Assembly: GCA_021604545.1 (NCBI GenBank)
Contig: BQJE01000001.1
Coordinates: 293,444 to 357,443, forward strand
Direction of reading: 5' to 3'
Length of the DNA: 64,000 bases
Source of the DNA: Micavibrio sp.
Lineage (GTDB): Bacteria > Pseudomonadota > Alphaproteobacteria > Micavibrionales > Micavibrionaceae
Below the pieces are notes generated by a model. That model made no database searches, was not told where the DNA came from, and saw only the letters and a list, made by a program, of their open reading frames with translations. Shown here one piece after another: positions 1 through 64,000 of this stretch. A program made the translations under genes and the position numbers. Position 1 is the first letter of the stretch, and the number at the start of each line of letters is the position of its first letter.

Positions 1-56
1 GCATGTTTCATAAAACGTTGATCTGCTATTGCCTGAGAGGGGCTGTTATGGTGTAA
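1..56 (+). CDS. possible 3' end of an upstream gene (partial)
   Basis: One frame is open from the left edge of the window to a TAA at 54-56 and would encode the last 18 or so residues of a protein, ending LRGAVMV. The stretch is too short to identify. If real, it would be the gene before the secretin, possibly another pilus-assembly gene. A small dyad with arms 63-68 and 75-80 (CAGTGA/TCACTG) lies between it and the next gene but has no U-tract. It could equally be non-coding. Confidence 0.2.
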   Translation, partial: MFHKTLICYCLRGAVMV

Positions 57-129
57 TAGTACCAGTGAGAATGTTCACTGATTCGCGGCTGTCCATGCCA
101 CAATTCTACATTTTTCGGAGTGTTTCCCA

Positions 130-2040
130 ATGTCCAAGCGCCAAGTCCTTAAGACTCTAAAATCATACGGGTTTTTAAATTTATGTTGCCTTACGGTTAT
201 GGGGCTGTCTCTGTCAGGCTGCGATTTGGCAACGAATTATTTGAAGCAGGATAGAGGTTCAAATATGGAGATGCAGGATTTTCGGGATGGTCTTGCCGAG
301 CGTATACCTGAGGTTGACAGCGATGCTGATGGAAGGGGTAGTTCCATACCGTCACTTCAGCCTTATATTTCGTCCGTGCCAGAAAATTTGAAGCCAATGC
401 CGTTGGTTTCTGTTTCTGTCAACCAGTCCGTTCCTATACGCGACGTGTTATTTGAGTTAGCCGAGCAGGCCGAATACGATCTGGAGCTTGATCCAGGCAT
501 ACGTGGTTCTGTAATTTTTACGGCGCGTAACAAGCCTTTTGATCTGGTTATTGAGCGCATTTCAGACATTGCCGGTCTGAGATATCAGTTCAAGGACGAG
601 ATTCTCCGGGTGGAAATGGATACGCCATATAACAAGACTTATAAGGTAGATTATCTCAGTTATGTTCGCACCAATTCAGGGAATGTCAGGAATAACATTG
701 GTGTTGTTTCCGGTGAGGGGACTGATACAGGATCGAGCTTCTCTGCGACGACCGAAAGTGAGGCAAATTTCTGGGGAGAGATGGAAACTAATCTGCAGCA
801 GATATTGGGCGAGGCGGCTGCCTCTTCGCTTAAAACATCCAGGGATCCCAGGATCGTAGCGACATCGCAGAATCCAGATGTGCAGCCGCTTGTACCGCCA
901 GCCGGGCCGGGCGAGGAGCAGGAAATTAATGTTCAGCCTCCCGAAGCGGTCTTGAATGTTGAATCTTTGCCGTTGGAAGATGAGGAAGATTCAACGGGGG
1001 ATGGTGAGGGCAATCAAGCAAGTTTTGGTATCAACAAACAGGCCGGCATTATTAATGTTTTTGCTTCAGAAAAAGCTCATAAGGAGGTGAATGCTTACCT
1101 TCGTCTTGTTCGGCGTGCTGTAACAGCGCAGGTTCTCATTGAAGCCAAGATTCTTGAGGTCGTTCTCAACGACGAAAACATAGCCGGTATCGACTGGCGC
1201 TATCTAGATGCCTTGTCAGGTGAGGGGGCCATCGGTTTCCTTTCAGATGGTTTCGGCGGCGCCGGCGGGATTCTTGAGACACTTAACGGAAGTGGCGTTC
1301 CCCCTGTGGTAACGCCTATAGGTGAGACCGTGGTGGCAAATAACTCCAACTTTGTTCTCGGCTTTGCCGGTGATGATGTGCAGGCTTTCGTCCAGGCGGT
1401 TTCAGGATTTGGTACGGTTCGTGCCTTGGCTAGTCCGCGTCTAACGGTTCTAAACAATCAATCAGCTGTGTTGAATGTTGCAACGAACAGGGTCTTTTTT
1501 GAAATTGACGTTGATGTAACAACAGATAGCGGGGTGACATCGATTGATGTTGATAGTGATATTAGAAATGTGCCGGAGGGGGTCTTGGTTAATGTCCAGC
1601 CGTCTATCAATCTTGATAGCGGCACCATTTCCATGGCAGTTCGTCCGACAATAACCAATATCGTAGGTCAGGTGGCGGACCCAGCTGTCGCAATTGCGAC
1701 AGCTGCTGCAACACCGCCAATTACAGGTATTGTTTCCAATGTTCCGGAAGTCAATGTGCAGGAAATTGATTCTGTCATTCAGGTTCGTTCGGGCCAGCCA
1801 ATTGTTATGGGAGGGTTGTTGCAGGATAGATCTACATCAACTACTAGCGGTGTCCCTGTGCTCGGCGAAGTGCCAATGCTTGGTTCGCTGTTCCGTAAGC
1901 AAGGTGATCTGGTTCAGAAAACAGAGTTGGTTATTTTCCTGAAAGCGACGATCATTGAATCGCCGGATGACACTATTCACAATACAGATCGCGATTTGTA
2001 TAGAATGTTTTCAGGTGATCGCCGTCCTTTGAAACTGTAA
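130..2040 (+). CDS. mshL: MSHA/type IV pilus-type secretin lipoprotein (MshL/PilQ-like)
   Basis: This is an outer-membrane secretin that should form the channel through which a type IV or MSHA-like pilus passes. A lipoprotein signal ends in LSLSGC with the lipidated Cys at residue 31. An STN/secretin short N domain lies at about 92-165. An acidic low-complexity linker follows (about 185-300). The secretin core starts near 328 (RRAVTAQVLIEAKILEVVL) and contains the family signature VPVLGEVPMLGSLF at about 575-588. Its 636 residues suit MshL, which is a lipoprotein unlike most PilQ proteins. The start is preceded by CGGAG. A solitary prepilin lies 2.8 kb downstream. Other pilus assembly genes are not in view and may lie upstream. 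Symbol by family resemblance; PilQ or GspD-like naming is possible. Confidence 0.85.
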   Translation: MSKRQVLKTLKSYGFLNLCCLTVMGLSLSGCDLATNYLKQDRGSNMEMQDFRDGLAERIPEVDSDADGRGSSIPSLQPYISSVPENLKPMPLVSVSVNQSVPIRDVLFELAEQAEYDLELDPGIRGSVIFTARNKPFDLVIERISDIAGLRYQFKDEILRVEMDTPYNKTYKVDYLSYVRTNSGNVRNNIGVVSGEGTDTGSSFSATTESEANFWGEMETNLQQILGEAAASSLKTSRDPRIVATSQNPDVQPLVPPAGPGEEQEINVQPPEAVLNVESLPLEDEEDSTGDGEGNQASFGINKQAGIINVFASEKAHKEVNAYLRLVRRAVTAQVLIEAKILEVVLNDENIAGIDWRYLDALSGEGAIGFLSDGFGGAGGILETLNGSGVPPVVTPIGETVVANNSNFVLGFAGDDVQAFVQAVSGFGTVRALASPRLTVLNNQSAVLNVATNRVFFEIDVDVTTDSGVTSIDVDSDIRNVPEGVLVNVQPSINLDSGTISMAVRPTITNIVGQVADPAVAIATAAATPPITGIVSNVPEVNVQEIDSVIQVRSGQPIVMGGLLQDRSTSTTSGVPVLGEVPMLGSLFRKQGDLVQKTELVIFLKATIIESPDDTIHNTDRDLYRMFSGDRRPLKL

Positions 2041-2068
2041 GCCAGAATAAGGGCTTTAAGATAAAGAA

Positions 2069-2830
2069 ATGTCCTGGCCCCTTGTCACATATGTCCTGAC
2101 CGCCGCATTACGCGATAAGCTTTTGCTTTCCCTTCTTATACTACTTGTGCTGGGTGCCAGCATGTCTGTTTTTATAGGCTCCTCTGCAGTTATTGAGCAG
2201 GACAGATTTTCCGTCGTATTTGCGGGCGGAGGCCTGCGTGTGGCCAGCGTTTTGGGTCTGGTTCTTTTTGTTGTTTTTTTTGTAAGACGTTCTTTCGAAA
2301 ACAAGGATGTGGAATTCCTTTTGTCTCGTCCGATTGGGCGCATTCAGTTTCTTTTATCTTTAGCGACCGCCTTCTCTTTGCTCGGAATTTTGATGGGAGC
2401 GGCAGTTGGCGCAACCCTTTATGCACTAAGCCCTCATTTGTTTGCTCAAGGGCATATTCTCTGGGTGGTTAGTTTGATGGTTGAGAATATGATCATGGTT
2501 AATGCCGCCTTGTTTTTTTCCATGTTTTTATCCAGTGCTTCTACAGCGGCTATGGTGACTTTTACCTTTTATATTCTTTCACGAATGATGGGACAGATTT
2601 TAGGTATTATCGATGCCGGAGGTCGCCTTTTTGATTTTGGGCCTATGTCCATTGCCATACAGATGATATCGGCTGTGACGCCACGACTGGATTTAATGGC
2701 TCAGACCTCGTGGCTCGTTTATGGTGCTGGTGATGAGATTGGATTTATTTACATCATTATACAAGGGCTTGTCTTTAGTACTCTGATTATCCTGGCTTCG
2801 CTCCTTGATTTGGTGTTTAGAAAATTCTGA
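2069..2830 (+). CDS. ABC-2-type membrane permease-like protein
   Basis: A very hydrophobic 253-residue protein with about six membrane segments, at roughly 15-35, 48-70, 90-115, 125-155, 160-180 and 220-245. After the second segment comes an acidic/basic loop (FENKDVEFLLSRPIGR) that resembles the loop of ABC-2 permeases of multi-copper or bacteriocin exporters. No ATPase gene is adjacent, so a transport role is inferred. The stop codon overlaps the next start (TGATG at 2828-2832), which implies translational coupling with the exported protein downstream. The gap to the secretin gene is only 28 bases, so all these genes may be one operon. Confidence 0.55.
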   Translation: MSWPLVTYVLTAALRDKLLLSLLILLVLGASMSVFIGSSAVIEQDRFSVVFAGGGLRVASVLGLVLFVVFFVRRSFENKDVEFLLSRPIGRIQFLLSLATAFSLLGILMGAAVGATLYALSPHLFAQGHILWVVSLMVENMIMVNAALFFSMFLSSASTAAMVTFTFYILSRMMGQILGIIDAGGRLFDFGPMSIAIQMISAVTPRLDLMAQTSWLVYGAGDEIGFIYIIIQGLVFSTLIILASLLDLVFRKF

Positions 2831-3573
2831 TGACTATGTTTGTGCACAGAGAAAAAATATTAAAATTTTTACTTAGTATAGCTGTCTTGGCCAACGTATT
2901 GACCTGGGTTTATGCGCGCGACGTTCAGGCGCGTTGGACCAACGTGCCCCCCGTTCCGAATGAGCTAGGTGCCGCGGGTTTTGCACTTGGTGACAAGCAG
3001 TTTGCGTATCGTGCGTTGGGGTTGATGTTGCAGAATATGGGTGATACAGGTGGCCGCAGCACTGCATTACAGGATTATAATTATGAAGAGCTGACAAAGT
3101 GGCTGTTCCTGATGGATCAACTGGATTCAGAATCAAATTACGTGCCTTATCTGGCATCCTATTATTTCGGTAGCGTTCAAAAACCTGAGATGTTGCGCCC
3201 TATGATGGATTACTTTGTTGCAGTCGGAAATACTCCTTATGGAGAAAAATGGCGCTGGCTTGCGCAGGGGGTGTATCTGGCACGATTTCGTATGAATGAT
3301 TTGGATAAAGCTTTAGAAATGGCGCATGTGCTGGCGAAGATTGATAATGATCAGATGCCGGTCTGGGCACGGCAGATGCCGGGTTTTGTACTAACGGCTC
3401 AGGGAGAAAAAGAGGCAGCTTATGCCATTATGGTGGAAACGCTGAAAAGCAGTGCCGATAAACTGCATCCCAATGAGGTGAATGCAATGCGGGCTTATAT
3501 TTGCATACGTATACTGGATATAGAAGAAGCGCGCACCCATCCTTTATGCCAGGACATTCCTGAGGTACAATAA
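2830..3573 (+). CDS. exported helical-repeat protein, unknown function
   Basis: 247 residues. A hydrophobic N-terminal segment (about 10-30, ending YARDVQA) looks like a signal peptide or membrane anchor. The rest is alpha-helical with TPR/SEL1-like character: repeated tryptophan and tyrosine helices such as YGEKWRWLAQGVYLARFRMN and LDKALEMAHVLAKIDND. It overlaps the end of the permease gene by one base, so the pair is probably translated together. Its place between a permease and a membrane-bound AraC regulator suggests a periplasmic or membrane-associated accessory role. I do not recognise a named family. Confidence 0.6.
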   Translation: MTMFVHREKILKFLLSIAVLANVLTWVYARDVQARWTNVPPVPNELGAAGFALGDKQFAYRALGLMLQNMGDTGGRSTALQDYNYEELTKWLFLMDQLDSESNYVPYLASYYFGSVQKPEMLRPMMDYFVAVGNTPYGEKWRWLAQGVYLARFRMNDLDKALEMAHVLAKIDNDQMPVWARQMPGFVLTAQGEKEAAYAIMVETLKSSADKLHPNEVNAMRAYICIRILDIEEARTHPLCQDIPEVQ

Positions 3574-3579
3574 TAGAGC

Positions 3580-4650
3580 ATGGATAAATTAACGTTCACA
3601 GTGCCTGAACTTATTTCGCTGGTTGGTGTTATCCAGTGTGTCTATATCCTTGTTTATATTTTATTTCGGTCGGGGCGGCTATCCCATGCTGGGTTGCCGT
3701 TTTTATATTTTCTGGTTTTGGGTACTGCTTTTTTTCTTGATCTGGGTGTTGCCTATATTGAAGAAATTACACCTTATTATGAGATCATTCAGTGGTTCCT
3801 GTGGTTTTCCGGCCCGCCGCTTAGCGTTCTTCTGGTGATACAGGTGGTACAGATTACGAAGCTACCGGCTTTGTATCATTATTGGGTTTTGTTTTTGGTT
3901 CCTGCGGCGCTGATAGCCTCAACTTTTCTATCGACCACCTATGGAGTCTGTGAAACTTCGGCAATCTATAGCTGTTCATCGCTAAGAGAATGGCTGATTG
4001 TGAGCGGACTGGTTGCCGGGGCGGTGAGTTTGCTGGTGATATGGGCTCAGCGTGGGCTTTTTGATGTGTTGTTTGTCCAAAAGACCGGAAAAGACCGCTA
4101 CTGGCTGATTTTGGCACTGATTTTTGTTAATATTTTTTTCCTGGGGGCTATGTTCCTTAGTCTGACACCGGCGATTTCACCCACTGATATTGGCCTCATT
4201 CGCAGTATTTTGGGTCTGGGCTTTGTTTACCTGGTGACAACTAGTCTGTTTCGTATCTATCCGCAGGCCGTGCGCGTGGTCCCCAGTGGCGATCGGGATG
4301 ATATTTTGTCGAATAAAGAGCTGGATGTGGCCCTGCAGATCGAAAAATTAATGGAGCTGGACAAGGTTTATCATGAAACCGGCTATTCGCGAACGGATTT
4401 GGCCCGGGAATTAGACGAATCCGAGACGGCAATTTCAAAGATTGTTAACCTTCATTTTGGCAAATCCTTCCCTCAGTTGGTAAATGAGCGCAGGGTTGCG
4501 GATGCGAAGCGATTACTGGCCGAAACCGATGCTTCAATCAAGGTCGTGGCCGAAGAAGTTGGGTTTAACTCCTTAGCCTCTTTTAATCGTGTTTTCAAAG
4601 ACTTGGCGGGTGAGGCGCCCAGTGCGTACAGGAAAAACCAGATTGCCTGA
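3580..4650 (+). CDS. membrane-anchored AraC-family transcriptional regulator
   Basis: 356 residues. The N-terminal two thirds holds about seven hydrophobic segments (residues 8-240), and the last 90 or so residues form a double helix-turn-helix of AraC type. The first HTH is around DLARELDESETAISKIVNLHFG. The second is around VAEEVGFNSLASFNRVFKDL, followed by the family ending APSAYRK. This layout (7TM-like sensor plus cytoplasmic AraC domain) suggests direct sensing of a membrane signal. It starts 6 bases after the preceding gene and lies just upstream of the prepilin gene, a plausible target. The ligand is unknown. Confidence 0.8.
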   Translation: MDKLTFTVPELISLVGVIQCVYILVYILFRSGRLSHAGLPFLYFLVLGTAFFLDLGVAYIEEITPYYEIIQWFLWFSGPPLSVLLVIQVVQITKLPALYHYWVLFLVPAALIASTFLSTTYGVCETSAIYSCSSLREWLIVSGLVAGAVSLLVIWAQRGLFDVLFVQKTGKDRYWLILALIFVNIFFLGAMFLSLTPAISPTDIGLIRSILGLGFVYLVTTSLFRIYPQAVRVVPSGDRDDILSNKELDVALQIEKLMELDKVYHETGYSRTDLARELDESETAISKIVNLHFGKSFPQLVNERRVADAKRLLAETDASIKVVAEEVGFNSLASFNRVFKDLAGEAPSAYRKNQIA

Positions 4651-4804
4651 CTCCTCAATTTGTTATTGTGAGTAATCACCCTGTCATAACGCCGAAAACC
4701 GGGTTATTTTTTAATGCCTTGTTTATAAAAATAGCCCATGATTAAACGACTAGGGGCTGTTTTTAACGGGCAAAAATGTGTATACTTTTGATGCTTGTCT
4801 AAAT

Positions 4805-4823
4805 CACGGGTCCCCGTGTTTTT
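4805..4823 (+). promoter_or_regulatory. short hairpin in the prepilin leader
   Basis: Arms CACGG at 4805-4809 and CCGTG at 4814-4818, closing a GTCC loop and followed by TTTTT. It lies between a TATACT box (4781-4786, a possible -10 with no good -35) and the strong ribosome site AAAGGAGA at 4828-4835. It could be an mRNA-stabilising 5' hairpin or a weak attenuator. The stem is short, so this is tentative. Confidence 0.3.
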
Positions 4824-4841
4824 ACTTTAAAGGAGATACCA

Positions 4842-5561
4842 ATGCATACGAATGAAACCAAAATTCGTAAGGGAGAGAAGGGTTTTACCCTGGTCGAGCT
4901 TGCGATTGTGATGATCATTATCGGCCTGCTGATCACAGGAATTCTTAAAGGGCAGGAAATGATTGCCAATGCCCAGGTTACATCAACAATTTCACAGTTG
5001 AAAGGTCTGGATGCCGCGGCCAATACATTCCGGGACAGCTTTAATGCCTTTCCTGGTGATATGGCGAATGCAACCACGCGTTTAGCGAATTGTGCAGCGC
5101 CATGCGCGGATGGCGCAGACCCTAGTGGCCGTCTTGATGACGGGGTTGGCCCGGTACCAGCTTCCGAAGGAATTCAGTTCTTCCTGCATATGTTGGCCGC
5201 TGATTTGATTACCGGTATGGATGGTACGGCGCCGGTAACATTTGGACAAAGCTTGCCAGCGGCCTCTGTGGGCGGCGGCTTTTTTGTCGGCCATTCGTCC
5301 GTAGCGGTTGGCGGTTTTGATGATACAAATATGCGTATTGGGCATTACATCGTCCATAATGGTACGGTCGATAATGTTGCTGCTGACACGGGCGCCATGG
5401 TGCCCACCCAGGCAGCACGCGTTGACCGCAAAATGGATGACGGTGTACCAGATACAGGCAGTGTGCATGGAACTGACGCAGGTAACTGTCATGATGGTAC
5501 TGTTTATAACGAAGATGATGATAACACGACATGTGCTATTGCCGTTCGCATCGGTAGCTAA
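4842..5561 (+). CDS. type IV prepilin-like protein
   Basis: A pilin or pseudopilin precursor. A short basic leader ends at Gly14, followed by FTLVELAIVMIIIGLLITG, the classic class III signal. Prepilin peptidase would cleave G14/F15, with Glu at position +5, leaving about 225 residues. The hydrophobic alpha-1 helix continues to about residue 36. Two Cys pairs follow (NCAAPC around 85-89 and a C-terminal pair about 15 residues apart), the latter like the D-region disulfide loop of pilins. The strong site AAAGGAGA precedes the ATG, and a terminator follows directly, so it is probably monocistronic and highly expressed. It pairs functionally with the secretin at the left edge. No peptidase or assembly ATPase is visible. 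Confidence 0.85.
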   Translation: MHTNETKIRKGEKGFTLVELAIVMIIIGLLITGILKGQEMIANAQVTSTISQLKGLDAAANTFRDSFNAFPGDMANATTRLANCAAPCADGADPSGRLDDGVGPVPASEGIQFFLHMLAADLITGMDGTAPVTFGQSLPAASVGGGFFVGHSSVAVGGFDDTNMRIGHYIVHNGTVDNVAADTGAMVPTQAARVDRKMDDGVPDTGSVHGTDAGNCHDGTVYNEDDDNTTCAIAVRIGS

Positions 5562-5585
5562 TTTGATTTAGCTTCATAACGTAAT

Positions 5586-5617
5586 TCAAAAGGGCCCTTC
5601 GCGGGGCCCTTTTTTTG
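5586..5617 (+). terminator. rho-independent terminator of the prepilin gene
   Basis: A GC-rich stem AGGGCCC/GGGCCCT (arms 5591-5597 and 5604-5610) with loop TTCGCG, flanked by an A-run on the left and seven T on the right. It could also work leftward against the GIY-YIG transcript. Confidence 0.85.
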
Positions 5618-5630
5618 TTGCCCCCATACT

Positions 5631-5699
5631 TGTCATTCTGAGGCGTAGCCGAAGAATCTCCCTGATTTAAGGAGATCCTTCACTTCGTTCAGGATGACA
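5631..5699. repeat. intergenic palindromic repeat, full copy
   Basis: An imperfect palindrome. The left arm starts TGTCATTCTGAG and ends GAAGAATCTCC. The right arm starts GGAGATCCTTC and ends CAGGATGACA, with a short centre (ctgatttaa). It belongs to a type of dispersed repeat seen between genes in many bacteria. A related half copy lies at 6003-6062 in the same relative orientation, so the two frame the GIY-YIG gene. The GIY-YIG stop codon lies inside this copy. Confidence 0.75.
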
Positions 5700-6000
5700 A
5701 AGGGTTATTATTGCTATACCAGTCCACTGATAAATCACGCCAGTCTGGGTTCTCTTTTTCAATAAGAGCATCCTTCTTTCTTCTGACCCAACCCTTTAGT
5801 TGTTTTTCTCTGCCTATTGCTTCGGCAGGAGAGGAAAAACATTCATAATAAACGAGTTTGTCTAAGTTGTATTTTTTAGAGAAGCCGGGAATATCGTGAG
5901 ATTTATGCTCGGATAACCGCCGCTCAATATTGTTGCTTATACCAATGTAGACAACATTGTTATATTTGTTGCTCAGTATATAAACGTAATATTCGTTCAT
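5689..6000 (-). CDS. single-domain GIY-YIG endonuclease (UPF0213/COG2827-like)
   Basis: 103 residues made up almost only of a GIY-YIG nuclease domain. The motif tyrosines and glycine are visible as YVYIL (5-9) and VVYIGIS (16-22), the conserved Arg at 27-28, and a catalytic Glu in EAIGREKQLKGW (60-71, probably E65). The basic WVRRKKDALIEKENPDWRDL tail is characteristic of the small stand-alone family. Predicted role: DNA cleavage, target unknown. The upstream repeat supplies an AAGGA ribosome site 8 bases before the ATG, and the downstream repeat supplies codons for the last residues (LSS) and the TGA. The gene therefore sits exactly within a repeat-bounded unit. It lies downstream of the slipin gene on the same strand. 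Confidence 0.88.
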   Translation of the reverse strand: MNEYYVYILSNKYNNVVYIGISNNIERRLSEHKSHDIPGFSKKYNLDKLVYYECFSSPAEAIGREKQLKGWVRRKKDALIEKENPDWRDLSVDWYSNNNPLSS

Positions 6001-6002
6001 TC

Positions 6003-6062
6003 GGGAGATCCTTCGACTGCATCTGCTTCGCTAAAGCTATGCAGATTTCGCTCAGGATGACA
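6003..6062. repeat. intergenic palindromic repeat, half copy with inner hairpin
   Basis: It begins GGGAGATCCTTCGA and ends CTCAGGATGACA, matching the right half of the 5631-5699 repeat. The middle has an inserted hairpin with arms CTGCAT (6017-6022) and ATGCAG (6039-6044). Read on the minus strand it supplies the ribosome binding site of the GIY-YIG gene. Confidence 0.7.
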
Positions 6063-6070
6063 ATTTAGCG

Positions 6071-6817
6071 TTACGCCGCTTTCTTACCCAAAGCTGCCGC
6101 CAACAGATCCATCGGCATCGGCAGGACGATGGTAGAGGCCTTGGCGTTGGTGAATTCACCCAGCGTGCCAAGATAGCGCAATTGCATCGTCTCAGGGCGC
6201 TTGGCCAAAATGGCGGCCGCTTCATCGAGCTGCTGCGCCGCCTGTAGCTCGCCTTCGGCATTAATAACTTTGGCGCGGCGCTCACGTTCGGCTTCGGCCT
6301 GTTTGGCAATCGCACGAACCATAGTCGGGTCGATATCAACATGCTTGATCTCGACATTGGTCACTTTAACGCCCCAGCCATCGGTACGGCTGTCGAGAAT
6401 ATCCTGTACATCTTTATTCAATTGGTCGCGTTTGGAAAGCATATCATCGAGGTCATGCTTACCGAGGACAGAACGCAGCGTGGTCTGCGCGAGCTGTGAT
6501 GTGGCGCTGCGGAAATCTTCAACACGGTTAACGGCATAAGAGGGCTCGACAATGCGGTAGTAAACCACTGCGTTCACCTTCACTGAAACATTGTCTTTAG
6601 AGATAACGTCCTGCGTTGGAATGTCTTCGGTGCGAATGCGCATGTCGACTTGCACCATCTGCTGGATGCCTGGCAGCACAATCTGAAGGCCCGGATTGCG
6701 GGTGCCGGAATATTTACCAAAGGTATAAACAATGCCGCGGTCATATTCCTTGATGATGCGCACCGAGGCAAAAATCAGCACCAGAAGGGCAACAAGTACA
6801 GGGGCAAAAAATGTCAT
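6071..6817 (-). CDS. slipin family SPFH/Band 7 membrane protein
   Basis: 248 residues. One N-terminal membrane segment (about 3-20), then the SPFH/stomatin domain opening with IIKEYDRGIVYTFGKYSG and including the family signature around IPTQDVISKDNVSVKVNAVVYYRI. An Ala/Glu-rich coiled-coil stretch (AEAERERRAKVINAEGEL) precedes the C-terminal oligomerisation part. Slipins scaffold ordered membrane domains and are commonly co-encoded with NfeD proteins, as here: the NfeD gene ends 13 bases upstream. The start has a good AAGGAG site 8 bases before the ATG. Confidence 0.93.
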   Translation of the reverse strand: MTFFAPVLVALLVLIFASVRIIKEYDRGIVYTFGKYSGTRNPGLQIVLPGIQQMVQVDMRIRTEDIPTQDVISKDNVSVKVNAVVYYRIVEPSYAVNRVEDFRSATSQLAQTTLRSVLGKHDLDDMLSKRDQLNKDVQDILDSRTDGWGVKVTNVEIKHVDIDPTMVRAIAKQAEAERERRAKVINAEGELQAAQQLDEAAAILAKRPETMQLRYLGTLGEFTNAKASTIVLPMPMDLLAAALGKKAA

Positions 6818-6830
6818 GGGAGTTCTCCTT

Positions 6831-7316
6831 TTAAACTTTAATTTTAAGCGTTAAATTATCGACACTGTCGACTGTGACCTTTTCATCTTTTTTGAGGTCC
6901 ATTTCTTTATCGGATTCTGCCTTCCAGGTTTCCCCCTGAATTTGTACGCGGCCTTTTTGACCTTTCCATTCAACGACAGAGGCTTTTTGCCCGACCATGC
7001 TTTCGGTGCCAGTGCTAACACCGTGACGACGATAGCGTATTATCAGGAAGATAGCAGCGATCAGGATGGCTACTTCAACAAAGGCAATACCAAAGAACAG
7101 CCCCCAGTCGAGCGGCACACCAAACAAAGCATTGCTCCCCGAGGCAATCGCATAGCCGACCAGCAGGGCAATGGCGCCGTTAAAGGCAAAAATACCGCCA
7201 ATTAGAAAGAATTCAGCAGCAATAAGCAGGCCACCCGTTACATAAAGAAAGGTTGCGGCGCTTTCGGCATCCATAATGCCAAAAAGATAGAGCCCAAGGA
7301 TAATACTGGCGATCAT
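6831..7316 (-). CDS. NfeD family membrane protein
   Basis: 161 residues from the chosen start. Three to four membrane helices (about 2-20, 25-45, 48-65 and 75-97) are followed by a soluble OB-fold-like C-terminal domain (about 105-160, [20 protein letters not shown]) typical of short NfeD proteins, which work with slipin partners. The frame is open 25 codons further upstream, but the ATG at 7316 overlaps the leuB stop in an ATGA arrangement and starts directly at the first membrane helix, so I take that start. Operon leuB-nfeD-slipin. Confidence 0.88.
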
Positions 7317-8416
7317 GCGGCCTCCGCTTTGCTTTTTTGAAGTTGGCTTATTAGAGCATCTCCCATGGCAGCTGTCGAGACTTCGATACAATTGGGTGCC
7401 ATGATGTCCGGCGTCCGTGTGCCGGCGTTTAGAACGACTTGAACGGCTTGTTCCAACTGATCGGCGGTTTGTCCTTCGTTTAGGGAGTATCTGAGCGCCA
7501 TGGCCAGGCTCAAAATCGTGGCCAGCGGGTTGGCTTTGCCTTGTCCGGCAATATCGGGAGCTGAGCCATGAACAGGCTCATAGAGACCTGGGGAGCCAGG
7601 ATTGCCTAAAGAGGCCGATGGAAGCATGCCGAGTGAGCCGGTAAGCATCGCGGCTTCATCGGAGAGAATATCGCCGAATAAATTATCCGTCACAATCACA
7701 TCGAATTGAGATGGACTGCGTAAAAGCTGCATAGCGCAGTTATCGGCATACATGTGTTCAAGTTCGATATCGTTGAATTCTGACCCATGAAGCGCGGTGA
7801 TTTCTTCACGCCAGAGCTTTCCGCTTTCCATGACATTTGCTTTTTCGCAGGACGTAACTTTGTTGCTACGCTTGCGTGCAAGGTCAAAGGCCACACGCCC
7901 GACACGTTGGATTTCGGATGTCGTGTAGGTTTGTGTGTTAAAGCCACGTCGTTGGCCATTGCCTATATCTTCAATACCTCGTGGTTCACCGAAATAAACA
8001 CCGCCGGTGAGTTCACGGACGATGAGGATGTCGAGACCTTTGACGATGTCCGGTTTGAGCGAGGACGCATCGACCAGCGCATCAAACACGAGCGCCGGGC
8101 GTAAGTTTGCAAATAAGTCGAGTTCTTTGCGCAGTTTTAAAAGGCCGGCTTCAGGGCGAATATTGTATTCGACATCGGCCCATTTAGGTCCGCCGACTGC
8201 GCCGAGTAGTATGGCATCGGCTTTTCTGCATTGCTCAAGTGTATCATTGGTTAACGGATCATTATGCGCGTCGATGGAAGCGCCACCAATGAGACCTTCT
8301 TCAATATCAAAGGCTATACCGGCATCACTTTCTAGCCAGCCAAGAACCTTGCGGATTTCTGCCATAACCTCCGGGCCAATGCCATCGCCAGGTAATATCA
8401 TTAATTTATGTGTCAT
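7313..8416 (-). CDS. leuB: 3-isopropylmalate dehydrogenase
   Basis: Oxidative decarboxylation of 3-isopropylmalate in leucine synthesis, NAD-dependent, cytoplasmic. At 367 residues it is of normal length. It opens with the family start [19 protein letters not shown] and contains the substrate and metal-binding region [20 protein letters not shown] and the NAD-binding motif [21 protein letters not shown]. The start codon overlaps the leuD stop (ATGA at 8413-8416), so it is coupled to leuD. Downstream it couples in the same way to nfeD. Confidence 0.97.
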
Positions 8417-9036
8417 GACTTCGTTCCACTCATTAGCCAGGGTTTGTCTATAGAGAGTTTTTCTTCATAGGTGTTAATATGATTTCCTTTTTCCATCGTC
8501 AGGCCTATATCATCTAGGCCGTTCATCAGGCAATGTTTGCGGAACGGGTCGATATCAAAACTGAATGAAAATTTATTGCCGCGCGTGATGGTTTGTTTTT
8601 CAAGGTCAATCTCCAGAAAAGCATCAGGATTTTCCTGCGCCTCTTTCATCAGTTCGTCAATCTGTGCCTGTGGCAGCTCAACGGGTAAAATACCGTTCTT
8701 GAAACAGTTGTTGTAAAAGATATCGGCAAAGCTTGAAGCAATTACGCAACGAATGCCCATATCAAGCAAGGCCCAGGGCGCGTGCTCACGGGATGATCCG
8801 CAGCCGAAATTTTCGCCGGTGATAAGAATTTCCGCGTTTTTGTAGTCTTCTTTGTTCAAAACGAAATCATGGTTTTTGCTGCCGTCTTCATTATAGCGAA
8901 TATCATGAAAGGCATGTACGCCCAGCCCCGTGCGCTTAATCGTGCGCAGGAATTGCTTTGGGATGATGACGTCGGTGTCGACATTGATCATCGGCAGGGG
9001 GGCGGCGATTGCGCTCAGGTTGTTAAATGGCTCCAT
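8413..9036 (-). CDS. leuD: 3-isopropylmalate dehydratase small subunit
   Basis: The swivel subunit that partners LeuC to isomerise 2- to 3-isopropylmalate. 207 residues. The signature [13 protein letters not shown] is near the start (about 17-31) and [17 protein letters not shown] is in the middle (about 75-92). AGGA lies 8 bases before the ATG. leuC is not adjacent: it lies 1.8 kb upstream, separated by an HD-domain gene and two opposite-strand genes, which breaks the usual leuC-leuD order of alphaproteobacteria. Confidence 0.97.
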
Positions 9037-9045
9037 TGTCTTGTC

Positions 9046-9723
9046 CTATTCATCCAAGCCGCTGTTATACGCATTCATCTTCATTTCTGCAAATGCTTCG
9101 AAGAGCTCCATATCAAAGATATCCGGCCCTTTTTCTTCGCGCATACGGGTGAGGACGCCGGGAATGGAGATATCACGGTCCCCGTAATGGGGGCGCCAGA
9201 TGCGCCAGCCGTCATAGGCTTCAACGATGGCCGCCAGCCGCACAGGCTTTGAAAGCTGCTCTTCTGTCAGGCCGTGATACCCCGCGCCGTTCATTTGTTC
9301 ATGGTGGTTGCGCATGATATCTAGCGTCAGGTCAATGAAGGGATGGGTCAGATAACCAAGTTCTTCCTTGACGATTTTAGAACCTAAATCCGTGTGGCTG
9401 CGGCGTTGTCGTTTTAATTCATCGGAGGGCTTTTCGACTTTGTCCCATATTTCCGCAGGCAGTTTTCTCTTGCCGATATCATGGGGCAGGGTGGCCCAAT
9501 ACATGTTCTCGGCCACCAGATCACCCAGTTCCATATGAAGGCATGTTTTTTTTATGTTTTGTGCCACGCGTTCGGCATGTTCATGAAAGATATATTTTGA
9601 ACCGGATGGTCGTTGCGCGCCATAGACTTTCAGCTTTTCCATCTCGCTTGTGATGAAGGTGTGAACAGGCGTGCCGATCTCCGGCGTTTCACGCAAATCA
9701 AAGTTGTCAGGCCACTCGCTCAT
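9046..9723 (-). CDS. HD-GYP-like phosphohydrolase (divergent motif)
   Basis: 225 residues. HD-domain residues are visible: HDIGK at 81-85, a His at 110 in SHTDLG, and HHEQMNGAGYHG at 140-151. In HD-GYP cyclic-di-GMP phosphodiesterases the last motif is HHExxDGxGYP; here Asp is Asn and the Pro of GYP is His. The metal-binding His/Asp set appears kept, so hydrolase activity is likely, but substrate choice is uncertain. It lies 9 bases before leuD and may be co-transcribed with leuD and leuB. There is no attached receiver or sensor domain. Confidence 0.75.
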   Translation of the reverse strand: MSEWPDNFDLRETPEIGTPVHTFITSEMEKLKVYGAQRPSGSKYIFHEHAERVAQNIKKTCLHMELGDLVAENMYWATLPHDIGKRKLPAEIWDKVEKPSDELKRQRRSHTDLGSKIVKEELGYLTHPFIDLTLDIMRNHHEQMNGAGYHGLTEEQLSKPVRLAAIVEAYDGWRIWRPHYGDRDISIPGVLTRMREEKGPDIFDMELFEAFAEMKMNAYNSGLDE

Positions 9724-9832
9724 TTGTTTCCCATAATCATTTCATAAAATTTTATCTATCCTGTATTACTATAGGTTTAGATAAGCACAAAAAAAGAAAC
9801 GACAATAAAAGACAATATACGGGAGATAGAAG

Positions 9833-10186
9833 ATGTGTAAGAAGCTTATAGCAAGCGTTGTGGCGATAGTATTGTGCCCAATGGCGGGTCCGTCTATCGA
9901 CGCACAAGAGCTGACAGGTTACGCCCAAGAGGCAAAGATTGAAGGCTATTCATTGTTTTATGACTTTGATTACTTTTTCCAGCCTGATTTTTCCAACGAG
10001 AGTGCTGTGTACAGCATCGAAGACGGTAAGGGTTTTGCCTATAGACTGGCACAATCACGCGAAGGGGCCACTTTGGGTTTGTTCGTGAAGAATAGCGCCT
10101 CGGAAAGCTATGATATTACAGGTACAGAGCTGAACGCCATTGCCCCGGCGGCGGGTATTCAGTTGACCTTTGACCTCAGCCTTTAG
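9833..10186 (+). CDS. small exported protein, unknown
   Basis: 117 residues. The N-terminus has a basic start, a hydrophobic stretch of about 15 residues and a probable signal peptidase site after SIDA (near 24-25). The mature part is small, acidic and aromatic-rich (GYSLFYDFDYFFQPDF). No family recognised. A GGGAGA site lies 7-8 bases before the ATG. It runs opposite to the flanking leu genes, with a 109-base promoter region shared with the HD-GYP-like gene. Confidence 0.7.
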   Translation: MCKKLIASVVAIVLCPMAGPSIDAQELTGYAQEAKIEGYSLFYDFDYFFQPDFSNESAVYSIEDGKGFAYRLAQSREGATLGLFVKNSASESYDITGTELNAIAPAAGIQLTFDLSL

Positions 10187-10298
10187 ATATAAAATATAGC
10201 TTTTCCTACCAAATATATGAAAAAATCTTGCAAAGAGCCTTTTTTTGTCATATAACGATCTCCTTATTTTAAATAATTCTATTAAGGAGAGTATTGAT

Positions 10299-10766
10299 AT
10301 GAACTTTAACTTAGCAAGTAGTCCGGTAGCGAAGATAGCGGGGACCACGGTTCTCGGTGCACTTATTTTGCTTCAATCAAGTTGCGGAGCAGTTAAAGCT
10401 AAATATGGAGCTGTGGGAAGATCGGTAAAGCAGAGTTTAGCCGTATCTGAAGCTAGCAATGACCCAGCGCTAGCCAAACAAAATAAATTCATCAAATCAC
10501 TCTTTAAGAAATGTGGTTGCAAAGGAGAATATGGCCAAGAGCTTGAAGATCACGGTGTCTATGGGCCTGACGCAGTACATGCAGAAAAGAGTCTTGTTGC
10601 AGCAAACGCTGAACTTATGAAAACACTTAGCCAAGGCGGGACTGTGGAATTAGACTTTCAAGATAAGAAATTTGTTTTGACTATTGCTGACCTTTATAAA
10701 GAAGGAAAGTTGAATGACTGTCCAGAAGAAGTTGATTTTGAGACCTTAGAGCTAAACAAAAAATAA
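10299..10766 (+). CDS. small lipoprotein, unknown
   Basis: 155 residues from the chosen ATG, which has AAGGAGAG 9 bases upstream; an in-frame upstream ATG at 10245 lacks a ribosome site. The leader ends LILLQSSC, a plausible lipobox with the lipidated Cys near residue 29. The mature part is helical and contains a CGC pair (KKCGCKGEYG) and a C-terminal Cys. No known family. It stands antiparallel between leuD and leuC and ends in a terminator shared with leuC. Confidence 0.7.
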   Translation: MNFNLASSPVAKIAGTTVLGALILLQSSCGAVKAKYGAVGRSVKQSLAVSEASNDPALAKQNKFIKSLFKKCGCKGEYGQELEDHGVYGPDAVHAEKSLVAANAELMKTLSQGGTVELDFQDKKFVLTIADLYKEGKLNDCPEEVDFETLELNKK

Positions 10767-10788
10767 ATAAAGATTGAATAAAGAATTC

Positions 10789-10818
10789 AAAAAACCGGGC
10801 TTTGGTCCGGTTTTTTTT
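10789..10818. terminator. bidirectional rho-independent terminator
   Basis: Stem AAAACCGG/CCGGTTTT around loop GCTTTGGT, with A-run and T-run on either side. It serves the rightward lipoprotein gene and the convergent leuC gene, whose stop codon overlaps its right end. Confidence 0.85.
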
Positions 10819-12223
10819 ATGCCAGATCACGTACATCAGTGAGGCGGCCTGCGATGGCGGCGGCGGCGGCCATAGCGGGGGAGAGTAGATGTGTGCGGCC
10901 ACCGCGGCCCTGACGGCCTTCAAAGTTACGGTTGGAGGTCGAAGCGCAGCGCTCTCCGGGTTCTAGTTTATCGGCATTCATCGCCAGGCACATAGAGCAA
11001 CCCGGTTCACGCCATTCAAAACCGGATTCAATGAATATTTTATCAAGACCTTCGTCTTCGGCTTGTGCTTTCACGAGGCCGGAGCCAGGAACAATGAGGG
11101 CGCGAATATTGTCTGCAACTTTTTTTCCTTCGGCTACTTTTGCGGCTTCGCGTAAATCTTCGATGCGCGAATTTGTACAAGAGCCGATGAATACAGTGTC
11201 TATTTTAATGTCCAGCATTTTAGTGCCGGGTTTGAGGTCCATATATTCGAGGGATCTTTCAATTGCGGCTTTGCGGTTGGCATCATCATAATCAGCCGGG
11301 TTGGGTACCGTGCCAGTGATAGGTACAATGTCTTGCGGCGATGTGCCCCATGTCACGATGGGGGGGATGTCAGAACCTTCAATCACGATTTCTTTATCGT
11401 ATGTGGCACCATCATCAGAAGGAAGGGTTTGCCAATAGGCCACAGCCTTGTCCCAGTTATCGTTTTGGGGTGCCATTGGGCGGCCCTTTATATATGCGAA
11501 CGTGGTCTCATCCGGCGCCACCAGCCCGGCGCGCGCGCCAGCTTCGATCGACATGTTGCAAACGCTCATGCGGCCTTCCATGCTCATATTGTTAAAAACA
11601 TCGCCGGCATATTCGATGACATAGCCCGTCCCGCCGGCGGTGCCAATCTCACCGATGATGGTAAGCGCAACGTCTTTGGGTGTGATGCCAACACCAAGTT
11701 CACCATTCACCGTGATGCGCATTGATTTGGCCGGTTTCTGTATCAACGTTTGCGTGGCCAGCACATGTTCGACCTCCGACGTGCCGATACCAAAGGCCAA
11801 AGCGCCAAATGCACCATGCGTTGAAGTGTGACTGTCGCCGCAAACAATGGTCATGCCGGGTTGGGTAAAGCCTTGTTCGGGGCCGATAACATGAACAATG
11901 CCCTGACGCTTGTCATCCATATCAAACAATGTCACGCCGAATTCATCACAGTTCTTGCGTAGGGTTTCGACCTGGATGCGGCTGTCTTCTTCTTTGATGC
12001 CCTCAGAACGGTCAGTGGTGGGGACGTTGTGATCGGCCACGGCCAGCGTGGCGTCTGTGCGCCGGACACCACGCCCGGAAAGCCGCAATCCTTCAAAGGC
12101 CTGCGGTGAAGTCACCTCGTGCACCAGATGGCGGTCGATATATATCAGGCAGGTGCCGTCATCCTGTTTATGGACGATATGCTCGTTCCAGATTTTTTCA
12201 AATAATGTGCGCGGTTTAGCCAT
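10817..12223 (-). CDS. leuC: 3-isopropylmalate dehydratase large subunit
   Basis: Aconitase-family [4Fe-4S] subunit of the leucine pathway. 468 residues, normal length. Cluster ligands are visible as FIGSCTNSR (Cys near 350) and GCSMCLAMN (two Cys near 411-414), with the [20 protein letters not shown] region after them. No strong ribosome site is seen before the ATG. It is separated from leuD by inserted genes, so it probably has its own promoter in the 117 bases shared with the divergent gene at 12341. Confidence 0.97.
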
Positions 12224-12340
12224 GTTTCTTAATAAAAAATTAATATTTACGGAATATCATACACTAACAGAATTGGCATTAAACAGATAACCAGAAACAT
12301 AGTCAATTCAATAGAATTTGGTAATAGAGGGTGTAAGAGA

Positions 12341-13006
12341 ATGAGCGGTTTATGTGGCGTGTTTGATTCTGCATGCGGTGGCAAAGATTTGATTGCTGCC
12401 GATCTTGTTGTTCCTTTCAAAGCCGGTGAAGAGCTTTATGCTTATCTTGGTTCACAAGGCGGGTCTGGAAAAATTGTTTCTATTGATCAGGAAGCTTTGG
12501 ATACAGCACTTAGCAAAACCAATGCAAATATCGTTAATTTAAAGAATATTGATAGTGATGAAGCCACACAGTCTTTGCAAAACCAAATCAGTGAAGATGC
12601 CGTAAAATATTATCCCACGGCCCTTGGGCAAGTGAATAGGTTGCGTCAGGACAAGTGGAATGAAGGCCCCTTGCCTAATGAGCTTTCTGGGTTTGACGAT
12701 CTGGAAGTGTTGCAGATTCAGGATGCTTTTCGGACGCTGACCTCAAATTCATTGGGGCTTATGATACACAAGGAAAGAGCAGCGGGAGGTGATGATATCG
12801 AGCCCATGGAATATCTTCACGGTGAGATATTTGATACTGTAGGGCGGTTGGAAATGAGTAAGAATCTTCTGCATTTTAGCCGTGATTTTGCCGTTAAGTT
12901 TAATGAGTTTCAGCAAGAGCACAACGAGCCAGTTACGCAGCCGAATATAACGCCACCGGGGATGTTACAGCAGTTTTTAAAACCTGAGCCGTTGCCAGAG
13001 GCGTAA
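12341..13006 (+). CDS. hypothetical protein, orphan
   Basis: 221 residues, no signal peptide or membrane segment. The N-terminus has two Cys (GLCGVFDSACGG). The middle and C-terminal parts are helical and acidic, with a proline-rich tail (PVTQPNITPPGM). No family recognised. It lies antiparallel between leuC and rplS, which are usually neighbours on one strand in alphaproteobacteria, so it is probably an insertion in this lineage. A weak purine-rich site (GAGGGTGTAAGAGA) precedes the start. Confidence 0.65.
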   Translation: MSGLCGVFDSACGGKDLIAADLVVPFKAGEELYAYLGSQGGSGKIVSIDQEALDTALSKTNANIVNLKNIDSDEATQSLQNQISEDAVKYYPTALGQVNRLRQDKWNEGPLPNELSGFDDLEVLQIQDAFRTLTSNSLGLMIHKERAAGGDDIEPMEYLHGEIFDTVGRLEMSKNLLHFSRDFAVKFNEFQQEHNEPVTQPNITPPGMLQQFLKPEPLPEA

Positions 13007-13073
13007 TTATTTCGTTAACCTTTCTACAACTATTCGGCGTTATACTTATTGCAGTGCAATAGGAGACGAAACG

Positions 13074-13205
13074 ATGGCTAATAAGCCCCTAATAGAAAAA
13101 TTTGAAGCGGTAAGTATAGGGCCGGATCAGATGCAGCCTACAATGTCACTTGGCGGTGCAACGGTCACAGGCGTTATAATGTCGCCTGCCGCCGTTCTTA
13201 AATAA
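13074..13205 (+). CDS. 43-residue small protein, unknown
   Basis: An open frame ATG 13074 to TAA 13205 with a good AGGAG site (13061-13065) 8 bases upstream. The product starts MANKPLIEKFEAVSIGP and ends SPAAVLK, with no obvious membrane helix. It follows the 12341 gene by 67 bases and ends one base short of the convergent rplS stop. No homology can be judged at this length. The clean ribosome site and exact fit between neighbours support it. Confidence 0.5.
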   Translation: MANKPLIEKFEAVSIGPDQMQPTMSLGGATVTGVIMSPAAVLK

Positions 13206-13206
13206 A

Positions 13207-13731
13207 CTATTTCTTGTCAGGTTTATCTTTTTTCGCGGCAGTCTTTTTGGCTGCTGTTTTCTTTGCGGGTTTATCAGCTTTTGGAGCGTCGTCAGCTTTT
13301 TTATCAGCAGATTTAGCCTTCGCCTTTTTAGATTCTTTTTTCGGCTTTGCTTCTCTGGCTTCGATGTCGTGGCCTGTGGTGCGTTCGGAAATACGGGCTT
13401 TCTTACCACGAAGATCGCGAAGGTAATACAGCTTGGCACGACGAACAGAACCGCGTCTTACCAGTTCAATTGAATCAATCCGTGAACTCCAAAGCGGGAA
13501 CACACGCTCAACGCCTTCACCGGCACTGATTTTACGCACGGTAAAGTTTTCGTTGATGCCGCCGCCTTCACGAGAAATACAAACGCCTTCATAGGCCTGG
13601 ATACGCTCACGCGTTCCTTCCTTCACACGGACATTAACTTTGACGGTATCACCGGCACCGAAACTAGGGACCTGTTTGGTTTCCTGAAGCTTTTCGAGCT
13701 GTTTGGCTTCGAATTTTTGTACTGTATTCAT
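13207..13731 (-). CDS. rplS: 50S ribosomal protein L19 with long basic tail
   Basis: The bL19 fold occupies about residues 1-120 ([57 protein letters not shown]). After that comes a Lys/Ala-rich tail of about 50 residues ([18 protein letters not shown]), much longer than the usual 115-130 residue protein. L19 sits at the subunit interface. The start has a GGGAAG site. Last gene of the ffh-rpsP-rimM-trmD-rplS set, with a 126-base gap after trmD. Confidence 0.96.
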
Positions 13732-13857
13732 CTTTTTCTTCCCTTATCAGGCCCCGATATCAGGCGTTAACCCGGCGGACCATTTGTGTTTTTATGGGGT
13801 TTATCCAAATTCTGGGCGTTTTATACCGTCTAAAGCAGTAAAAAACAAGAAAATACG

Positions 13858-14553
13858 TCACTTTTTACCAAGTAAATCGGGACGGCGTTTTTGGGTGATT
13901 TTCTGAGCTTGCTCCTGCCGCCAGGCCTTTATTTTGCCGTGATCACCAGATTGCAGGATTTCGGGCACATCGTGGGTTTTTCCGTCCGAGGCGTTCCAGC
14001 TGGCGGGCTTGGTATAATGCGGGTATTCCAGCAGGTTAGGGGTAGAAAAGCTTTCTTCTGTGGGGGTTTCCGCGTTACCGAGCACACCGGGTAGCAGGCG
14101 GATACAGGCATCCATTAAGGTTAACGCCGCTGGTTCGCCGCCAGAGAGCACATAATCGCCGATAGAGACCTCTTCGAAGTCATGAGCGTCCAATATGCGC
14201 TGGTCTACACCTTCATAACGGCCACAGAGGAGGGTGATTGCGCTGGTTTGTGACAGGTTTTGTGCCATTTTCTGGTCCAGAACCCGGCCTTTGGGGCTTA
14301 AAAATATCTTTTTACCGGGATTTTCGATGGATAGTAGGGCTTTTTCGATGATATCAGCGCGCATTACCATGCCTGCACCGCCACCATAGGGCGTGTCATC
14401 GACGGATTTATGCACCCCTTCGGCGAAGTCGCGGATATTTATTGTGTCATAGGACCATATGTTTTTCTCCAGTGCCTTGCCGCTGAGCGATTGCCCGAGG
14501 CTGCCCGGGAACATATCGGGGAAGAGGGTGAGGATGTTGATGTGCCAGCTCAT
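13858..14553 (-). CDS. trmD: tRNA (guanine-N1-)-methyltransferase
   Basis: Methylates G37 of tRNAs read by CNN codons, using S-adenosylmethionine in a trefoil knot. 231 residues. Key stretches are LLCGRYEGVDQRILDAHDFE and SIGDYVLSGGEPAALTLMDA, then LEYPHYTKPASW. It overlaps the rimM stop by 4 bases (ATGA) and is translationally coupled to it. Confidence 0.97.
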   Translation of the reverse strand: MSWHINILTLFPDMFPGSLGQSLSGKALEKNIWSYDTINIRDFAEGVHKSVDDTPYGGGAGMVMRADIIEKALLSIENPGKKIFLSPKGRVLDQKMAQNLSQTSAITLLCGRYEGVDQRILDAHDFEEVSIGDYVLSGGEPAALTLMDACIRLLPGVLGNAETPTEESFSTPNLLEYPHYTKPASWNASDGKTHDVPEILQSGDHGKIKAWRQEQAQKITQKRRPDLLGKK

Positions 14554-15101
14554 TGCATTTCTTCTTTAATCTCTGGGGGTAAATTGATGGTGATCATGCC
14601 GGTTTCAATATCGATGTTCGGTACATTTTCTTTTGTGAAGATCAGGAAAAAACTTTGGTTGTCTTTCGGTTTGATCTCCAGTAAATCGCCAGCGCCGAAA
14701 TTTTGTATGGACGTAACGGTTCCGATAACCTTGCCGTCTTTGTCTTCGGCTTTGAGGCCAGCTAGATCTTCAATGTAAAATTCACCTTCGGCTGGTTCAG
14801 GGAGTTTGTCTCTCTCAAGCCAAAGTTCGGTGCCGTTTAATGCGTCGGCCTTGGTCTTATCGTCTATGCCCTCAATCTCAACCAACCAGTTTTTGCCGAC
14901 AATATTTTTCAGCTTAATGGAAATTTGATCCGGGCCGGTTTCAGAGGTATAAAGCGGCCCGTATTGCTCGAGCGCTTTTGGGTCTTCGCCAAAACAGAAG
15001 ACTTTGACCAGACCCTTTACACCGTGCGCGCCGTTGATTTTCCCAAGGCATACACGTTTCGGGGTCTGGTCATTATCCTGAAATGACGTAGTGGAGGACA
15101 T
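14550..15101 (-). CDS. rimM: 16S rRNA processing protein RimM
   Basis: A maturation factor for the 30S head that binds S19. 183 residues. The N-terminal RimM barrel starts VCLGKINGAHGVKGLVKVF, and the PRC-barrel part is at about 110-180 (EFYIEDLAGLKAEDKDGKVI; IPNIDIETGMITINLP-like end). It starts immediately after the rpsP stop with no gap, and ends overlapping trmD. Confidence 0.95.
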   Translation of the reverse strand: MSSTTSFQDNDQTPKRVCLGKINGAHGVKGLVKVFCFGEDPKALEQYGPLYTSETGPDQISIKLKNIVGKNWLVEIEGIDDKTKADALNGTELWLERDKLPEPAEGEFYIEDLAGLKAEDKDGKVIGTVTSIQNFGAGDLLEIKPKDNQSFFLIFTKENVPNIDIETGMITINLPPEIKEEMQ

Positions 15102-15683
15102 TTAGTCCTCTTTCTTTTCTTCTTCTTTAGGCTCTTCAGCTGGAGCGTCTTCAGCTTTAGCTTCCTCAGCTGGTTTTTCTTCAGCGGCGGGAGCTTCTTC
15201 TTTCGCCTCTTCCTTTGGAGCTTCCTCAGCAGGTGTTTCTGCTGGTGCTTCAGCTTCTGCGGGTGCAGCGTCTTCAGCAGGAGCCTCTTCGGCGGGTGCT
15301 TCAGGTGCTGGCGCTTTTGCCGCTTCTTCAGCTGCTTCCTTCGCTTTCGCTACTTTTTCTTTTTTGTCCTCTACGCGCAGCAGCGTTTTTTCGCTTGGTT
15401 TGGATTTGTTTGGACGGTTTGGCTGCGTCGGTACTTCTGCAAGACCGGCTTTGCCGAGAAAGATTGCAACGCGCTCGGATGGTTTGGCGCCTTGGGACAG
15501 CCAGTATTTGATGCGGTCTTCCACGAGTTTCACGCGTTCTTGATCATCGGGGAGCAGGGGGTTATAGGTTCCCAGCCTTTCGATGTAGCGCCCGTCGCGC
15601 GGCATGCGTTTATCCGCGACCACGATGCGGTAGAACGGACGGTTCTTCCGTCCCTGTCTTGATAGTCTGATTGATAGTGCCAT
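15102..15683 (-). CDS. rpsP: 30S ribosomal protein S16 with long acidic tail
   Basis: bS16 occupies about residues 1-85 ([32 protein letters not shown]). The rest, over 100 residues, is a low-complexity Ala/Glu/Pro tail ([18 protein letters not shown] and similar). Alphaproteobacterial S16 proteins often have extensions, but this one is very long, at 193 residues total. The tail is strongly acidic, opposite in charge to the L19 tail encoded in the same operon. Confidence 0.96.
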
Positions 15684-15714
15684 TTCAGTAGTCTCCTTTT
15701 GGTTTGGTTAAAGT

Positions 15715-17265
15715 TTACCGCTTCTTCTTTTTGCGATTTTTTTTCTTGCCGCCATGTGGCTGGCTAGAATTCCCTAGTAAATTTTCTAAATCTCCCGGCA
15801 TGCTCTGACCAGCCAGTGCGCCGCCGGGGGCGAAGGGGTTGGGACCGAGGCCACCTTCATCAATGCCAGCCATATCTTCGGCCAGGGCTTCAGGGTTCAT
15901 GGCATCGGCCATTTCCGCCATATCACCGCCCATCATATCTTTCATCATGCCCATCATTTTGCCGGCACCCATTTTCTTCATGCGCTTCATCATGGTTTGC
16001 ATCTGTTTGAGCTGCTTCACGATCTGGTTGATCTCCTGCACTGTTGTACCTGAGCCGGCGGCGATGCGTTTTTTACGTGAGGCATTCAGAAGGTCTGGCT
16101 TTTCGCGCTCTTTATTTGTCATGGAAAAAATAATGGCTTCCTGTTTTTTCATGTGAGAGTCATCAACGCCTGCTTCGTCCAGTTGCCCTGCCATTTTTCC
16201 AAGGCCGGGCATCATCTTCATCATTGCGCCCATGCCACCCATTTTTTTCATCTGTTGCATTTGCGACAGGAGATCGTTGAAATCGAATTTGCCCTTTTTG
16301 AATTTGGCGGCCATTTTTTTGGCTTCGTCCTGGTCGACGGTTTCGACCGCCTTTTCAACCAGTGAGACCACATCACCCATGCCAAGAATGCGTCCGGCGA
16401 TCCGGTCAGGGTGAAAGGATTCCAGCGCGTCTATTTTTTCTCCGGTTCCCAGCAATTTGATTGGTTTGCCGGTGACGGCTTTCATGCTCATGGCCGCGCC
16501 GCCGCGGGCATCGCCATCGATACGGGTGAGCATGATACCAGTGATATCAACGGCCGCGTCAAAGGCTGTGGCGGTTTGCACGGCGTCTTGCCCTGTCATC
16601 GCATCAGCCACAAGCAGCGTTTCAATAGGATTGATAGTTTTTTTGATTTGGGAAATTTCGTCCATCAGAGTTTCATCAATGGACAGGCGTCCTGCCGTAT
16701 CGAGGATGACAACATCAAAGCCTTCTTTGCGTCCCACATCCATCGCACGCTTGGCGATATCAAGTGGTTTTTGTTTCTCAACGATAGGCAGCGTTGTAAT
16801 ATCTGTTTGTTCGCCGAGTTGTTTCAATTGTTCCTGCGCCGCCGGGCGATAAACATCGAGGGATGCCATCAGGACTTTTTTGTTGTGCTTATTGGTAAGG
16901 TGTTTGGCTATTTTTGCTGACGATGTCGTTTTACCAGAGCCCTGCAAGCCGACCATCAGGTAAGCACAAGGCGGTGTGCCAAATTGCATAGGGTCTTTTT
17001 CAGAGCCCAGAAGTTCAATGATGGCATCATGGACAATTTTGATGACCTGCTGGCCTGGATTGACGCCTTTGACGATTTCCTGGCCGGTGGCTTTTTGTTT
17101 AACCGTTTCGATGAAATCCTTAACCACGGGCAGGGCGACATCAGCCTCGAGCAGCGCCACACGGATTTCACGCGCTGCGGCCATGACATCGTTTTCCGAG
17201 AGGGTGCCTTTTCCTCTCAGGCTATCGAATACACCACCAAGCTTTTCACTCAAAGATTCAAACAT
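15715..17265 (-). CDS. ffh: signal recognition particle GTPase Ffh
   Basis: Binds signal sequences of nascent membrane proteins and 4.5S RNA, and docks with FtsY. 516 residues. The N domain is about 1-85, then the G domain with G1 GLQGSGKTTSSAKIAKHL, DTAGRLSID and TRIDGDARGG. The Met-rich M domain (about 300-450, KKMGGMGAMMKMMPGLGKM) is followed by a basic end (GGKKKNRKKKKR). First gene of the operon with rpsP, rimM, trmD and rplS. It diverges from dapF. Confidence 0.98.
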   Translation of the reverse strand: MFESLSEKLGGVFDSLRGKGTLSENDVMAAAREIRVALLEADVALPVVKDFIETVKQKATGQEIVKGVNPGQQVIKIVHDAIIELLGSEKDPMQFGTPPCAYLMVGLQGSGKTTSSAKIAKHLTNKHNKKVLMASLDVYRPAAQEQLKQLGEQTDITTLPIVEKQKPLDIAKRAMDVGRKEGFDVVILDTAGRLSIDETLMDEISQIKKTINPIETLLVADAMTGQDAVQTATAFDAAVDITGIMLTRIDGDARGGAAMSMKAVTGKPIKLLGTGEKIDALESFHPDRIAGRILGMGDVVSLVEKAVETVDQDEAKKMAAKFKKGKFDFNDLLSQMQQMKKMGGMGAMMKMMPGLGKMAGQLDEAGVDDSHMKKQEAIIFSMTNKEREKPDLLNASRKKRIAAGSGTTVQEINQIVKQLKQMQTMMKRMKKMGAGKMMGMMKDMMGGDMAEMADAMNPEALAEDMAGIDEGGLGPNPFAPGGALAGQSMPGDLENLLGNSSQPHGGKKKNRKKKKR

Positions 17266-17295
17266 TTAAAGCCTTTTCCTCACAAAGCATTTCAG

Positions 17296-17325
17296 CCCCG
17301 GTGAGCGTCAATTCGCCGACCGGGG
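17296..17325 (-). other. stem-loop in the ffh leader region
   Basis: Perfect 7-base arms CCCCGGT (17296-17302) and ACCGGGG (17319-17325), with an inner GCG/CGC stem across a small internal loop. No U-tract follows on either side. It lies 30 bases upstream of ffh and 94 bases upstream of dapF, on the leader of one or other transcript. It may be a regulatory or stabilising structure, or chance. Confidence 0.35.
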
Positions 17326-17424
17326 GGTACCGCTAAGCACTAACATTTAGTCATGTCAGTGAAATTTGGTGGGAAATTACGGCGAAATTGCTGTATTGTC
17401 AAGAAAATACAGGAAGCTATGGAT

Positions 17425-18240
17425 ATGAACTTTTTGAAAATGCACGGGCTTGGTAATGATTTTGTCATTCTCGACCACCGCAGCAAGGCAGACAATCTAA
17501 CGCCAGAGCTGATCCGTCATATCGCGGACCGGCAATTTGGCGTGGGTTGTGACCAGTTGATCGTGCTTGAGCCAACCAATGAGGCCGATTTGTTTATGCG
17601 TATTTTTAATCCCGATGGTGGTGAGGCCGAAAGCTGCGGCAATGCGACGCGCTGCGTGGCGCATCTCTATATGAAGGAAAAAGGTGAAACTGCGTGTGTT
17701 ATAGAGACAAAAGGGGGGCTTTTGTCGTGCCGGATGGTTGAAAACGGCCGCGCTGTCGAGGTTGATATGGGCCCGCCGCAACTGGAATGGGCCGATATCC
17801 CTTTGGCGCAGGAAAAAGACACGTTGCATCTGGGCATTGGTCAGGGCGCAGCGCGTGACCCGGTGGCGGTCGGTATGGGCAATCCGCATTGCGTGTTCTT
17901 TGTGGAAAACCTTGAGAGTATCTCTGTGGAAGACATGGGACCAATCTTTGAAAACCACGAGCTATACCCGCAGCGCGCCAATGTCGAATTTGCGCAGGTA
18001 TTGGGGGATAACCAGATCAGATTGCGTGTCTGGGAGCGGGGAGCAGGGATTACTCTGGCTTGTGGGTCAGGGGCCTGTGCGACAGCGGTGGCGGCTGCGC
18101 AGCGAGGATTAACCGGACGGAATGTAGAAATTATCATGGATGGTGGGTCGCTGATGCTGGAATGGCGTGAGGACGACGACCATGTTCTGATGACCGGGCC
18201 TGTGTCTTATGTATTTGACGGTGCTCTTAAAGAGCTGTAA
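17425..18240 (+). CDS. dapF: diaminopimelate epimerase
   Basis: Converts LL- to meso-diaminopimelate for lysine and peptidoglycan. Both catalytic cysteines are seen: ESCGNATRCVAHL near 74 and ACGSGACATA near 222. The product starts MNFLKMHGLGNDFVILDHRS, the usual N-terminus of the family. The frame is open back to 17353, but AGGAA at 17411-17415 sits 9 bases before this ATG. First gene of a rightward run with mtaB, ftsY and amn. Confidence 0.96.
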   Translation: MNFLKMHGLGNDFVILDHRSKADNLTPELIRHIADRQFGVGCDQLIVLEPTNEADLFMRIFNPDGGEAESCGNATRCVAHLYMKEKGETACVIETKGGLLSCRMVENGRAVEVDMGPPQLEWADIPLAQEKDTLHLGIGQGAARDPVAVGMGNPHCVFFVENLESISVEDMGPIFENHELYPQRANVEFAQVLGDNQIRLRVWERGAGITLACGSGACATAVAAAQRGLTGRNVEIIMDGGSLMLEWREDDDHVLMTGPVSYVFDGALKEL

Positions 18241-18249
18241 AACCGCGCC

Positions 18250-19509
18250 ATGAGTAAAGAACCGAACATTGTGACCTTTGGCTGTCGTCTCAACACTTAT
18301 GAGTCGGAGGTGATGCGCGACCATGCCAAAACCGCAGGGCTGGAAGATGCGATTATCTTCAATACCTGCGCTGTGACCAAAGAAGCCGAACGCCAGGCGC
18401 GTCAGGCAATCCGCAAGGCCCGGCGGGATAATCCACAGGCGGAAATCATTGTCACGGGCTGCAGCGCACAGATCGACCCACAGAAATACGCACAGATGCC
18501 GGAAGTCAGCCGGGTGATCGGCAATGATTTGAAGCTCAAAGCCGAAACCTGGCACGGATTGAACGGCGAAAAGGTTCTGATCAACGACATTATGAGCGTC
18601 AAGGAAACTGCCAGCCATATGCTTGAAGGTTTTGACGACCGGGCGCGGGCGATTTTGCAGGTTCAGCAGGGCTGCGATCACCGTTGTACGTTTTGCATTA
18701 TCCCCTATGGCCGCGGCAATGCGCGTTCGGTGCCGATTGGTGTGATTGCCGAGCAGGTGAAGAAGCTGGTGGAGAGTGGCTATAATGAGATTGTCTTTAC
18801 CGGCGTTGATGTTACATCTTATGGCCCTGATTTACCGGGTAAGCCAACATTAGGACAGATGATAAAGCGGGTGCTGGCCTTGGTGCCGGAGTTAAAGCGC
18901 CTTCGTTTATCTTCTCTCGATCCGGTCGAGATTGATGATGACCTCTGGGAATTGATCAAAAATGAACCGCGTTTTATGCCTTATCTGCATTTATCCCTGC
19001 AATCGGGCGATGATATGATCCTGAAACGGATGAAAAGGCGGCATCTGCGGCAGGATGTGATCGATATGTGCCGCAAAGCACGTGAGTATCGCCCGGATAT
19101 ATCCTTTGGTGCCGATATTATTGCCGGTTTCCCGACTGAAACCGAAGAAATGTTCCAAAATACATTGAATATCGTCGAGGAATGCGATTTGACGTTTCTT
19201 CATGTCTTTCCTTATTCAGAGCGTGAAGGTACACCTGCTGCGCGTATGCCGCAGGTTGATAAGGCTGTACGTAAGGAAAGGGCGGCGCGTTTGCGGGCTT
19301 TGGGCGAAAAACAGACTGAAAAGTTTCTCAATAATAATATCAACAAAGAAATGGAAGTTATTGTTGAAAAAGGAAATATTGGCCGCGCTGAAAACTATGC
19401 GGCGGTGCAGCTTGATCAGGAACTGCCGGTGGGTTCTCTGGCGCAAATTAAAACGACCGGTGTTGCCAAAAACCAACTTTTAGGGCAGTCTCTGCGGCAA
19501 ATGCCTTAG
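18250..19509 (+). CDS. mtaB: tRNA t6A37 methylthiotransferase MtaB
   Basis: Radical-SAM enzyme that turns t6A37 into ms2t6A37 in tRNA. 419 residues. An N-terminal UPF0004 domain carries three cluster cysteines (TFGCRLNTYE, NTCAVT, VTGCSAQ). The radical SAM motif CDHRCTFCIIPYGRG lies around 140. A TRAM-like end follows. The dapF-mtaB-ftsY order is typical of alphaproteobacteria. It starts 9 bases after dapF. Confidence 0.95.
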   Translation: MSKEPNIVTFGCRLNTYESEVMRDHAKTAGLEDAIIFNTCAVTKEAERQARQAIRKARRDNPQAEIIVTGCSAQIDPQKYAQMPEVSRVIGNDLKLKAETWHGLNGEKVLINDIMSVKETASHMLEGFDDRARAILQVQQGCDHRCTFCIIPYGRGNARSVPIGVIAEQVKKLVESGYNEIVFTGVDVTSYGPDLPGKPTLGQMIKRVLALVPELKRLRLSSLDPVEIDDDLWELIKNEPRFMPYLHLSLQSGDDMILKRMKRRHLRQDVIDMCRKAREYRPDISFGADIIAGFPTETEEMFQNTLNIVEECDLTFLHVFPYSEREGTPAARMPQVDKAVRKERAARLRALGEKQTEKFLNNNINKEMEVIVEKGNIGRAENYAAVQLDQELPVGSLAQIKTTGVAKNQLLGQSLRQMP

Positions 19510-19520
19510 GAGAAATTTCA

Positions 19521-20705
19521 ATGGTTTTCTGGCGTAAGAAAAAGAATATCACCGAACAGGATAAGCAGGATCATGATGATCGGTTTATCCATCGTCCGGG
19601 CGATCCGGCGCTTGAGCCGTCGACCGAATATGACCCCGAAATAGATGCTAGTTTAAAGCATGAGATCGAAGATCCTGTCGCTGATATTGATGAGCTGGAG
19701 GAAACGCCGGTGCCCGAGCATACGCTAGTCGAGGATGCACAAGAATCTGAGGATTTAAGTGATCACACGGAAGAGGGTGGTTGGCTTTCGCGTTTGACCA
19801 AAGGTCTAGCCAAATCGACCAACAAAATCTCGCAAGGCATTACCGATGTTCTGACCAAGAAAAAGCTCGATCAGGACATGCTCGATAGTCTTGAGGAAGT
19901 GCTGATCGGTGCGGATTTGGGGCCGAAAACTGCAGCGGCTTTGGTGGCAGATTTTGCCAAAGATCGTTTCGGCAAAGATATAAGCGAAGAAGAGGTCAAG
20001 GAAGCACTGTCGGGGAGTATCTCTGCCATGTTGTCCCCTGTGGCTCAGCCGCTTGAGATTACGCCGCCGGCTAATGGTGGTCCTTACGTTATTCTGGTTT
20101 GCGGTGTGAATGGCGTTGGTAAAACCACGACGATCGGCAAGTTGGCTCAGCATTTGAAACAAAAAGAAGGGCGCAGCGTCATGATGGCTGCAGGCGACAC
20201 GTTCCGTGCGGCAGCGATTGAACAGCTTCAGATTTGGGCCGAGCGTACGGGATCACCGTTGGTGACCAAGGAAGTCGGCGCCGATGCGGCGGCTGTGGCT
20301 TATGAGGCGTATGAGAAAGCCAAAGAGCAGGGCAGCGATGTATTGCTGATCGATACGGCTGGAAGACTTCAGAATAAGGCTAATCTGATGGCCGAGCTGG
20401 AAAAGATTGTCCGTGTTCTCAAGAAACAGGATGAAAACCTGCCGCATGCGACGTTATTGGTGTTGGATGCTACCACCGGGCAAAATGCCTATTCGCAGCT
20501 TGAGAGCTTTAAATCGATGGTTAATGTCACCGGGCTGGTGGTGACCAAGCTTGATGGTTCGGCTAAGGGTGGCGTTCTTGTGGGGCTTGCCGATCAATTC
20601 GGCGTGCCGGTTCATGCGATTGGTATTGGTGAGAAAATGGAGGATATGCAGCCTTTCAATGCCGATGAATATGCCCGGTCACTAACAGGATTGAATGCGG
20701 CCTGA
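19521..20705 (+). CDS. ftsY: signal recognition particle receptor FtsY
   Basis: Membrane-associated GTPase that docks Ffh-ribosome complexes at the translocon. 394 residues. An acidic N-terminal A region (about 1-85) is followed by the N domain (GWLSRLTKGLAKSTNKI) and the G domain with GVNGVGKTTTIGKLAQHL, AGDTFRAAAIEQLQIW, DTAGRLQNK and TKLDGSAKGG. AGGAGA is found before the ATG. It works with Ffh, encoded 2.3 kb away on the opposite strand. Confidence 0.97.
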   Translation: MVFWRKKKNITEQDKQDHDDRFIHRPGDPALEPSTEYDPEIDASLKHEIEDPVADIDELEETPVPEHTLVEDAQESEDLSDHTEEGGWLSRLTKGLAKSTNKISQGITDVLTKKKLDQDMLDSLEEVLIGADLGPKTAAALVADFAKDRFGKDISEEEVKEALSGSISAMLSPVAQPLEITPPANGGPYVILVCGVNGVGKTTTIGKLAQHLKQKEGRSVMMAAGDTFRAAAIEQLQIWAERTGSPLVTKEVGADAAAVAYEAYEKAKEQGSDVLLIDTAGRLQNKANLMAELEKIVRVLKKQDENLPHATLLVLDATTGQNAYSQLESFKSMVNVTGLVVTKLDGSAKGGVLVGLADQFGVPVHAIGIGEKMEDMQPFNADEYARSLTGLNAA

Positions 20706-20724
20706 GCCGTGTTATGATGTTTCA

Positions 20725-22143
20725 ATGTCAAAGCCGCCAAAAACCTTCAAGCCCCGAACATTTAAAGATCCTGACAAGGCCTTGGCAGTCGTGCAGGAGA
20801 TTTATAACACCCATATCGACTATTTGCTCAACAGCTTCCATCTCTTCGGGCAAGGAAAGCTGGAAGAAGAAAGAATTTCAGCCTGTTATCCCTATATTTC
20901 CATTACAACAAAAATGGCACGGAAGGCTGATTCACGGCTTTCCTACGGATTTGTGCCCCGGCCCGGCACCTATAAAACAACGCTGACGCGTCCGGATATT
21001 TTTGATCGTTATTACAGTAAGCAGATTGGGCTGCTGATCGATAACCATGATGTGCCCGTTGAAATTGGCGTAAGCGATACACAAATACCCATTCATTTTG
21101 CTTTGGGTGAGAACTTTCATCTTGAGCGGGATTTAAGCCCGCAGCAGGTCGAGGACATGCCTCGTTATTTCGATGTACCCAATCTTGATATCATGGATGA
21201 CGAGATTGCCAACGCAACCTACAGGGTTAAGGAGGGGCAGCCGGGACCGTTATCTTTGTTTACGGCGCCGCGTATTGATATAAGCCTGCAGCGCCTGAAA
21301 CATTATTGCGGCAGCGATTCCCACCACTTCCAGAACTATGTTATTTTTACAAACTACCAGTTCTATATCGACGAATTCATAAAGATTGGCAGGGGTAAAG
21401 CTAAGAAAGCGGATTACGCAGGCTTTGTGGAGCCGGATGATAGCGGGCGTGCACCACAAATGCCAGCCTATCATTTGAAGCGCGAAGACGGTTCGGGTAT
21501 TACCATGATTAACATAGGTGTTGGCCCCTCCAATGCCAAAACTATTACCGACCATGTAGCAGTTTTGCGCCCGCATGCCTGGTTGATGCTGGGGCATTGT
21601 GCTGGATTGCGCAGCTCACAGAATCTGGGGGATTATGCGCTCGCTCATGGATATTTACGCGAAGATCATATTCTGGATAAGGATGTGCCACTCAGTATTC
21701 CTATTCCAGCGCTTGCAGAAATCCAGGTGGCGCTTGAAGATGCGGTGGCGGAAGTTACAGGGCAGAGCGGTTACGATCTTAAAAAGGTGATGCGCACGGG
21801 AACGGTTGCCACCACGGATGACAGAAACTGGGAACTGCGTTCTTCGGTCAAGCAAAGTCTTGGGTTATCCCAAAGCCGCGCTATTGCGATGGATATGGAA
21901 TCGGGGACGATCGCGGCGAACGGTTTTCGTTTTCGTGTTCCTTACGGCACACTTTTATGTGTTTCAGATAAACCCCTGCATGGCGCTTTGAAGCTTCCCG
22001 GTATGGCTGATAGTTTCTATCGGGAGCGGGTAGAGCAGCATTTGAAGATTGGCCTGCTTGCAATGGAGAAGCTGCGCGATCTTTCGCCAGAGAAATTGCA
22101 TAGCCGTAAATTACGTAGTTTTAATGAGGCAGCCTTTCAGTAG
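20725..22143 (+). CDS. amn: AMP nucleosidase
   Basis: Hydrolyses AMP to adenine and ribose 5-phosphate. 472 residues from this start. The N-terminal AMP-nucleosidase domain is followed by a phosphorylase-type catalytic domain with INIGVGPSNAKTITDHVAVL, MLGHCAGLRSSQNLGDYALA and the MDMESGTIAANGFRF purine-site motif. A further in-frame ATG at 20695 overlaps the ftsY end; neither has a clear ribosome site, and the shorter start (MSKPPKTFKP) avoids the overlap. Last gene of the dapF operon, with a terminator behind it. Confidence 0.93.
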   Translation: MSKPPKTFKPRTFKDPDKALAVVQEIYNTHIDYLLNSFHLFGQGKLEEERISACYPYISITTKMARKADSRLSYGFVPRPGTYKTTLTRPDIFDRYYSKQIGLLIDNHDVPVEIGVSDTQIPIHFALGENFHLERDLSPQQVEDMPRYFDVPNLDIMDDEIANATYRVKEGQPGPLSLFTAPRIDISLQRLKHYCGSDSHHFQNYVIFTNYQFYIDEFIKIGRGKAKKADYAGFVEPDDSGRAPQMPAYHLKREDGSGITMINIGVGPSNAKTITDHVAVLRPHAWLMLGHCAGLRSSQNLGDYALAHGYLREDHILDKDVPLSIPIPALAEIQVALEDAVAEVTGQSGYDLKKVMRTGTVATTDDRNWELRSSVKQSLGLSQSRAIAMDMESGTIAANGFRFRVPYGTLLCVSDKPLHGALKLPGMADSFYRERVEQHLKIGLLAMEKLRDLSPEKLHSRKLRSFNEAAFQ

Positions 22144-22149
22144 CCCATT

Positions 22150-22176
22150 AAAAAAGGCGCCTATCGGCGCCTTTGT
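22150..22176. terminator. bidirectional terminator after amn
   Basis: Perfect stem AAAGGCGCC/GGCGCCTTT (22153-22161 and 22166-22174) around loop TATC, with an A-run before it. It separates amn from the convergent 22196 gene. Confidence 0.85.
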
Positions 22177-22195
22177 ATGTAACCCTTTTGGGCTG

Positions 22196-22498
22196 TTAGA
22201 CTTCTATATCAAGTAAAGATCCGCGCGGCTCTTCTTCTGTATTGCCTGATGGGTTACTCGATTGTAATTCCTGTGCAATATCTTTATGAAAGTCCAGCAC
22301 AGAGTCATTATTAGCAGTTAACCCTGATATGTTGTCACCAACAGCAAACTCCGTTTTACCGGTTTCAGAGTTTTGTGAGAGTCCTTTTTTAATTTCGTCT
22401 TGTGATACGTCACTCGCCTGTCCACTAGTAGATCCAGGTCGAAAAGTTTGTGCAAATGAAACTTGCTGTGCACCTAAGCCGCTAATTGGTCCTGCCAT
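22196..22498 (-). CDS. small hypothetical protein, orphan
   Basis: 100 residues, polar, Ser/Gly/Asn/Gln-rich, no Cys, no membrane segment. The N-terminus is slightly hydrophobic (MAGPISGLGAQQVSFAQTF) and the rest acidic and probably flexible. AAGGGA sits 6-7 bases before the ATG. It might be a secretion substrate or surface-associated peptide, but this is speculation. Flanked by a terminator and a long A/T-rich region. Confidence 0.6.
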   Translation of the reverse strand: MAGPISGLGAQQVSFAQTFRPGSTSGQASDVSQDEIKKGLSQNSETGKTEFAVGDNISGLTANNDSVLDFHKDIAQELQSSNPSGNTEEEPRGSLLDIEV

Positions 22499-22833
22499 GA
22501 TATTGGTCCCTTATAATAAACCCGTGTCTTTATAGTTTACTACCAAAGACTTAACAAAAGCTTTCGACGCACATCCTATGCTAAGGAATTTATACAGTAA
22601 ATTGGGTTTTTTCGCAAACGCATCATAAAAAATGTCTACAACTTTAACCTAATTTAAATAAATTGCAGTGTATAAGCATAGGCAGGGCGGGGGAATAACT
22701 GCGTAAAACAATATATGAATATACGTTTTCGAGCTTCTTTACCCACAGAATTAAATATGACTAAAAAATGCCAATAATAAGGCGTTAAGGGTTTTAAGTG
22801 TAAAATAAGAAAAGAATATGCGGGGATTCTATA
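22499..22833. other. A/T-rich intergenic region, no gene seen
   Basis: 335 bases between two divergent genes. Only very short frames without ribosome sites are present (for example 20 codons from the ATG near 22714). It must hold the promoters for the 22196 gene (leftward) and the DUF2336 gene (rightward). No convincing -35/-10 pair, repeat or RNA structure was found. Confidence 0.5.
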
Positions 22834-23982
22834 ATGGATTTAGGTTTTCTAGATAAATCATCTGATGTAACGCCACTTTTAGTGCGCTTATATGACAGCA
22901 GCAAGATATATGGTCTGGCAAAGGATAAGAAACCTTTGGCACGTGCTGAGTTGACATCTGCGGTAAGCGAGTTGTTAGAGCTTGATGTTTCGCCGCGCGA
23001 AAGTGAATTGATTGCCGATGTGTTGATCGAGTTGATGCGTCAGGCTGAAACAGATTTGCGCCAGGCCGTATCCGAACGCTTGTCTGTGATGGATAATGTG
23101 CCGTTACGTCTCGCTCTTCAGGTGGCGAATGATGATATTGAGGTAGCAACGCCGGTTCTCAAGCATTCAAAGGTTCTGAAAGACCTTGATCTTATATATA
23201 TTATCAAGTCCCAGAGCCCGGCGCATTGGCAGGCGATTGCCTCGCGCAAGATTTTAAGTGATCAGGTCATGAATATTTTGGCTGATACTGGTGACTTTGG
23301 TACGGCTACGACTCTGGCCGAAAATATGGATATTAAATTGACCGAACATACGGTCACCGCCCTTTCTTGTCTGGCGCAGCAAAGTGAACAGGTGGCTAGG
23401 CCGCTTTTGCGTCGGGAAGAAATTTCCTCTGATATAGCCACAAAGCTTTACCAGTTCGTTGGTCAAGAGCTAAAGCAGTATATTCTGAAGAACTACAAAG
23501 TTGAGTCAGGTGTCCTTATCGATGCGATTGATGATGTTGTTCTTGAATTTTCTGATGCTGATAGTATCAGTGAGTTTGCCCCAACACAGATTATGCTGAA
23601 TGCAGCAGATCGTTTTAAAGAAAAGGGATTGCTGACAATTAAGTTGATGCTTGGAACTTTGCGTCGTGGGCAGATTCAATCTTTTGTTGCTCAGTTCTCA
23701 CGGTTTGCTGATCTGGACCCCCAAACTGTTGAGGAAATTCTTGTGCAGCCAAATGGCCAAGGGTTGGCTGTGGCCTGTCGTGCTTTTGATATTATGAAGG
23801 CAGATTTTGTTTCAATCTATTTGTTGACGAACAGGGTTAGGGCACAAGGTAAAATGGTTGATTTAAAGGATATGACTAAGGCCGTAAATTATTTTAACCG
23901 TATCAAACCTGATGTTGCCAGGAACATCATGCAAGGTTCTATTACCAAAGAATTTAATCCTTCCCAAGTAGAGATTGATTAA
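22834..23982 (+). CDS. DUF2336 domain protein
   Basis: 382 residues, all helical, soluble. The DUF2336 pattern of HEAT-like helices is visible at about 55-200: DLRQAVSERLSVMDNVPLRL, NDDIEVATPVLKHSKVLKDL, then AIASRKILSDQVMNILADTG. The family is common in alphaproteobacteria and of unknown function. The stop overlaps the convergent pgk stop by 4 bases. There is no strong ribosome site. Confidence 0.85.
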   Translation: MDLGFLDKSSDVTPLLVRLYDSSKIYGLAKDKKPLARAELTSAVSELLELDVSPRESELIADVLIELMRQAETDLRQAVSERLSVMDNVPLRLALQVANDDIEVATPVLKHSKVLKDLDLIYIIKSQSPAHWQAIASRKILSDQVMNILADTGDFGTATTLAENMDIKLTEHTVTALSCLAQQSEQVARPLLRREEISSDIATKLYQFVGQELKQYILKNYKVESGVLIDAIDDVVLEFSDADSISEFAPTQIMLNAADRFKEKGLLTIKLMLGTLRRGQIQSFVAQFSRFADLDPQTVEEILVQPNGQGLAVACRAFDIMKADFVSIYLLTNRVRAQGKMVDLKDMTKAVNYFNRIKPDVARNIMQGSITKEFNPSQVEID

Positions 23983-25184
23983 GCTGCTTTGCCGGTTATT
24001 TCCAAGGCTGCAATTCCAGGTAAGGATTTTCCTTCCAGCCATTCCAGAAAAGCGCCTCCGGCTGTTGAGATATAGCTGAAATCAGAAGCGGTGCCTGCAT
24101 TTTCAAGGGCAGCCACCGTATCGCCCCCCCCTGCAATGCTGACCATTTCACCTGTTTTTGTTTTTGCAGCAACGACTTTAGCCAGAGCATTGGTACCTTC
24201 ATCAAAGGGTTTGATCTCAAAAACGCCCATCGGACCATTCCAGACAATGGTTTTGCAATCTGCAATTTTCTTTGTGACGTGTTTGATGCTTTCTGGCCCG
24301 GTATCAACGGCCATTACGTTAGGTGGGATGTTATCTGTAGATACGGTTTCATATGCGGCATTTTCGTGAAGCTCGGTTACGGTTACCAGATCAACCGGCA
24401 GAATAATCTCGCACCCTGACTTTTTCGCATGTTCCATGATTTTGCGCGCTTCATCAGCCATATCTTTTTCGCAAAGTGATTTTCCTATGTCTATGCCTTG
24501 TGCGTGCAGGAAAGTGTTGGCCATGCCACCGCCAAGAATAAGAAAATCGACTCTCTCGGATAAATTATAAAGCACACTTAGCTTGGTTGATATTTTTGAT
24601 CCACCTGCCACCGCTGCTAGTGGCTTTTGCGGATTTTCAAGTGCAGCATCAAGCGCTTTTAGTTCTTCTTCCATGAGTAACCCAGCGGCCGCTGGTAAAA
24701 GATACGCCAGCCCTTCCGTTGAAGCGTGAGCGCGGTGTGAGCAGGAAAAGGCATCGTTCACATAGATGTCGCCAAGTTTGGCCAGCGAAGCTGCAAATTC
24801 CGAGTCATTGGCTTTTTCACCTTTGTTAAAGCGTAAGTTTTCCAGCAGGCCAATATCCCCGTCTTTTAAACTGGCGGCAAAAGTTTCAGCCTGCTCACCA
24901 ATGGTGCTCTGACAGAATTTTACATCAGCGCTCCATTGTTGTTGTAGAGCGGGGGCCAGGAAAGCCAGCGATAGACCGGAATTGTTCTCGCCATCGGGTC
25001 GGCCAAAATGCGACAGGACAAGGATTCTAGCGCCTGCCTCCCGCAGATAATCAATAGTGGGTTTGAGGCGGTCAATACGTGTTGTGTCGGTGACTTTCCC
25101 GTCTTCTGTGGGCACGTTGAGATCGGTACGTAGCAAAATCGTTTTGCCTTGAACGTTGATGTCTTTGATCGATTTAAAATTCAT
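23979..25184 (-). CDS. pgk: phosphoglycerate kinase
   Basis: Glycolysis and gluconeogenesis: 1,3-bisphosphoglycerate + ADP to 3-phosphoglycerate + ATP. 401 residues. The signature ILLRTDLNVPTEDGKV (about 14-30) and SHFGRPDG (about 58-65) form the triose site. The nucleotide side has KISTKLSVLYNLSERVDFLI, GPMGVFEIKPFDEGT and SIAGGGDTVAAL. AAAGGA precedes the ATG. Third gene of an operon after the nuclease-like and pip genes. Confidence 0.98.
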   Translation of the reverse strand: MNFKSIKDINVQGKTILLRTDLNVPTEDGKVTDTTRIDRLKPTIDYLREAGARILVLSHFGRPDGENNSGLSLAFLAPALQQQWSADVKFCQSTIGEQAETFAASLKDGDIGLLENLRFNKGEKANDSEFAASLAKLGDIYVNDAFSCSHRAHASTEGLAYLLPAAAGLLMEEELKALDAALENPQKPLAAVAGGSKISTKLSVLYNLSERVDFLILGGGMANTFLHAQGIDIGKSLCEKDMADEARKIMEHAKKSGCEIILPVDLVTVTELHENAAYETVSTDNIPPNVMAVDTGPESIKHVTKKIADCKTIVWNGPMGVFEIKPFDEGTNALAKVVAAKTKTGEMVSIAGGGDTVAALENAGTASDFSYISTAGGAFLEWLEGKSLPGIAALEITGKAA

Positions 25185-25195
25185 TTTTATTCCTT

Positions 25196-26203
25196 TTAGT
25201 TAATATTCTTCGCATTTTCTAACGCCTGGATTAGCTGTGAGCGTATTGGCGGATCGAGAGCAGAATGTCCTGCATCGGGCACAACCACATAATCGGCTTC
25301 CGGCCATAGATGATGCAGTTTATAGGCGCTGCGTATCGGACAGATAATGTCATAGCGTCCTTGAATAATAGTTGCCGGAACTTTTCGCAAATTGTCCAGT
25401 TGCGTCAGAATAGATTTTTCGGGCGGAATAATTTCGCGCATGAAGAAATGAGCCTCAATACGTGCCAGCGCCAGTGCATGTTGTTTTTGTTCTATGGTTG
25501 AAATTGTTTCATAGTTGGGAAGAAGGGAAGAGCACGCTCCTTCATAAAGGCTCCATCGGATGGCAGCCCCCAGTTGTATAGATCGGTCTCCACCTGTTAA
25601 GCGTCTATAATAGCCGCTTAACAGATCATGTTGCTCCTCTTCAGGTAAAAATCCTGCGAATTGTTCCCAGGCTTCGGGGAAGATGGTTTTCATGCCATAG
25701 AGGAACCAATCGATTTCCTCCTGTTCGCATAAAAAGACTCCGCGCAGGATCAGGCTAATACATTGTTGAGGATAACGGATGGCATAAAGCATGGCCAGAG
25801 TGCTACCCCAGGAGCCGCCGAACAGATGCCAGCGCTCAACATGTAAATGTTTGCGTAAGGCTTCTATGTCGTGGATAAGGTTTTCAGTGGTGTTGTTTTC
25901 CAACTCACCGAGTGGCGTCGAACGTCCGGCACCGCGTTGGTCAAAAATGATGATGCGGTAATGATCGGGATCAAAAAACCTACGATGGGTCGGTGTTGCA
26001 CCGGCACCGGGACCACCATGAATCAGAAGGACAGGGACGCCATCCGGGTTGCCGCTTTGCTCCCAGTAGAGGTTATGCGTTTTATCAGCACCCAGAAAAC
26101 CACTGGAGTAGGGAGTAAGGGGTGGAAAAAGATCAAGAAGATGCTGGCGCCGCGTTGCGCCTCTATCTTTGTTAGTGTTGCTGACAGCATCCTTTACGGG
26201 CAT
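25196..26203 (-). CDS. pip: proline iminopeptidase
   Basis: Removes N-terminal proline from peptides. 335 residues, alpha/beta hydrolase family S33. The oxyanion region LLIHGGPGAGATPTHRRFFD and the DQRGAGRSTP stretch are typical of Pip. The nucleophile elbow is GGSWGSTLA (Ser near 137). The Asp and His of the triad are near YDIICP and AGHSALDP. It lies 11 bases before pgk and 26 after the nuclease-like gene. No strong ribosome site, so the exact start is less sure. Confidence 0.93.
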   Translation of the reverse strand: MPVKDAVSNTNKDRGATRRQHLLDLFPPLTPYSSGFLGADKTHNLYWEQSGNPDGVPVLLIHGGPGAGATPTHRRFFDPDHYRIIIFDQRGAGRSTPLGELENNTTENLIHDIEALRKHLHVERWHLFGGSWGSTLAMLYAIRYPQQCISLILRGVFLCEQEEIDWFLYGMKTIFPEAWEQFAGFLPEEEQHDLLSGYYRRLTGGDRSIQLGAAIRWSLYEGACSSLLPNYETISTIEQKQHALALARIEAHFFMREIIPPEKSILTQLDNLRKVPATIIQGRYDIICPIRSAYKLHHLWPEADYVVVPDAGHSALDPPIRSQLIQALENAKNIN

Positions 26204-26229
26204 GGCAAGCGAGGCATCTGGTTAAGATG

Positions 26230-27123
26230 TTAATCATTTGGTTCAATGCTTCTGACGATAGAGTCTTCTGACGCTTCTGGCAATGATTCAACCTGAATTT
26301 CGTCCGACTCGACTTTATCTTTCATCAATTCGACGGCCTGCGCGTGGTTGATCTCCATATAGGGACCATTATATGCCACAATCCACCCGCGAACTCTGAT
26401 TGTTTTGCCACCCCATTGCAAAGGGTCAAGACCCGCTTTGGCAAAGGTGCGCTTATCAGACGGGGCGATTGCAACGGTAAAATCATCACGCCAGTTTTTT
26501 CCAAAGTTGAGATAGATCCAGTTCTTTTTAATGGTGGCACTTTCTACTTTGCCCTCGATAATATTAAAGCTGTCAGTGTAATCTGCTGCCTCTTTTGGTG
26601 TAATAACATCGAAATTTGTAACGACCCATAATCCCAGCCTCTTGTCCCGCGCCTGTTTTTCAAGCTGATACAGAGTATCTGCCATTTCCGGGTTGCGTTT
26701 GGTGGTGCGCACACGTGCCAGCCCAAGCGAGACAAGGCTGCCCTGCACCCAGACATTATCATCCCGGCGCTCTATGTGCGCAACGTGATGGCCCATACGA
26801 TTCAAGCGACCTATATTTCTCTTTTTTGTTTGATATATGTTAACATCCTTGCTTTCCAGCATGTCTCTCAGAATGCGCAGAGCTGTTACAGATATGTCGC
26901 CTGGCTGATGCACGTCGTAATCTGGAAAATCTATACCAGCTAGACGTATCAATCGACCATCTTCAAGCTGAACAGTATGTGGATCAATGACTTGTAAGAC
27001 AAATGCGGTTTCCGGATGCCCCATAGGTTCAAAATTGGCTACAGGAAGCCCCTTGTCTTGAGCGCTGGCAGGCGCTACATAAAGACAGACGATAATAAGG
27101 AAAGAAAAGAAGGTTTTAATCAT
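26230..27123 (-). CDS. secreted thermonuclease-like (SNase) domain protein
   Basis: About 297 residues. A classic signal peptide (MIKTFFSFLIIVCLYVAPASAQ) is followed by a staphylococcal nuclease-like OB fold at about 45-165: VIDPHTVQLEDGRLIRLAGIDF, then GSLVSLGLARVRTT and KQARDKRLGLW. The usual catalytic Arg/Glu set is not all evident, so activity is uncertain. A second OB-like domain follows. The ATG at 27123 overlaps the divergent M48 start codon. An alternative in-frame ATG at 27150 has GGAG 10 bases upstream and would add 9 residues. Confidence 0.75.
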   Translation of the reverse strand: MIKTFFSFLIIVCLYVAPASAQDKGLPVANFEPMGHPETAFVLQVIDPHTVQLEDGRLIRLAGIDFPDYDVHQPGDISVTALRILRDMLESKDVNIYQTKKRNIGRLNRMGHHVAHIERRDDNVWVQGSLVSLGLARVRTTKRNPEMADTLYQLEKQARDKRLGLWVVTNFDVITPKEAADYTDSFNIIEGKVESATIKKNWIYLNFGKNWRDDFTVAIAPSDKRTFAKAGLDPLQWGGKTIRVRGWIVAYNGPYMEINHAQAVELMKDKVESDEIQVESLPEASEDSIVRSIEPND

Positions 27124-28591
27124 GGCACTAGATTGGACAGATTCACGCATAAATTTCAAGCTCCTATTTGCAGCCCTTATTGTACCACTATTAGCGGCCT
27201 GTAGTACAAATCCGGCCACGGGCGAGCAGCAATTTGCCGCCCTGATGTCGCCACAGCAGGAAGTGAAAGTAGGAGCGCAGGAGCATGAAAATGTTATTCA
27301 GCAATTTGGAATTTACGATAATCCGGCGTTAGCGGCTTACGTTAATCAGGTCGGTCAGAAAGTCGCACAATACACCGAGCGTTCAGATGTTCGTTATCAG
27401 TTCTTTGTTGTTGATTCTCCGATCACAAATGCTTTCGCTTTGCCGGGTGGTTATATATATGTCTCGCGAGGTTTGCTGGCACTAGCCAATAGTGAGGCCG
27501 AGTTGGCAGGTGTCCTTGGTCATGAAGCCGGGCACATTACCGGGCGTCATTCAGCCGAACGTTATTCGACAGGTGTTGTAACGTCTTTGGGTGCGGCTGT
27601 TATTGCGGCGGCGCTTGGTAGTGATACAGCGTCGCAGGCTTTGGGTGTTGGTTCTGATTTATTGTTAAAATCATATTCGCGTGGGCAGGAGCATGAAGCT
27701 GATAGTCTTGGTATTCGTTATCTGGCACGTTCGGGCTATGACACCAAAGCGATGACCTGGTTTTTAACCAATCTGCAGGCTGACTCGGCTTTGCAAGGCA
27801 AATTAGCTGGTCGAGATTCACAAGGGGCGAGTTATTTCTCTACCCACCCGGCAACATCGGAGCGCATTTCTAAAACGGTGTCCGAAGCAAACAGTCATCA
27901 GGGGCAGGGACGCGTGAACCGCGACGGTTACCTGAAAATGTTGAGTGGTATGCCATTTGGTGACAGTGCAGCCCAAGGCTTTGTGCGCGGTCAGGATTTT
28001 TATCACACGAAAATGGGCTTTACGTTTAAAGTGCCTGATGGATTTCATCTTGTGAACCAGCCCAATGCCGTGGTAGCGACATCAAAATCTGGCGCGGTTG
28101 TATTGTTTGATATGGCTGGCAACAAGCAGGGCGTTGATGCTGCGACCTATCTCGGTCAGACATGGATGAAGGACCAGCCGATTAACGGTATTGAACGTGT
28201 TAAGGTCGGTGGTATGAACGCGGCATCTGCCGGATTTCAGGGCCGGGTAAACGGTCAGCCGATGAATATCCGTCTGGTGGCGATTGAATGGAAGCCCGAT
28301 ACTATAGCGCGCTTCCAAATTGCTATTCCGGCTAATGCATCGCAGGTGTTGCTCGAGGATCTAAAGCGCACGACTTATAGCTTCCGTAACTTAAGTGCCA
28401 GTGAGCGGCAATCGATTCAGCCTTATAAGCTGCGCATTGTGACGGCGGCAGTCAGCGATAGTGTTGCTTCACTAGCGCGCAAGATGCCGTTCGATGATTA
28501 TCAAGAAGAGCGCTTTCGTGTTTTGAACGGTTTGAACCCGAATGAAGGTATTCAGCCCGGACGGCAATATAAGATTGTTTCGAGTCGGTAG
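27122..28591 (+). CDS. M48 family metalloprotease lipoprotein
   Basis: 489 residues. A lipoprotein signal ends LLAAC (Cys near 27). The zinc site is HEAGHITGRHSAE (about 138-150) with the third ligand in QEHEADSLGIRYLARSG (about 190). This is the BepA/YfgC-like type acting on outer-membrane assembly or turnover in the periplasm. The C-terminal part (about 430-489, SIQPYKLRIVTAAVSDSVAS, ending IQPGRQYKIV) resembles a LysM-like module seen in alphaproteobacterial members. GAAGG lies 8 bases before the ATG. Confidence 0.92.
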   Translation: MALDWTDSRINFKLLFAALIVPLLAACSTNPATGEQQFAALMSPQQEVKVGAQEHENVIQQFGIYDNPALAAYVNQVGQKVAQYTERSDVRYQFFVVDSPITNAFALPGGYIYVSRGLLALANSEAELAGVLGHEAGHITGRHSAERYSTGVVTSLGAAVIAAALGSDTASQALGVGSDLLLKSYSRGQEHEADSLGIRYLARSGYDTKAMTWFLTNLQADSALQGKLAGRDSQGASYFSTHPATSERISKTVSEANSHQGQGRVNRDGYLKMLSGMPFGDSAAQGFVRGQDFYHTKMGFTFKVPDGFHLVNQPNAVVATSKSGAVVLFDMAGNKQGVDAATYLGQTWMKDQPINGIERVKVGGMNAASAGFQGRVNGQPMNIRLVAIEWKPDTIARFQIAIPANASQVLLEDLKRTTYSFRNLSASERQSIQPYKLRIVTAAVSDSVASLARKMPFDDYQEERFRVLNGLNPNEGIQPGRQYKIVSSR

Positions 28592-28592
28592 T

Positions 28593-29474
28593 TTAACCCT
28601 CCAGAAACAAATCGCCTTTGTCTTCGACCATATCGTTGATGGAAGTTTTTAGTTTGTCCAGCGCGCGGGCCTCTAGCTGGCGGACGCGTTCCTTGCTGAT
28701 GCCAAGGCCTTTGCCCAGCGTTTCCAGCGTCACCACTTCATCACCGAGGTGACGTTTGCGGATAATGGTTTGTTCGCGATCGCTAAGGCCTCCCAGTGCT
28801 TGGTTCAGCCATGCCGAGCGTGTCTGTGCATCTTTGGTGCCGACAACAACTTCTTCGGGGTTGGGGCGCTCGTCCGCCAGAAAGCTCTGCCATTCTTCAT
28901 CGCTCTCTTCGCTGAGGCGGGCATTGAGGGAACTATCGCCGCCGGACAGGCGTTGTTCCATGCTCTCAACCTCTTTTGTTTTAACGCCAAGGTCATTGGC
29001 AATGAATTCCCGGCCCTCGTCATCAAGGCTTTTGCCGTTCTTTTCGATCTGGGCGCGGAGGCGGCGCAGGTTAAAAAAGAGTGATTTTTGGGCCGCCGTT
29101 GTACCGGTCCTTACAATTGACCAGTTGCGCAACACGTAGTCCTGTATCGCGGCGCGGATCCACCAGGTCGCATAGGTTGAAAAGCGAAGGTCGCGCTCTG
29201 GATCGAACCGCTCGGCAGCTTGCATGAGGCCGATATTGCCCTCCTGAATGAGGTCGCCCAAGGGGAGGCCGTAATTTCTGAATTTCGACGCCATCGCCAC
29301 AACCAGCCGTGTGTAAGAGCTTACCATCTCATGCAGGGCTTTTTCATCGCGTTTATCGCGCCAGCGCCGGGCCAGATCAAGCTCATGATCCTTTTCCAGC
29401 ATGGGGGCATCCATCGCCGTTTTGATATAGGCGGTGTTGGCTCTTTGGGTTTGTGGGTCGTCAATATGTGCCAT
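28593..29474 (-). CDS. rpoH: RNA polymerase heat-shock sigma factor sigma-32
   Basis: 293 residues. Region 2 with DLIQEGNIGLMQAAERFDPE and RFSTYATWWIRAAIQDYVLR, the RpoH-box stretch NWSIVRTGTTAAQKSLFFNL, and region 4 HTH (TLETLGKGLGISKERVRQLE). Directs transcription of chaperone and protease genes. A good AAGGAG site and a sigma-70-type promoter lie upstream. Convergent with the M48 protease gene, one base apart. Alphaproteobacteria often carry two rpoH genes; only this one is in view. Confidence 0.97.
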   Translation of the reverse strand: MAHIDDPQTQRANTAYIKTAMDAPMLEKDHELDLARRWRDKRDEKALHEMVSSYTRLVVAMASKFRNYGLPLGDLIQEGNIGLMQAAERFDPERDLRFSTYATWWIRAAIQDYVLRNWSIVRTGTTAAQKSLFFNLRRLRAQIEKNGKSLDDEGREFIANDLGVKTKEVESMEQRLSGGDSSLNARLSEESDEEWQSFLADERPNPEEVVVGTKDAQTRSAWLNQALGGLSDREQTIIRKRHLGDEVVTLETLGKGLGISKERVRQLEARALDKLKTSINDMVEDKGDLFLEG

Positions 29475-29516
29475 GTCAATTCTCCTTTTCGACTCGATAC
29501 TGTACTGATTGGTACA

Positions 29517-29545
29517 ACATTAGCTTATTCGTATCAGGAATGCAA
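29517..29545 (-). promoter_or_regulatory. probable rpoH promoter
   Basis: On the minus strand TTGCAT (29540-29545) and TAATGT (29517-29522) are spaced by 17 bases. The implied transcript starts about 35 bases before the ATG. The fit is good to a housekeeping sigma promoter, but untested. Confidence 0.5.
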
Positions 29546-29634
29546 ATCGTTACGAAGTTCTAAAATTTATACGTGCCATAGCGGCAATCCCTGCGAAAAC
29601 AGGGGGTATAATTATAGAAAGTGTGTGGGTTGTT

Positions 29635-30453
29635 CTAAGCTTCGAGCATTTGGAAGCTATCACCGGATTGATCAAAGCCTGCACAGACGAGGGGGCCGCC
29701 AAAGCCGCAGCCTCCATCTATCGTTGCTGTGATGCAATTCATTTTGATGCCACCATGATCGGGATCGTAACCACGTACGACTTTTTCAAAAGGGGCGTAG
29801 GGGGCATCAATGGCTTCGAATTCCTTGCCGGCCCACCAGAAATTATCATTCTGATCGCTCAGGCTTTTCTGTCCGTCAATGCCGGCATGGACAAACAGCA
29901 TGGGGTAATCAGCGTCTTCATTTGTATGGGCCGCGCGCAAAAGCTGGGTGCCGAATATTTCATGGCCCGGGTGGTTTCTTACGGTTTCGCGTATTTTGCC
30001 TGTCCATTTGGTCAGGCCCATCACACCGGCACGGCAGGCTTCGATGCCGTCATGCGGTGACAGGCCGTAGGCATAAAGTGTATTGGACAGTCCATTGCCC
30101 AGCATCCACAGCAGTACATCGGCAGGGTTGGGGGCGAACTGGATCTGCAGTAGTTTTTGCCACATTTCTTCCTGCGTGCCACGTAAATAGATAAGGTCAT
30201 GAGCCATCATTGCCGGTTGTGCCAAAACCAACCTACGAAAAGCCAGGATTTCATCAACGCTTTCAACCGCGCGCTCGCCATAGCCGATATAATTCCCAAG
30301 ATAGATAATTTTGTCGCCGGGCCTTATATGTTCGAGCAGGGCGTCATGAAGGGCTGTTAATTTATCGACTTCACCGTGGATGGCTGATATGGCCCATATC
30401 CGTTTGGGAGAGCCAAGAGTGGTAAAGCGATTGTCTTTAATGGTTTTGCTCAC
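29635..30453 (-). CDS. PPP-type metallophosphatase homologue with lost metal ligands
   Basis: About 272 residues from a GTG start; no in-frame ATG is available, and TTG or GTG codons up to 30525 are alternatives. The chain follows the Ser/Thr phosphatase fold motif by motif, but the ligands are replaced. GDxHG reads SAIHG, GDxxDRG reads GNYIGYG, GNHE reads GTQE, and the later GH motif reads VRGYDPDHGG. The FVHAGI stretch and the QNDNFWW block are kept. It is therefore probably a non-catalytic binding or regulatory protein. It follows carD after a terminator. Confidence 0.75.
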   Translation of the reverse strand: MSKTIKDNRFTTLGSPKRIWAISAIHGEVDKLTALHDALLEHIRPGDKIIYLGNYIGYGERAVESVDEILAFRRLVLAQPAMMAHDLIYLRGTQEEMWQKLLQIQFAPNPADVLLWMLGNGLSNTLYAYGLSPHDGIEACRAGVMGLTKWTGKIRETVRNHPGHEIFGTQLLRAAHTNEDADYPMLFVHAGIDGQKSLSDQNDNFWWAGKEFEAIDAPYAPFEKVVRGYDPDHGGIKMNCITATIDGGCGFGGPLVCAGFDQSGDSFQMLEA

Positions 30454-30551
30454 GATTGATACGGGGCTCACATAAAGGGGCAAAATGAGAAAAATACGTA
30501 AAGAGAGGAGATTCTGAAGAACCAATTGCCAGAATCATATAGAGTATACAA

Positions 30552-30598
30552 TAAAATCAGGCGCATAGGAAGGTTAAAGTCCTTATGCGCCTGATTTT
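30552..30598 (-). terminator. terminator downstream of carD
   Basis: A 15-base perfect stem (AAAATCAGGCGCATA and its complement) extended by GGA/TCC with one bulge, loop about 10 bases, T-rich on the minus-strand 3' side. It begins 30 bases after the carD stop. Confidence 0.8.
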
Positions 30599-30627
30599 GA
30601 ATGATAATCGTAATATTTTTGGAAGTT

Positions 30628-31152
30628 TTAGGCTGCCTTTTTGGCTTTAACCTCTTTTTTCAACATTTTTTCAAGACGCTCGGTGGCCTTTTCATCCGTG
30701 ATTTTCTCAACGACGGCTACTTCGCGGGCCAGTCTTTCCAGTGCGGATTGATAAATCTGGCGTTCTGAATAGGATTGCTCTGTATCATCATTGCTGCGTT
30801 TAAGGTCACGAAGAACCTCTGCGATGGAAACAGGGTCACCTGAATTAATCTTTGTTTCGTATTCCTGGGCGCGGCGGCTCCACATGGTACGGCGGATGCG
30901 AGAGCGACCTTTGAGCGTTGTAAGTGCATCTTTTAGGCGGTCATTGGTGCTGAGCTTGCGCAAACCCGAAGATTCAGCCTTTATGACTGGAATTTTAAGG
31001 CGCATACGCTCTTTTTCAAAGCTGACAACATAAAGATTCACGTCCATACCGGCAATGGTCTGTGTTTCCAAGCCTTCGATTTGTCCGACCCCATGGGCCG
31101 CATAAACAACATAATCACCTGTAGAGAAGTCAAAATTATCATTGTCAGCCAT
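30628..31152 (-). CDS. carD: CarD family transcription regulator
   Basis: 174 residues. The N-terminal RNA polymerase-interacting Tudor-like domain starts TGDYVVYAAHGVGQIEGLET. The helical C-terminal DNA-binding part carries the family tryptophan context SRIRRTMWSRRAQEYETKI, then a basic helix (KATERLEKMLKKEVKAKKAA). CarD proteins stabilise open promoter complexes, often at rRNA and stress genes. The gene is monocistronic, with a 259-base upstream region and its own terminator. Confidence 0.94.
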   Translation of the reverse strand: MADNDNFDFSTGDYVVYAAHGVGQIEGLETQTIAGMDVNLYVVSFEKERMRLKIPVIKAESSGLRKLSTNDRLKDALTTLKGRSRIRRTMWSRRAQEYETKINSGDPVSIAEVLRDLKRSNDDTEQSYSERQIYQSALERLAREVAVVEKITDEKATERLEKMLKKEVKAKKAA

Positions 31153-31187
31153 GTTTTTTCACCTTTGTTCGTTAAAGTTTTTATTAA

Positions 31188-31210
31188 GCGTCAGGGTAAT
31201 AACGTGACGC
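31188..31210. other. inverted repeat upstream of carD
   Basis: Arms GCGTCA (31188-31193) and TGACGC (31205-31210) around an 11-base centre, 36 bases upstream of carD. It could be an operator for carD or part of a terminator for the 31412 gene. No partner protein is identified. Confidence 0.3.
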
Positions 31211-31411
31211 CGGTTTTTTAGTCCCGTAAAACGAAGTAAGCAATGCCTGTGCCATATCCTGATAGATAGTGGCAGCGCCGCTTAAAACCGTTGATAACTG
31301 GGCTTACGGGAAGGGAGTGTACTCGAAATTCCGTAAAATTTCAACAAATAAGTGCAAATAGCCCGACTCTTATCCTTGTAGTCGCTTAAGCCTAGAGCGC
31401 AAGACCCTATT

Positions 31412-32113
31412 TTAGTGCCGGCTTTTAATGTCTTCGGCGCTATCCCTGATAATCGCAAGCTTATGGCAGGGTATGAAGTTTTTATCGAGAATGCGGGATG
31501 TTGTGGATAATTTGAATGATGCACCAAGTAATTTATGCGCGGTGCGGCGGTGATTTTCTCCAAACTCCATAGCAATCAGATCCTGAACAATTTTATCAGA
31601 CAAATCTGCCAGTATATTGGTCAGGCTAGAGCCATCGGCGCAAACCGCATTTCCTTGCTTTGTTTTAACAAATCCTTTGAAAAATTCGGTGTTCGGATCC
31701 TCTTGATAAAGGCTATTAATATAAACCTCTCCCAGGGAACAGCTTTGTCGGAAGCCACGGGAGAAACGACGGAAATGGTGCCTCTCAAGATCGAGGGCAT
31801 AGCCGGCAAAAATGGCCGCACTTCTGACGATAGCCGTTATTTTTTGTGTGTCGAATGTTTTGGTCAGATCAATGGTCGTGCAGTCACTGAACATCAACGC
31901 TTTTATCTGTGTGGTTTTTTCAAGATGAGCGGCATAAGCCAGTGCATCACTGGAAAAACCGTCCAGAGCGACGTTCATAAGGTGAGCATCCCCCTCCGTC
32001 TGGATGACACTCAGCTTGTTCGTGCAGGCATCGTATTGATAGTAAAAACCAGTGCCCCACGCTGTGAAACTCCCCTGCGGGTCAGTTTCCTGATGCAGTA
32101 ACGTAAAACTCAT
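31412..32113 (-). CDS. hypothetical protein
   Basis: 233 residues, soluble, with about six Cys, no signal peptide. Composition is mixed alpha/beta (LLHQETDPQGSFTAWGTGFY, CTTIDLTKTFDTQKITAIV). I recognise no domain; a PAS-like sensory fold in the N-terminal half is conceivable but not supported by a clear motif. Neighbours are carD downstream and an LD-carboxypeptidase upstream on the same strand, with over 100 bases on each side, so it is probably transcribed alone. Confidence 0.6.
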   Translation of the reverse strand: MSFTLLHQETDPQGSFTAWGTGFYYQYDACTNKLSVIQTEGDAHLMNVALDGFSSDALAYAAHLEKTTQIKALMFSDCTTIDLTKTFDTQKITAIVRSAAIFAGYALDLERHHFRRFSRGFRQSCSLGEVYINSLYQEDPNTEFFKGFVKTKQGNAVCADGSSLTNILADLSDKIVQDLIAMEFGENHRRTAHKLLGASFKLSTTSRILDKNFIPCHKLAIIRDSAEDIKSRH

Positions 32114-32226
32114 AACCCCGATACTTTTTTATTTTGATTGGCTCAGTGTACCACAGGCGTGGGGTGCATCGTCAAACTTTTATATTAGGGTGTTGTAAAG
32201 TAACAATATTTCAGGAGTGGGTGTTT

Positions 32227-33135
32227 TTATTTCTCAACAGCAGATTCGAGTAGCTCTAAAGAAATAGAATTATTTTGTGCTTTTAGTGCTGCTTTTGTGC
32301 CGATCGGGAAGGTGTAGAGCGTTTTGCCGTGGCCGAACGGGGCATTCATGATGACGGGGATGTTTAAATCCTGGGTATGTTCCCTGACGATATCCTCTAG
32401 CGTGAAACCAAATGGCGTGCCGCTATCCTGCATCTTGCGAAATTCACCGATGACAAGGCCAGATATCTTTTCGAAAACGCCGAGGCATCTCAGGTGTAGA
32501 AACATTTTGTCAGAACGACTGAGTTCCTCATGGCAGTCTTCGAGGAACAAAATAGAGCCGTCAGTGAAATCATCAGGCAGGGTTTGTGGTAAATATTGAA
32601 AGATACTTAAGTTGCCACCAACTAGAGGCCCCTGTGCTTCGCCTTCATTAATGGTTGTGGCCTTGTCCATTGGGTAATCAGGAGTTTTGCCCGTTAGCAA
32701 ATCATTCAAATGGTCGAATTCCTTGTGTTTATGGAGGTTCTTGAAAACCGGGCCGTGAAAAGTGGTGAGGCCGGTATGGGCGTAAACGGCGTTCAGGATA
32801 GAGGTGGCATCGCTAAAGCCGATGAGGGTCTTTGGTTTTTCTTTCAGGGCGTCATAGTTGATCGAGTCAATGATGTGCAAAGAGCGATTACCGCCACCGG
32901 CCGCCCATATGGCTTGAATGTCGCTGCGTTGCCACAAACCTTGCAGTGCCAGTGTTTTTTGTAAATGCGTTCCGGCGGATTGATTTTCGCGCTCGAAAGT
33001 TTGAGGGTGAACAAAAACTTTGTAGCCTTTGTCTTTGAGAAATGCCGTTGATTTTTCGACGTCTTCTTTTTCAACAATACTGGACGGGGCCATAACCCCG
33101 ATCGTGTCTCCAGGTTTTAGGGCGGGTGGCTTCAT
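32227..33135 (-). CDS. LD-carboxypeptidase (peptidase family S66)
   Basis: Cleaves the terminal D-alanine from murein tetrapeptides in peptidoglycan recycling. 302 residues. It starts PALKPGDTIGVMAPSS, the family N-terminus. The nucleophile is in LIGFSDATSIL (Ser near 109), the Glu in LFLEDCHEE, and the His in FGHGKTLYTFPIGT. No signal peptide, so cytoplasmic. AAGG lies 7 bases before the ATG. It follows the DHH phosphoesterase gene by 22 bases, so probably co-transcribed. Confidence 0.93.
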   Translation of the reverse strand: MKPPALKPGDTIGVMAPSSIVEKEDVEKSTAFLKDKGYKVFVHPQTFERENQSAGTHLQKTLALQGLWQRSDIQAIWAAGGGNRSLHIIDSINYDALKEKPKTLIGFSDATSILNAVYAHTGLTTFHGPVFKNLHKHKEFDHLNDLLTGKTPDYPMDKATTINEGEAQGPLVGGNLSIFQYLPQTLPDDFTDGSILFLEDCHEELSRSDKMFLHLRCLGVFEKISGLVIGEFRKMQDSGTPFGFTLEDIVREHTQDLNIPVIMNAPFGHGKTLYTFPIGTKAALKAQNNSISLELLESAVEK

Positions 33136-33157
33136 GGTTGTGCCTTACAGGGAGTTC

Positions 33158-34123
33158 TTACCCGTCCTTGGTGATCTGGGTGATCAGTTCCTGCAGTACT
33201 TCTTCCGCTTTGAGGTTTTCAATCTGGCAGGTTCCGGCCGCCTGATGACCGCCGCCGCCATATTTTAGAGCCAGATCACCAATATTGGTTTTGCTGGTGC
33301 GGTTGAGGATTGATTTTCCCATGGCAAAAACAGTGTTTTGTTTGTTTTTACCCCACAGGACATGGGTGGAAATATTGGTTTGGGGGAAGAGGGCATAAAT
33401 AATGAAACGATTGGCAGCCCAAATGGTTTCTTCCTTGCGCAAATCAAGAATAACCAGATTATTATGCACACTGGCGCATCTTTCGATTTGTTCTCTCGCC
33501 TTTATTTGATGCTCAAAGTATAAGTCAGCGCGCTCTTTTACGTCGGTGAGCTCAAGAATTTCCTTGATGTCATGATGTTCTCGGCAAAAATCAATGAGCT
33601 TCATCATGAGCTGGTAGTTTGAGATATTAAAATCACGAAAACGGCCAAGTCCGGTACGGGCATCCATGATAAAGCTCAGCAAAACCCAATCTTCTGGATT
33701 TAAAATCTCTTCTTTGCTGAAATCGGCTGAATCAGCCTTGTCCACGGCGTTCATCATGTCTTCAGAAATGTTCGGGAACTCTACAGCGCCGCCGAAATAA
33801 TGATAGACAACACGAGCGGCAGACGGAGCGTCTGGATCAATCACGTGGTTATAGGGACAATCTTCCAGGCGAGTGACTTCACTTGAGTGGTGATCAAAAG
33901 CCAGATAGACGCCTTCGACATAAGGCAGGTTTGTGGTGATATCGTTCGGTCCGACCTCAATCAGACCGTCCTGCATGTCTTTGGGGTGGGCGAATGTAAT
34001 GTCTTCAATAAGGCCCATTTCCTTTAGAAGGATACCGCAAACCAAACCATCCATATCGCTACGCGTAATGAGGCGGTACTTCTTGCCGCTTTCCGGCATA
34101 ATTTTTTTGGCTTCTTGTGTCAT
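33158..34123 (-). CDS. DHH family phosphoesterase (exopolyphosphatase-like)
   Basis: 321 residues. Metal site motifs are RSDMDGLVCGILLKEMG (about 19-35) and AFDHHSSEVTR (DHH near 75-77). The DHHA1 part ends with KYGGGGHQAAGTCQIE. This family includes nano-RNases, cyclic-dinucleotide phosphodiesterases and exopolyphosphatases; the substrate cannot be decided from sequence. A GTG at 34135 also opens the frame, but AGGAG overlaps that codon and sits 11 bases before the ATG, so the ATG is preferred. Confidence 0.85.
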   Translation of the reverse strand: MTQEAKKIMPESGKKYRLITRSDMDGLVCGILLKEMGLIEDITFAHPKDMQDGLIEVGPNDITTNLPYVEGVYLAFDHHSSEVTRLEDCPYNHVIDPDAPSAARVVYHYFGGAVEFPNISEDMMNAVDKADSADFSKEEILNPEDWVLLSFIMDARTGLGRFRDFNISNYQLMMKLIDFCREHHDIKEILELTDVKERADLYFEHQIKAREQIERCASVHNNLVILDLRKEETIWAANRFIIYALFPQTNISTHVLWGKNKQNTVFAMGKSILNRTSKTNIGDLALKYGGGGHQAAGTCQIENLKAEEVLQELITQITKDG

Positions 34124-34174
34124 GGTGTGTTTCACTCCTGTATCGCTAGAGTTTTTGAATGGTGTATACCCAGA

Positions 34175-35482
34175 TTATTTTGCCGCAGCCTCTTTATCTT
34201 TGTCCTTATCTTTGCCTTTTGCTTTACTGGCCTTCTTTTTCTTTTTGTCAGCAAAGACATAGACAGGGGTTTTGCTGTCTCTGACCGTATCGTCATTCAC
34301 AACAACTTCTTCTATGTCTTCCATATCGGGAAGTTCAAACATTGTATCGAGAAGCAGTCCTTCAAGAATAGAGCGCAAGCCACGGGCACCGGTTTTGCGC
34401 TCAATCGCTTTTTGGGCGATGGCCTTCAGCGCGTTATCAGTAAAGTTGAGGTCGGCACCTTCCATCTCAAAAAGTTTGTTATATTGCTTAACCAGCGCAT
34501 TTTTAGGCTCTGTCAAAATGGTGACCAGTGCATCTTCGTCGAGATTTTCCAGCGACGCGATGACAGGCAGGCGACCGACAAATTCGGGGATCAGGCCGTA
34601 TTTCAAAAGATCTTCAGGTTCAACTTCCTGGAAGACCTCACCAACGCTTCTGTCATCAACGGTTTTAATGTCAGCGCCGAATCCTATGGTTGTTCCTTTG
34701 CCACGATCGGAAATAATTTTTTCAAGGCCGGCAAATGCACCGCCACAGATAAAGAGAATATCACTGGTATCAACTTGCAAGAATTCCTGTTGTGGATGTT
34801 TGCGGCCACCTTGAGGAGGAACGCTGGCGACGGTTCCTTCCATTAATTTCAATAGAGCCTGCTGAACACCCTCACCGGATACGTCGCGGGTGATGGACGG
34901 ATTGTCAGATTTGCGAGAAATCTTGTCGATCTCATCAATATAAACGATACCCTTTTGCGCGCGCTCAACGTTGTAATCCGAGGCCTGCAGTAGTTTCAGG
35001 ACGATATTTTCAACATCTTCACCAACATAACCGGCTTCGGTCAAGGTGGTGGCATCGGCCATGGTGAAGGGAACATCGATAATACGGGCTAAAGTTTGCG
35101 CCAGTAGCGTTTTGCCGCAACCGGTCGGCCCGATCAGCATGATGTTTGATTTGGCCAGTTCTATGTCGCTATTATTAGCGCTGTGCTCCAGACGTTTGTA
35201 ATGGTTGTGTACAGCGACAGACAAAACACGCTTGGCGCTTTCCTGTCCGATCACGTAATCATCAAGAACGGCTTTAATTTCACTTGGTGGCGGGACGCCT
35301 TCGCCGGGACGGACAAGTTGCGTCTTGTCTTCTTCACGGATGATATCCATGCAAAGTTCAACGCATTCATTACAGATAAACACATTAGGGCCGGCAATCA
35401 GCTTGCGGACTTCATGCTGGCTCTTTCCGCAGAAAGAGCAGTAGAGAGTATTTTTTGAATCGCCGCTTCCCGACTTGCTCAT
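34175..35482 (-). CDS. clpX: ATP-dependent Clp protease ATP-binding subunit ClpX
   Basis: Unfoldase hexamer that feeds ssrA-tagged and regulatory substrates to ClpP. 435 residues. An N-terminal zinc domain with four Cys (YCSFCGKS and [10 protein letters not shown]), Walker [17 protein letters not shown], Walker [10 protein letters not shown], sensor region [12 protein letters not shown], and the pore loop around GYVGED. A Lys-rich tail ([20 protein letters not shown]) is added. clpP and lon, often adjacent in this class, are absent here. Confidence 0.97.
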
Positions 35483-35679
35483 TTTTTGACTTTCCCGTCC
35501 GTTTAAAAAGTAATACTTACTTCAATCTGCCAACTGGCATCACACTGTGCAAGCCCCTATATTAACGAAATGGTACTTTCGCACCAATAATACAAACTTT
35601 TATTCACAGCGGCGCTACTTGCCCTATGTCCCCATTATAATATAAGAAGAGTATTCAAGACCTTAATGGAGTATGGTAA

Positions 35680-36090
35680 ATGGCTCTACAGAGCAGCATA
35701 GAAGAGGTTACCGAGAATTTTTCTCTGTTTGATGACTGGGAAGAACGCTATCGCTATTTGATAGATTTGGGCCGCGAGCTGCCGGCGATGGATGAATCAC
35801 TCAAGACGGATAAAAACTTTGTGCAGGGGTGCACATCACGCGTATGGATGCAGGCCGATGTCAAAGATGATGTGTTCCACTTTGTTGCCGATAGCGATGC
35901 GCATATTGTGCGTGGGCTGATTGCGTTGTTGATGATTGCTTATCAGGATAAGAACGTTGGTGAGATAGCAGGTGTGGATATTGAGGGGATGTTTAAAGAG
36001 ATCGGGCTGGACCAGCATTTAAGTCCCAATCGTCGTAGCGGATTTTTTGCGATGGTTGAGCGGATTAAGAAGTTGGCAGTTAATAGTTAA
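35680..36090 (+). CDS. sufE: SufE-type sulfur acceptor
   Basis: Accepts sulfur from SufS and stimulates it during Fe-S cluster assembly. 136 residues. The acceptor Cys is in FVQGCTSRVWM (near 51), preceded by the family stretch WEERYRYLIDLGRELPAMDE. No other suf genes are nearby, so it acts in trans. A weak TGGAG site precedes the start. Convergent with the 36130 gene. Confidence 0.94.
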   Translation: MALQSSIEEVTENFSLFDDWEERYRYLIDLGRELPAMDESLKTDKNFVQGCTSRVWMQADVKDDVFHFVADSDAHIVRGLIALLMIAYQDKNVGEIAGVDIEGMFKEIGLDQHLSPNRRSGFFAMVERIKKLAVNS

Positions 36091-36130
36091 TAGAAACCCC
36101 CCAACCACTTCTAACTTTTAACTATTAACT
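36078..36130. terminator. A/T-rich inverted repeat between convergent genes
   Basis: Perfect 13-base arms AGTTAATAGTTAA (36078-36090) and TTAACTATTAACT (36118-36130), with an additional inner TAGAA/TTCTA stem (36091-36095 and 36109-36113). The arms contain the sufE stop codon and the first base of the opposite gene's stop. It probably terminates both transcripts, although the stem is A/T-rich and has no long U-tract. Confidence 0.5.
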
Positions 36131-36729
36131 TATTCTTCTTTATCGTCGCTTTCTTCTGATTTGTTCCCTTCCGCTTCTTCCTTTGCCTTTTTCTCTTCCT
36201 CGGTGACGAAATGAACACTTTTCAGGACAGAGCTAAACAAAGAATCGGCGACTTCATCGGCTTCGCCTATCAGCTCGGCCTCGACAGATAGAATAGAATT
36301 ATGCCCGATCCATAGCTGCGCGATGTAAATCGTTGGGGTCACGCCGACCTTGCCTTCACCGACCAGTCCGGCTTGTTTGTAATTTTCTTCCTCACGGAAA
36401 GACGTGTCGAAGGTTTTAACAACACTGCGCTCAGTCATGGATTTGAGCGTGGATTCCATCACCTTGCCGCTATATTGCTCGAATAAATCTTCACCGGAGG
36501 GATTGCAGATAATCCGGAAATTGACAGTGGAGGAAAGTTGAAAGACCTGCGTGTAGCTAACCAACTCATAACAGCGGTCTTCCTTGCCATCTTCGCAGCG
36601 CGGCGCTGTATATGGCTTCTCTGGAAAGGTAATGGCAAACTCGCAGTAATCCGGTGAATAGGTGACGGGCTCTGCGGCCATCGCGAGAGAGGGAAGGGCT
36701 AAAAATATAATGAGGCTAAGCCACTTCAT
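36130..36729 (-). CDS. exported hypothetical protein
   Basis: 199 residues. Signal peptide MKWLSLIIFLALPSLAMA with cleavage near residue 18. The mature part has about four Cys (PDYCEFAITF, APRCEDGKEDRCYEL, RIICNPSG), possibly two disulfides, then a mixed region and a very acidic C-terminal tail (EEEKKAKEEAEGNKSEESDD). The start overlaps the hisS stop in an ATGA arrangement, so it is translationally coupled to hisS, an odd pairing of a periplasmic protein with a tRNA synthetase. Function unknown. Confidence 0.75.
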   Translation of the reverse strand: MKWLSLIIFLALPSLAMAAEPVTYSPDYCEFAITFPEKPYTAPRCEDGKEDRCYELVSYTQVFQLSSTVNFRIICNPSGEDLFEQYSGKVMESTLKSMTERSVVKTFDTSFREEENYKQAGLVGEGKVGVTPTIYIAQLWIGHNSILSVEAELIGEADEVADSLFSSVLKSVHFVTEEEKKAKEEAEGNKSEESDDKEE

Positions 36730-38042
36730 TTAACAGGACTCCAGTTTTCAGGATCGGCTTTTGATTGCTCGCCGCTCTCCATACATTTTACCTCATGGGG
36801 GCTGCCGTCTTCAAATGGCGGGAACCAGACGTAAGGGATTCCTTTTTTCTCAGCATAGGCCATTTGGCGTTTTAGTTTGGAGCCGCTGTGAAACATTTCA
36901 ACGTTAAAGCCGTTTTTGCGCAAGGTCTGCGCGGTTTGTGCGGCAATTTCGCGGCGTTCGTCACTGGGCAGCACCATGAGGATATCGGCGGGGGATTTTG
37001 ATCCGGTTTTGATGTAGTCGTAGTGATTTAGAACTTCAAACAGTCTTGTAAAGCCAATCGAAATACCAACGCCGGGAAGGTTTTTATTGATGTAAGAGCT
37101 GGCTAAGTCGTCATAGCGCCCGCCAGAACAAATACTCGATGTAAATTCGGGGATGTCCAGAAGGCGCGTTTCATAGACGGTGCCTGTGTAATAATCGAGG
37201 CCACGGACAATCGACAGATCGGCTTTTACGGCATGCTCTGGCAAGTGTTTGAGTTGATCCATGACAAAAGACAATTCGCTTAATCCTTCTGCCATGACTT
37301 CATTGGCCGGTTTGATGGCGCTAATATCTTCGGCAGTCGCAAGGGCCAGTATAGAATCTGTTTGTTCTTTTGAAAGCCCAGTTTCATCTTGTAAAAGTTT
37401 TTCAACCTCCTGTCGCTTAAGCTTGTCGAGTTTGTCAACAATGCGTGTGACAGGGGCTGGGTCTTTAATGCCAAGACTTTCCAGCAGGCCCAGAACGATT
37501 TTACGGTTGCTTATTCTGATCTGGAATTTACCGATATTGAGTCCATCCAAAGCCTCATAAATAACGGCTGGCATTTCAGCATCGAAATGTAGGGGCAGTG
37601 TGTCTTGCGCTATGACGTCAATATCGCATTGATAGAATTCGCGAGCGCGTCCTAGTTGCGGTCTTTCGCCGCGCCAGACGCGCTGCATCTGGTAGCGTTT
37701 AAATGGGAAGATCAGATCGTTGAAATGCTGGGCGACGTAGCGCGCCAGCGGTACGGTCTGGTCGAAATGCAGAGCTAATCTGGCTTCTTTGTCGCCTTCT
37801 TCTTTATGCAGGCGCTCTAACACATAAATTTCCTTGTCGACTTCGCCTTTGGCGGCGATGACGGCGTGTTCCTCGACGCTCGGCGTTTCGATCGAGCAAA
37901 ACCCATAGGATTCGAAGACCTTGCGGATATGATCCAGCCATTGCTGCTCGACCAGCCGCGTTTCGGGGAGCCATTCGGGAAAGCCGCTGATCGCTTTGGG
38001 TTTATAGGTTTTGCCGCTCATAAGGTCTGTTTTACTTGGCAT
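36726..38042 (-). CDS. hisS: histidyl-tRNA synthetase
   Basis: Class II synthetase charging tRNA-His. 438 residues from this start. Motif 2 region FKRYQMQRVWRGERPQLGRA, the histidine-binding motifs VRGLDYYTGTVYE and SICSGGRYDDLA, and motif 3 region GVGISIGFTRLFEVL. The motif after motif 1 reads FDQTVPLARYVA rather than the RPEGT of the E. coli type, placing it in the other bacterial/eukaryote-like group. Start choices are TTG 38057, ATG 38042 and ATG 38021; none has a strong ribosome site. Confidence 0.94.
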   Translation of the reverse strand: MPSKTDLMSGKTYKPKAISGFPEWLPETRLVEQQWLDHIRKVFESYGFCSIETPSVEEHAVIAAKGEVDKEIYVLERLHKEEGDKEARLALHFDQTVPLARYVAQHFNDLIFPFKRYQMQRVWRGERPQLGRAREFYQCDIDVIAQDTLPLHFDAEMPAVIYEALDGLNIGKFQIRISNRKIVLGLLESLGIKDPAPVTRIVDKLDKLKRQEVEKLLQDETGLSKEQTDSILALATAEDISAIKPANEVMAEGLSELSFVMDQLKHLPEHAVKADLSIVRGLDYYTGTVYETRLLDIPEFTSSICSGGRYDDLASSYINKNLPGVGISIGFTRLFEVLNHYDYIKTGSKSPADILMVLPSDERREIAAQTAQTLRKNGFNVEMFHSGSKLKRQMAYAEKKGIPYVWFPPFEDGSPHEVKCMESGEQSKADPENWSPVK

Positions 38043-38076
38043 GGGGCGCGCAAACAATGGCTAAAAGGGCTTTTTC

Positions 38077-38105
38077 TTGACATATTCACGGAAAAGCACC
38101 AAGAT
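38077..38105 (+). promoter_or_regulatory. possible promoter of the 38154 gene
   Basis: A perfect TTGACA at 38077-38082 and a weak CAAGAT at 38100-38105, 17 bases apart, on the plus strand. The -35 is convincing, the -10 is not. Confidence 0.35.
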
Positions 38106-38153
38106 GCGGCACAATCAATTTATAGAGTAATATATTATAAGGAGTAACGACTT

Positions 38154-38513
38154 ATGAAACTTTCGAATTTCTGGAAAAACTGCACAGTTGGAACCATGGT
38201 GTTGGGTGTTGTGGGTGCCACCAATATGCCAGTTGAAGAAGCGCATGCGCAGCCAAATCGTCACCAGCCAAGTTCTCATACAGTAAATCTACAGAACGGC
38301 ACAGTAGATAATTGGAGTGTAAAAGGACTAAAACCCGATTACAGTATCGATAATCCTGAGGACCGCCAATATTTGTATCGCGTTTTTGCCAGTACTGTTT
38401 GTTTGGATGAGGGTAAAGGGCAAGAAGGCTTTAGCCATCAGGGATGTATGCATGATCTGCTGATGGAGGTAGCCAGTAAGGATTATAACGGAGACTTGGC
38501 ACCTAGTCAGTAA
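38154..38513 (+). CDS. small exported protein, unknown
   Basis: 119 residues. The N-terminus has a basic start, a hydrophobic core (GTMVLGVVGATNM) and a likely cleavage after AHA near 33, so exported. The mature part has two Cys (STVCLDEG and HQGCMHDLL) and many His, Gln and Asn. AAGGAG lies 10 bases before the ATG, and a terminator follows, so it is a stand-alone transcript. No family recognised. Confidence 0.7.
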   Translation: MKLSNFWKNCTVGTMVLGVVGATNMPVEEAHAQPNRHQPSSHTVNLQNGTVDNWSVKGLKPDYSIDNPEDRQYLYRVFASTVCLDEGKGQEGFSHQGCMHDLLMEVASKDYNGDLAPSQ

Positions 38514-38532
38514 TCATTAAAAAAATTCTACG

Positions 38533-38560
38533 AAAAGCCCTCAATTCGGGGGCTTTTTTA
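38533..38560 (+). terminator. rho-independent terminator
   Basis: Stem AAAAGCCC/GGGCTTTT around a short loop, followed by a T-run, 20 bases after the stop of the small exported protein gene. Confidence 0.85.
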
Positions 38561-38587
38561 ATGGATGGTGGAGAGCGCTCACACACA

Positions 38588-38616
38588 TTGACTTGTTTCT
38601 GAAAAAGTCTTAGGTA
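38588..38616 (+). promoter_or_regulatory. possible dodecin promoter
   Basis: TTGACT at 38588-38593, a 17-base spacer and TAGGTA at 38611-38616. The -35 is good, the -10 poor. It sits 40 bases before the start codon. Confidence 0.3.
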
Positions 38617-38655
38617 AGGCTGTGTTTTAAGCCCCAATCATAAAGGAGATATCCC

Positions 38656-38859
38656 ATGTCTATTGCAAAAGTTACCGAGATTATCAGCGGCTCTTCCAAA
38701 AGCTTCGATGATGCTATCGAGCAGGGCATTAAGCGTGCCAATGAAACGCTGAAGAATGTTTCCGGTGCCTGGGTCAAAGATCAGAATGTTGTTATTGAGG
38801 GTGGTTCGGTCAAGGAATACCGCGTGACATTGAAGATTACGTTTGTTCTGACGGATTAG
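38656..38859 (+). CDS. dodecin family flavin-binding protein
   Basis: 67 residues, the normal length. The dodecin pattern is clear: VTEIISGSSKSFDDAIEQGI, then TLKNVSGAWVKDQNVVIEGG and YRVTLKITFVL. Dodecins form hollow dodecamers that store flavin or coenzyme A. The key Trp that stacks on the flavin is present (AWVKDQ). A strong AAAGGAGA site precedes the ATG. Single gene, convergent with the operon that follows. Confidence 0.92.
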   Translation: MSIAKVTEIISGSSKSFDDAIEQGIKRANETLKNVSGAWVKDQNVVIEGGSVKEYRVTLKITFVLTD

Positions 38860-38871
38860 TTTTAAAAGATA

Positions 38872-40278
38872 TCATCCCACACCGGGTGCGCTATGAGTGG
38901 TGCCAGCGCCGACAAGTTCCTGGTTTTGATGGGTTTCGGCTGTTGCGGGTTGCTCAGCGGTCATTGTGCTGGCTGGATCGTTTTGAGGCTGTTTTTGTAC
39001 GTGTTCGCTAACATGCTTCATAGCCTCTAGAAAACTATATTGCTGTAGGGTTTCAAGTCCAATCTGGTTGTCTTGTGCTTCTAGGGCTGTTTTATAGCGC
39101 TCATATGTTTCAGGATCACGCAACGCTTCTTCAAGAGGAATCACTTCCATTGTTTCTGGGTCTTTCATAGTTTCCGGGAGAGTTTGGCAGTCTTTGAAAA
39201 GTTCTTTTTGCGCCTGGGTAATATCTTCGGGTGAAGAACTTTCATTGAGGTCATATTTGGTTATAACATCGTTTATGGCGGCCAGAGGGTCTGCATCATT
39301 GCCGATTGATTTCTTAATGCCTTCAACTATTCCTTCCAAGATTCCCGGGTTTAAATCCACCCCATATTCTCGCAGTAGAGGTCTTAATGTTTCTGTTATA
39401 GGTATGGTAACCATAGCTTCTTCTGCGCCTGACATTCCAGCTTCTGCTAGACGCCCCTCAAGAGCGGCTGTGGCCGAGGAGGCTCCGGGAATGAAAGATT
39501 CAGCTGCTTCTGCAAATTTGCCTTCAGACAATAAATGGAGTCCAGCTATAATGCCGCCAGCAACCCCGACTCTTCTTAGGCCTTCAAACGCAGGTGAAGG
39601 AGCTTGGGTATGTACACCCGGCGTGTTCGGTACCTGACCGTTGGAAGCTATGCCGTTGGCTGGGCCGGTGGGGGTGGCTACAGTGGGTTTATTAATGTCG
39701 GGGTGGGCATGTTTTCTGGCAATGCCTTTTTCTAATCCATCTCTAATTTTTTTATCATTATCGTTAATAGGCTTTGCCCATTCTTGGCTATCTCCTATTC
39801 TTTGAGGTTTGATATCTTCTTTAGGAACACCTGTCTCAACTAATTTACCTTTTAAAGCTCTGACCCCATCTTTAAACGCATCCTTTGTGTCTCTTGTGTT
39901 TAATGCTCGCCCATTCCTTTTGGAGATTGGCTCACCTTGATCGTTAAGCGTATGCGCTTTGTAGAAGGTTCCAGCAAAGTTATCTCTAACCATTTTACTT
40001 TTTGGATCTGCGTTTGGTTTAGGGTCTTCCAATTGTTGGGGATTGAAAACTAAAATACTCTGAGTCTTGGAGTTACAAAAAGAAACGGAATCTTTATAAT
40101 TAGGATCGTTTGATGTGTTGATTATAAATTCAGTATCAGGGTCACTGAGCATATCTTTAATAAGCCCAACCATTTCTTGCCGAGAGCCGACATTAAATTC
40201 GTCCAGATGTTTTGCTTCAGCATGATGAGATATGCTTTCTGCTAAAGCTTCAATTTGGTCGGGGGTTAAATTCGCCAT
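38872..40278 (-). CDS. large orphan protein with glycine-rich helical core
   Basis: 468 residues, no signal peptide. The N-terminal 200 residues are polar and mostly helical. A Pro/Thr/Gly linker (about 198-230) follows, then a glycine- and alanine-rich hydrophobic segment (GVAGGIIAGLHLLSEGKF, about 237-255) and a block with ITETLRPLLREYGVDLNPG (about 293-312). The C-terminus is acidic and Gln-rich. The layout is like secreted effector or toxin-type proteins, but no enzyme motif is visible. It is the last gene of a three-gene leftward run with the 40347 gene and the CCA-type HD gene. A similar core occurs in the protein at 53890. Confidence 0.6.
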   Translation of the reverse strand: MANLTPDQIEALAESISHHAEAKHLDEFNVGSRQEMVGLIKDMLSDPDTEFIINTSNDPNYKDSVSFCNSKTQSILVFNPQQLEDPKPNADPKSKMVRDNFAGTFYKAHTLNDQGEPISKRNGRALNTRDTKDAFKDGVRALKGKLVETGVPKEDIKPQRIGDSQEWAKPINDNDKKIRDGLEKGIARKHAHPDINKPTVATPTGPANGIASNGQVPNTPGVHTQAPSPAFEGLRRVGVAGGIIAGLHLLSEGKFAEAAESFIPGASSATAALEGRLAEAGMSGAEEAMVTIPITETLRPLLREYGVDLNPGILEGIVEGIKKSIGNDADPLAAINDVITKYDLNESSSPEDITQAQKELFKDCQTLPETMKDPETMEVIPLEEALRDPETYERYKTALEAQDNQIGLETLQQYSFLEAMKHVSEHVQKQPQNDPASTMTAEQPATAETHQNQELVGAGTTHSAPGVG

Positions 40279-40346
40279 TATTCACACACTCTTAAAATTT
40301 ATAGTGACCAGTCGATTTTTTTACGTTACGATCCAGTCAGTTTTTT

Positions 40347-40745
40347 TTATAAAGAGCTTGTTGGTGTCAGCCCTTTTTCGTCCCACTTAATGTTTTGACT
40401 ATGAAGTTTTTCTAATACATTAAAATCATTATTTTCTAAGCCCGGCAAGCTATTATCGGTAGAGCGGATAAGGTTTGTATACGTAGCCCAATCACTAAAA
40501 TCCATTGGTACCAGTATAGGGTCCTTGCCCAAATCGAATTGCGTTTTCAGTTTCTCTATCATGTTTTTAATGTCATCAAGGCTTAGCATTATAGCTGCCT
40601 GGTCAATTATTCTTGGGTCGTGCCAGTTTTCTGACATTGCAGATAATGTTCTCAAGACAACGTCTAGGTCCTGCCGCTCAAACGGAACATTAATGCTTGT
40701 TATTTCTTCCATGTTTGCATCTTTCCATTGTTCTTGGTTCGTCAT
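40347..40745 (-). CDS. hypothetical protein
   Basis: 132 residues, acidic and soluble, helical with no Cys and no signal peptide (IDQAAIMLSLDDIKNMIEKL). An AGGGA site lies 8 bases before the ATG. It lies 23 bases after the HD gene and 68 before the large orphan gene, so all three may be one transcript. No family recognised; a cognate chaperone or immunity-type partner of the large orphan protein is a guess from position and size only. Confidence 0.6.
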   Translation of the reverse strand: MTNQEQWKDANMEEITSINVPFERQDLDVVLRTLSAMSENWHDPRIIDQAAIMLSLDDIKNMIEKLKTQFDLGKDPILVPMDFSDWATYTNLIRSTDNSLPGLENNDFNVLEKLHSQNIKWDEKGLTPTSSL

Positions 40746-40768
40746 TATGCATTCCCTACAGGTTTCTA

Positions 40769-41527
40769 TTAATCTAAAGCCACATTCATATCATTTTTAA
40801 CGATCTTTACTGCCTCAACGCGTCTTTGTTTAATCATGTCATTACTCAATTCTTGGCCGTCTGAATCCTGCGTCTCTACATCTTTTACGGTCTGTAGTAC
40901 TGTCCGTAGCAACTCAGCTTGCGGATAAGGGCGGTCCTCTAGCCCTAGTCGGCCTTGTGCATCTGCTTGGGCGGCCAGGATAAACTGTTCGAATACGCCG
41001 GGGTTGCCTAAAGCATTTGTACGTTCCAGCAATTTTACCAATGTCCCTGGTTTCGACTCTAATGCACGGTGCGCATGGAGGTGATAGCGTGCTACATGTT
41101 CTGCGAGTTCAGAAATGTGTTCTGGGACACCTAGGCGTTCTTTTATAGCTTGTATCGGGGCAACACCTAATTCTTCATGATTGTGATGCTTAGGCCAGTG
41201 TGCTTGATCGGTTAAGGCCTTGCCCAAATCATGTACCAAGGCGGCATAACGAACAGCCAAATCATCACTTAATTCTGCCGCTCTTTTTAATGTCATGAGG
41301 GTATGAATTCCGGTGTCTATTTCCGGATGGTATTCAGGCGTTTGAGGGACGCCAAATAGGGCCTCTACTTCCGGTAAAAGCGTCTTTAATTCACCAGTAT
41401 CGTATAATTTTTGAATAAATTCTTCTGGATGATCTCCGCGTAAGCCGTGCGCAAAGCTTTCCCAATTATGTTCAGGATTGGTCGTTGAAACTGGCTCTAT
41501 TTCGGGCAAAGCCTCTAAATTGCTCAT
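40769..41527 (-). CDS. stand-alone HD domain like the C-terminal part of bacterial CCA-adding enzyme
   Basis: 252 residues. From about 45 to 245 it follows the HD half of gammaproteobacterial CCA tRNA nucleotidyltransferase: LLPEVEALFGVPQTPEYHPE, DTGIHTLMTLKRAAELSDD, AALVHDLGKAL (HD at 99-100), HHNHEELG, then RLGLEDRPYPQAELLRTVL and IKQRRVEAVK. The N-terminal nucleotidyltransferase head is missing, and the first 40 residues are unrelated. In full enzymes this domain has 2',3'-cyclic phosphodiesterase and phosphatase activity. Whether it acts on tRNA or another nucleotide is unknown. First gene of the orphan run. Confidence 0.8.
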   Translation of the reverse strand: MSNLEALPEIEPVSTTNPEHNWESFAHGLRGDHPEEFIQKLYDTGELKTLLPEVEALFGVPQTPEYHPEIDTGIHTLMTLKRAAELSDDLAVRYAALVHDLGKALTDQAHWPKHHNHEELGVAPIQAIKERLGVPEHISELAEHVARYHLHAHRALESKPGTLVKLLERTNALGNPGVFEQFILAAQADAQGRLGLEDRPYPQAELLRTVLQTVKDVETQDSDGQELSNDMIKQRRVEAVKIVKNDMNVALD

Positions 41528-41612
41528 TTTACTACCGTTTTTCCCTAAATTAGCTCACATATAATTATACATAAAGGAAAAAATAAAGTCAAAATACTGA
41601 AAAATAAAGGCT

Positions 41613-43439
41613 TTATTGCCCATCTTCAAACAAATCAGCCAGTTGTGAGGCGAGGGCGTTGGCCAGTTCATCCGCGTCGGCGATGGTGAGGGCTTTGCGG
41701 TAGTAACGGGTGACGTCGTGGCCGATACCAATGGCGGTTAATTCAACGTCTGAGGCGGTCTCAATCCATTCAATTACATTACGAAGATCAAGCTCTAATA
41801 TATTGGAAGGATTGACAGAAAGGGTGGAATCATCCACCGGCGCGCCGTCAGAGATCACCAGCAGGATTTTGCGCGCTTCGGGGCGTTTGGCGAGGCGATT
41901 ATGAGCCCAGACCAGAGCTTCGCCGTCGATATTTTCCTTTAGAATGCCCTCTTTGAGCATCAGGCCGAGATTGCGGCGCGTGCGGCGCATCGGCGCATCA
42001 GCGGCTTTATAGATGATATGGCGGACGTCATTGAGGCGGCCGGGGTGGAGCGGGCGTCCATTTTCCATCCAGTGATCGCGGGCGCGGCCGCCTTTCCAGG
42101 CGCGGGTGGTAAAGCCGAGGATCTCACTTTTGACGCCGCAGCGCTCTAACGTTCGCGCGACAATATCGGTGGCCATGGCGGCGATAGCGATGGGGCGCCC
42201 ACGCATCGAGCCGGAATTATCGATCAGGATAGTCACAATCGTATCGCGAAACTCGGTTGATTTTTCCTGCTTGAAACTGAGCGGCACATTCGGATTGGCG
42301 ATCATGCTGGCAAGCCGAGCGGTGTTTAAGATTCCTTCTTCGGTATCGAACTGCCAGCTGCGTTGTTGTTGCGCCATCAGTTTTCGCTGCAGACGGTTGG
42401 CGAGTTTGGTGATGATGGTTTGATGGTTGTAGAGTTGCTTGTCGAGCATGGTGCGTAGGCGGGTGAGCTCTTCAGGATCGGCGAGATCGGTGGCGGCGAC
42501 TTCTTCGTCAAACGCATCGGTGTAAATTGTATAGCCACCGTCGGGGCCGGGGATGAAACCTTCGGGGCGGTTGCTCAAAGGGGTGGCCGACATGTCGCCC
42601 TCGCCCTCGCCTTTCGTGCTGTCCAGCGCATCGTCATAACCGGATTCCATCTCGCCAGCTTCACCATCTTCTAGCCCGTCAATGTCCGGTGCCATATCGT
42701 TTTGGTCTTGTGAATCGTTGTCGTCAGCAGCGTTGTCATCGCTTTCGGGTTGCTCGCTGTCATCTTCGCTATGGTCGGTTTTGTCGGGTGATTGTATCTC
42801 CATATCCAGCGCTTCGATGAGTTTGCGCGCCATGTCGGCGTAAGCTTTTTGGTCATCGACCAGCGGTTTGAGATCATCAAAGCCGAGCGTTTTAAGTTTT
42901 CTGTCCAGCCATGGTTGCCAGAGTTTCACGAGTTTTTCTGCCGATGGTGGTGGCGGTGTATCTGTGAGTGCGGTGCGCGCCAAAATGTGTAGCGCGTCAG
43001 AAATATTTGCATCTTTGCGTTTGGAGATATCGGCCAATCCCAGACGGACGCAGCGTTCCTCAAGGACAGCATTTAGATTGCCAGCGACGCCGCGCATCGC
43101 GGTCACGCCCAAAGCTTCGCAGCGTGCCTGTTCCAGCGCGTCAAACACCGCGAGGGATTCAGGGTCGCGGGGGCGGGCAGTAGCGTGGAGTTTGCGGTCG
43201 TGATGGGCGATAAACAGCGCATGGGCATCGGCGCAGCCGCGGATCAGGCGCAGGCTTTCGGGGTTCATATTATGCTCGGGTATGGGCAGGCGCGGGCTGG
43301 CTGTGGAGGTTATTTTGCCGGTTGGCGGCTCGGACGCGGAAAAGGCCACTTCCAGCTCTTTGCGGCCAGCGATGGTGCGCAAGGTGACAGCGGTGGTGTT
43401 TTTGAATTCTTCGAGGTTTCGGTTTGGGGAGTCGGTCAT
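41613..43439 (-). CDS. cobT: cobaltochelatase subunit CobT (VWA domain)
   Basis: 608 residues. The N-terminal helical CobT domain is about 1-220, with an acidic low-complexity linker (about 220-290, Asp/Glu/Asn-rich). A von Willebrand A domain at about 400-600 has the MIDAS motif [12 protein letters not shown] and [13 protein letters not shown]. With CobS (AAA+) and CobN it inserts cobalt into the corrin ring. No cobN or other cobalamin gene is visible, and in some alphaproteobacteria cobS/cobT persist without that pathway. It is separated from cobS by repeats and a small opposite gene. No strong ribosome site is seen. Confidence 0.93.
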
Positions 43440-43450
43440 GACGTTTTTTT

Positions 43451-43479
43451 ACCACAGATGAACACAGATAAACACAGAT
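43451..43479. repeat. ACCACAGAT-type short tandem repeat
   Basis: Three imperfect units of ACAGAT(G/A)AAC, beginning ACCACAGATG. Units of this kind are known as dispersed intergenic repeats in many bacteria. It lies 12 bases upstream of the cobT start. A related copy lies at 57076-57103, also at the 5' end of a leftward gene. Confidence 0.55.
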
Positions 43480-43562
43480 CGTCATTGCGAGGAATGAAAT
43501 GACGCGGCAATCCAGGAGATATAGCGACAAGACTGGATTGCTTCGCTATGCTCGCAATGACG
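43480..43562. repeat. palindromic intergenic repeat (CGTCATTGCGAG type)
   Basis: Outer arms CGTCATTGCGAG (43480-43491) and CTCGCAATGACG (43551-43562); inner arms GCGGCAATCCAG (43504-43515) and CTGGATTGCTTCGC (43533-43546). A dispersed repeat type common in proteobacteria. The rest of the gap to 43840 is A/T-rich with no other gene; it holds the upstream region of the 43841 gene. Confidence 0.75.
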
Positions 43563-43840
43563 GAACGGGGGAAATTCTTGGGTTAAGCATCTGATTTAAT
43601 GAACTAAATCATGACCCTTCTTTTCGTTCCGCGAAAAACGCATTTCCGTAACGTTTTTAGTCTAAAATTTACAATTATTTCAGTAGGTTATAGCATAAAA
43701 TTGTGAGTTTTTCAAGGTTTATTCCTGAAGCTTGTTTAGAGATGGAAAAGCGTGCTTATTTTGATGCTCTCTGCAAAATTTGCACGTAAATTACGAATTA
43801 TGGTATATTTCCATAGTTTTTAAATAGATGGAGAATGATT

Positions 43841-44188
43841 GTGGGTTATTGGAATACAACAAAGAATTTACTAGCGTTTACTATATTTGGAGGTGTAGCA
43901 ACTTGTGTTGGAGTCCAGACTTGGGATGCTGCCGATGTAGAAGTTAAACTTGATACTAACAAGTTAGGGAAGAATCTTTATCAGGGCGGTAAAAATGGAG
44001 GCAAGGGCGTTGCAGAAACAGCCGAGTCTTTGTTGAGTGAGGCTTATAAAGATTTTAAAAGTGGACAAGGTAGCGCCGCGTCGTCACAGATAAGCTGTGA
44101 TAAGTTGACAGATCTGGTTGCCGGTGGGCGCGCTTCCTGGCAACAGCTCGACGATTATATGGCATCACCCAGAAATTGCCGTGATTAA
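43841..44188 (+). CDS. small exported or membrane-anchored protein, unknown
   Basis: 115 residues from a GTG start with GGAG 7 bases upstream; an ATG two codons earlier is too close to that site. The N-terminus has a hydrophobic segment (NLLAFTIFGGVATCVGVQTW), a signal or anchor. The mature part is Gly/Lys-rich then helical with two Cys (ISCDKLTDL and SPRNC). No family recognised. It is convergent with cobS, the stops only 3 bases apart, and lies between cobS and cobT. Confidence 0.6.
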   Translation: MGYWNTTKNLLAFTIFGGVATCVGVQTWDAADVEVKLDTNKLGKNLYQGGKNGGKGVAETAESLLSEAYKDFKSGQGSAASSQISCDKLTDLVAGGRASWQQLDDYMASPRNCRD

Positions 44189-44191
44189 TAG

Positions 44192-45247
44192 TCACTCCGC
44201 CGCGATAGCCTGTTTTCTGATCGCGCTTTCGGGGAGTTCGATGTCGAAGCAGCGTTGATAATACTCGGCAATAATCGGGCGCTCGGTTTCATCACATTTA
44301 TTTAAGAAAGAAAGCTGGAACGCGACTTCGCGGTTGTTAAATATCATGGTGTTTTCAATCCATGTGATTACGCTGCGTGGGCTCATCAGAGTCGACAGAT
44401 CGCCATTGATGAATCCTTCGCGGGTTAAATCAGCCAGTCTCACCATTTTGTCGATATTGTCTTTGCCTTCGTCGTCTGTCATCTCCGGGAATTTGGCGAA
44501 CATAATATTCATTTCATCGATGTGCGAAAGATAGTTCAGCGTCACCACGATGTTCCAGCGGTCCATCTGGCCCTGATTGATGGCTTGTGTGCCGTGATAC
44601 AGCCCTGTGGTGTCGCCAAGGCCGATGGTGTTTGTGGTTGAGAACAACCGAAAAGCCGGGTGCGGGCGGATGATCATGTTTTGATCGAGCAGGGTCAGGC
44701 GGCCTTCGGATTCTAAGACGCGTTGAATGACGAACATCACATCGGGGCGGCCGGCATCATATTCATCGAACACCAGCGCCACCGGGTTTTGAATGGCCCA
44801 GGGCAGGAGGCCTTCCTGCCATTTGGTGATTTGTTTGCCTTCTTGCAATGTGATGACGTCTTTGCCGACGAGATCGACGCGGCTGACATGGCTGTCGAGA
44901 TTGATACGCACGCAGGGCCAGTTAAGGCGCGCGGCGACTTGTTCTATGTGCGTTGATTTACCAGTACCGTGATAGCCCTGAACCATCACGCGGCGGTTAT
45001 GCCCAAAGCCGGCCAGGATCGCCATCGTGGTGTCGTGATCGAATTGGTAGGTTTTATCGATTTCCGGCACGTTAGGATGATCATCGGTAAAGCCCGGCAC
45101 TTCCCAGTCAACATCCAGCCCGAAGGTTTCGCGGACATTATATTTTGTGTCGGGAATGGAGGTGTATTTGCCGCTATTGGGTGTGAGCGAGGTGACGTCA
45201 AAAGACATCGCCATTGGTTCTTTGTTTCTATCGATATCTTCAGGCAC
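44192..45247 (-). CDS. cobS: cobaltochelatase subunit CobS (AAA+ ATPase)
   Basis: MoxR-like AAA+ motor partnering CobT. 351 residues from a GTG start 3 bases after the dnaJ-like stop; in-frame ATGs at 45214 and 45208 are alternatives. Walker [21 protein letters not shown], Walker [15 protein letters not shown], sensor 1 [12 protein letters not shown], and the family stretch [16 protein letters not shown] near the N-terminus. Same strand and order dnaJ-cobS as in many alphaproteobacteria, but cobT no longer follows directly. Confidence 0.95.
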
Positions 45248-45250
45248 TTC

Positions 45251-45859
45251 TTAATTCCGTTCCGGTAATTGTTCAAACTGCTCATAAGCGAGCTTTAGAA
45301 TGGTATAAGCCATATTAATGTGCTTGAGAAGCTCTTCTGACTTTTCGCAGCCCATATTCAGATCCGGGTGGTGTTTTTTCGCCAGTTCCTTGTAGCGCTT
45401 TTTGACCACTTCAAGGGTGACAGGCGGCTCCAGCCCCATCAGCGCCATGGCCTCGAATTCCGGGGTGTTTTGTTTGGCAGCAAAGCCGTTTGCTTTGCCG
45501 TTGGTTCCATTATGGGGCGGTGGTTCGTCGGTGAAGTTATGCGTCTGCCAGGCCTTCGCTCTCAAAATATCTTCGGCATCGCCTTCGACGCCGTATTTCC
45601 ACGTGGGGCGGTCACCGTAAATGCTGCTCATCATATGATCTTCGACTTCTTTGCCCGACATGCCGGAGAAGAAATCCCACGCCAGATTATATTCGCGCAC
45701 ATGATCGACACAGAATCGGTAATAATCATCGAGCCCTCTATGTTTGGGCGCCTTGTGTTCGGCAATCGATTCGCAGCCGGGCATCTCACAATGATGGATT
45801 TGTGGCTTCTTTTTCTCTTCAAATTCAGGGGATTTGGGTTTTAGCTTAATTCTAGGCAT
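45251..45859 (-). CDS. DnaJ-domain protein of the cobS/bolA neighbourhood
   Basis: 202 residues. The J domain is C-terminal (about 140-198), with the key HPD in RYKELAKKHHPDLNMG. The N-terminal part has a basic start and a Cys pair (IHHCEMPGCESIAEHKAPKH) that may bind metal together with a later Cys (DYYRFCVDHV). No Gly/Phe or zinc domain of true DnaJ. The family is conserved next to cobS in alphaproteobacteria and may serve the chelatase complex. Coupled to cobS by a 3-base gap. Divergent from bolA. Confidence 0.9.
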   Translation of the reverse strand: MPRIKLKPKSPEFEEKKKPQIHHCEMPGCESIAEHKAPKHRGLDDYYRFCVDHVREYNLAWDFFSGMSGKEVEDHMMSSIYGDRPTWKYGVEGDAEDILRAKAWQTHNFTDEPPPHNGTNGKANGFAAKQNTPEFEAMALMGLEPPVTLEVVKKRYKELAKKHHPDLNMGCEKSEELLKHINMAYTILKLAYEQFEQLPERN

Positions 45860-45983
45860 AACTTACATTATAAACGATTCTAGCAGGCTGTATCATCAAT
45901 TATCGTCTTTTGCCCTGCAAACAGCGTGTTTCTTTCGGTGCAAAATACTTCAATTGATAACACACCCAGGAGGGGGCTAAATT

Positions 45984-46262
45984 ATGTCTTTGGCAGAACA
46001 AATCAAGCAGAAACTGGAAGCGGCACTAGAGCCTGAATTCCTTGAACTTATTAATGAAAGTGATCTGCATAAAGGACATGCTGGCCATGACGGGAGCGGA
46101 GAGAGCCATTATAGATTAAAGGTAGTATCCCACGAGTTTTCAGGTTGTGGACGAATTGAACGTCAGAGGATGGTTCACAAGATTTTAGGTCAAGAAATCA
46201 AAGAGTTAATACATGCTTTGTCGATTGAGGCTGTGGCCCCTGAGGAGTTTTGTACCCTTTAA
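45984..46262 (+). CDS. BolA family protein
   Basis: 92 residues. BolA fold with the KH-like sequence ESHYRLKVVSHEFSGCGRIERQ split by the usual turn, and conserved His in HYRLKVV and VHKILG. BolA proteins work with monothiol glutaredoxins in Fe-S trafficking, and some act in regulation. Very strong GGAGGGGG site. Divergent from the dnaJ-like gene, a conserved arrangement. Confidence 0.93.
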   Translation: MSLAEQIKQKLEAALEPEFLELINESDLHKGHAGHDGSGESHYRLKVVSHEFSGCGRIERQRMVHKILGQEIKELIHALSIEAVAPEEFCTL

Positions 46263-46276
46263 TTTTACTTTTTATC

Positions 46277-46318
46277 GCGCTATAGTTGAATAGTAAGGGG
46301 GACTACTATAGAGTGCGC
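46277..46318. promoter_or_regulatory. large dyad before the RHH gene
   Basis: Outer GCGC/GCGC (46277-46280 and 46315-46318), then CTATAGT (46280-46286) paired with ACTATAG (46305-46311), with an alternative inner ATAGTA/TACTAT pairing. There is no U-tract. It is either the bolA terminator region or an operator for the following ribbon-helix-helix regulator, whose family usually binds short inverted repeats. Confidence 0.4.
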
Positions 46319-46383
46319 TTATACAGATTACACAATCTAAAGTTGTAGATCTGAGCTAATAAGTAACTTCATTGGAGGATACA

Positions 46384-46818
46384 ATGAGCGATACACAAGA
46401 AAGTGAAGCAGAGTTACTATCTCAAGATATTAAGAGTACTTTGGTAAGCCGCAATATTACTGTTTTCGGTCGCAGAACATCCGTTAGGCTGGAGCCGGAA
46501 ATGTGGATGGCATTGCGCGAAATTGCAAAACGAGAAAAATGTTCCATTCACGATATATGCTCTTTGATCGGTGTTCGCAAAAATGAGAACACTTCTTTGA
46601 CAGCGGCTATTCGTGTCTTTCTGATGCTTTATTTTCGTTCAGCTTCAACGGAAACGGGCCATCGGGATGCCGGACATGGAAGTTTTGATGACATGAAAAA
46701 CAGAGCGCGTATTCCAAGCGAGTATTTGTGCTTTTTTAAGTCTGGCAAAGAAACGCAAGATATGCTGAATGGTGAAGGTATATTTGGACAGAGCAATTCT
46801 GCGCTTGGTGCTCACTGA
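46384..46818 (+). CDS. ribbon-helix-helix regulator (RHH_4 family)
   Basis: 144 residues. The RHH_4-type DNA-binding domain is at about 24-80: RRTSVRLEPEMWMALREIA forms the beta strand and first helix, with NTSLTAAIRVFLMLYFRSA after it. The C-terminal extension is polar. The ATG has GGAGG 5 bases upstream; a TTG four codons before overlaps that site and is discounted. It may regulate itself through the dyad at 46277-46318. Convergent with accA, one base apart. Confidence 0.85.
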   Translation: MSDTQESEAELLSQDIKSTLVSRNITVFGRRTSVRLEPEMWMALREIAKREKCSIHDICSLIGVRKNENTSLTAAIRVFLMLYFRSASTETGHRDAGHGSFDDMKNRARIPSEYLCFFKSGKETQDMLNGEGIFGQSNSALGAH

Positions 46819-46819
46819 G

Positions 46820-47764
46820 CTATAGATTTCGGCCTTGAGCGATAAATTTGCTGCGGCGGTTTTGGATCAGGCTGGAGCGGTCCCAGGGGATCAACTCGTT
46901 CAGTGCTTTTTCGATCTGGCGGGAAACGTTTTCCATCGTTTCTTCTTTCCTGCGATGGGCGCCGCCGATGGGCTCGTCGATGATATCATCTATGATGCCA
47001 AGTCTGTGCAGGTCCTGTGCGGTGAGTTTAAGAGCGGTGGCGGCTTCTTCGGCATGCGCGCCGTTGCGCCAAAGAATAGAGGCGCAGCCTTCCGGTGAAA
47101 TCACAGAATAAATAGAATGCTCCAGCATATAAATGCGGTCAGCGACAGCGATAGCAATGGCGCCGCCTGAACCGCCTTCACCGATGATGACGGAGATAAT
47201 CGGAACTTCGGTGCGTAGGCAGGTTTCGATCGATTTGGCGATGGCTTCGGACTGGCCGCGCTCTTCAGCGCCAACCCCGGGATAAGCACCAGCCGTATCA
47301 ACAAGCGTAATAACCGGCAACTGAAACTGTTGTGCCATTTTCATGAGGCGTTGCGATTTGCGGTAGCCTTCGGGGCGGGCCATACCGAAATTGTGGTAAA
47401 CGCGACTTTCTGTATCGTGGCCTTTTTCGTGGCCGATAATGACGCAAGGTTCGCCTTTGAAGCGGCCCAGGCCACCAATGAGAGCATGATCTTCGGCAAA
47501 GTTACGATCGCCAGCCAGCGGTGTGAAGTCTTCGATGATGTAGTTAATGTAGTCGAGAAAATGCGGACGTTCCTGATGGCGTGCGACCTGTACTTTTTGT
47601 GCCGGCGTCAATTTGCCGTAGGTCTGAACAAGCAGTTTGTCAGCCTTGGCCTGCATGCGGGTGATTTCGGAGGCGATATTGACGCGGTTGTCACTGGTGA
47701 CATGGCGTAGCTCGGCAATTTTGCCTTCCAGCTCTAATATCGGTTTTTCAAATTCTAATGACAA
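46820..47764 (-). CDS. accA: acetyl-CoA carboxylase carboxyltransferase subunit alpha
   Basis: With AccD forms the carboxyltransferase that makes malonyl-CoA for fatty acids. 314 residues. Biotin/CoA site regions [60 protein letters not shown] and [11 protein letters not shown] are all present. The start is TTG, supported by GGGAG 8 bases upstream and by the normal family N-terminus ([15 protein letters not shown]). Confidence 0.97.
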
Positions 47765-47784
47765 GTTTGTGGCTCCCTAAATAA

Positions 47785-47827
47785 CAAATCAGGCAGACAT
47801 GTTTAGCACATTGTCTGCCTGATTTTA
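47785..47827 (-). terminator. terminator downstream of xerD
   Basis: Perfect 14-base arms AAATCAGGCAGACA (47786-47799) and complement (47812-47825), 12-base loop, A/T-rich flanks on both sides. It separates xerD from accA, which lies downstream on the same strand. Confidence 0.8.
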
Positions 47828-47846
47828 ATCTATTTATAAGGTCTGA

Positions 47847-48839
47847 TTAGCCTTCAGTTCCGGTTTTTGACAAAGGGTGCTTGTCTTTAACCGTTTTCTT
47901 GGCCGCATCGCCAACGATATGCGTGTAGATTTGTGTCGTTGCGATATCAGCATGACCAAGCATTTTCTGGACAGAGCGCAGGTCGGCACCATGGCTCAGA
48001 AGATGCGTTGCAAAAGCGTGACGAAGGATATGCGGGCTCACGCGGTCTTCATCAATTGCTGCTGCACGGGCCAGATCTTTCAGAAGCTGGGCAAAACGCT
48101 GACGGGTCAGGTGGCCACTGTCGGATGTTCTTGATGGGAACAACCATTGTGCCTGCGTACCTGAATCATCGGAAGCAACAAACTGCTTGCGAATATCCGT
48201 GTAGTTTTTCATCGCTTTCTGAGCTGGATCAGACAACGGAACCATGCGCTCGCGTCCGGCTTTACCGGCGATCATCAGGAACTGGTTACCTTCACCAATG
48301 GCGGACATTGGCAGGCCAACAAGCTCAGAAACGCGCAGGCCAGTGGCATACAGCATTTCAAGCAGACAAACCAAACGAACGCTTTCGCCGCTGGAGCCTT
48401 GTCCAGCTGTTTTGATTAGCGCGCTGACTTCAGCTTCACTCAAAGTTTTTGGAAGCGTACGGCCCTGTTTCGGGCTTTCAATCGTTGATGTTGGATCATC
48501 CTGACGGACATTCTCTGACACAAGGTAACGATAGAACTGACGCAAAGCAGACAGACGACGGGCAACCGTACGAACGGCGATCTTGCCTTTATGCTTTCCT
48601 TTGATGTGCACTTTTTCGCTGAGGTCTTTCAGGTAAGCCTGAATTTCAGCTGTCGTTGCCTTATCAACATCAGTTGATTTTTTGCTACGGAGGTAAAGAC
48701 TGACATCAGCCAGATCACGCCAATAAGCATGACGAGTGTTCATGGCTGCGCCACGCTCCGTTGTTAACATATCTAGAAACGAGTCTACGAGTGGATGTAG
48801 ATCTGGTCTCGGACCTTTTGGGCGACCTGGACGTGCCAT
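47847..48839 (-). CDS. xerD: tyrosine recombinase XerD
   Basis: Resolves chromosome dimers at dif together with XerC. 330 residues. The N-terminal SAM-like core-binding domain is about 10-120. The catalytic domain has the Arg in ATGLRVSELVGLP, HILRHAFATHLLSHGADLRS (HxxR) and GHADIATTQIYTHI (His and nucleophile Tyr). Position next to accA and divergent from aroK matches xerD in this class, so I use D rather than C. AAGGAG lies 6 bases before the ATG. Confidence 0.92.
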   Translation of the reverse strand: MARPGRPKGPRPDLHPLVDSFLDMLTTERGAAMNTRHAYWRDLADVSLYLRSKKSTDVDKATTAEIQAYLKDLSEKVHIKGKHKGKIAVRTVARRLSALRQFYRYLVSENVRQDDPTSTIESPKQGRTLPKTLSEAEVSALIKTAGQGSSGESVRLVCLLEMLYATGLRVSELVGLPMSAIGEGNQFLMIAGKAGRERMVPLSDPAQKAMKNYTDIRKQFVASDDSGTQAQWLFPSRTSDSGHLTRQRFAQLLKDLARAAAIDEDRVSPHILRHAFATHLLSHGADLRSVQKMLGHADIATTQIYTHIVGDAAKKTVKDKHPLSKTGTEG

Positions 48840-48853
48840 AGTTTTTCTCCTTG

Positions 48854-50536
48854 TTATATTTCCAGAAGGGTCTCTATGACCATCTCCCTGGAAATGTTTG
48901 TTAATCCCACAGTATTAAAACTCATTAGTACATTACGCAGAACGCCCGGATAAAAATTCTCCATCGGGGCACCCTGCAGTGCGAATGTGCTTAACAGGAT
49001 CGTTTCACCAATATTGCGATTTCGACTTACCAGAACTAAACGATCCCACACATCCACAGAAGGCATTACATAATCTTCAGTGGATGTCAAGTCAAAATCT
49101 TTTTCATAAACTTTTGAGGCATTATGGTCACCTTCGTAGCTCTTGTCAAGATTTTCTATAATATTTCTTAAAAAAGCTGTGTATGATGATTTTCCCTGTT
49201 TTAGAAAGGTTTCAACCCTTTCTTTTTCAAGGTCCGACCTTCTATACTCGGTCTTAGCCAAAAAAGTGCTTAAATACAAACGCTTATACTCATCTGACGA
49301 GGCTATGTTTTTACTATAAATGGCCTCTAAAGCCTCGCTCCAATGGGGAGGAATGGACAATCCAGCGACCTGTAAAACGCGTATAGCATGGCCGATATCT
49401 GATAAATTTACGGCTTCTGGTTCAAGTTTTTGAATTATTTCTGCTGCGGGTGCTAATGCTGCAGCGCCATATTTGTCCTGCACAGGGAAAAGATGCGTGC
49501 GGATAATATTCCATTGATCGGCATCTTTTTTGGCATTTTTGACCTTTAGGTAGTAATAGGCTGGTTTTTGCCAGCCTGCCAGAGAATCTGCAACCAAATT
49601 GTCATTGGCAAATTGTTCATAAAGTTTTTTCAGGTCTTTCGTTTCGAGAATATTTTTATCGACAGCCTGAATACTCAGCAAAACTTTCTGTGCCAGTGTG
49701 ATTTTTTCGTGACCGAGCAACAAGCCAAGATGCCGGGCGGGTATGTCGCTAAATTTAATTGCATCCAGATTGCCCAGTTTCAGACTTTTTTCAGCGATAA
49801 GGACAGCTTGTTCCAACTGTGAAAGCTTCTCAAATTTCTTTGGCGCGTAAGTAAAATTATAGCGCCCGCCAGCAGCCAAAGTTTGAAACATATTTTTGCC
49901 GGAAGATTTCAGAATCTGCACGTCTCTCTTTTCCGGCTTGTCAGACAGGGAAAGGTTGCAATAAGCATTCAGCTCTTGCCAGAATTGTTGATCAGTGAAC
50001 CTGTTGCCCAGCGTGTTGGCTTCGACACAGGCCAGCGGTTTTTCACCGTTATAAAGCATGGCCAGGATACCGGTTCTAGCTAGTCTTTCGTGGTAGGACT
50101 CTTTGTTTAGAAGCGAATATAAGTCGAACGCTTCGGCGTAGAGGCCCATATCCAGCAGTTTTTCAATTCGAACCGTTAGCAAATCGCGGCCGGGCTCTAT
50201 CTCAACATCATTATTGATTAATCTGGAATTGGTTTCGGAAAGTAGGGCGCGCTTGTTTAATTTGCGCAGTGTTCTGGATGAAATATATTGTGGCAGCTCT
50301 TCAATCAAACCGATCAGATATGATCTTTGTGTGTTGTCCCATAAATCTTTGCCAAGAGAACCTTCGCGTGCGTTACTGTACAGTCCTGCGGATTCAATGT
50401 TGTCGTAATTCACTTTGAGTGTGATGGGCCTTCTGTTTTCTTCTTCGGCTTGTTCTTGCGCGTGCAGTGTTGCAGGCTGCAGCAAGCCAGCGCATAAGAA
50501 CAGCGAAAGGATGAAGGTGGATATTTTATTTTTCAT
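48854..50536 (-). CDS. large exported helical protein, unknown
   Basis: 560 residues from this start. Signal peptide MKNKISTFILSLFLCAGLL ending AHAQ-like (ATLHAQ, near 27). The mature chain is all helical and TPR/SEL1-like in pattern, without a clear repeat register (LLDMGLYAEAFDLYSLLNKE, LAALYSLL-like blocks). Two isolated Cys. An ATG 15 bases upstream (50551) is an alternative. The start lies inside the end of the 47-residue gene upstream, so it is probably read by coupling. It ends 14 bases before xerD. Function unknown; periplasmic. Confidence 0.75.
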   Translation of the reverse strand: MKNKISTFILSLFLCAGLLQPATLHAQEQAEEENRRPITLKVNYDNIESAGLYSNAREGSLGKDLWDNTQRSYLIGLIEELPQYISSRTLRKLNKRALLSETNSRLINNDVEIEPGRDLLTVRIEKLLDMGLYAEAFDLYSLLNKESYHERLARTGILAMLYNGEKPLACVEANTLGNRFTDQQFWQELNAYCNLSLSDKPEKRDVQILKSSGKNMFQTLAAGGRYNFTYAPKKFEKLSQLEQAVLIAEKSLKLGNLDAIKFSDIPARHLGLLLGHEKITLAQKVLLSIQAVDKNILETKDLKKLYEQFANDNLVADSLAGWQKPAYYYLKVKNAKKDADQWNIIRTHLFPVQDKYGAAALAPAAEIIQKLEPEAVNLSDIGHAIRVLQVAGLSIPPHWSEALEAIYSKNIASSDEYKRLYLSTFLAKTEYRRSDLEKERVETFLKQGKSSYTAFLRNIIENLDKSYEGDHNASKVYEKDFDLTSTEDYVMPSVDVWDRLVLVSRNRNIGETILLSTFALQGAPMENFYPGVLRNVLMSFNTVGLTNISREMVIETLLEI

Positions 50537-50669
50537 TGAAAAAACGCTCATTCGGAATGGTTTTAACAACCTCGCTTTGTGGTGGTTGAACGTCAATTAT
50601 AGCGAAATAACCAAAGCCGCCGATCAGGACCAAAGCCGCTAGGCCAAAAATAATCTTGAATATCTTCAT
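50526..50669 (-). CDS. 47-residue single-span membrane peptide
   Basis: An open frame with AAGGAAG about 12 bases before the ATG. The product is MKIFKIIFGL, then a hydrophobic run to about residue 25, then a polar tail ending ERFFNEK. One membrane helix with a short periplasmic tail. Its end overlaps the start of the large exported protein gene by 11 bases. It is too short for most gene finders, but the overlap and composition support it. Confidence 0.6.
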   Translation of the reverse strand: MKIFKIIFGLAALVLIGGFGYFAIIDVQPPQSEVVKTIPNERFFNEK

Positions 50670-50684
50670 GTTACAGTCACTTCC

Positions 50685-50765
50685 TTTTACTTTTGCACAG
50701 CGTTGCTTCGCTTCTAAAGTAGTAAAAAATACTCGTCGTCGCTCGCGCCTTGTGCAAAAGTAAAA
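50685..50765. repeat. long inverted repeat with inner hairpin
   Basis: Perfect 15-base outer arms TTTTACTTTTGCACA (50685-50699) and TGTGCAAAAGTAAAA (50751-50765), 51 bases apart. Inside is a further AGTA/TACT hairpin around 50721-50733. It lies in the 176-base gap before aroK. It could be a miniature mobile repeat or a transcription terminator for a leftward or rightward message; no flanking target duplication is obvious. Confidence 0.6.
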
Positions 50766-50845
50766 TCAAGCAACTGTGATGGCGATCACGAAACTCTTGA
50801 GGGGCTATCTTTTTCGTAACCTGCGCACCATATACAAAGCTTATT

Positions 50846-51430
50846 ATGATTTCAACGCCTAAAGATTTGGAAGCTATGACAAAAGCCGTAAAAGACAGGC
50901 TGGACAGGCCGATTGTGCTGGTTGGCATGATGGGGTCGGGCAAAAGCCATGCCGGGACCTTGCTGGCACAGGCGCTGGGCCTGGATTTTGCTGATTCTGA
51001 CAAAAAAATAGAGGAAGCGGCGGGCTGTAGTGTCCAGGAGATTTTTCAGCGTGATGGTGAAACGAAATTTCGTGCCTCTGAAAAAAGAGTTGTCAGCGAA
51101 CTCCTGGGTTCCGGGATTATGGTTTTGGCGACTGGTGGTGGTGCTATCATGGATATGGATACTGCCGCCTCTATTCGGGAAAAGGCAGTCTCTATATGGA
51201 TTGATGTCGATATCGATGAATTGCTGAAAAGGATAAAGGATAAGGGGGGTAGGCCGCTTTTGATGGGTGACAACCCCAAGAAGGTTTTAGAAAATTTATT
51301 GAAAGAAAGAAGGCCTGCCTACGAAAAAGCTGATATTACTGTGCGGGGAGAAGGGCTTGCCGTTGCGCAGCTCGTGGATCGTATGGTAGATGCATTGCAC
51401 GAATTTTTATGTGGGGATGGCAGGCCCTAG
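50846..51430 (+). CDS. aroK: shikimate kinase
   Basis: Phosphorylates shikimate with ATP in aromatic amino-acid synthesis. 194 residues. Walker A VGMMGSGKSHAGTLLA near 27, the shikimate-binding stretch LDFADSDKKIEEAAG, then IFQRDGETKFRASEKRV and ATGGGAIMDMDT, and the lid RPLLMGDNPKKVLENLLKER. A later in-frame ATG (50876) is possible. Next to aroB, with the stop 5 bases before it. Confidence 0.96.
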   Translation: MISTPKDLEAMTKAVKDRLDRPIVLVGMMGSGKSHAGTLLAQALGLDFADSDKKIEEAAGCSVQEIFQRDGETKFRASEKRVVSELLGSGIMVLATGGGAIMDMDTAASIREKAVSIWIDVDIDELLKRIKDKGGRPLLMGDNPKKVLENLLKERRPAYEKADITVRGEGLAVAQLVDRMVDALHEFLCGDGRP

Positions 51431-51435
51431 AATTA

Positions 51436-52638
51436 ATGGAAACCAAAGTTGTTACAATTGATCTGGATACGCGCGGTTACGATATTTATATCGGGCCGGG
51501 GCTGCTCTATCGCCTGAATGATTTCGTGCCGATGGAAGTTGAAAGCCGCACGGTTTTTGTTGTCACGGATGAAAATGTTAAGTCTTACGCGCAGGCCGTG
51601 CAGAATATCATGCTCGAAGCTGGTGCGCCGCGCTGTGAAATGCTGGTGCTGCCGCCCGGTGAAGCAACCAAATCTTTTAAAAGACTAGAAGAGGTTTGCA
51701 GTTGGCTGCTTAATAAGGGGCTGCATCGTAATTCTGTTGTGATGGCCGTAGGTGGCGGCGTGATTGGTGATCTGGCTGGTTTTGCGGCGTCTGTTACGAT
51801 GCGCGGCGTTGCTTATGTTCAGATACCGACAAGTTTGCTGGCGCAGGTCGATAGTTCTGTAGGTGGTAAGACCGGGATCAATATGGCGCAGGGAAAAAAC
51901 CTTGTGGGCTCCTTTTATCAGCCTATTTCCGTCGTTGCCGATATTGATACGCTTAAGACCTTGCCGCGCCGTGAGCTGCTTGCCGGTTATGCTGAGATTG
52001 TTAAATATGGATTGATTAACGATCTTGGTTTTTTTCAGTGGTTGGAAGACAACGGTAATGATGTTTGTAACCTGAAGCCCGAAGATGTGGTTTATGCCAT
52101 TGAAAAAAGTGCAAAGGCTAAAGCTGAGATTGTTCAGGCGGATGAACGAGAGTCAGGGCGGCGTGCGCTTTTGAATCTTGGTCATACATTTGGCCATGCG
52201 CTGGAAGCTGCAGCCAAGTATGACGGGCGTTTGTTGCATGGTGAGGCGGTGGCGATCGGTACTATGATGGCATTTGATTTATCATTGCGTCTTGGTCATT
52301 GCAGTCGCGAGGACTATGAGCGTGTTGAACAGCATTTTAAGAATGTTGGTTTGCCAACTAGCGTGTCTTTTATTGAGCCGGGCTTAAAAACAAGCGTGGA
52401 CTCTTTGATGGAGATCATGAAGAAGGACAAGAAGGCCGATGGCGATAAAATGACTTTTGTTATTACTTCGGGTATTGGCGAAGCTTTTTTAACGAAGGAT
52501 GTACCGGAAGAAACTGTGCGTGAGGTTTTGAAGGATGCTCTGGGGAATTCCAAGACGGCCAAAGATGGTTTTAACAAGCAGGGTAAAAGAAAGGGTATTA
52601 AAGGTTTATGGAAGTCGGCATTCTCATCCCAGTCATAG
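51436..52638 (+). CDS. aroB: 3-dehydroquinate synthase
   Basis: NAD- and metal-dependent cyclisation of DAHP. 400 residues. Typical blocks are VTDENVKSYAQAVQ, PPGEATKSFKRLEEVC, GGGVIGDLAGFAASVTMRGV, QVDSSVGGKTGIN and the metal ligands in NLGHTFGHALEAAAKYD. The C-terminal end is a little longer than usual and basic. The frame is open to 51409 but overlaps aroK; the METKVV start after the aroK stop is the family N-terminus. Confidence 0.97.
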   Translation: METKVVTIDLDTRGYDIYIGPGLLYRLNDFVPMEVESRTVFVVTDENVKSYAQAVQNIMLEAGAPRCEMLVLPPGEATKSFKRLEEVCSWLLNKGLHRNSVVMAVGGGVIGDLAGFAASVTMRGVAYVQIPTSLLAQVDSSVGGKTGINMAQGKNLVGSFYQPISVVADIDTLKTLPRRELLAGYAEIVKYGLINDLGFFQWLEDNGNDVCNLKPEDVVYAIEKSAKAKAEIVQADERESGRRALLNLGHTFGHALEAAAKYDGRLLHGEAVAIGTMMAFDLSLRLGHCSREDYERVEQHFKNVGLPTSVSFIEPGLKTSVDSLMEIMKKDKKADGDKMTFVITSGIGEAFLTKDVPEETVREVLKDALGNSKTAKDGFNKQGKRKGIKGLWKSAFSSQS

Positions 52639-53888
52639 CCATTGTTGTATTGCTATTTCTTTCAGGTTTTTTCTCAGGCTCGGAAACGGCTCTGACGGCT
52701 CTGTCGCGTGCCCGGTTGCACACGCTGGAGAAGGAAGGCAACAAACGCGCCAAGCTGGTTAATAAAATCCGTGAGAGAAAAGACCGGATGATCGGCGCAC
52801 TTTTGCTTGGTAATAATCTGGTGAATATTTTGGCTTCGGCTGTGGCAACCAGTCTGCTGATTAAGCTGTTTGGCGAGAGCGGGGTGGTTTACGCGACGCT
52901 GGTCATGACCATGCTGGTTCTAATTTTTGCCGAGGTGCTGCCGAAAACATACGCTCTTCATCATGCTGAAACCATGTCGATGCGCATTGCACCGATCATC
53001 AGAGTTATTATTTATATCTTCGCACCGATCACAGAGATGGTGACGTGGATTGTTCGCAATTTTTTAAAACTTTTTGGCGTTGATATTTCAAAGGTTGGAG
53101 CCGGGTCGCATCTGGAGCTTTTGCGCGGCGCAATTGATATGCATGACGGCAAGGAAAAGAAGGTTCAGGAGCAACGTGTGATGTTGCGCTCTATCCTTGA
53201 TTTATTTGAGGTGGATGTTGAGGAAATTATGATCCATCGCAAAAAAGTAGAGATGATTGATGCGGATCAGCCCGTTGCCCAGATTGTCGAGGCGGTTCTT
53301 GAAAGCCCGTACACACGGTTGCCGATCTGGCGGGATAATCAGGATAATATTATTGGTATTTTGCATACGAAAGCGTTGTTGCGGGAATTGCGCGATCATA
53401 AGGGCGATGCATCACAGATCAAGGTTGAAGAGATTTCCATGGACCCGTGGTTTATTCCTGAAACCACAACATTGTACGAACAATTGCAGGCCTTTCGTAG
53501 CCGCAAGGAACATTTCGCAATTGTTGTCGATGAATACGGGACGTTTATGGGGATCGTTACGCTTGAGGATATCCTTGAGGAAATTGTTGGTGATATTGAT
53601 GACGAGCATGATGTTCCGGTGCCGGGTGTGCGCAAGTTACAGAATGGTAGTTTTCTGATTAATGGCGAAGTGACCATTCGTGATCTTGACCGTGAATATG
53701 GCTGGGGCCTGCCGGATGAAGAATATGCGACACTTGCGGGGTTGATTATTCATGAGGCGCAACGTGTACCGGAAATTGGCCAGGTTTTTACGTTCCATGA
53801 TTTTCGGTTTGATATTATCAAACGGCAGCGCAATCAGATTACGCTCATCCGCGTAACGCCGCCGCTTGATGTAGAGTCGGTATCCTAA
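52608..53888 (+). CDS. CNNM/CorC-HlyC family transporter
   Basis: 426 residues. The N-terminal DUF21 membrane domain is about 1-150 with three to four helices (IAIVVLLFLSGFFSGSETAL; MLVLIFAEVLPKTYAL). A CBS pair is about 205-330 (PYTRLPIWRDNQDNIIGILH; FAIVVDEYGTFMGIVTLEDI) and a CorC_HlyC domain about 345-425. Members are linked to Mg/Co or Na export. The start overlaps the aroB end by 31 bases. The aroK-aroB-CorC order is conserved in this class. Confidence 0.92.
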   Translation: MEVGILIPVIAIVVLLFLSGFFSGSETALTALSRARLHTLEKEGNKRAKLVNKIRERKDRMIGALLLGNNLVNILASAVATSLLIKLFGESGVVYATLVMTMLVLIFAEVLPKTYALHHAETMSMRIAPIIRVIIYIFAPITEMVTWIVRNFLKLFGVDISKVGAGSHLELLRGAIDMHDGKEKKVQEQRVMLRSILDLFEVDVEEIMIHRKKVEMIDADQPVAQIVEAVLESPYTRLPIWRDNQDNIIGILHTKALLRELRDHKGDASQIKVEEISMDPWFIPETTTLYEQLQAFRSRKEHFAIVVDEYGTFMGIVTLEDILEEIVGDIDDEHDVPVPGVRKLQNGSFLINGEVTIRDLDREYGWGLPDEEYATLAGLIIHEAQRVPEIGQVFTFHDFRFDIIKRQRNQITLIRVTPPLDVESVS

Positions 53889-53889
53889 T

Positions 53890-55071
53890 TTAGCGTGTTA
53901 TTTTTATACCTGTATCTTGAAGCGCTGAACCCGGTTGGTTCACTTCGTTGCTATCAGCAACAAGGGCGGTGTTTAGCTTTTCAATGTCAAGCACAGCTAG
54001 CCGCGCATTTTCAAATGTTCTAAATTGTATCAAAGCTTCCGGTTTCATATCAGTGCTATTAGAGATGCTGATGGCCGCCATTATTTCGGTGTTTCTTAAG
54101 GCTTCAAGAGTAGGGATGTCGTTTCCCTGCCACGTAATGGTTTCCGGCAAGTGTTTGGCAATCAGACCGACTTGCAGGGCTTCAATACCTTCTGGCGAGG
54201 TTCGCAGAAGTTGCTCTACTGTTAGATCATAAGTGCTGTGTAGTTCAAACATATCGGTTAGCGCACCGGGGCGGTAGAGTTCATATTCCGGGCTGTTTTC
54301 GTCTATGCCGTAAGCTTTGGCCCATTTCTGGTAAGCGGCCTGAACAGGTAATTCGCCAGCGACCAGAGAAGGGTCTACCGTAGCCTGTGTCGTATGGCCG
54401 GTTAAAATTCCCTGATAGGCAATGAAAGCTTCCTTGGATAAATCACCTTTGGTAAAGGCAGCGTGGGCTGAACCTTCGAGGCCGACGGCTTCTATGCCTG
54501 CGCCGACAAAGCCGATAGGGCCCAGGACTTTTAGAATTCCAAGTGATTTACCGATGCCTTTCATCCATAAGAAAGCTTTGTTTTTATAGGTATCAATTGC
54601 GAGTTTTCGATCGCCATATCTGAAGTCGGAACGAACAACGTCAGGGTGTCTGTCAGCAAAACTGGCGACCACGCGTCTGTATGCGTCAGTTTTCAGTGGG
54701 CTGTGCGATACAGAATTAACCGCGCGCTGCATTTTCTCTATGAATTCGTCGCTGAAGGCACCATCGAAAGGCTTGTTGACTGTTTCACTTAAGCCTCTTA
54801 CCACGTTGTCCATTATTGAGTTGGTATCATAAGGAAGACGACGTAATCTGGTCGTCATATATCCTATATACTCAACAATTTTTTCATCGGGGACTCCAAG
54901 ATGTTTTAAGTTTCTGATGTGTCCTTCAAGTTTTTGTGAACGATTATATACACCTGTGTTATCTGTTTCTTTTAAATAGTCTCCAAAAAGTTCAATTTCG
55001 ACCAAGAACCTCTCTACGTTGTCTCTGTCAGGAAAAAAACGTGAACTTCCTCTATTAGATTCTCTTGGCAT
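53890..55071 (-). CDS. orphan helical protein with glycine-rich core
   Basis: 393 residues, no signal peptide, no Cys. The first 170 residues are charged and helical. A hydrophobic glycine-rich block follows (ILKVLGPIGFVGAGIEAVGL, about 179-198), then GDLSKEAFIAYQGI and ELPVQAAYQKWAKAYGIDEN, and an acidic helical C-terminus. No enzyme motif. The block order (Gly-rich, then xPxxxAxxxxxxxxYGIDxN) resembles the core of the 38872 protein. The GGAGG-like site (in ATGGAGGG) lies 7-8 bases before the ATG at 55071; the ATG at 55086 is part of that site. Confidence 0.6.
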   Translation of the reverse strand: MPRESNRGSSRFFPDRDNVERFLVEIELFGDYLKETDNTGVYNRSQKLEGHIRNLKHLGVPDEKIVEYIGYMTTRLRRLPYDTNSIMDNVVRGLSETVNKPFDGAFSDEFIEKMQRAVNSVSHSPLKTDAYRRVVASFADRHPDVVRSDFRYGDRKLAIDTYKNKAFLWMKGIGKSLGILKVLGPIGFVGAGIEAVGLEGSAHAAFTKGDLSKEAFIAYQGILTGHTTQATVDPSLVAGELPVQAAYQKWAKAYGIDENSPEYELYRPGALTDMFELHSTYDLTVEQLLRTSPEGIEALQVGLIAKHLPETITWQGNDIPTLEALRNTEIMAAISISNSTDMKPEALIQFRTFENARLAVLDIEKLNTALVADSNEVNQPGSALQDTGIKITR

Positions 55072-55185
55072 AATTTCACCCTCCATGTGTTGCTCTTGTT
55101 TAAGTTACGGAAAAGCATACTATGGAAATAGTTAAAATTTTATTAAAATTATGTAAATAATTAACGAGATATTAGGTTTAAAGGT

Positions 55186-55947
55186 TTATAATGCGGCTAA
55201 ACAGTTAACATTTTCCTTTAAATGATCAGGATTGATCGTGCCGGTGATGACGGCGGACGTTCCGGGATGGCCTAAGGCGAATTTCAAGTATTCCTGGACG
55301 TTGGCGGCATAGCCACTGGCGAGGGCCTTTTTAATGAAAGCGCCTTTGTTATTCTGGGCGGCGTAATCCAGCACTGGCTTTTCATCAATGTAAGCCGGGT
55401 TGTAGGAAACCATCACAGTGTCAAATAGCTCGAGCGCCATGATGCCGCCTTCCACCGTTTTGCTTGAGACACCGAGAGCGCGCACGAGGCCTTGTTCTTT
55501 AAAGCTGTAGAGTTTTTCAATGAGTTTATTATTGGCAAGAATGTCCATATCCTGACCATTGGAATGAACGAGAAGCACGTCAAGATGATCGGTGCGCAGG
55601 CGTTTGAGGGAGCGTTCCAGTGACATTTCGAAATGATCTGCTGTGAAGTTGTAAGAACTTTGGCCGTCTTCAAAATCCTCCCCGGCTTTGCCGACGATGA
55701 CCCAATCTTCACGTTGGGTGATCAGCAGGTGGCCAAGGCGTTCTTCGCTGCTGCCGTAAGAAGGGGCGGTATCGAGCAGGTTGATGCCGAGATCTTTGGC
55801 AAGGGCCAGCAAATCGGCCAGCGCCGTTTCATCCGGGATTTCGAACCCTTCAGGGTATTTGACACCCTCATTGCGGCCAAATTTCACTGTGCCGAGGCCC
55901 AGCGGGGATATTTTAATCCCGGTTTTTCCTAGTTCTCTTTTGTCCAT
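55186..55947 (-). CDS. aldo/keto reductase
   Basis: 253 residues. AKR fold: GKTGIKISPLGLGTVKFG at the start, NLLDTAPSYGSSEERLGHLL (catalytic Asp and Tyr), the Lys in WVIVGKAGED, and LDVLLVHSNGQDMD (His). NAD(P)H-dependent; the substrate is not predictable. The chain is short for the family (usually 280-320). The frame overlaps the end of the FAD-dependent gene. An ATG 15 bases upstream (55962) is an alternative start; neither has a strong ribosome site. Confidence 0.9.
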   Translation of the reverse strand: MDKRELGKTGIKISPLGLGTVKFGRNEGVKYPEGFEIPDETALADLLALAKDLGINLLDTAPSYGSSEERLGHLLITQREDWVIVGKAGEDFEDGQSSYNFTADHFEMSLERSLKRLRTDHLDVLLVHSNGQDMDILANNKLIEKLYSFKEQGLVRALGVSSKTVEGGIMALELFDTVMVSYNPAYIDEKPVLDYAAQNNKGAFIKKALASGYAANVQEYLKFALGHPGTSAVITGTINPDHLKENVNCLAAL

Positions 55948-57065
55948 TGTGCGTTGTTCCATGGTGCTTCAGCATAATCCACTTCGGGCAGGAATGACCA
56001 GTCCGTTTGTGCGTTTGATGGTTCAACCCCAAATTTTTTAATTCTGTGTACAAGTGCATCGGATAGCATGGGCGCGAATGTGAGTTTTGTTGGCCAGCAA
56101 TAAAATGTGTTGTCTATTTCGTGAATGGTCGGGGTGTCGGGGAGCCAGTCTCCTGTTTTTGATTTTCCTTCGATGCGGTCAATGGGCAGGCTTGACCATT
56201 CTATGTTGGATAAATCTACCGTTGGCATATATTTGGCGAAGGATTTTTGGATATCTTTATAAAGTTCATTGGCGATTGCTTCTTTAGCGCGCTCGGCTAC
56301 GGCCCCGCCAACATACCAGACGAGCGTGCCGTCTTTGTCTTTGTGGGTGGTGACGGTGGCGGCTGGTTTGTCTGAGGTGCCGACAAAATGGGCGTAAAGA
56401 GGGAAGGGTGCGGGTTTTATAAGGCCCATCAGAAGGGGGCGTGTTTGTGTCTCTAGCTCGCTGTCGTGGCTGTTTGTTTGCGCGATTTCGTAGTTGCCTG
56501 CGGCAGCGGTGTAGATTGTTAGTTTGGATTCTATCTCAGTGCCGTCGCTTTGGCGAATGGAGTTTTTGTAGGGTTCAGCCAGGGCGCGGATGACGGCCGG
56601 TACATCCAGAACAGGTTCATCCATATGAATGAGGGATCCTTCAAAGCCGGATAGAGAAAACTCACGCGGCCATTTTTCGAGTGGGACTTCTTCGGCACCG
56701 GTTCCGAGTACTTTTTTACTGATCGTTTTAATGAGGCCACCCATGAGGCCGGGTGGAATGAGCAGGTGTTGCGAAGAGATGTTTTGTTTGGCCGGTGAGA
56801 GGTCGACTGCGCCGGTGCCGTTTAGGGCCGCGCGCCAGACATCTGGCATGGCGCTGATGGATTTGGCCAGTTCGCTGACCTGCCCGGCGAGGGTGTATTT
56901 GAGGCCGGAATGGATGATGCCCTGGCTGGCGATGGACTGCCCGCCGCCAATGGCATTTTTTTCCAGAAGTAGCACGTCATAGCCGGCGCGTTTGAGGGCG
57001 TGGAACAGCCAGAGCCCGGCAATGCCTGCGCCGTAGATTAGGATGTCTGTTTTGTGTCCAGTCAT
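55929..57065 (-). CDS. FAD-dependent oxidoreductase (DAO family)
   Basis: 378 residues from this start. The Rossmann motif ILIYGAGIAGLWLFHALKRA begins at residue 7, then LLLEKNAIGGGQSIASQGII. The C-terminal part is rich in Trp and Tyr. This is the D-amino-acid oxidase type fold; the substrate is not clear. The frame is open to a GTG at 57116, but that extension runs through an intergenic ACCACAGAG repeat, so the ATG just before the Rossmann motif is chosen. It overlaps the aldo/keto reductase gene by 19 bases and is probably co-transcribed with it. Confidence 0.85.
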   Translation of the reverse strand: MTGHKTDILIYGAGIAGLWLFHALKRAGYDVLLLEKNAIGGGQSIASQGIIHSGLKYTLAGQVSELAKSISAMPDVWRAALNGTGAVDLSPAKQNISSQHLLIPPGLMGGLIKTISKKVLGTGAEEVPLEKWPREFSLSGFEGSLIHMDEPVLDVPAVIRALAEPYKNSIRQSDGTEIESKLTIYTAAAGNYEIAQTNSHDSELETQTRPLLMGLIKPAPFPLYAHFVGTSDKPAATVTTHKDKDGTLVWYVGGAVAERAKEAIANELYKDIQKSFAKYMPTVDLSNIEWSSLPIDRIEGKSKTGDWLPDTPTIHEIDNTFYCWPTKLTFAPMLSDALVHRIKKFGVEPSNAQTDWSFLPEVDYAEAPWNNAQWTKEN

Positions 57066-57075
57066 AGGGGTTTTT

Positions 57076-57103
57076 ACCACAGAGCCTGTTGAAAACACAG
57101 AGA
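57076..57103. repeat. ACCACAGAG-type short repeat
   Basis: ACCACAGAG (57076-57084) and ACACAGAG (57095-57102), related to the copy before cobT. It lies just upstream of the FAD oxidoreductase start. Confidence 0.45.
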
Positions 57104-57109
57104 ATTTCA

Positions 57110-57139
57110 TTGACACGGTTTCGTTGAATTTTTTAGAAT
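57110..57139 (+). promoter_or_regulatory. strong sigma-70-type promoter, rightward
   Basis: Perfect TTGACA (57110-57115), 18-base spacer and TAGAAT (57134-57139). It points into the 57174 small gene and antisense to the end of the alpha/beta hydrolase gene; no other gene lies in its direction before that. Confidence 0.55.
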
Positions 57140-57173
57140 CTTTTATATAGTGCGCGTTACAGGGTTGATAAAA

Positions 57174-57344
57174 ATGCTTGTCAAATTATTCGGTTTATTC
57201 AGCACTGTTTTTGGTGAAGGACGGTTAGACAGGGCTTCGTTAAGTGAAGGCTCAGGATATGATGATGATAACTATAGGGTTAGATGTCTTCCTGAGGATT
57301 TTGAATCCAATCCCTTACCACCTCAATCTGATCCGGTGCCATAA
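57174..57344 (+). CDS. 56-residue small protein, unknown
   Basis: ATG 57174 to TAA 57344, with AGGG 9 bases upstream and a good promoter 35 bases before the start. The product begins MLVKLFGLFSTVFGEGRLDR and ends with a Pro-rich tail (NPLPPQSDPVP). Weakly hydrophobic N-terminus. The last 65 bases are antisense to the alpha/beta hydrolase gene. Unproven, but the promoter makes it more than chance. Confidence 0.4.
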   Translation: MLVKLFGLFSTVFGEGRLDRASLSEGSGYDDDNYRVRCLPEDFESNPLPPQSDPVP

Positions 57345-58155
57345 GCGACGGGACGTGGCCGCAGCCTTTAAAGACATGAAAGTTGAATTCCGGGCCGCGT
57401 TTGTTCATTTGTTTAATAATCTTTTTGGTCAGGATCATTGACTGTTTGCCTTGTAGAACCAAAAGCGGGCAGGTGATGTTGTCCCAATGTGGCCATAAAT
57501 CCTCGGCGCCGGTTGGTTCGCCTTCAAACACCACGGAAATCTCCGGGTCATAGGCATAAGTGATGCGGCCATCATCGAGCGCGCGGGCATTGTGTTCGGC
57601 CATATGCCTCCATTGGTCGGCGGTGACCGGACCCCAGGTCAGACCGCGAGTTTTTTTCATACGTTTTTCGAGGTCTTGCACGGTATCGAAGATATAGGTT
57701 TGTGAAATGACCTTATGAATGAAATCTAGCGCGGCTTTGGGGACTTCGGGGCCAACGTCGTTAATAATCATGCGCCTTATAGGCGTGTCTTTCATACCGG
57801 CGAGATAAATGCCGAGCAACCCGCCGAGCGAGACACCAATCCAGTCGATGCTCCCCGGATCTCCGAGATTAAGGTGCGCGAGCAGGGCGGTGAGGTCGTG
57901 AATATACTGGCCGTAATTATAATCATGCGGGTTGGCCAGAAAATCGCTGCGCCCGCGTCCGGGTAGGTCAACGGCGATAATGCGGTGGCCGTCTTTGATG
58001 AGTTCTTCGGCCAGGAAATCAAAATCATGACCGTTGCCGGTGAGGCCATGGACGCAGATGACGGGAAAGCCATCCGCCGGCCCCCAGTCGTTGTAGACGA
58101 TGCGGTGCGGTCCTTGTGATGTGATTCCGGTGTAGTGATTTTCGATGAAGCTCAT
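57280..58155 (-). CDS. alpha/beta hydrolase
   Basis: 291 residues. Oxyanion loop VICVHGLTGNGHDFD, DLPGRGRSD, nucleophile elbow IGVSLGGLLG (Ser near 109), and a late His in GCGHVPSL. No signal peptide. The family covers esterases, haloalkane dehalogenases and C-C hydrolases; the substrate cannot be set. Single leftward gene with the small 57174 frame antisense at its 3' end. Confidence 0.9.
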   Translation of the reverse strand: MSFIENHYTGITSQGPHRIVYNDWGPADGFPVICVHGLTGNGHDFDFLAEELIKDGHRIIAVDLPGRGRSDFLANPHDYNYGQYIHDLTALLAHLNLGDPGSIDWIGVSLGGLLGIYLAGMKDTPIRRMIINDVGPEVPKAALDFIHKVISQTYIFDTVQDLEKRMKKTRGLTWGPVTADQWRHMAEHNARALDDGRITYAYDPEISVVFEGEPTGAEDLWPHWDNITCPLLVLQGKQSMILTKKIIKQMNKRGPEFNFHVFKGCGHVPSLMAPDQIEVVRDWIQNPQEDI

Positions 58156-58188
58156 ACGGGGAAGGGTAGCATGAGTTTAAAAGGATTG

Positions 58189-58371
58189 TTAGGGATTGAA
58201 AGTAAGAGGTTTTGAAGCGTTAGATGTCGTTCCAATGTCACGTACAATTCCTGCTTTTTCTTCAGCACTACTCTTAGGGCATTGAGATAAGCTTAAAAAC
58301 AGGCCTGTTAAGGCTGCGCCAAGGAGCATTACTACTCCGCCACCGGAAGTGTGTTGGTTATTTGGCATCAT
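58189..58371 (-). CDS. small single-span membrane protein
   Basis: 60 residues: a short polar start, one membrane helix (GGVVMLLGAALTGLFLSL), one Cys, then a polar tail. AAAGGA lies 4-7 bases before the two possible ATGs. No family recognised. It follows the 58403 gene on the same strand by 31 bases; the pair may be co-transcribed. Confidence 0.6.
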   Translation of the reverse strand: MMPNNQHTSGGGVVMLLGAALTGLFLSLSQCPKSSAEEKAGIVRDIGTTSNASKPLTFNP

Positions 58372-58402
58372 AAAATCCTTTGTTTAACTATTCACTTATA
58401 CT

Positions 58403-58675
58403 TTACTTGTTACCTGTTGGTTCTGGAGAAAGGTTTTCTGGCTCGTAGTAACACTTATTTCCACCAACCATTACATATTGATAGACCTTGTTTGCGGCAG
58501 TGTGCATAGGGCTTATATATCTGACGTTTCCTAGCTTCGCTTTGTTTTGCTCTGCGTACTCGTTGCATTTGATTTCTTTTCTTTCCTCGTTGTGTTCGCC
58601 AAACACATGAGCGCCATACATCAGGGCGCCTATAAAAACAGCTGTAAGGCTTAGCCTGATTTGATACTTATCCAT
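58403..58675 (-). CDS. small membrane-anchored protein, unknown
   Basis: 90 residues. One N-terminal membrane helix (about 8-26) then a soluble part with two Cys (EIKCNEYAEQ and NKCYYEPEN), probably periplasmic with one disulfide. A strong AAAGGGGG site lies 7 bases before the ATG. No family recognised. Confidence 0.65.
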   Translation of the reverse strand: MDKYQIRLSLTAVFIGALMYGAHVFGEHNEERKEIKCNEYAEQNKAKLGNVRYISPMHTAANKVYQYVMVGGNKCYYEPENLSPEPTGNK

Positions 58676-58762
58676 TGCAAACCCCCTTTACGCAAAGATT
58701 AATTCAATAATATGGGCGGAATATAGGTTGATTATAGAAAAAGTTCAAGCTGATTTTAGACC

Positions 58763-61516
58763 TTAGCCAATTTTCCCGTGGCATTGCTTGAATTTCTTGC
58801 TGGAGCCGCAGGGGCAGGGAGAGTTGCGCGGAACTTTACCCCAAGTGGTAGGGTCTTGTTCATCAAAGGCGCGTTTTTCAGGGAAGGGTTGGACGTTTTC
58901 GTCAGTTTGCCCGTCTCTTTGTTGTCTGTTTCTGATGCTGCCCGTTCCCATTTCAGCCGGGTCCTGGCGTGTCGTGTTTAAGTCCTGCTCCTGATACTCC
59001 ATACCGGGCATGAACATGTCGACACGACCATCCTGAATACTAATTTCTACGAGGCTCAGGGTTTGGGTTACACTTTCACGCATCATATCGAGCATGGATT
59101 CGAACGCGCCGAAAGCTTCAGTTTTGTATTCGTTGAGTGGATCGCGTTGGCCGAAAGCACGTAAGTTGATTCCCTGACGCAGGTGGTCAAGATTGAGCAG
59201 ATGTTCTTTCCAGTGCTGGTCGAGCATTTGCAGCACGATACCTTTTTCGGCGCGCCGCCATAGATCAATGCCGTTATCGGCAGCTTTCTTGGCTATGTGT
59301 TTGTCCGAGATATCCATGATGCGCTCGGTGATTTCAGTATCGGCAATGCCTTCTTCTTTGGCCCATTCGCTGATGGGGAGGTCAAGGCCGAGCAGGCGTA
59401 TAGCTTCATTGTGTAGCACTTCAGTGTTCCATTTTTCAGCGTAGGCCTGTGGCGGTATAGAAATTCCAACGATGTCTTCGATAATATCGTGACGCATGTC
59501 GCGGACCATGTCTTCGATGTCATCGGACTTCATAATTTCAAGGCGCTGTTCATAGATGACTTTACGTTGGTCATTCATGACGTTGTCGAACTTCAAAAGA
59601 TTCTTTCGAATATCGAAATGCATGGATTCGACTTTGGCCTGGGCGCGCTCCAGCATTTTACTGATCAGCGGGTGTTCGAGAGCTTCCCCTTCTTTTAGGC
59701 CGATCTTGCTGTTGGCTAGGAGTCCCTCGAGTTTGTCACCGGCAAAAATGCGCATGAGGTCATCTTCAACCGAGAGGAAGAAAATTGAAGCGCCGGGGTC
59801 GCCTTGTCTTCCCGAACGGCCACGAAGCTGGTTATCAATACGCCGTGATTCATGGCGTTCTGTGCCGACGATATAAAGGCCGCCAGCCTCTTTAACAATT
59901 ACTTTGTCTCTTTCGATTTCGGCTTCAATCTTTTCAATTGCCTTTTGTCTTTTGTCTTCGCTTAAGCCTTCATCAATTTCGTGCTTGATGCGCATTTCGG
60001 CGTTGCCGCCGAGCTGAATGTCTGTACCACGCCCAGCCATATTGGTGGCAATCGTGACAGCGCCGGGGTGTCCGGCTTGCGAGACGATATAGGCTTCCTG
60101 TTCGTGGTGGCGTGCGTTTAGTACTTTGTGTGGAATTTTTTGTTTTTTAAGCTTGGCCGAAAGTTGTTCTGATTTTTCAATCGACACCGTGCCGACTAGA
60201 ACAGGTTGTTTTCTCTCCTGGCACTCTTTTACAAGATCGGCGATTGCTTCTTCTTTTTCCTGCATAGATTTAAAAATCTGATCTTCGTAGTCGAGGCGTT
60301 CGACATCAACATGCGTTGGCATGGCGACAACGCCGAGATTGTAAATCTCCATAAATTCACCTGCCTCGGTGAGTGCTGTTCCGGTCATGCCCGCTAGTTT
60401 TGGATAAAGGCGGAAGTAATTCTGGAAGGTTATCGAGGCCAATGTTTGGTTTTCATTTTGAATTTCCACACCTTCTTTGGCTTCGAGGGCCTGGTGTAGG
60501 CCTTCGGACAGGCGGCGGCCATCCATCATGCGGCCAGTGAATTCATCAATGAGAATGACTTTGTTATCCTTGATGATGTAATCGGTATCACGGTGAAAGA
60601 GCTTGTTGGCGCGCAGGGCCTGATTAACGTGATGGACGAGATTGATGTTTTGGACATCGTACATCGTTCCTTCTTCGAGCAGGCCTGTTTCTCTTAGTAC
60701 GTTTTCGACATGCTCTGTGCCTTCTTCGGTCAGGATGATGGTTTTGTGTTTTTCATCAACTTCAAAGTCCTGATCTTCCAGCTTGGGGATAATCATTTTA
60801 TCGACTTGGGTATACAGTTCAACTGAGCTCTCGGCAGGGCCGGAGATAACCAGCGGGGTTCTGGCTTCGTCAATTAGAATCGAATCGACCTCATCGACGA
60901 TGGCAAAATTAAACGGGCGCTGGACCATGAGTTCTAAATTGAAGCGCATATTGTCACGTAAGTAGTCAAAGCCGAATTCGTTGTTGGTACCGTATGTGAC
61001 ATCAGACTGATAGCAAACGCCGCGGTCGGGCGGTTTAATTCTGCTGGTAACGCAACCTGTGGTGAGGCCAAGGAAGCTATAAATTTGCCCCATCCATTCG
61101 GCATCGCGTTCGGCCAGATATTCATTGACGGTGACGACGTGAACGCCTTTGCCGGAAAGAGCGTTTAAATATACGGGCAGGGTAGCGACCAGGGTCTTAC
61201 CCTCACCGGTTTTCATCTCGGCGATTTTGCCTTCGTGCAGAACCACACCGCCGATAAGCTGTTCGTCATAATGACGTTGGCCCAGTGTCCTTTTGGCGGC
61301 TTCGCGGACAACGGCAAAGGATTCGTGCATTAAATTATCGAGCGGCTCGCCATTTTCCAGTCGTTGGCGGAACTTTGAAGTCTGGGCGCGCAATTCGTCA
61401 TCGTCCATAGATTCGTATTGTGGCTCTAGCGCATTGATAGGCGCAACGTGCCGCCCCAGTGCCTTGAGAGTGCGGTCATTAGAGGAGCCGAAAATTTTAG
61501 TAGCCATGTTAAGCAA
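58763..61516 (-). CDS. secA: preprotein translocase ATPase SecA
   Basis: Drives export of unfolded proteins through SecYEG. 917 residues. NBD1 with Walker [42 protein letters not shown]2 with [20 protein letters not shown] and [39 protein letters not shown], and a zinc SEC-C tail [17 protein letters not shown]. The TTG at 61516 is taken as the start: GGAG lies 8 bases before it, and [15 protein letters not shown] matches the usual N-terminus. The ATG 9 bases later is the alternative. Confidence 0.97.
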
Positions 61517-61548
61517 TAAGTTATCTCCAGATCTTTTTAAGCCGTTTT

Positions 61549-61577
61549 GATATAAGCTGCTCTCACCCTTACGTCAA
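61549..61577 (-). promoter_or_regulatory. probable secA promoter
   Basis: On the minus strand TTGACG (61572-61577), 17-base spacer, TATATC (61549-61554). It implies a leader of about 25 bases before the TTG start of secA. Confidence 0.55.
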
Positions 61578-61683
61578 CGTATCCTTGGTCTAATTAATAA
61601 TATCTGTTGAAAAGGTGTTTTCTATTGGTTAGGCTTTGCACACTGTCTCAACACATGTTTACATATAAGGAATTCGTATCATC

Positions 61684-62700
61684 ATGTCCAAGCACAATGC
61701 TTATCATAAAGAATCCGGCAATGCCGTAGTTATCGTCCTTGTCGTTCTTGTTATCGCTGCCGTTGGTGGTTTGGCTTACCTTTCAGGCCAGATGGGTGGC
61801 AAAGATAAAGACGGCGCTGCCGCTTCTCAGGTTGCATCAGTTCAACAGGCTAATCCTGGTGCGCAGGCTGCAGCGGCAGGAGAGCAGCCAGAGCCGCTTA
61901 ATGTTAAGCCTGGTAATCCGGTCGTCGCCAAACTAAACGGCGATGATATTACAAGGGTTGATGTTTTTAACTTCATTCAGCAATTGCCGCCCAATGTGCG
62001 CCAACAGCCTGTTCAACAGCTTTTCCCGCTTGCGCAGGATCAGGTGATTACGGCGAGAATCATTGAAGCCAAAACCAAAGGGGTAAAGCTTGATAATGAT
62101 CCCGAGGTTAAAAAGCAGCTTGCGGCAGCCAAGGAACAAATTGTTCGTGCGGCCTACATCAATAATGCAGTGACGAAAAAGCTGACAGATGAGCGTCTGA
62201 AAACAGCTTACGACCAGTATGTTAAGCAGTTCCCTGATATTGATGAGGTTAAGGCGCGCCATATTTTGGTTGAAGATGAAGCCAAGGCCAAAGAGATCAT
62301 TGCCAAGCTGGATGCTGGCGGATCTTTTGAGGAGCTTGCTAAAGAGCATTCCACAGATGGCACAGCGGCCAATGGAGGCGATCTTGGTTATTTCTCTAAA
62401 AATGATAATCTGGTGCCTGAGTTTCTTGAGGCGGCCTTTCAGCTCAAGGTTGGAGAGCTCAGCAAAAAGCCGGCCAAAACACAGTTTGGTTATCACATCA
62501 TTAAGATCGAAGAGCAGCGCAAACGCCCACCTGCCGATTTTGAAACAGCCAAACCTTTCCTTGAAGGAGAGTTGCGCCGCGTTGTTTTGAACGAGGTAAT
62601 TGAGGAATGGCGCAAGGACATGAAGATCGAGCGCTTTGATATTAATGGCGATGCGATTGAGCCAGCAGCCGGTGGTGACGCCGCTGCGCCTGCGAAGTAA
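61684..62700 (+). CDS. membrane-anchored parvulin-type peptidyl-prolyl isomerase
   Basis: 338 residues. A short cytoplasmic start, one membrane helix (AVVIVLVVLVIAAVGGLAYL, about 14-33), a SurA-like helical N part (about 80-190), then the parvulin domain (about 195-285): VKARHILVEDEAKAKEII, SFEELAKEHSTDGTAANGGD, LGYFSKNDNLVPEF, and TQFGYHIIKIEE. Helps fold proteins exported by SecA, encoded divergently. An Ala-rich tail ends it. AAGGA lies about 11 bases before the ATG. A terminator follows. Confidence 0.94.
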   Translation: MSKHNAYHKESGNAVVIVLVVLVIAAVGGLAYLSGQMGGKDKDGAAASQVASVQQANPGAQAAAAGEQPEPLNVKPGNPVVAKLNGDDITRVDVFNFIQQLPPNVRQQPVQQLFPLAQDQVITARIIEAKTKGVKLDNDPEVKKQLAAAKEQIVRAAYINNAVTKKLTDERLKTAYDQYVKQFPDIDEVKARHILVEDEAKAKEIIAKLDAGGSFEELAKEHSTDGTAANGGDLGYFSKNDNLVPEFLEAAFQLKVGELSKKPAKTQFGYHIIKIEEQRKRPPADFETAKPFLEGELRRVVLNEVIEEWRKDMKIERFDINGDAIEPAAGGDAAAPAK

Positions 62701-62716
62701 TATTTATAGAACGTTT

Positions 62717-62751
62717 TAAAAAGCCGCGGAATTCGTTTCGCGGCTTTTTGT
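62717..62751 (+). terminator. rho-independent terminator
   Basis: Stem AAAAAGCCGCG/CGCGGCTTTTT around a short loop with a T-run, 17 bases after the isomerase stop and directly before the mutT ribosome site. Confidence 0.85.
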
Positions 62752-62763
62752 TTGGAGAAAACG

Positions 62764-63225
62764 ATGACCCAGAAAATGAGTTGTGCTGAGGCGCTGGACC
62801 AACCACGCAGTGAAACACCACCTGACTTGCCAGTTGTGCTGGTTGTAGCAGCGGCGCTGGTTGATCAAGATGGGCGCGTTTTGCTGGCGCAGCGTCCGGA
62901 AGGAAAATCGATGGCCGGGTTGTGGGAGTTTCCCGGCGGCAAGGTCAAGGAAGGTGAAACCCCGGAATTTGCGCTGGTCAGGGAGATTGAGGAGGAGCTG
63001 GGTATTGAAACGCGGGAAGGGTGTTACACGCCCATCGCTTTTGCTTCGCATTCCTATGATGATTTTCACCTGCTGATGCCGCTTTTTGCCTGCCGGGCAT
63101 GGAAGGGTGAGGTCACGGCCATAGAGCATCAGGAGATCAAATGGGTGAAGCCGCAGGATATGGGCGATTACCCGATGCCGGAGGCTGATATTCCTCTCAT
63201 TGCCAGTTTGCGCGATTTGCTCTAA
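62764..63225 (+). CDS. mutT: 8-oxo-dGTP diphosphatase (MutT, Nudix)
   Basis: Removes oxidised dGTP from the pool. 153 residues. The Nudix box is complete at about 60-83 (GGKVKEGETPEF, then VREIEEELGI), preceded by LLAQRPEGKSMAGLWEFP. The first 20 residues are extra and polar. The ATG has GGAG 6 bases upstream; a TTG four codons before overlaps that site. Confidence 0.92.
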   Translation: MTQKMSCAEALDQPRSETPPDLPVVLVVAAALVDQDGRVLLAQRPEGKSMAGLWEFPGGKVKEGETPEFALVREIEEELGIETREGCYTPIAFASHSYDDFHLLMPLFACRAWKGEVTAIEHQEIKWVKPQDMGDYPMPEADIPLIASLRDLL

Positions 63226-63234
63226 AAATTCCTT

Positions 63235-63972
63235 ATGTATCGTTCAGCATATGATTTGAAGGCTTTTTACAACGGCAAGGCCGGACGCATTGTCCGCCGT
63301 GTGTTGCAGGAGCGTATTCGCGAGTTTTGGCCCGATGTGCATGGCGAGCGTGTGATGGGGTGTGGTTATGCCACGCCGTATTTGCGGATGTTCATGGAAG
63401 AATCCGAGCGGGTCTTTGCGGTGATGGCCGCGGGGCAGGGCGCGCATCACTGGCCGCAGGCTAGTGGTGATGAAAAGAACCTTGTTTGTTTGTCCGAGGA
63501 GTCAGAGCTACCGGTTGAAACATCTTCGATTGATCGTGTTTTGATGATCCACGATATGGAGTTTGCGGAGTTGTTAAAGCCGGGGCTTCAAGAGATTTGG
63601 CGCGTGCTGAAATCCAATGGTCGTTTGTTGGTGGTGGTGCCGAACCGTACAGGACTCTGGGCGCATGCCGACTGGTCACCTTTTGGTCACGGCACGCCCT
63701 ATACAGCCGGGCAGATTTGCCATTATTTGCGCGACAACAGATTTGTTCATGAACGCACGGAAGAGGCGCTGTTTATGCCGCCGATGAAATTTACGCCTGT
63801 GTTGAAGTCAGCCGGATTGTTTGAACGGATGGGGAAAAGCTATCTGCCGTTTGGCGCCGGGGTGCATATGGTTGAGGCGAGCAAGCAGCTTTACGCGCAT
63901 GCCGATAAAGGCTCGGGCTCGCGTGTTCATGTGCGTGGGCGCGGGATTTTGGTGCCGAAGCCGGTGGGGTAG
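63235..63972 (+). CDS. class I SAM-dependent methyltransferase
   Basis: 245 residues. Methyltransf_11 type fold. Motif I is degenerate (VMGCGYATPYLRMF), then the acidic loop LPVETSSIDRVLMIHDMEF and EIWRVLKSNGRLLVVVPNR, typical of the family. The C-terminal third carries a basic end (RVHVRGRGILVPKPVG). It lies 9 bases after mutT, so co-transcribed. Substrate unknown. The window ends 28 bases later with nothing further seen. Confidence 0.85.
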   Translation: MYRSAYDLKAFYNGKAGRIVRRVLQERIREFWPDVHGERVMGCGYATPYLRMFMEESERVFAVMAAGQGAHHWPQASGDEKNLVCLSEESELPVETSSIDRVLMIHDMEFAELLKPGLQEIWRVLKSNGRLLVVVPNRTGLWAHADWSPFGHGTPYTAGQICHYLRDNRFVHERTEEALFMPPMKFTPVLKSAGLFERMGKSYLPFGAGVHMVEASKQLYAHADKGSGSRVHVRGRGILVPKPVG

Positions 63973-64000
63973 TATATTAGGATGGGTCGGGGGTTTTGGG

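Follow-up and report, generated by a model that had tools for sequence, protein, structure and literature searches.

A gene in a Micavibrio sp. genome (GenBank assembly GCA_021604545.1, contig BQJE01000001.1) encodes a protein that can be aligned with PPP-type phosphatases even though their metal-binding motifs are altered in it. This raises the question of whether the gene is a phosphatase in decay or a pseudoenzyme kept for some other role, and what that role might be. It was examined within a stretch of 64,000 nt (positions 293,444–357,443 of the contig, forward strand), here called the window, to which all coordinates refer (Table 1). Sequence comparison and structure modelling indicate that the gene very probably specifies a PPP-fold pseudophosphatase without catalytic activity. 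A fuller reading, that it belongs to a class-specific family of single origin and serves, without catalysis, as a binding module whose likeliest setting is CarD/RNA-polymerase or sigma-32 control, may be right or wrong in about equal measure.

Table 1. Features of the pseudo-PPP locus and its surroundings (window coordinates)
Feature	Coordinates	Strand	Details
Pseudo-PPP CDS	29635..30453	-	272 aa, GTG start, stop included; ORF, conserved N-terminus and AlphaFold2 pLDDT 94
Motif I, SAIHG for GDxHG	30373..30387	-	ligand Asp to Ala, His kept
Motif II, GNYIGYG for GDxxDRG	30277..30297	-	bridging Asp to Asn, second Asp to Gly
Motif III, GTQE for GNHE	30169..30180	-	ligand Asn variable, catalytic His to Gln, Glu kept
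Motif IV, FVHAG	29881..29895	-	His present; many relatives have Asn or Ser
Motif V, RGYDP for (H)GH	29761..29775	-	ligand His to Tyr; family-specific Arg and Asp
carD/cdnL homologue, upstream neighbour	30628..31152	-	Pfam CarD_C (E 2.3e-24), CarD_TRCF_RID (E 2.2e-14)
Sigma-70 family factor, rpoH-like, downstream	28593..29474	-	Pfam Sigma70_r2 (E 1.1e-20), r4 (E 1e-14)
Terminator-like hairpin with U-rich tail	30553..30598	-	between carD and the pseudo-PPP gene; RNA folding

The coding sequence is intact and lies where the original prediction had placed it, with matching stop and GTG codons. The mechanical open reading frame reaches further, to a TTG at 30525; the GTG at 30453 agrees with the onset of conservation in relatives (DxRFxxLGxPxRIWA). 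Every string quoted in that prediction (SAIHG, GNYIGYG, GTQE(E), RGY, FVHAG, QNDNFWW) was found in the protein. Labels such as N54 and R227 give positions in the 272-aa product; the numbering of the ligands (D64, H66, D92, N124, H173 and H248, with D95 and H125) follows PP1.

Searched as a single sequence, the protein matched neither a Pfam or NCBIfam family nor any PDB chain at E ≤ 1. The gathering cut-off of PF00149 (Metallophos) was not reached, nor was the NCBIfam cut-off for ApaH (symmetrical Ap4A hydrolase), neither giving any match to the window protein, and the family has no Pfam or NCBIfam model of its own. Among 80 relatives, weak matches were seen to PF00149 (four members, best E 0.0015), to TIGR00668 (three) and to the closest NCBIfam model, the ApaH-like PRK00166 (31 members, best E 1.9e-6). 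Run against the window's own genome, however, a profile built from nine canonical PPPs of related genomes detects the gene (E 9.6e-14), and a profile of the family matches RLPH2 (Rhizobiales-like phosphatase 2, PDB 5vjv) at E 2e-6. Judged by these profiles, homology to the PPPs is real, yet it lies below detection by curated models. Modelling agrees with this. The AlphaFold2 model (80 sequences) has a mean pLDDT of 94.0 and a pTM of 0.91, and Foldseek returned 181 PDB matches to it at E ≤ 0.001, with lambda PP and RLPH2 on top. Structural Z-scores were 21.8 for 5vjv, 20.2 for the phosphatase domain of PnkP (4j6o), 20.0 for 2qjc, 19.2 for lambda PP (1g5b), 17.6 for ApaH and about 16–17 for PP1 and PP5. 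The predicted structure thus has the calcineurin-like/PPP fold along its whole chain (Z 16–22 to PPPs across 196–226 residues), as had been proposed from the sequence.

Genome searches fetched 230 matching loci, which comprised 215 of the family and 15 canonical paralogues, with no scores between 66 and 170 bits. After identical cores were removed, 188 distinct family sequences remained. All 15 canonical paralogues have the six ligands intact, whereas family members keep none (12 sequences), one (93), two (76) or three (7). The ligand set of an active PPP (GDxHG, GDxxDRG, GNHE, (V)H and GH) is incomplete in the window protein and in all 188 sequences, and alignment of homologues, the check that had been suggested, revealed the same substitutions throughout. 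The first Asp of motif I is replaced in every case (A 134, S 45, C 4, P 3, T 1, gap 1), and the His of this motif, H26 in the window protein, is lost in 20 relatives. In motif II, the bridging position D92 is N in 180 sequences (G 4, D 3, S 1) and the second Asp, D95, is G in 187 and A in one; the position of the Arg in GDxxDRG varies (Y, H, R, F and others). The Asn position of motif III varies, with N in only four sequences, the catalytic His (H125) is Q in 177 and H in two, and the Glu is kept in 187. The His of motif IV is H in 88, N in 64, S in 25, A in seven and P in four. The last His, that of GH, is Y in 92, F in 70 and H in four, the other 22 sequences being spread over ten residues, so that G[YF] is found in 162; beside it, the family-specific R227 and D230 occur in 182 and 163 sequences, respectively.

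The claim that all four metal-binding signatures are altered therefore holds for the motifs but not for every ligand, since the window protein retains two of the six classical ligands, H26 of motif I and H189 of FVHAG. Likewise, FVHAG, which had been read as a retained fold-bearing stretch, is indeed present here but is itself a ligand motif, and in 100 of the 188 relatives its His is replaced by N, S, A or P. Other positions are nearly invariant within the family and mostly absent from canonical PPPs (W20, D47, N54, G57, F72, R73, D86, Q94, W150, G163, D203, W206, R227, G235 and G250), and a set of structural residues is common to both groups (G53, G92, E95, G121, Y129, G191, Q201, G228, D246 and G253). 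This mixture of fixed new residues and drifting positions suggests a remodelled site rather than a neglected one.

Several known systems offer comparisons. RLPH2, a named phosphatase, is the best solved match (226 residues at 3.2 Å, 18% identity), but it keeps GDIHG and GDYCDRG where the window protein has SAIHG and GNYIGYG; the intact PPP motifs seen in 5vjv, which would mark a member of RLPH2, are lacking. The PnkP phosphatase domain, lambda PP and ApaH are metal-dependent phosphoesterases of the same fold, and PnkP has a C-terminal D-x-G-C-x-F-G-G stretch in common with the family. The family differs from all three in having no metal site and in a set of Trp, Arg and Gln positions peculiar to it. 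The canonical PPPs of the same order (L041–L050) are homologous along the chain, yet the 15 canonical paralogues examined keep the six ligands and form a separate clade. VPS29 of retromer and the B-subunits of eukaryotic replicative DNA polymerases are non-catalytic metallophosphoesterase folds, and likewise use a calcineurin-like fold as a protein-binding scaffold after catalytic loss, although they belong to other branches of the superfamily, are eukaryotic and have other partners.

The motif losses, if one sequence is read alone, could indicate a decaying phosphatase gene, but the probability of this is practically nil: the substitutions are common to 188 distinct sequences, selection is purifying and the frames are open. 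Across close pairs, dN/dS is ~0.03–0.15. Against a 91%-identical relative it is 0.048 by NG86 and 0.031 by YN00, and other close pairs give 0.048–0.149 by NG86, with dS near or above saturation in more distant pairs. In 213 of 215 members a single open frame spans motif I through the C-terminal motif, the other two being one contig-end fragment seen twice, and the stops counted inside some genome-search matches leave the family frames uninterrupted. Catalytic residues lost throughout a family whose fold and gene are held under selection are what a pseudophosphatase should display, and this combination was found. The original prediction of a retained pseudoenzyme is thereby upheld, and the outcome that would have spoken against it, homologues with intact ligands alongside frameshifts in this gene, was not seen; the PPPs with intact ligands fall elsewhere. 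In a tree of 53 family members and 15 canonical PPPs, a single branch separates the two groups with a support of 100/100, and the family stem is long (2.14 changes per column). This is in line with a single loss of the ligands followed by vertical descent, within a tree limited to the PPPs found by these searches; a closer live relative may exist elsewhere.

The family gene was found in 42 of the 58 genomes sampled from the genus, family and order, the window's own included. It is missing from 16, and is thus not essential everywhere; three more of the 45 matching genomes (G005, G020 and G022) carry a canonical PPP alone. Of the 289 genomes in the class sample, 101 matched at E ≤ 1e-10; among these, 98 carry the family gene (best E 5.3e-50 or lower) and three have only canonical PPPs. 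Matches in the phylum sample (13 of 398 genomes) all lie within Alphaproteobacteria. A named set, for which 80 of the 425 confirmed loci were retained, has among its carriers many Micavibrio-type MAGs, Azospirillum, Magnetospirillum, Nitrospirillum, Skermanella, Arenibaculum and Inquilinus. Micavibrio stands under Bdellovibrionota in the NCBI taxonomy, while the genome set used here groups it with the Azospirillum-type carriers in one class. No relative was confirmed in viral contigs and none was found in plasmids (tblastn); with all 13 phylum-level matches in one class, a lateral or phage origin was rejected.

In the window, the gene lies between a carD/cdnL homologue and a sigma factor gene that we take to be rpoH. 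The linkage to carD that would be expected of a CarD/RNA-polymerase accessory factor is widespread: of the 95 family loci in the class sample, 93 have at least 700 bp of upstream sequence, and 79 of these are preceded by carD in the same orientation, 75 of them within 400 bp. The remaining 14 have no upstream carD in flanks of up to 2.5 kb, and in one of these carD is downstream on the opposite strand. In the named set, consisting mostly of close relatives, carD is upstream in 72 of 78 loci (61 within 400 bp). Of 91 class genomes, 31 have the rpoH-like gene downstream at a distance of no more than 600 bp. Blind clustering of neighbours at the 95 class loci gave carD in 82, a ferredoxin-like gene, presumably fdxA, in 66 and rpoH in 36, showing that the link to carD outlasts that to rpoH. 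Gaps between the carD stop and the conserved region can be as short as 14 bp in the class sample, and such proximity, seen in many genomes, points to co-transcription in them.

The arrangement in the window itself includes a terminator-like hairpin between carD and the pseudo-PPP gene, so that the two may be separately transcribed here. RNA folding of 30525–30627 gave a z-score of -5.97 relative to 200 shuffles, and nothing unusual was detected in the gap between the pseudo-PPP and rpoH genes (z -1.32). The hairpin is long and near-perfect, with a 9-base loop and A-rich/U-rich ends, and is possibly a bidirectional terminator. A consensus scan of 28400–31500 returned four promoter-like sites (3.5 expected) and no terminator-like ones; it overlooked the hairpin because its loop limit was 8. 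A short way upstream of carD, at 31412–32113 on the minus strand, is a gene for a 233-aa protein with no Pfam (E ≤ 1) or NCBIfam (E ≤ 0.01) match; 19 of the 80 named loci have a relative of it close to carD.

Of 32 genomes that lack the family gene, 28 yielded a carD locus on inspection. At six of the 28 (L231, L233, L235, L246, L250 and L251) carD is followed directly by rpoH, and at the others by different genes or unassigned frames. Three of the six (L231, L233 and L235) come from relatives in the same taxonomic family, and there carD abutting rpoH represents the empty site.

From these data the following mechanism can be sketched. Metal binding would have been lost once, ahead of the spread of an unnamed, vertically inherited alphaproteobacterial family. 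The protein may work without catalysis, as a binding module, with the reshaped former active-site face and the family-specific Trp and Arg residues touching a partner. The original prediction had put forward a sensor or a protein-binding role, and gene order now supplies a pointer that it lacked, carD upstream and rpoH downstream. In this way it could tune growth-rate- or stress-dependent transcription through a CarD(CdnL)/RNA-polymerase or sigma-32 circuit. That the partner belongs to either circuit is tentative, reaching even chances at most, and is drawn entirely from gene order. Work on Caulobacter reports that CdnL is an RNA-polymerase-binding protein that supports the transcription of rRNA (PMC5324124), and that it is cleared during starvation in a SpoT- and ClpXP-dependent manner (PMC11034885). 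A bolder version, less likely than not, would make the protein a class-wide and hitherto undescribed accessory factor of the alphaproteobacterial CarD(CdnL)-RNA polymerase system, derived from an inactivated PPP phosphatase, its active-site face now a docking or ligand-sensing surface. It might then be the first pseudophosphatase of the PPP family in bacteria to be linked to basal transcription.

Gene order could mislead, however, and the protein may be a conserved pseudoenzyme unrelated to CarD or RpoH that sits in a stable region with an inherited gene order. The six gene-less loci point this way, as their carD-rpoH adjacency could be ancestral and the neighbour passive. CarD itself bears no strong signature tied to the presence of the gene (four mild distinguishing positions between 151 loci with it and 28 without), and the hairpin parts the two genes in the window. 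Weighed against these are the far more frequent linkage to carD than to rpoH and the short gaps in many genomes, and an unrelated function is in our view somewhat doubtful. Rather less probable still is that the old pocket senses a small molecule, with a nucleotide or alarmone such as (p)ppGpp or a dinucleoside polyphosphate bound there but left unhydrolysed. The ApaH-like PRK00166 is the nearest NCBIfam model, the pocket replacements N54, G57, Q94 and R227 are fixed rather than drifting, and the gene adjoins growth and stress regulators, all of which would suit a sensor; yet the family does not conserve the GDxxDRG Arg, it has lost the phosphate-holding metals, and the Asn position of motif III drifts.

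A changed but still active enzyme, using one metal or new catalytic residues, appears very unlikely from the alignment. H26 and H189 are kept in the window protein and Arg227, Asp230 and Gln94 are nearly fixed in the family, but neither His is retained by all members, there is no family-wide ligand set, and some sequences have none of the six ligands. Pseudophosphatases elsewhere commonly act as decoys or regulators of active phosphatases, and such a role would here require an active PPP in the same cell. Strong canonical PPPs (E ≤ 2e-42) were detected in 12 of the 58 related genomes, nine of which also carry the family gene; the other 33 of the 42 carriers, including the window's own genome, have no strong match to this profile, which other PPP subtypes may escape. 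The family gene is thus independent of an active sister of that type, and a decoy function is disfavoured as extremely improbable. The sole Pfam Metallophos match in the window's own genome is another gene (L261 1501–2316; G000 C1:482086–482631), and by its sequence we take the product to be of the YmdB type. A pseudophosphatase working as a binding module, with CarD/RNA polymerase or sigma-32 as its candidate partner, is the reading preferred here.

Pseudophosphatases have been studied mainly in eukaryotes, and the PPP-family examples found in a literature search concern protists. That search covered open-licence papers, so its silence is weak evidence; it found no paper on this pseudo-PPP family and none joining CarD family transcriptional regulators with a metallophosphoesterase. 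A study on PPP origin (PMC8249667) does not mention inactive or pseudo PPPs, Azospirillum or Rhodospirill- names. We rate the PPP fold and the pseudophosphatase concept as already known, and as new a bacterial, class-specific PPP pseudophosphatase family beside a conserved transcription-factor neighbour. Here is a bacterial family of ~190 distinct sequences with a clear live-enzyme sister group and a single inferred loss, and its conserved neighbour, CarD/CdnL, is a regulator of rRNA and growth genes in one model alphaproteobacterium. Carriers among culturable genera (Azospirillum, Magnetospirillum, Nitrospirillum and Skermanella) make deletion and pull-down feasible, and these would tell whether CarD or RNA polymerase has a hidden partner.

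Two variants of the family were also recorded. In loci L113, L119 and L127, two titled Magnetospirillum and the third a Rhodospirillales MAG, the bridging Asp of motif II survives and the last His is Ser (AHDxHS pattern). The orthologue at L039 1998–3419 (G047) carries, in the loop preceding motif IV, an apparently disordered insertion of ~180 residues with abundant Ala, Pro, Ser and His.

What the first reader, a model, noticed from the sequence alone, without database searches (positions are those of the whole stretch)
40769..41527. Free-standing HD domain of the CCA-adding enzyme type
The sequence follows the HD half of gammaproteobacterial CCA tRNA nucleotidyltransferase from LLPEVEALFGVPQ to QRRVEAVK but has no nucleotidyltransferase head. 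Alphaproteobacterial CCA enzymes usually lack this domain, so it was probably acquired and separated. It heads an operon with two unknown proteins, so it may have a new substrate.
Basis: partly seen in the sequence, partly recalled or inferred. Interest (0 to 1): 0.62.

Follow-up and report, generated by a model that had tools for sequence, protein, structure and literature searches.

The report
Loose tRNA-repair domain in toxin cassette
A gene for only the tail half of a tRNA-repair enzyme heads a small mobile gene cassette that also carries a probable tRNA-cutting toxin and its likely antidote, which suggests that the tail may help the bacterium mend tRNAs damaged by its own weapon.

Summary
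In detail: window 40769-41527 (minus strand) encodes the HD half of a gammaproteobacterial Cca with every catalytic residue kept and no head. It is not a broken CCA gene: the host has a separate intact HD-less CCA enzyme, and the 85 bp upstream hold no coding remnant.

The new result is its context. In all five Micavibrio-type genomes that have it (of 142 in the order) this HD gene lies just upstream of an effector-type operon. In four of the five the effector starts with a domain whose predicted structure best matches colicin D tRNase, with a small immunity-like gene between. In the window the cassette is an insertion between cobT and hisS; three congeners lack it. Related loci show polymorphic-toxin hallmarks, and the order nearly universally carries a Dot/Icm-type secretion system. 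In G056 two HD copies are 93% identical, their paired small proteins 19%.

Best reading (confidence 0.4): the HD is a shared self-protection enzyme that heals 2',3'-cyclic-phosphate tRNA ends left by tRNase effectors. The association is shown; tRNase activity and healing are inferred. One locus pairs the HD with a zeta-like effector, which weakens a strict tRNase link.

The parts
40769..41527 (-). Free-standing Cca-type HD phosphohydrolase, 252 aa; first gene of the cassette
   Evidence: NF008137 E 1.6e-72 over model 169-405/409; metal and catalytic residues identical in 8/8 free-standing and 74/74 full-length enzymes
40347..40745 (-). Small protein, 132 aa, immunity-like partner; fast-evolving family
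   Evidence: Homologs directly downstream of the HD in G056, G110/L007 and G116/L009; no known family; AF2 pLDDT 81, no PDB match
38872..40278 (-). Large modular effector-like protein, 468 aa
   Evidence: N-terminal ~190 aa shared with G056, G110, G116 and G025, remainder divergent
39700..40278 (-). N-terminal predicted colicin D-like tRNase domain (residues 1-193); Hxx[ED] at H24-E27, invariant H19, TxxK at T104-K107
   Evidence: AF2 pLDDT 80, pTM 0.78; top five PDB Foldseek matches all colicin D; motif list from PMC3482391; alignment
41564..41592 (-). Promoter-like site TTGACT-17-TATAAT, 37 bp before the HD start codon
   Evidence: 11 of 12 consensus matches, best of the region; consensus only
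38058..41612 (.). Inserted islet between hisS and cobT, about 3.55 kb; boundaries approximate
   Evidence: cobT and hisS adjacent in congeners G001 and G003, one unrelated small gene in G002
38154..38513 (+). 119-aa secreted-looking protein inside the islet; role unknown, may not belong
   Evidence: No family match; absent from that site in congeners

Best explanation
The HD protein is an accessory enzyme of a horizontally acquired polymorphic effector-immunity cassette. The large protein carries an N-terminal BECR-type (colicin D-like) tRNase domain and is probably exported by the Dot/Icm-type T4SS; the small protein is its specific immunity protein. BECR tRNases leave 2',3'-cyclic phosphate ends. 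The HD half of Cca, which kept its active site, opens and removes such phosphates from tRNA ends, so that the host's own HD-less CCA enzyme (if the cut is at the acceptor end) or an RNA ligase (if it is in the anticodon) can restore the tRNA. It thus gives toxin-independent, generic self-protection next to toxin-specific immunity. Shown: HD identity, catalytic residues, cassette association, insertion, duplication with purifying selection. Inferred: tRNase activity, secretion, end healing.
For: HD gene in 5 of 142 genomes of the order, each time just upstream of an effector-type operon (in G110 this joins two contigs by inference). Close toxin domain in 5 of 142; 4 genomes have both, hypergeometric p 1.5e-6, phylogeny ignored. 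The N-terminal domain's top five PDB matches are all colicin D, with Hxx[ED] and [TS]xx[KR]. Truncated toxin modules and several immunity-like genes in G025 and G030. Two HD copies in G056: 93% identical, dN 0.035, dS 0.237; their small partners 19% identical, so the HD is generic and the small protein specific. Dot/Icm DotI in 138 of 142 genomes; DotH and DotI in the host. A BECR tRNase (CdiA-CT EC869) leaves 2',3'-cyclic phosphate ends on tRNA acceptor stems (PMC9071432); Cca HD removes 2',3'-cyclic phosphates at tRNA 3' ends (PMC10673834 citing Yakunin 2004). Host CCA enzyme lacks an HD.
Against: In UBA1672 (L008) the HD precedes an effector with a zeta-like, not BECR, N-terminus, and a BECR-like stretch there is within shuffled noise. 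G025 has the toxin domain without the HD. Foldseek support is weak (E 0.08-0.3, TM-score 0.39-0.44 on the small colicin D domain); no sequence-level match to colicin D; colicin D's [KH]K motif is not evident. The Nitrospira relative (68% identical) has no effector nearby. No activity has been measured.
Confidence: 0.4

Rival explanations
1. The HD protein is a structural or regulatory partner of the effector operon (RNA-binding chaperone, export adaptor or tRNA sensor controlling expression) and its hydrolase activity is secondary.
For: Always first gene of the operon whatever the effector N-terminus, zeta-like case included; retains body helices that precede the HD in Cca.
Against: All metal and catalytic residues are kept in every copy, which a scaffold would not need; a separate ~111-aa order-wide family often near dotI is a better adaptor candidate.
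Confidence: 0.2
2. General tRNA 3'-end maintenance: the HD supplies the cyclic phosphodiesterase that the HD-less alphaproteobacterial CCA enzyme lacks, and merely travels with the cassette.
For: Host CCA enzyme has no HD; free-standing HDs also occur without an effector cassette on Variovorax plasmids and in a Nitrospira MAG.
Against: 137 of 142 genomes of the order do without it, and where present there it is never away from an effector operon.
Confidence: 0.17
3. HD and small protein form a toxin-antitoxin pair of their own: HD is a tRNA-end or nucleotide hydrolase toxin, the small protein its antitoxin.
For: HD-small is a repeated unit in G056 and the pair is tightly spaced.
Against: Small proteins also occur without HD in G025 and G030; L008 has HD without a small homolog; HD copies barely diverge while small proteins diverge freely, unlike co-evolving toxin-antitoxin pairs.
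Confidence: 0.1
4. Broken CCA gene: a pseudogene remnant of a gammaproteobacterial Cca.
For: Ends match the C-terminal half of Cca.
Against: No head upstream or elsewhere beyond the intact CCA gene; intact free-standing homologs in several genomes; dN/dS about 0.15 between duplicates.
Confidence: 0.01

Closest known systems
Multifunctional Cca of Gammaproteobacteria (E. coli Cca HD domain, 2',3'-cyclic phosphodiesterase/2'-nucleotidase/phosphatase)
   Same: Same HD sequence family, all catalytic residues, part of the tRNA-binding body
   Different: No nucleotidyltransferase head; separate gene in an effector operon; E187 and R/K191 replaced by Q in cassette copies
Colicin D and BECR-fold CdiA-CT tRNases with immunity proteins
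   Same: Predicted fold, Hxx[ED] and [TS]xx[KR] motifs, adjacent small immunity-like gene
   Different: Domain is N-terminal, not C-terminal; no sequence-level match; immunity-like gene upstream; extra HD gene
Polymorphic toxin systems (Zhang et al. 2012, PMC3482391)
   Same: Exchangeable toxin domain on shared body segments, truncated toxin modules, clustered immunity-like genes
   Different: Toxin end is N-terminal; a phosphohydrolase accessory is not described there (no 'HD domain' or 'CCA' in the held text)
Bacteria-killing T4BSS of Pseudomonas putida IsoF (kib, PMC9519443)
   Same: Dot/Icm-type machine with cytosolic effector-immunity pair
   Different: Different effector; no tRNase in the held text searched
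RNA-repair systems tied to ribotoxins (Pnkp1-Rnl-Hen1, PMC4411300; RtcB operon, PMC7790460)
   Same: Same logic: heal or rejoin damaged RNA ends
   Different: No kinase or ligase in this cassette; the candidate repair enzyme sits with the weapon itself

Membership tests
Multifunctional Cca (CCA-adding enzyme) | Nucleotidyltransferase head (PF01743) | tested here: not met
   Model coverage starts at 169 of 409; only PF01743 hit in the genome is another gene
Multifunctional Cca (CCA-adding enzyme) | HD metal and catalytic residues | tested here: met
   H75, H99, D100, K103, H114, H117, H149, H153, D189 identical in 8/8 free-standing and 74/74 full-length
Multifunctional Cca (CCA-adding enzyme) | HD lineage nested in gamma Cca | tested here: met
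   Free-standing set one side of a branch, 85/95; cassette type plus Nitrospira 99/89
Colicin D-type BECR tRNase (large protein, N-terminus) | BECR fold | tested here: inconclusive
   Top five PDB matches all colicin D, prob 0.60-0.84, but E 0.08-0.3 and TM-score 0.39-0.44 for the small domain
Colicin D-type BECR tRNase (large protein, N-terminus) | Motifs [KH]K, Hxx[ED], [TS]xxK | tested here: inconclusive
   Hxx[ED] in nearly all, [TS]xx[KR] in most, [KH]K not evident
Colicin D-type BECR tRNase (large protein, N-terminus) | Sequence match to a known family | tested here: not met
   No Pfam, NCBIfam, PHROGs or PDB sequence match
Polymorphic toxin system | Exchangeable toxin domains on shared body | tested here: met
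   L008 zeta-like and L009 tRNase-like N-termini share a 206-aa body segment at 38%; L008 and G056 share an 80-aa tail at 55%
Polymorphic toxin system | Orphan toxin modules and immunity genes | tested here: met
   G025 and G030 truncated N-terminal ORFs with extra small genes
Polymorphic toxin system | Toxicity neutralised by the small protein | not testable with these tools
   Needs an expression experiment
T4BSS effector | Host encodes a T4BSS | tested here: met
   DotI E 2.4e-65 and DotH E 5.1e-69 in the host; DotI in 138/142 genomes
T4BSS effector | Translocation into target cells | not testable with these tools
   Needs a secretion assay

The most novel reading that the evidence does not exclude
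A tRNA-end-healing enzyme carved out of Cca serves as a generic second layer of immunity inside a mobile tRNase-effector cassette: weapon, specific antidote and damage repair in one operon.
Probability: 0.38. Interest if true: 0.82.

Novelty: new variant of a known kind. Interest (0 to 1): 0.62.

Why it matters
Immunity to tRNase toxins is known as toxin-specific inhibition. A repair enzyme shared across effector types, with immunity proteins that diverge around it, would be a different protection strategy. It would also give the HD half of Cca, reported to remove products of spontaneous tRNA-end damage, a defined function that can be tested apart from CCA addition, and it points to Dot/Icm-type effector-immunity operons in Micavibrio-type Alphaproteobacteria.

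Tried and rejected
Broken-CCA idea: rejected. Phage origin: viral contigs and the listed tailed-phage hits give Cca-type proteins with a head, about 30-34% identical; no toxin-domain hit in viral contigs. CRISPR Cas3-like HD: weak hits only. VirB-type T4SS delivery: VirB4 absent from the host, G056, G116 and G038. Hidden BECR domain in the L008 effector: hhalign score 19.5 against a shuffled maximum of 19.9, not supported. Small protein: no informative fold match. Variovorax plasmid neighbours: not the same cassette. G387 second HD copy: other context; G218 match lies at a contig end. BFVD fold search: nothing significant. A search for the HD in the Nitrospira family was not possible (wrong kind of handle). 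Profile of the toxin domain against PDB sequences: only chance hits.

Full report
OBSERVATION. The ORF at 40769-41527 lies on the minus strand and encodes 252 aa. It matches the NCBIfam model of multifunctional Cca from position 169 to 405 of 409 with E 1.6e-72 and Pfam HD with E 7.5e-10. E. coli Cca H255-D256 correspond to H99-D100. All metal and catalytic positions examined are identical in 8 of 8 free-standing proteins and 74 of 74 full-length Gammaproteobacteria (a set dominated by Acinetobacter). So this is an intact HD with the adjoining body helices and without the nucleotidyltransferase head.

NOT A BROKEN GENE. PF01743 is found once in the genome (99.98% complete), in a 403-aa gene with the head, RNA-binding and tRNA_NucTran2_2 domains and no HD. 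Between the HD start and the cobT stop there are 85 AT-rich bases with stops in all six frames but with the best promoter-like site of the region on the HD strand (11 of 12 matches).

ORIGIN. In a tree of 55 HD halves the free-standing proteins form one side of a branch (85/95; present in 84% of bootstrap trees), nested among gammaproteobacterial Cca; the cassette-type proteins plus a Nitrospira homolog have 99/89, and the window protein is sister to the Nitrospira one (100/95). The Variovorax row is a long branch and its place is unsure. In 399 sampled Pseudomonadota genomes, 215 match, nearly all full length; the only other same-class match had E 1.2e-4. In the window's order 5 of 142 genomes have the gene. 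Transfer and separation of the domain are therefore well supported; direction and date are not resolved.

CASSETTE. The next two genes are 23 and 68 bp downstream. In G056 (L005/L010) the order is HD-small-HD-small-large-111 aa; in G116 (L009) HD-small-large-104 aa; in G110 HD-small at a contig end and small-large-107 aa at the start of another contig (joined by inference); in G122 (L008) HD-66 aa-81 aa-large-112 aa. The large proteins share a 190-aa N-terminal domain in the window, G056, G110, G116 and G025, while L008 has a zeta-toxin-like N-terminus (E 1.4e-4, just below the Pfam cut-off). L008 and L009 share a 206-aa body segment and L008 and G056 an 80-aa C-terminal tail. This mix-and-match build, with truncated N-terminal ORFs and extra small genes in G025 and G030, is what defines polymorphic toxin loci, here with the toxin end N-terminal and the immunity-like gene upstream.

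INSERTION. In congeners G001 and G003 cobT and hisS are neighbours with no islet; in G002 one unrelated 139-aa gene lies between them. None of the three has the HD. The three cassette genes have GC 0.39-0.46 against 0.57 in cobT and 0.49 in hisS.

TOXIN DOMAIN. AlphaFold2 on three sequences gave pLDDT 80, pTM 0.78. The five best PDB matches of 350,542 chains are all colicin D tRNase, probability 0.60-0.84 but E 0.08-0.3. PMC3482391 lists colicin D motifs [KH]K, Hxx[ED], [ST] and [TS]xxK. The family has Hxx[ED] (window H24-E27) in nearly all members, an invariant His (window H19) just before it, and TFYK/TFYR or TFLK at 104-107 in the close members; [KH]K is not evident. No sequence search finds colicin D. 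The domain was not found in 384 other sampled genomes of the class. I hold BECR-type RNase as likely (about 0.65), not proven.

DELIVERY. VirB4 is absent from the host, but DotI/IcmL is found in 138 of 142 genomes of the order, and the host locus L201 encodes DotH and DotI. A T4BSS is known to deliver a toxic effector with an immunity partner into bacteria in P. putida (PMC9519443). Export of this effector is inference.

ROLE OF THE HD. In G056 the HD copies are 93% identical with dN/dS about 0.15, while their paired small proteins are 19% identical. Specific immunity should diverge; the HD does not, so its target is probably common rather than toxin-specific. BECR tRNases such as CdiA-CT EC869 leave 2',3'-cyclic phosphate ends (PMC9071432), and Cca HD domains are reported to remove 2',3'-cyclic phosphates at tRNA 3' ends (PMC10673834 citing Yakunin 2004). 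Healing of toxin-cut tRNA for the HD-less host CCA enzyme is the simplest reading that joins these facts. The L008 zeta-like effector and the effector-free Nitrospira and Variovorax copies are the main evidence against a strict link. The E187Q and R/K191Q changes next to D189 in all seven cassette-type copies may mark a changed substrate.

LITERATURE. A search for free-standing HD, tRNA nucleotidyltransferase, immunity and polymorphic toxin found no paper describing this arrangement; the held library covers open-licence papers only.

Noticed in passing
L005 3800-4135; L008 9957-10295; L009 8677-8991; host L199 3252-4189: A ~111-aa unknown family follows effector genes and occurs in 101 of 142 genomes of the order in several copies, often about 10-12 kb from dotI: a candidate Dot/Icm effector chaperone or adaptor family.
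   Followed up: partly
window 43835-44188 (+): The gap between cobT and cobS holds this 117-aa orphan; other small genes sit there in congeners and none in G001: a second variable insertion spot.
   Followed up: no
L009 4364-5575 (-): A 403-aa phage-type integrase-like gene lies about 350 bp from the HD cassette in SZUA-429, consistent with mobility.
   Followed up: no
L006 4862-5839: Nitrospira RSF12 has tandem, partly broken small-like genes upstream of the HD (hhalign 64.5% probability to the G030/G122 small proteins): possible orphan immunity island.
   Followed up: partly
L085 5947-6657: Variovorax plasmids carry another free-standing Cca-type HD in an unrelated context.
   Followed up: partly
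L116 3-5954: In G038 an effector operon of this family lies close to a TraG/DotL-like coupling ATPase fragment (PF12696 E 2e-5), with an argS-like gene between.
   Followed up: no
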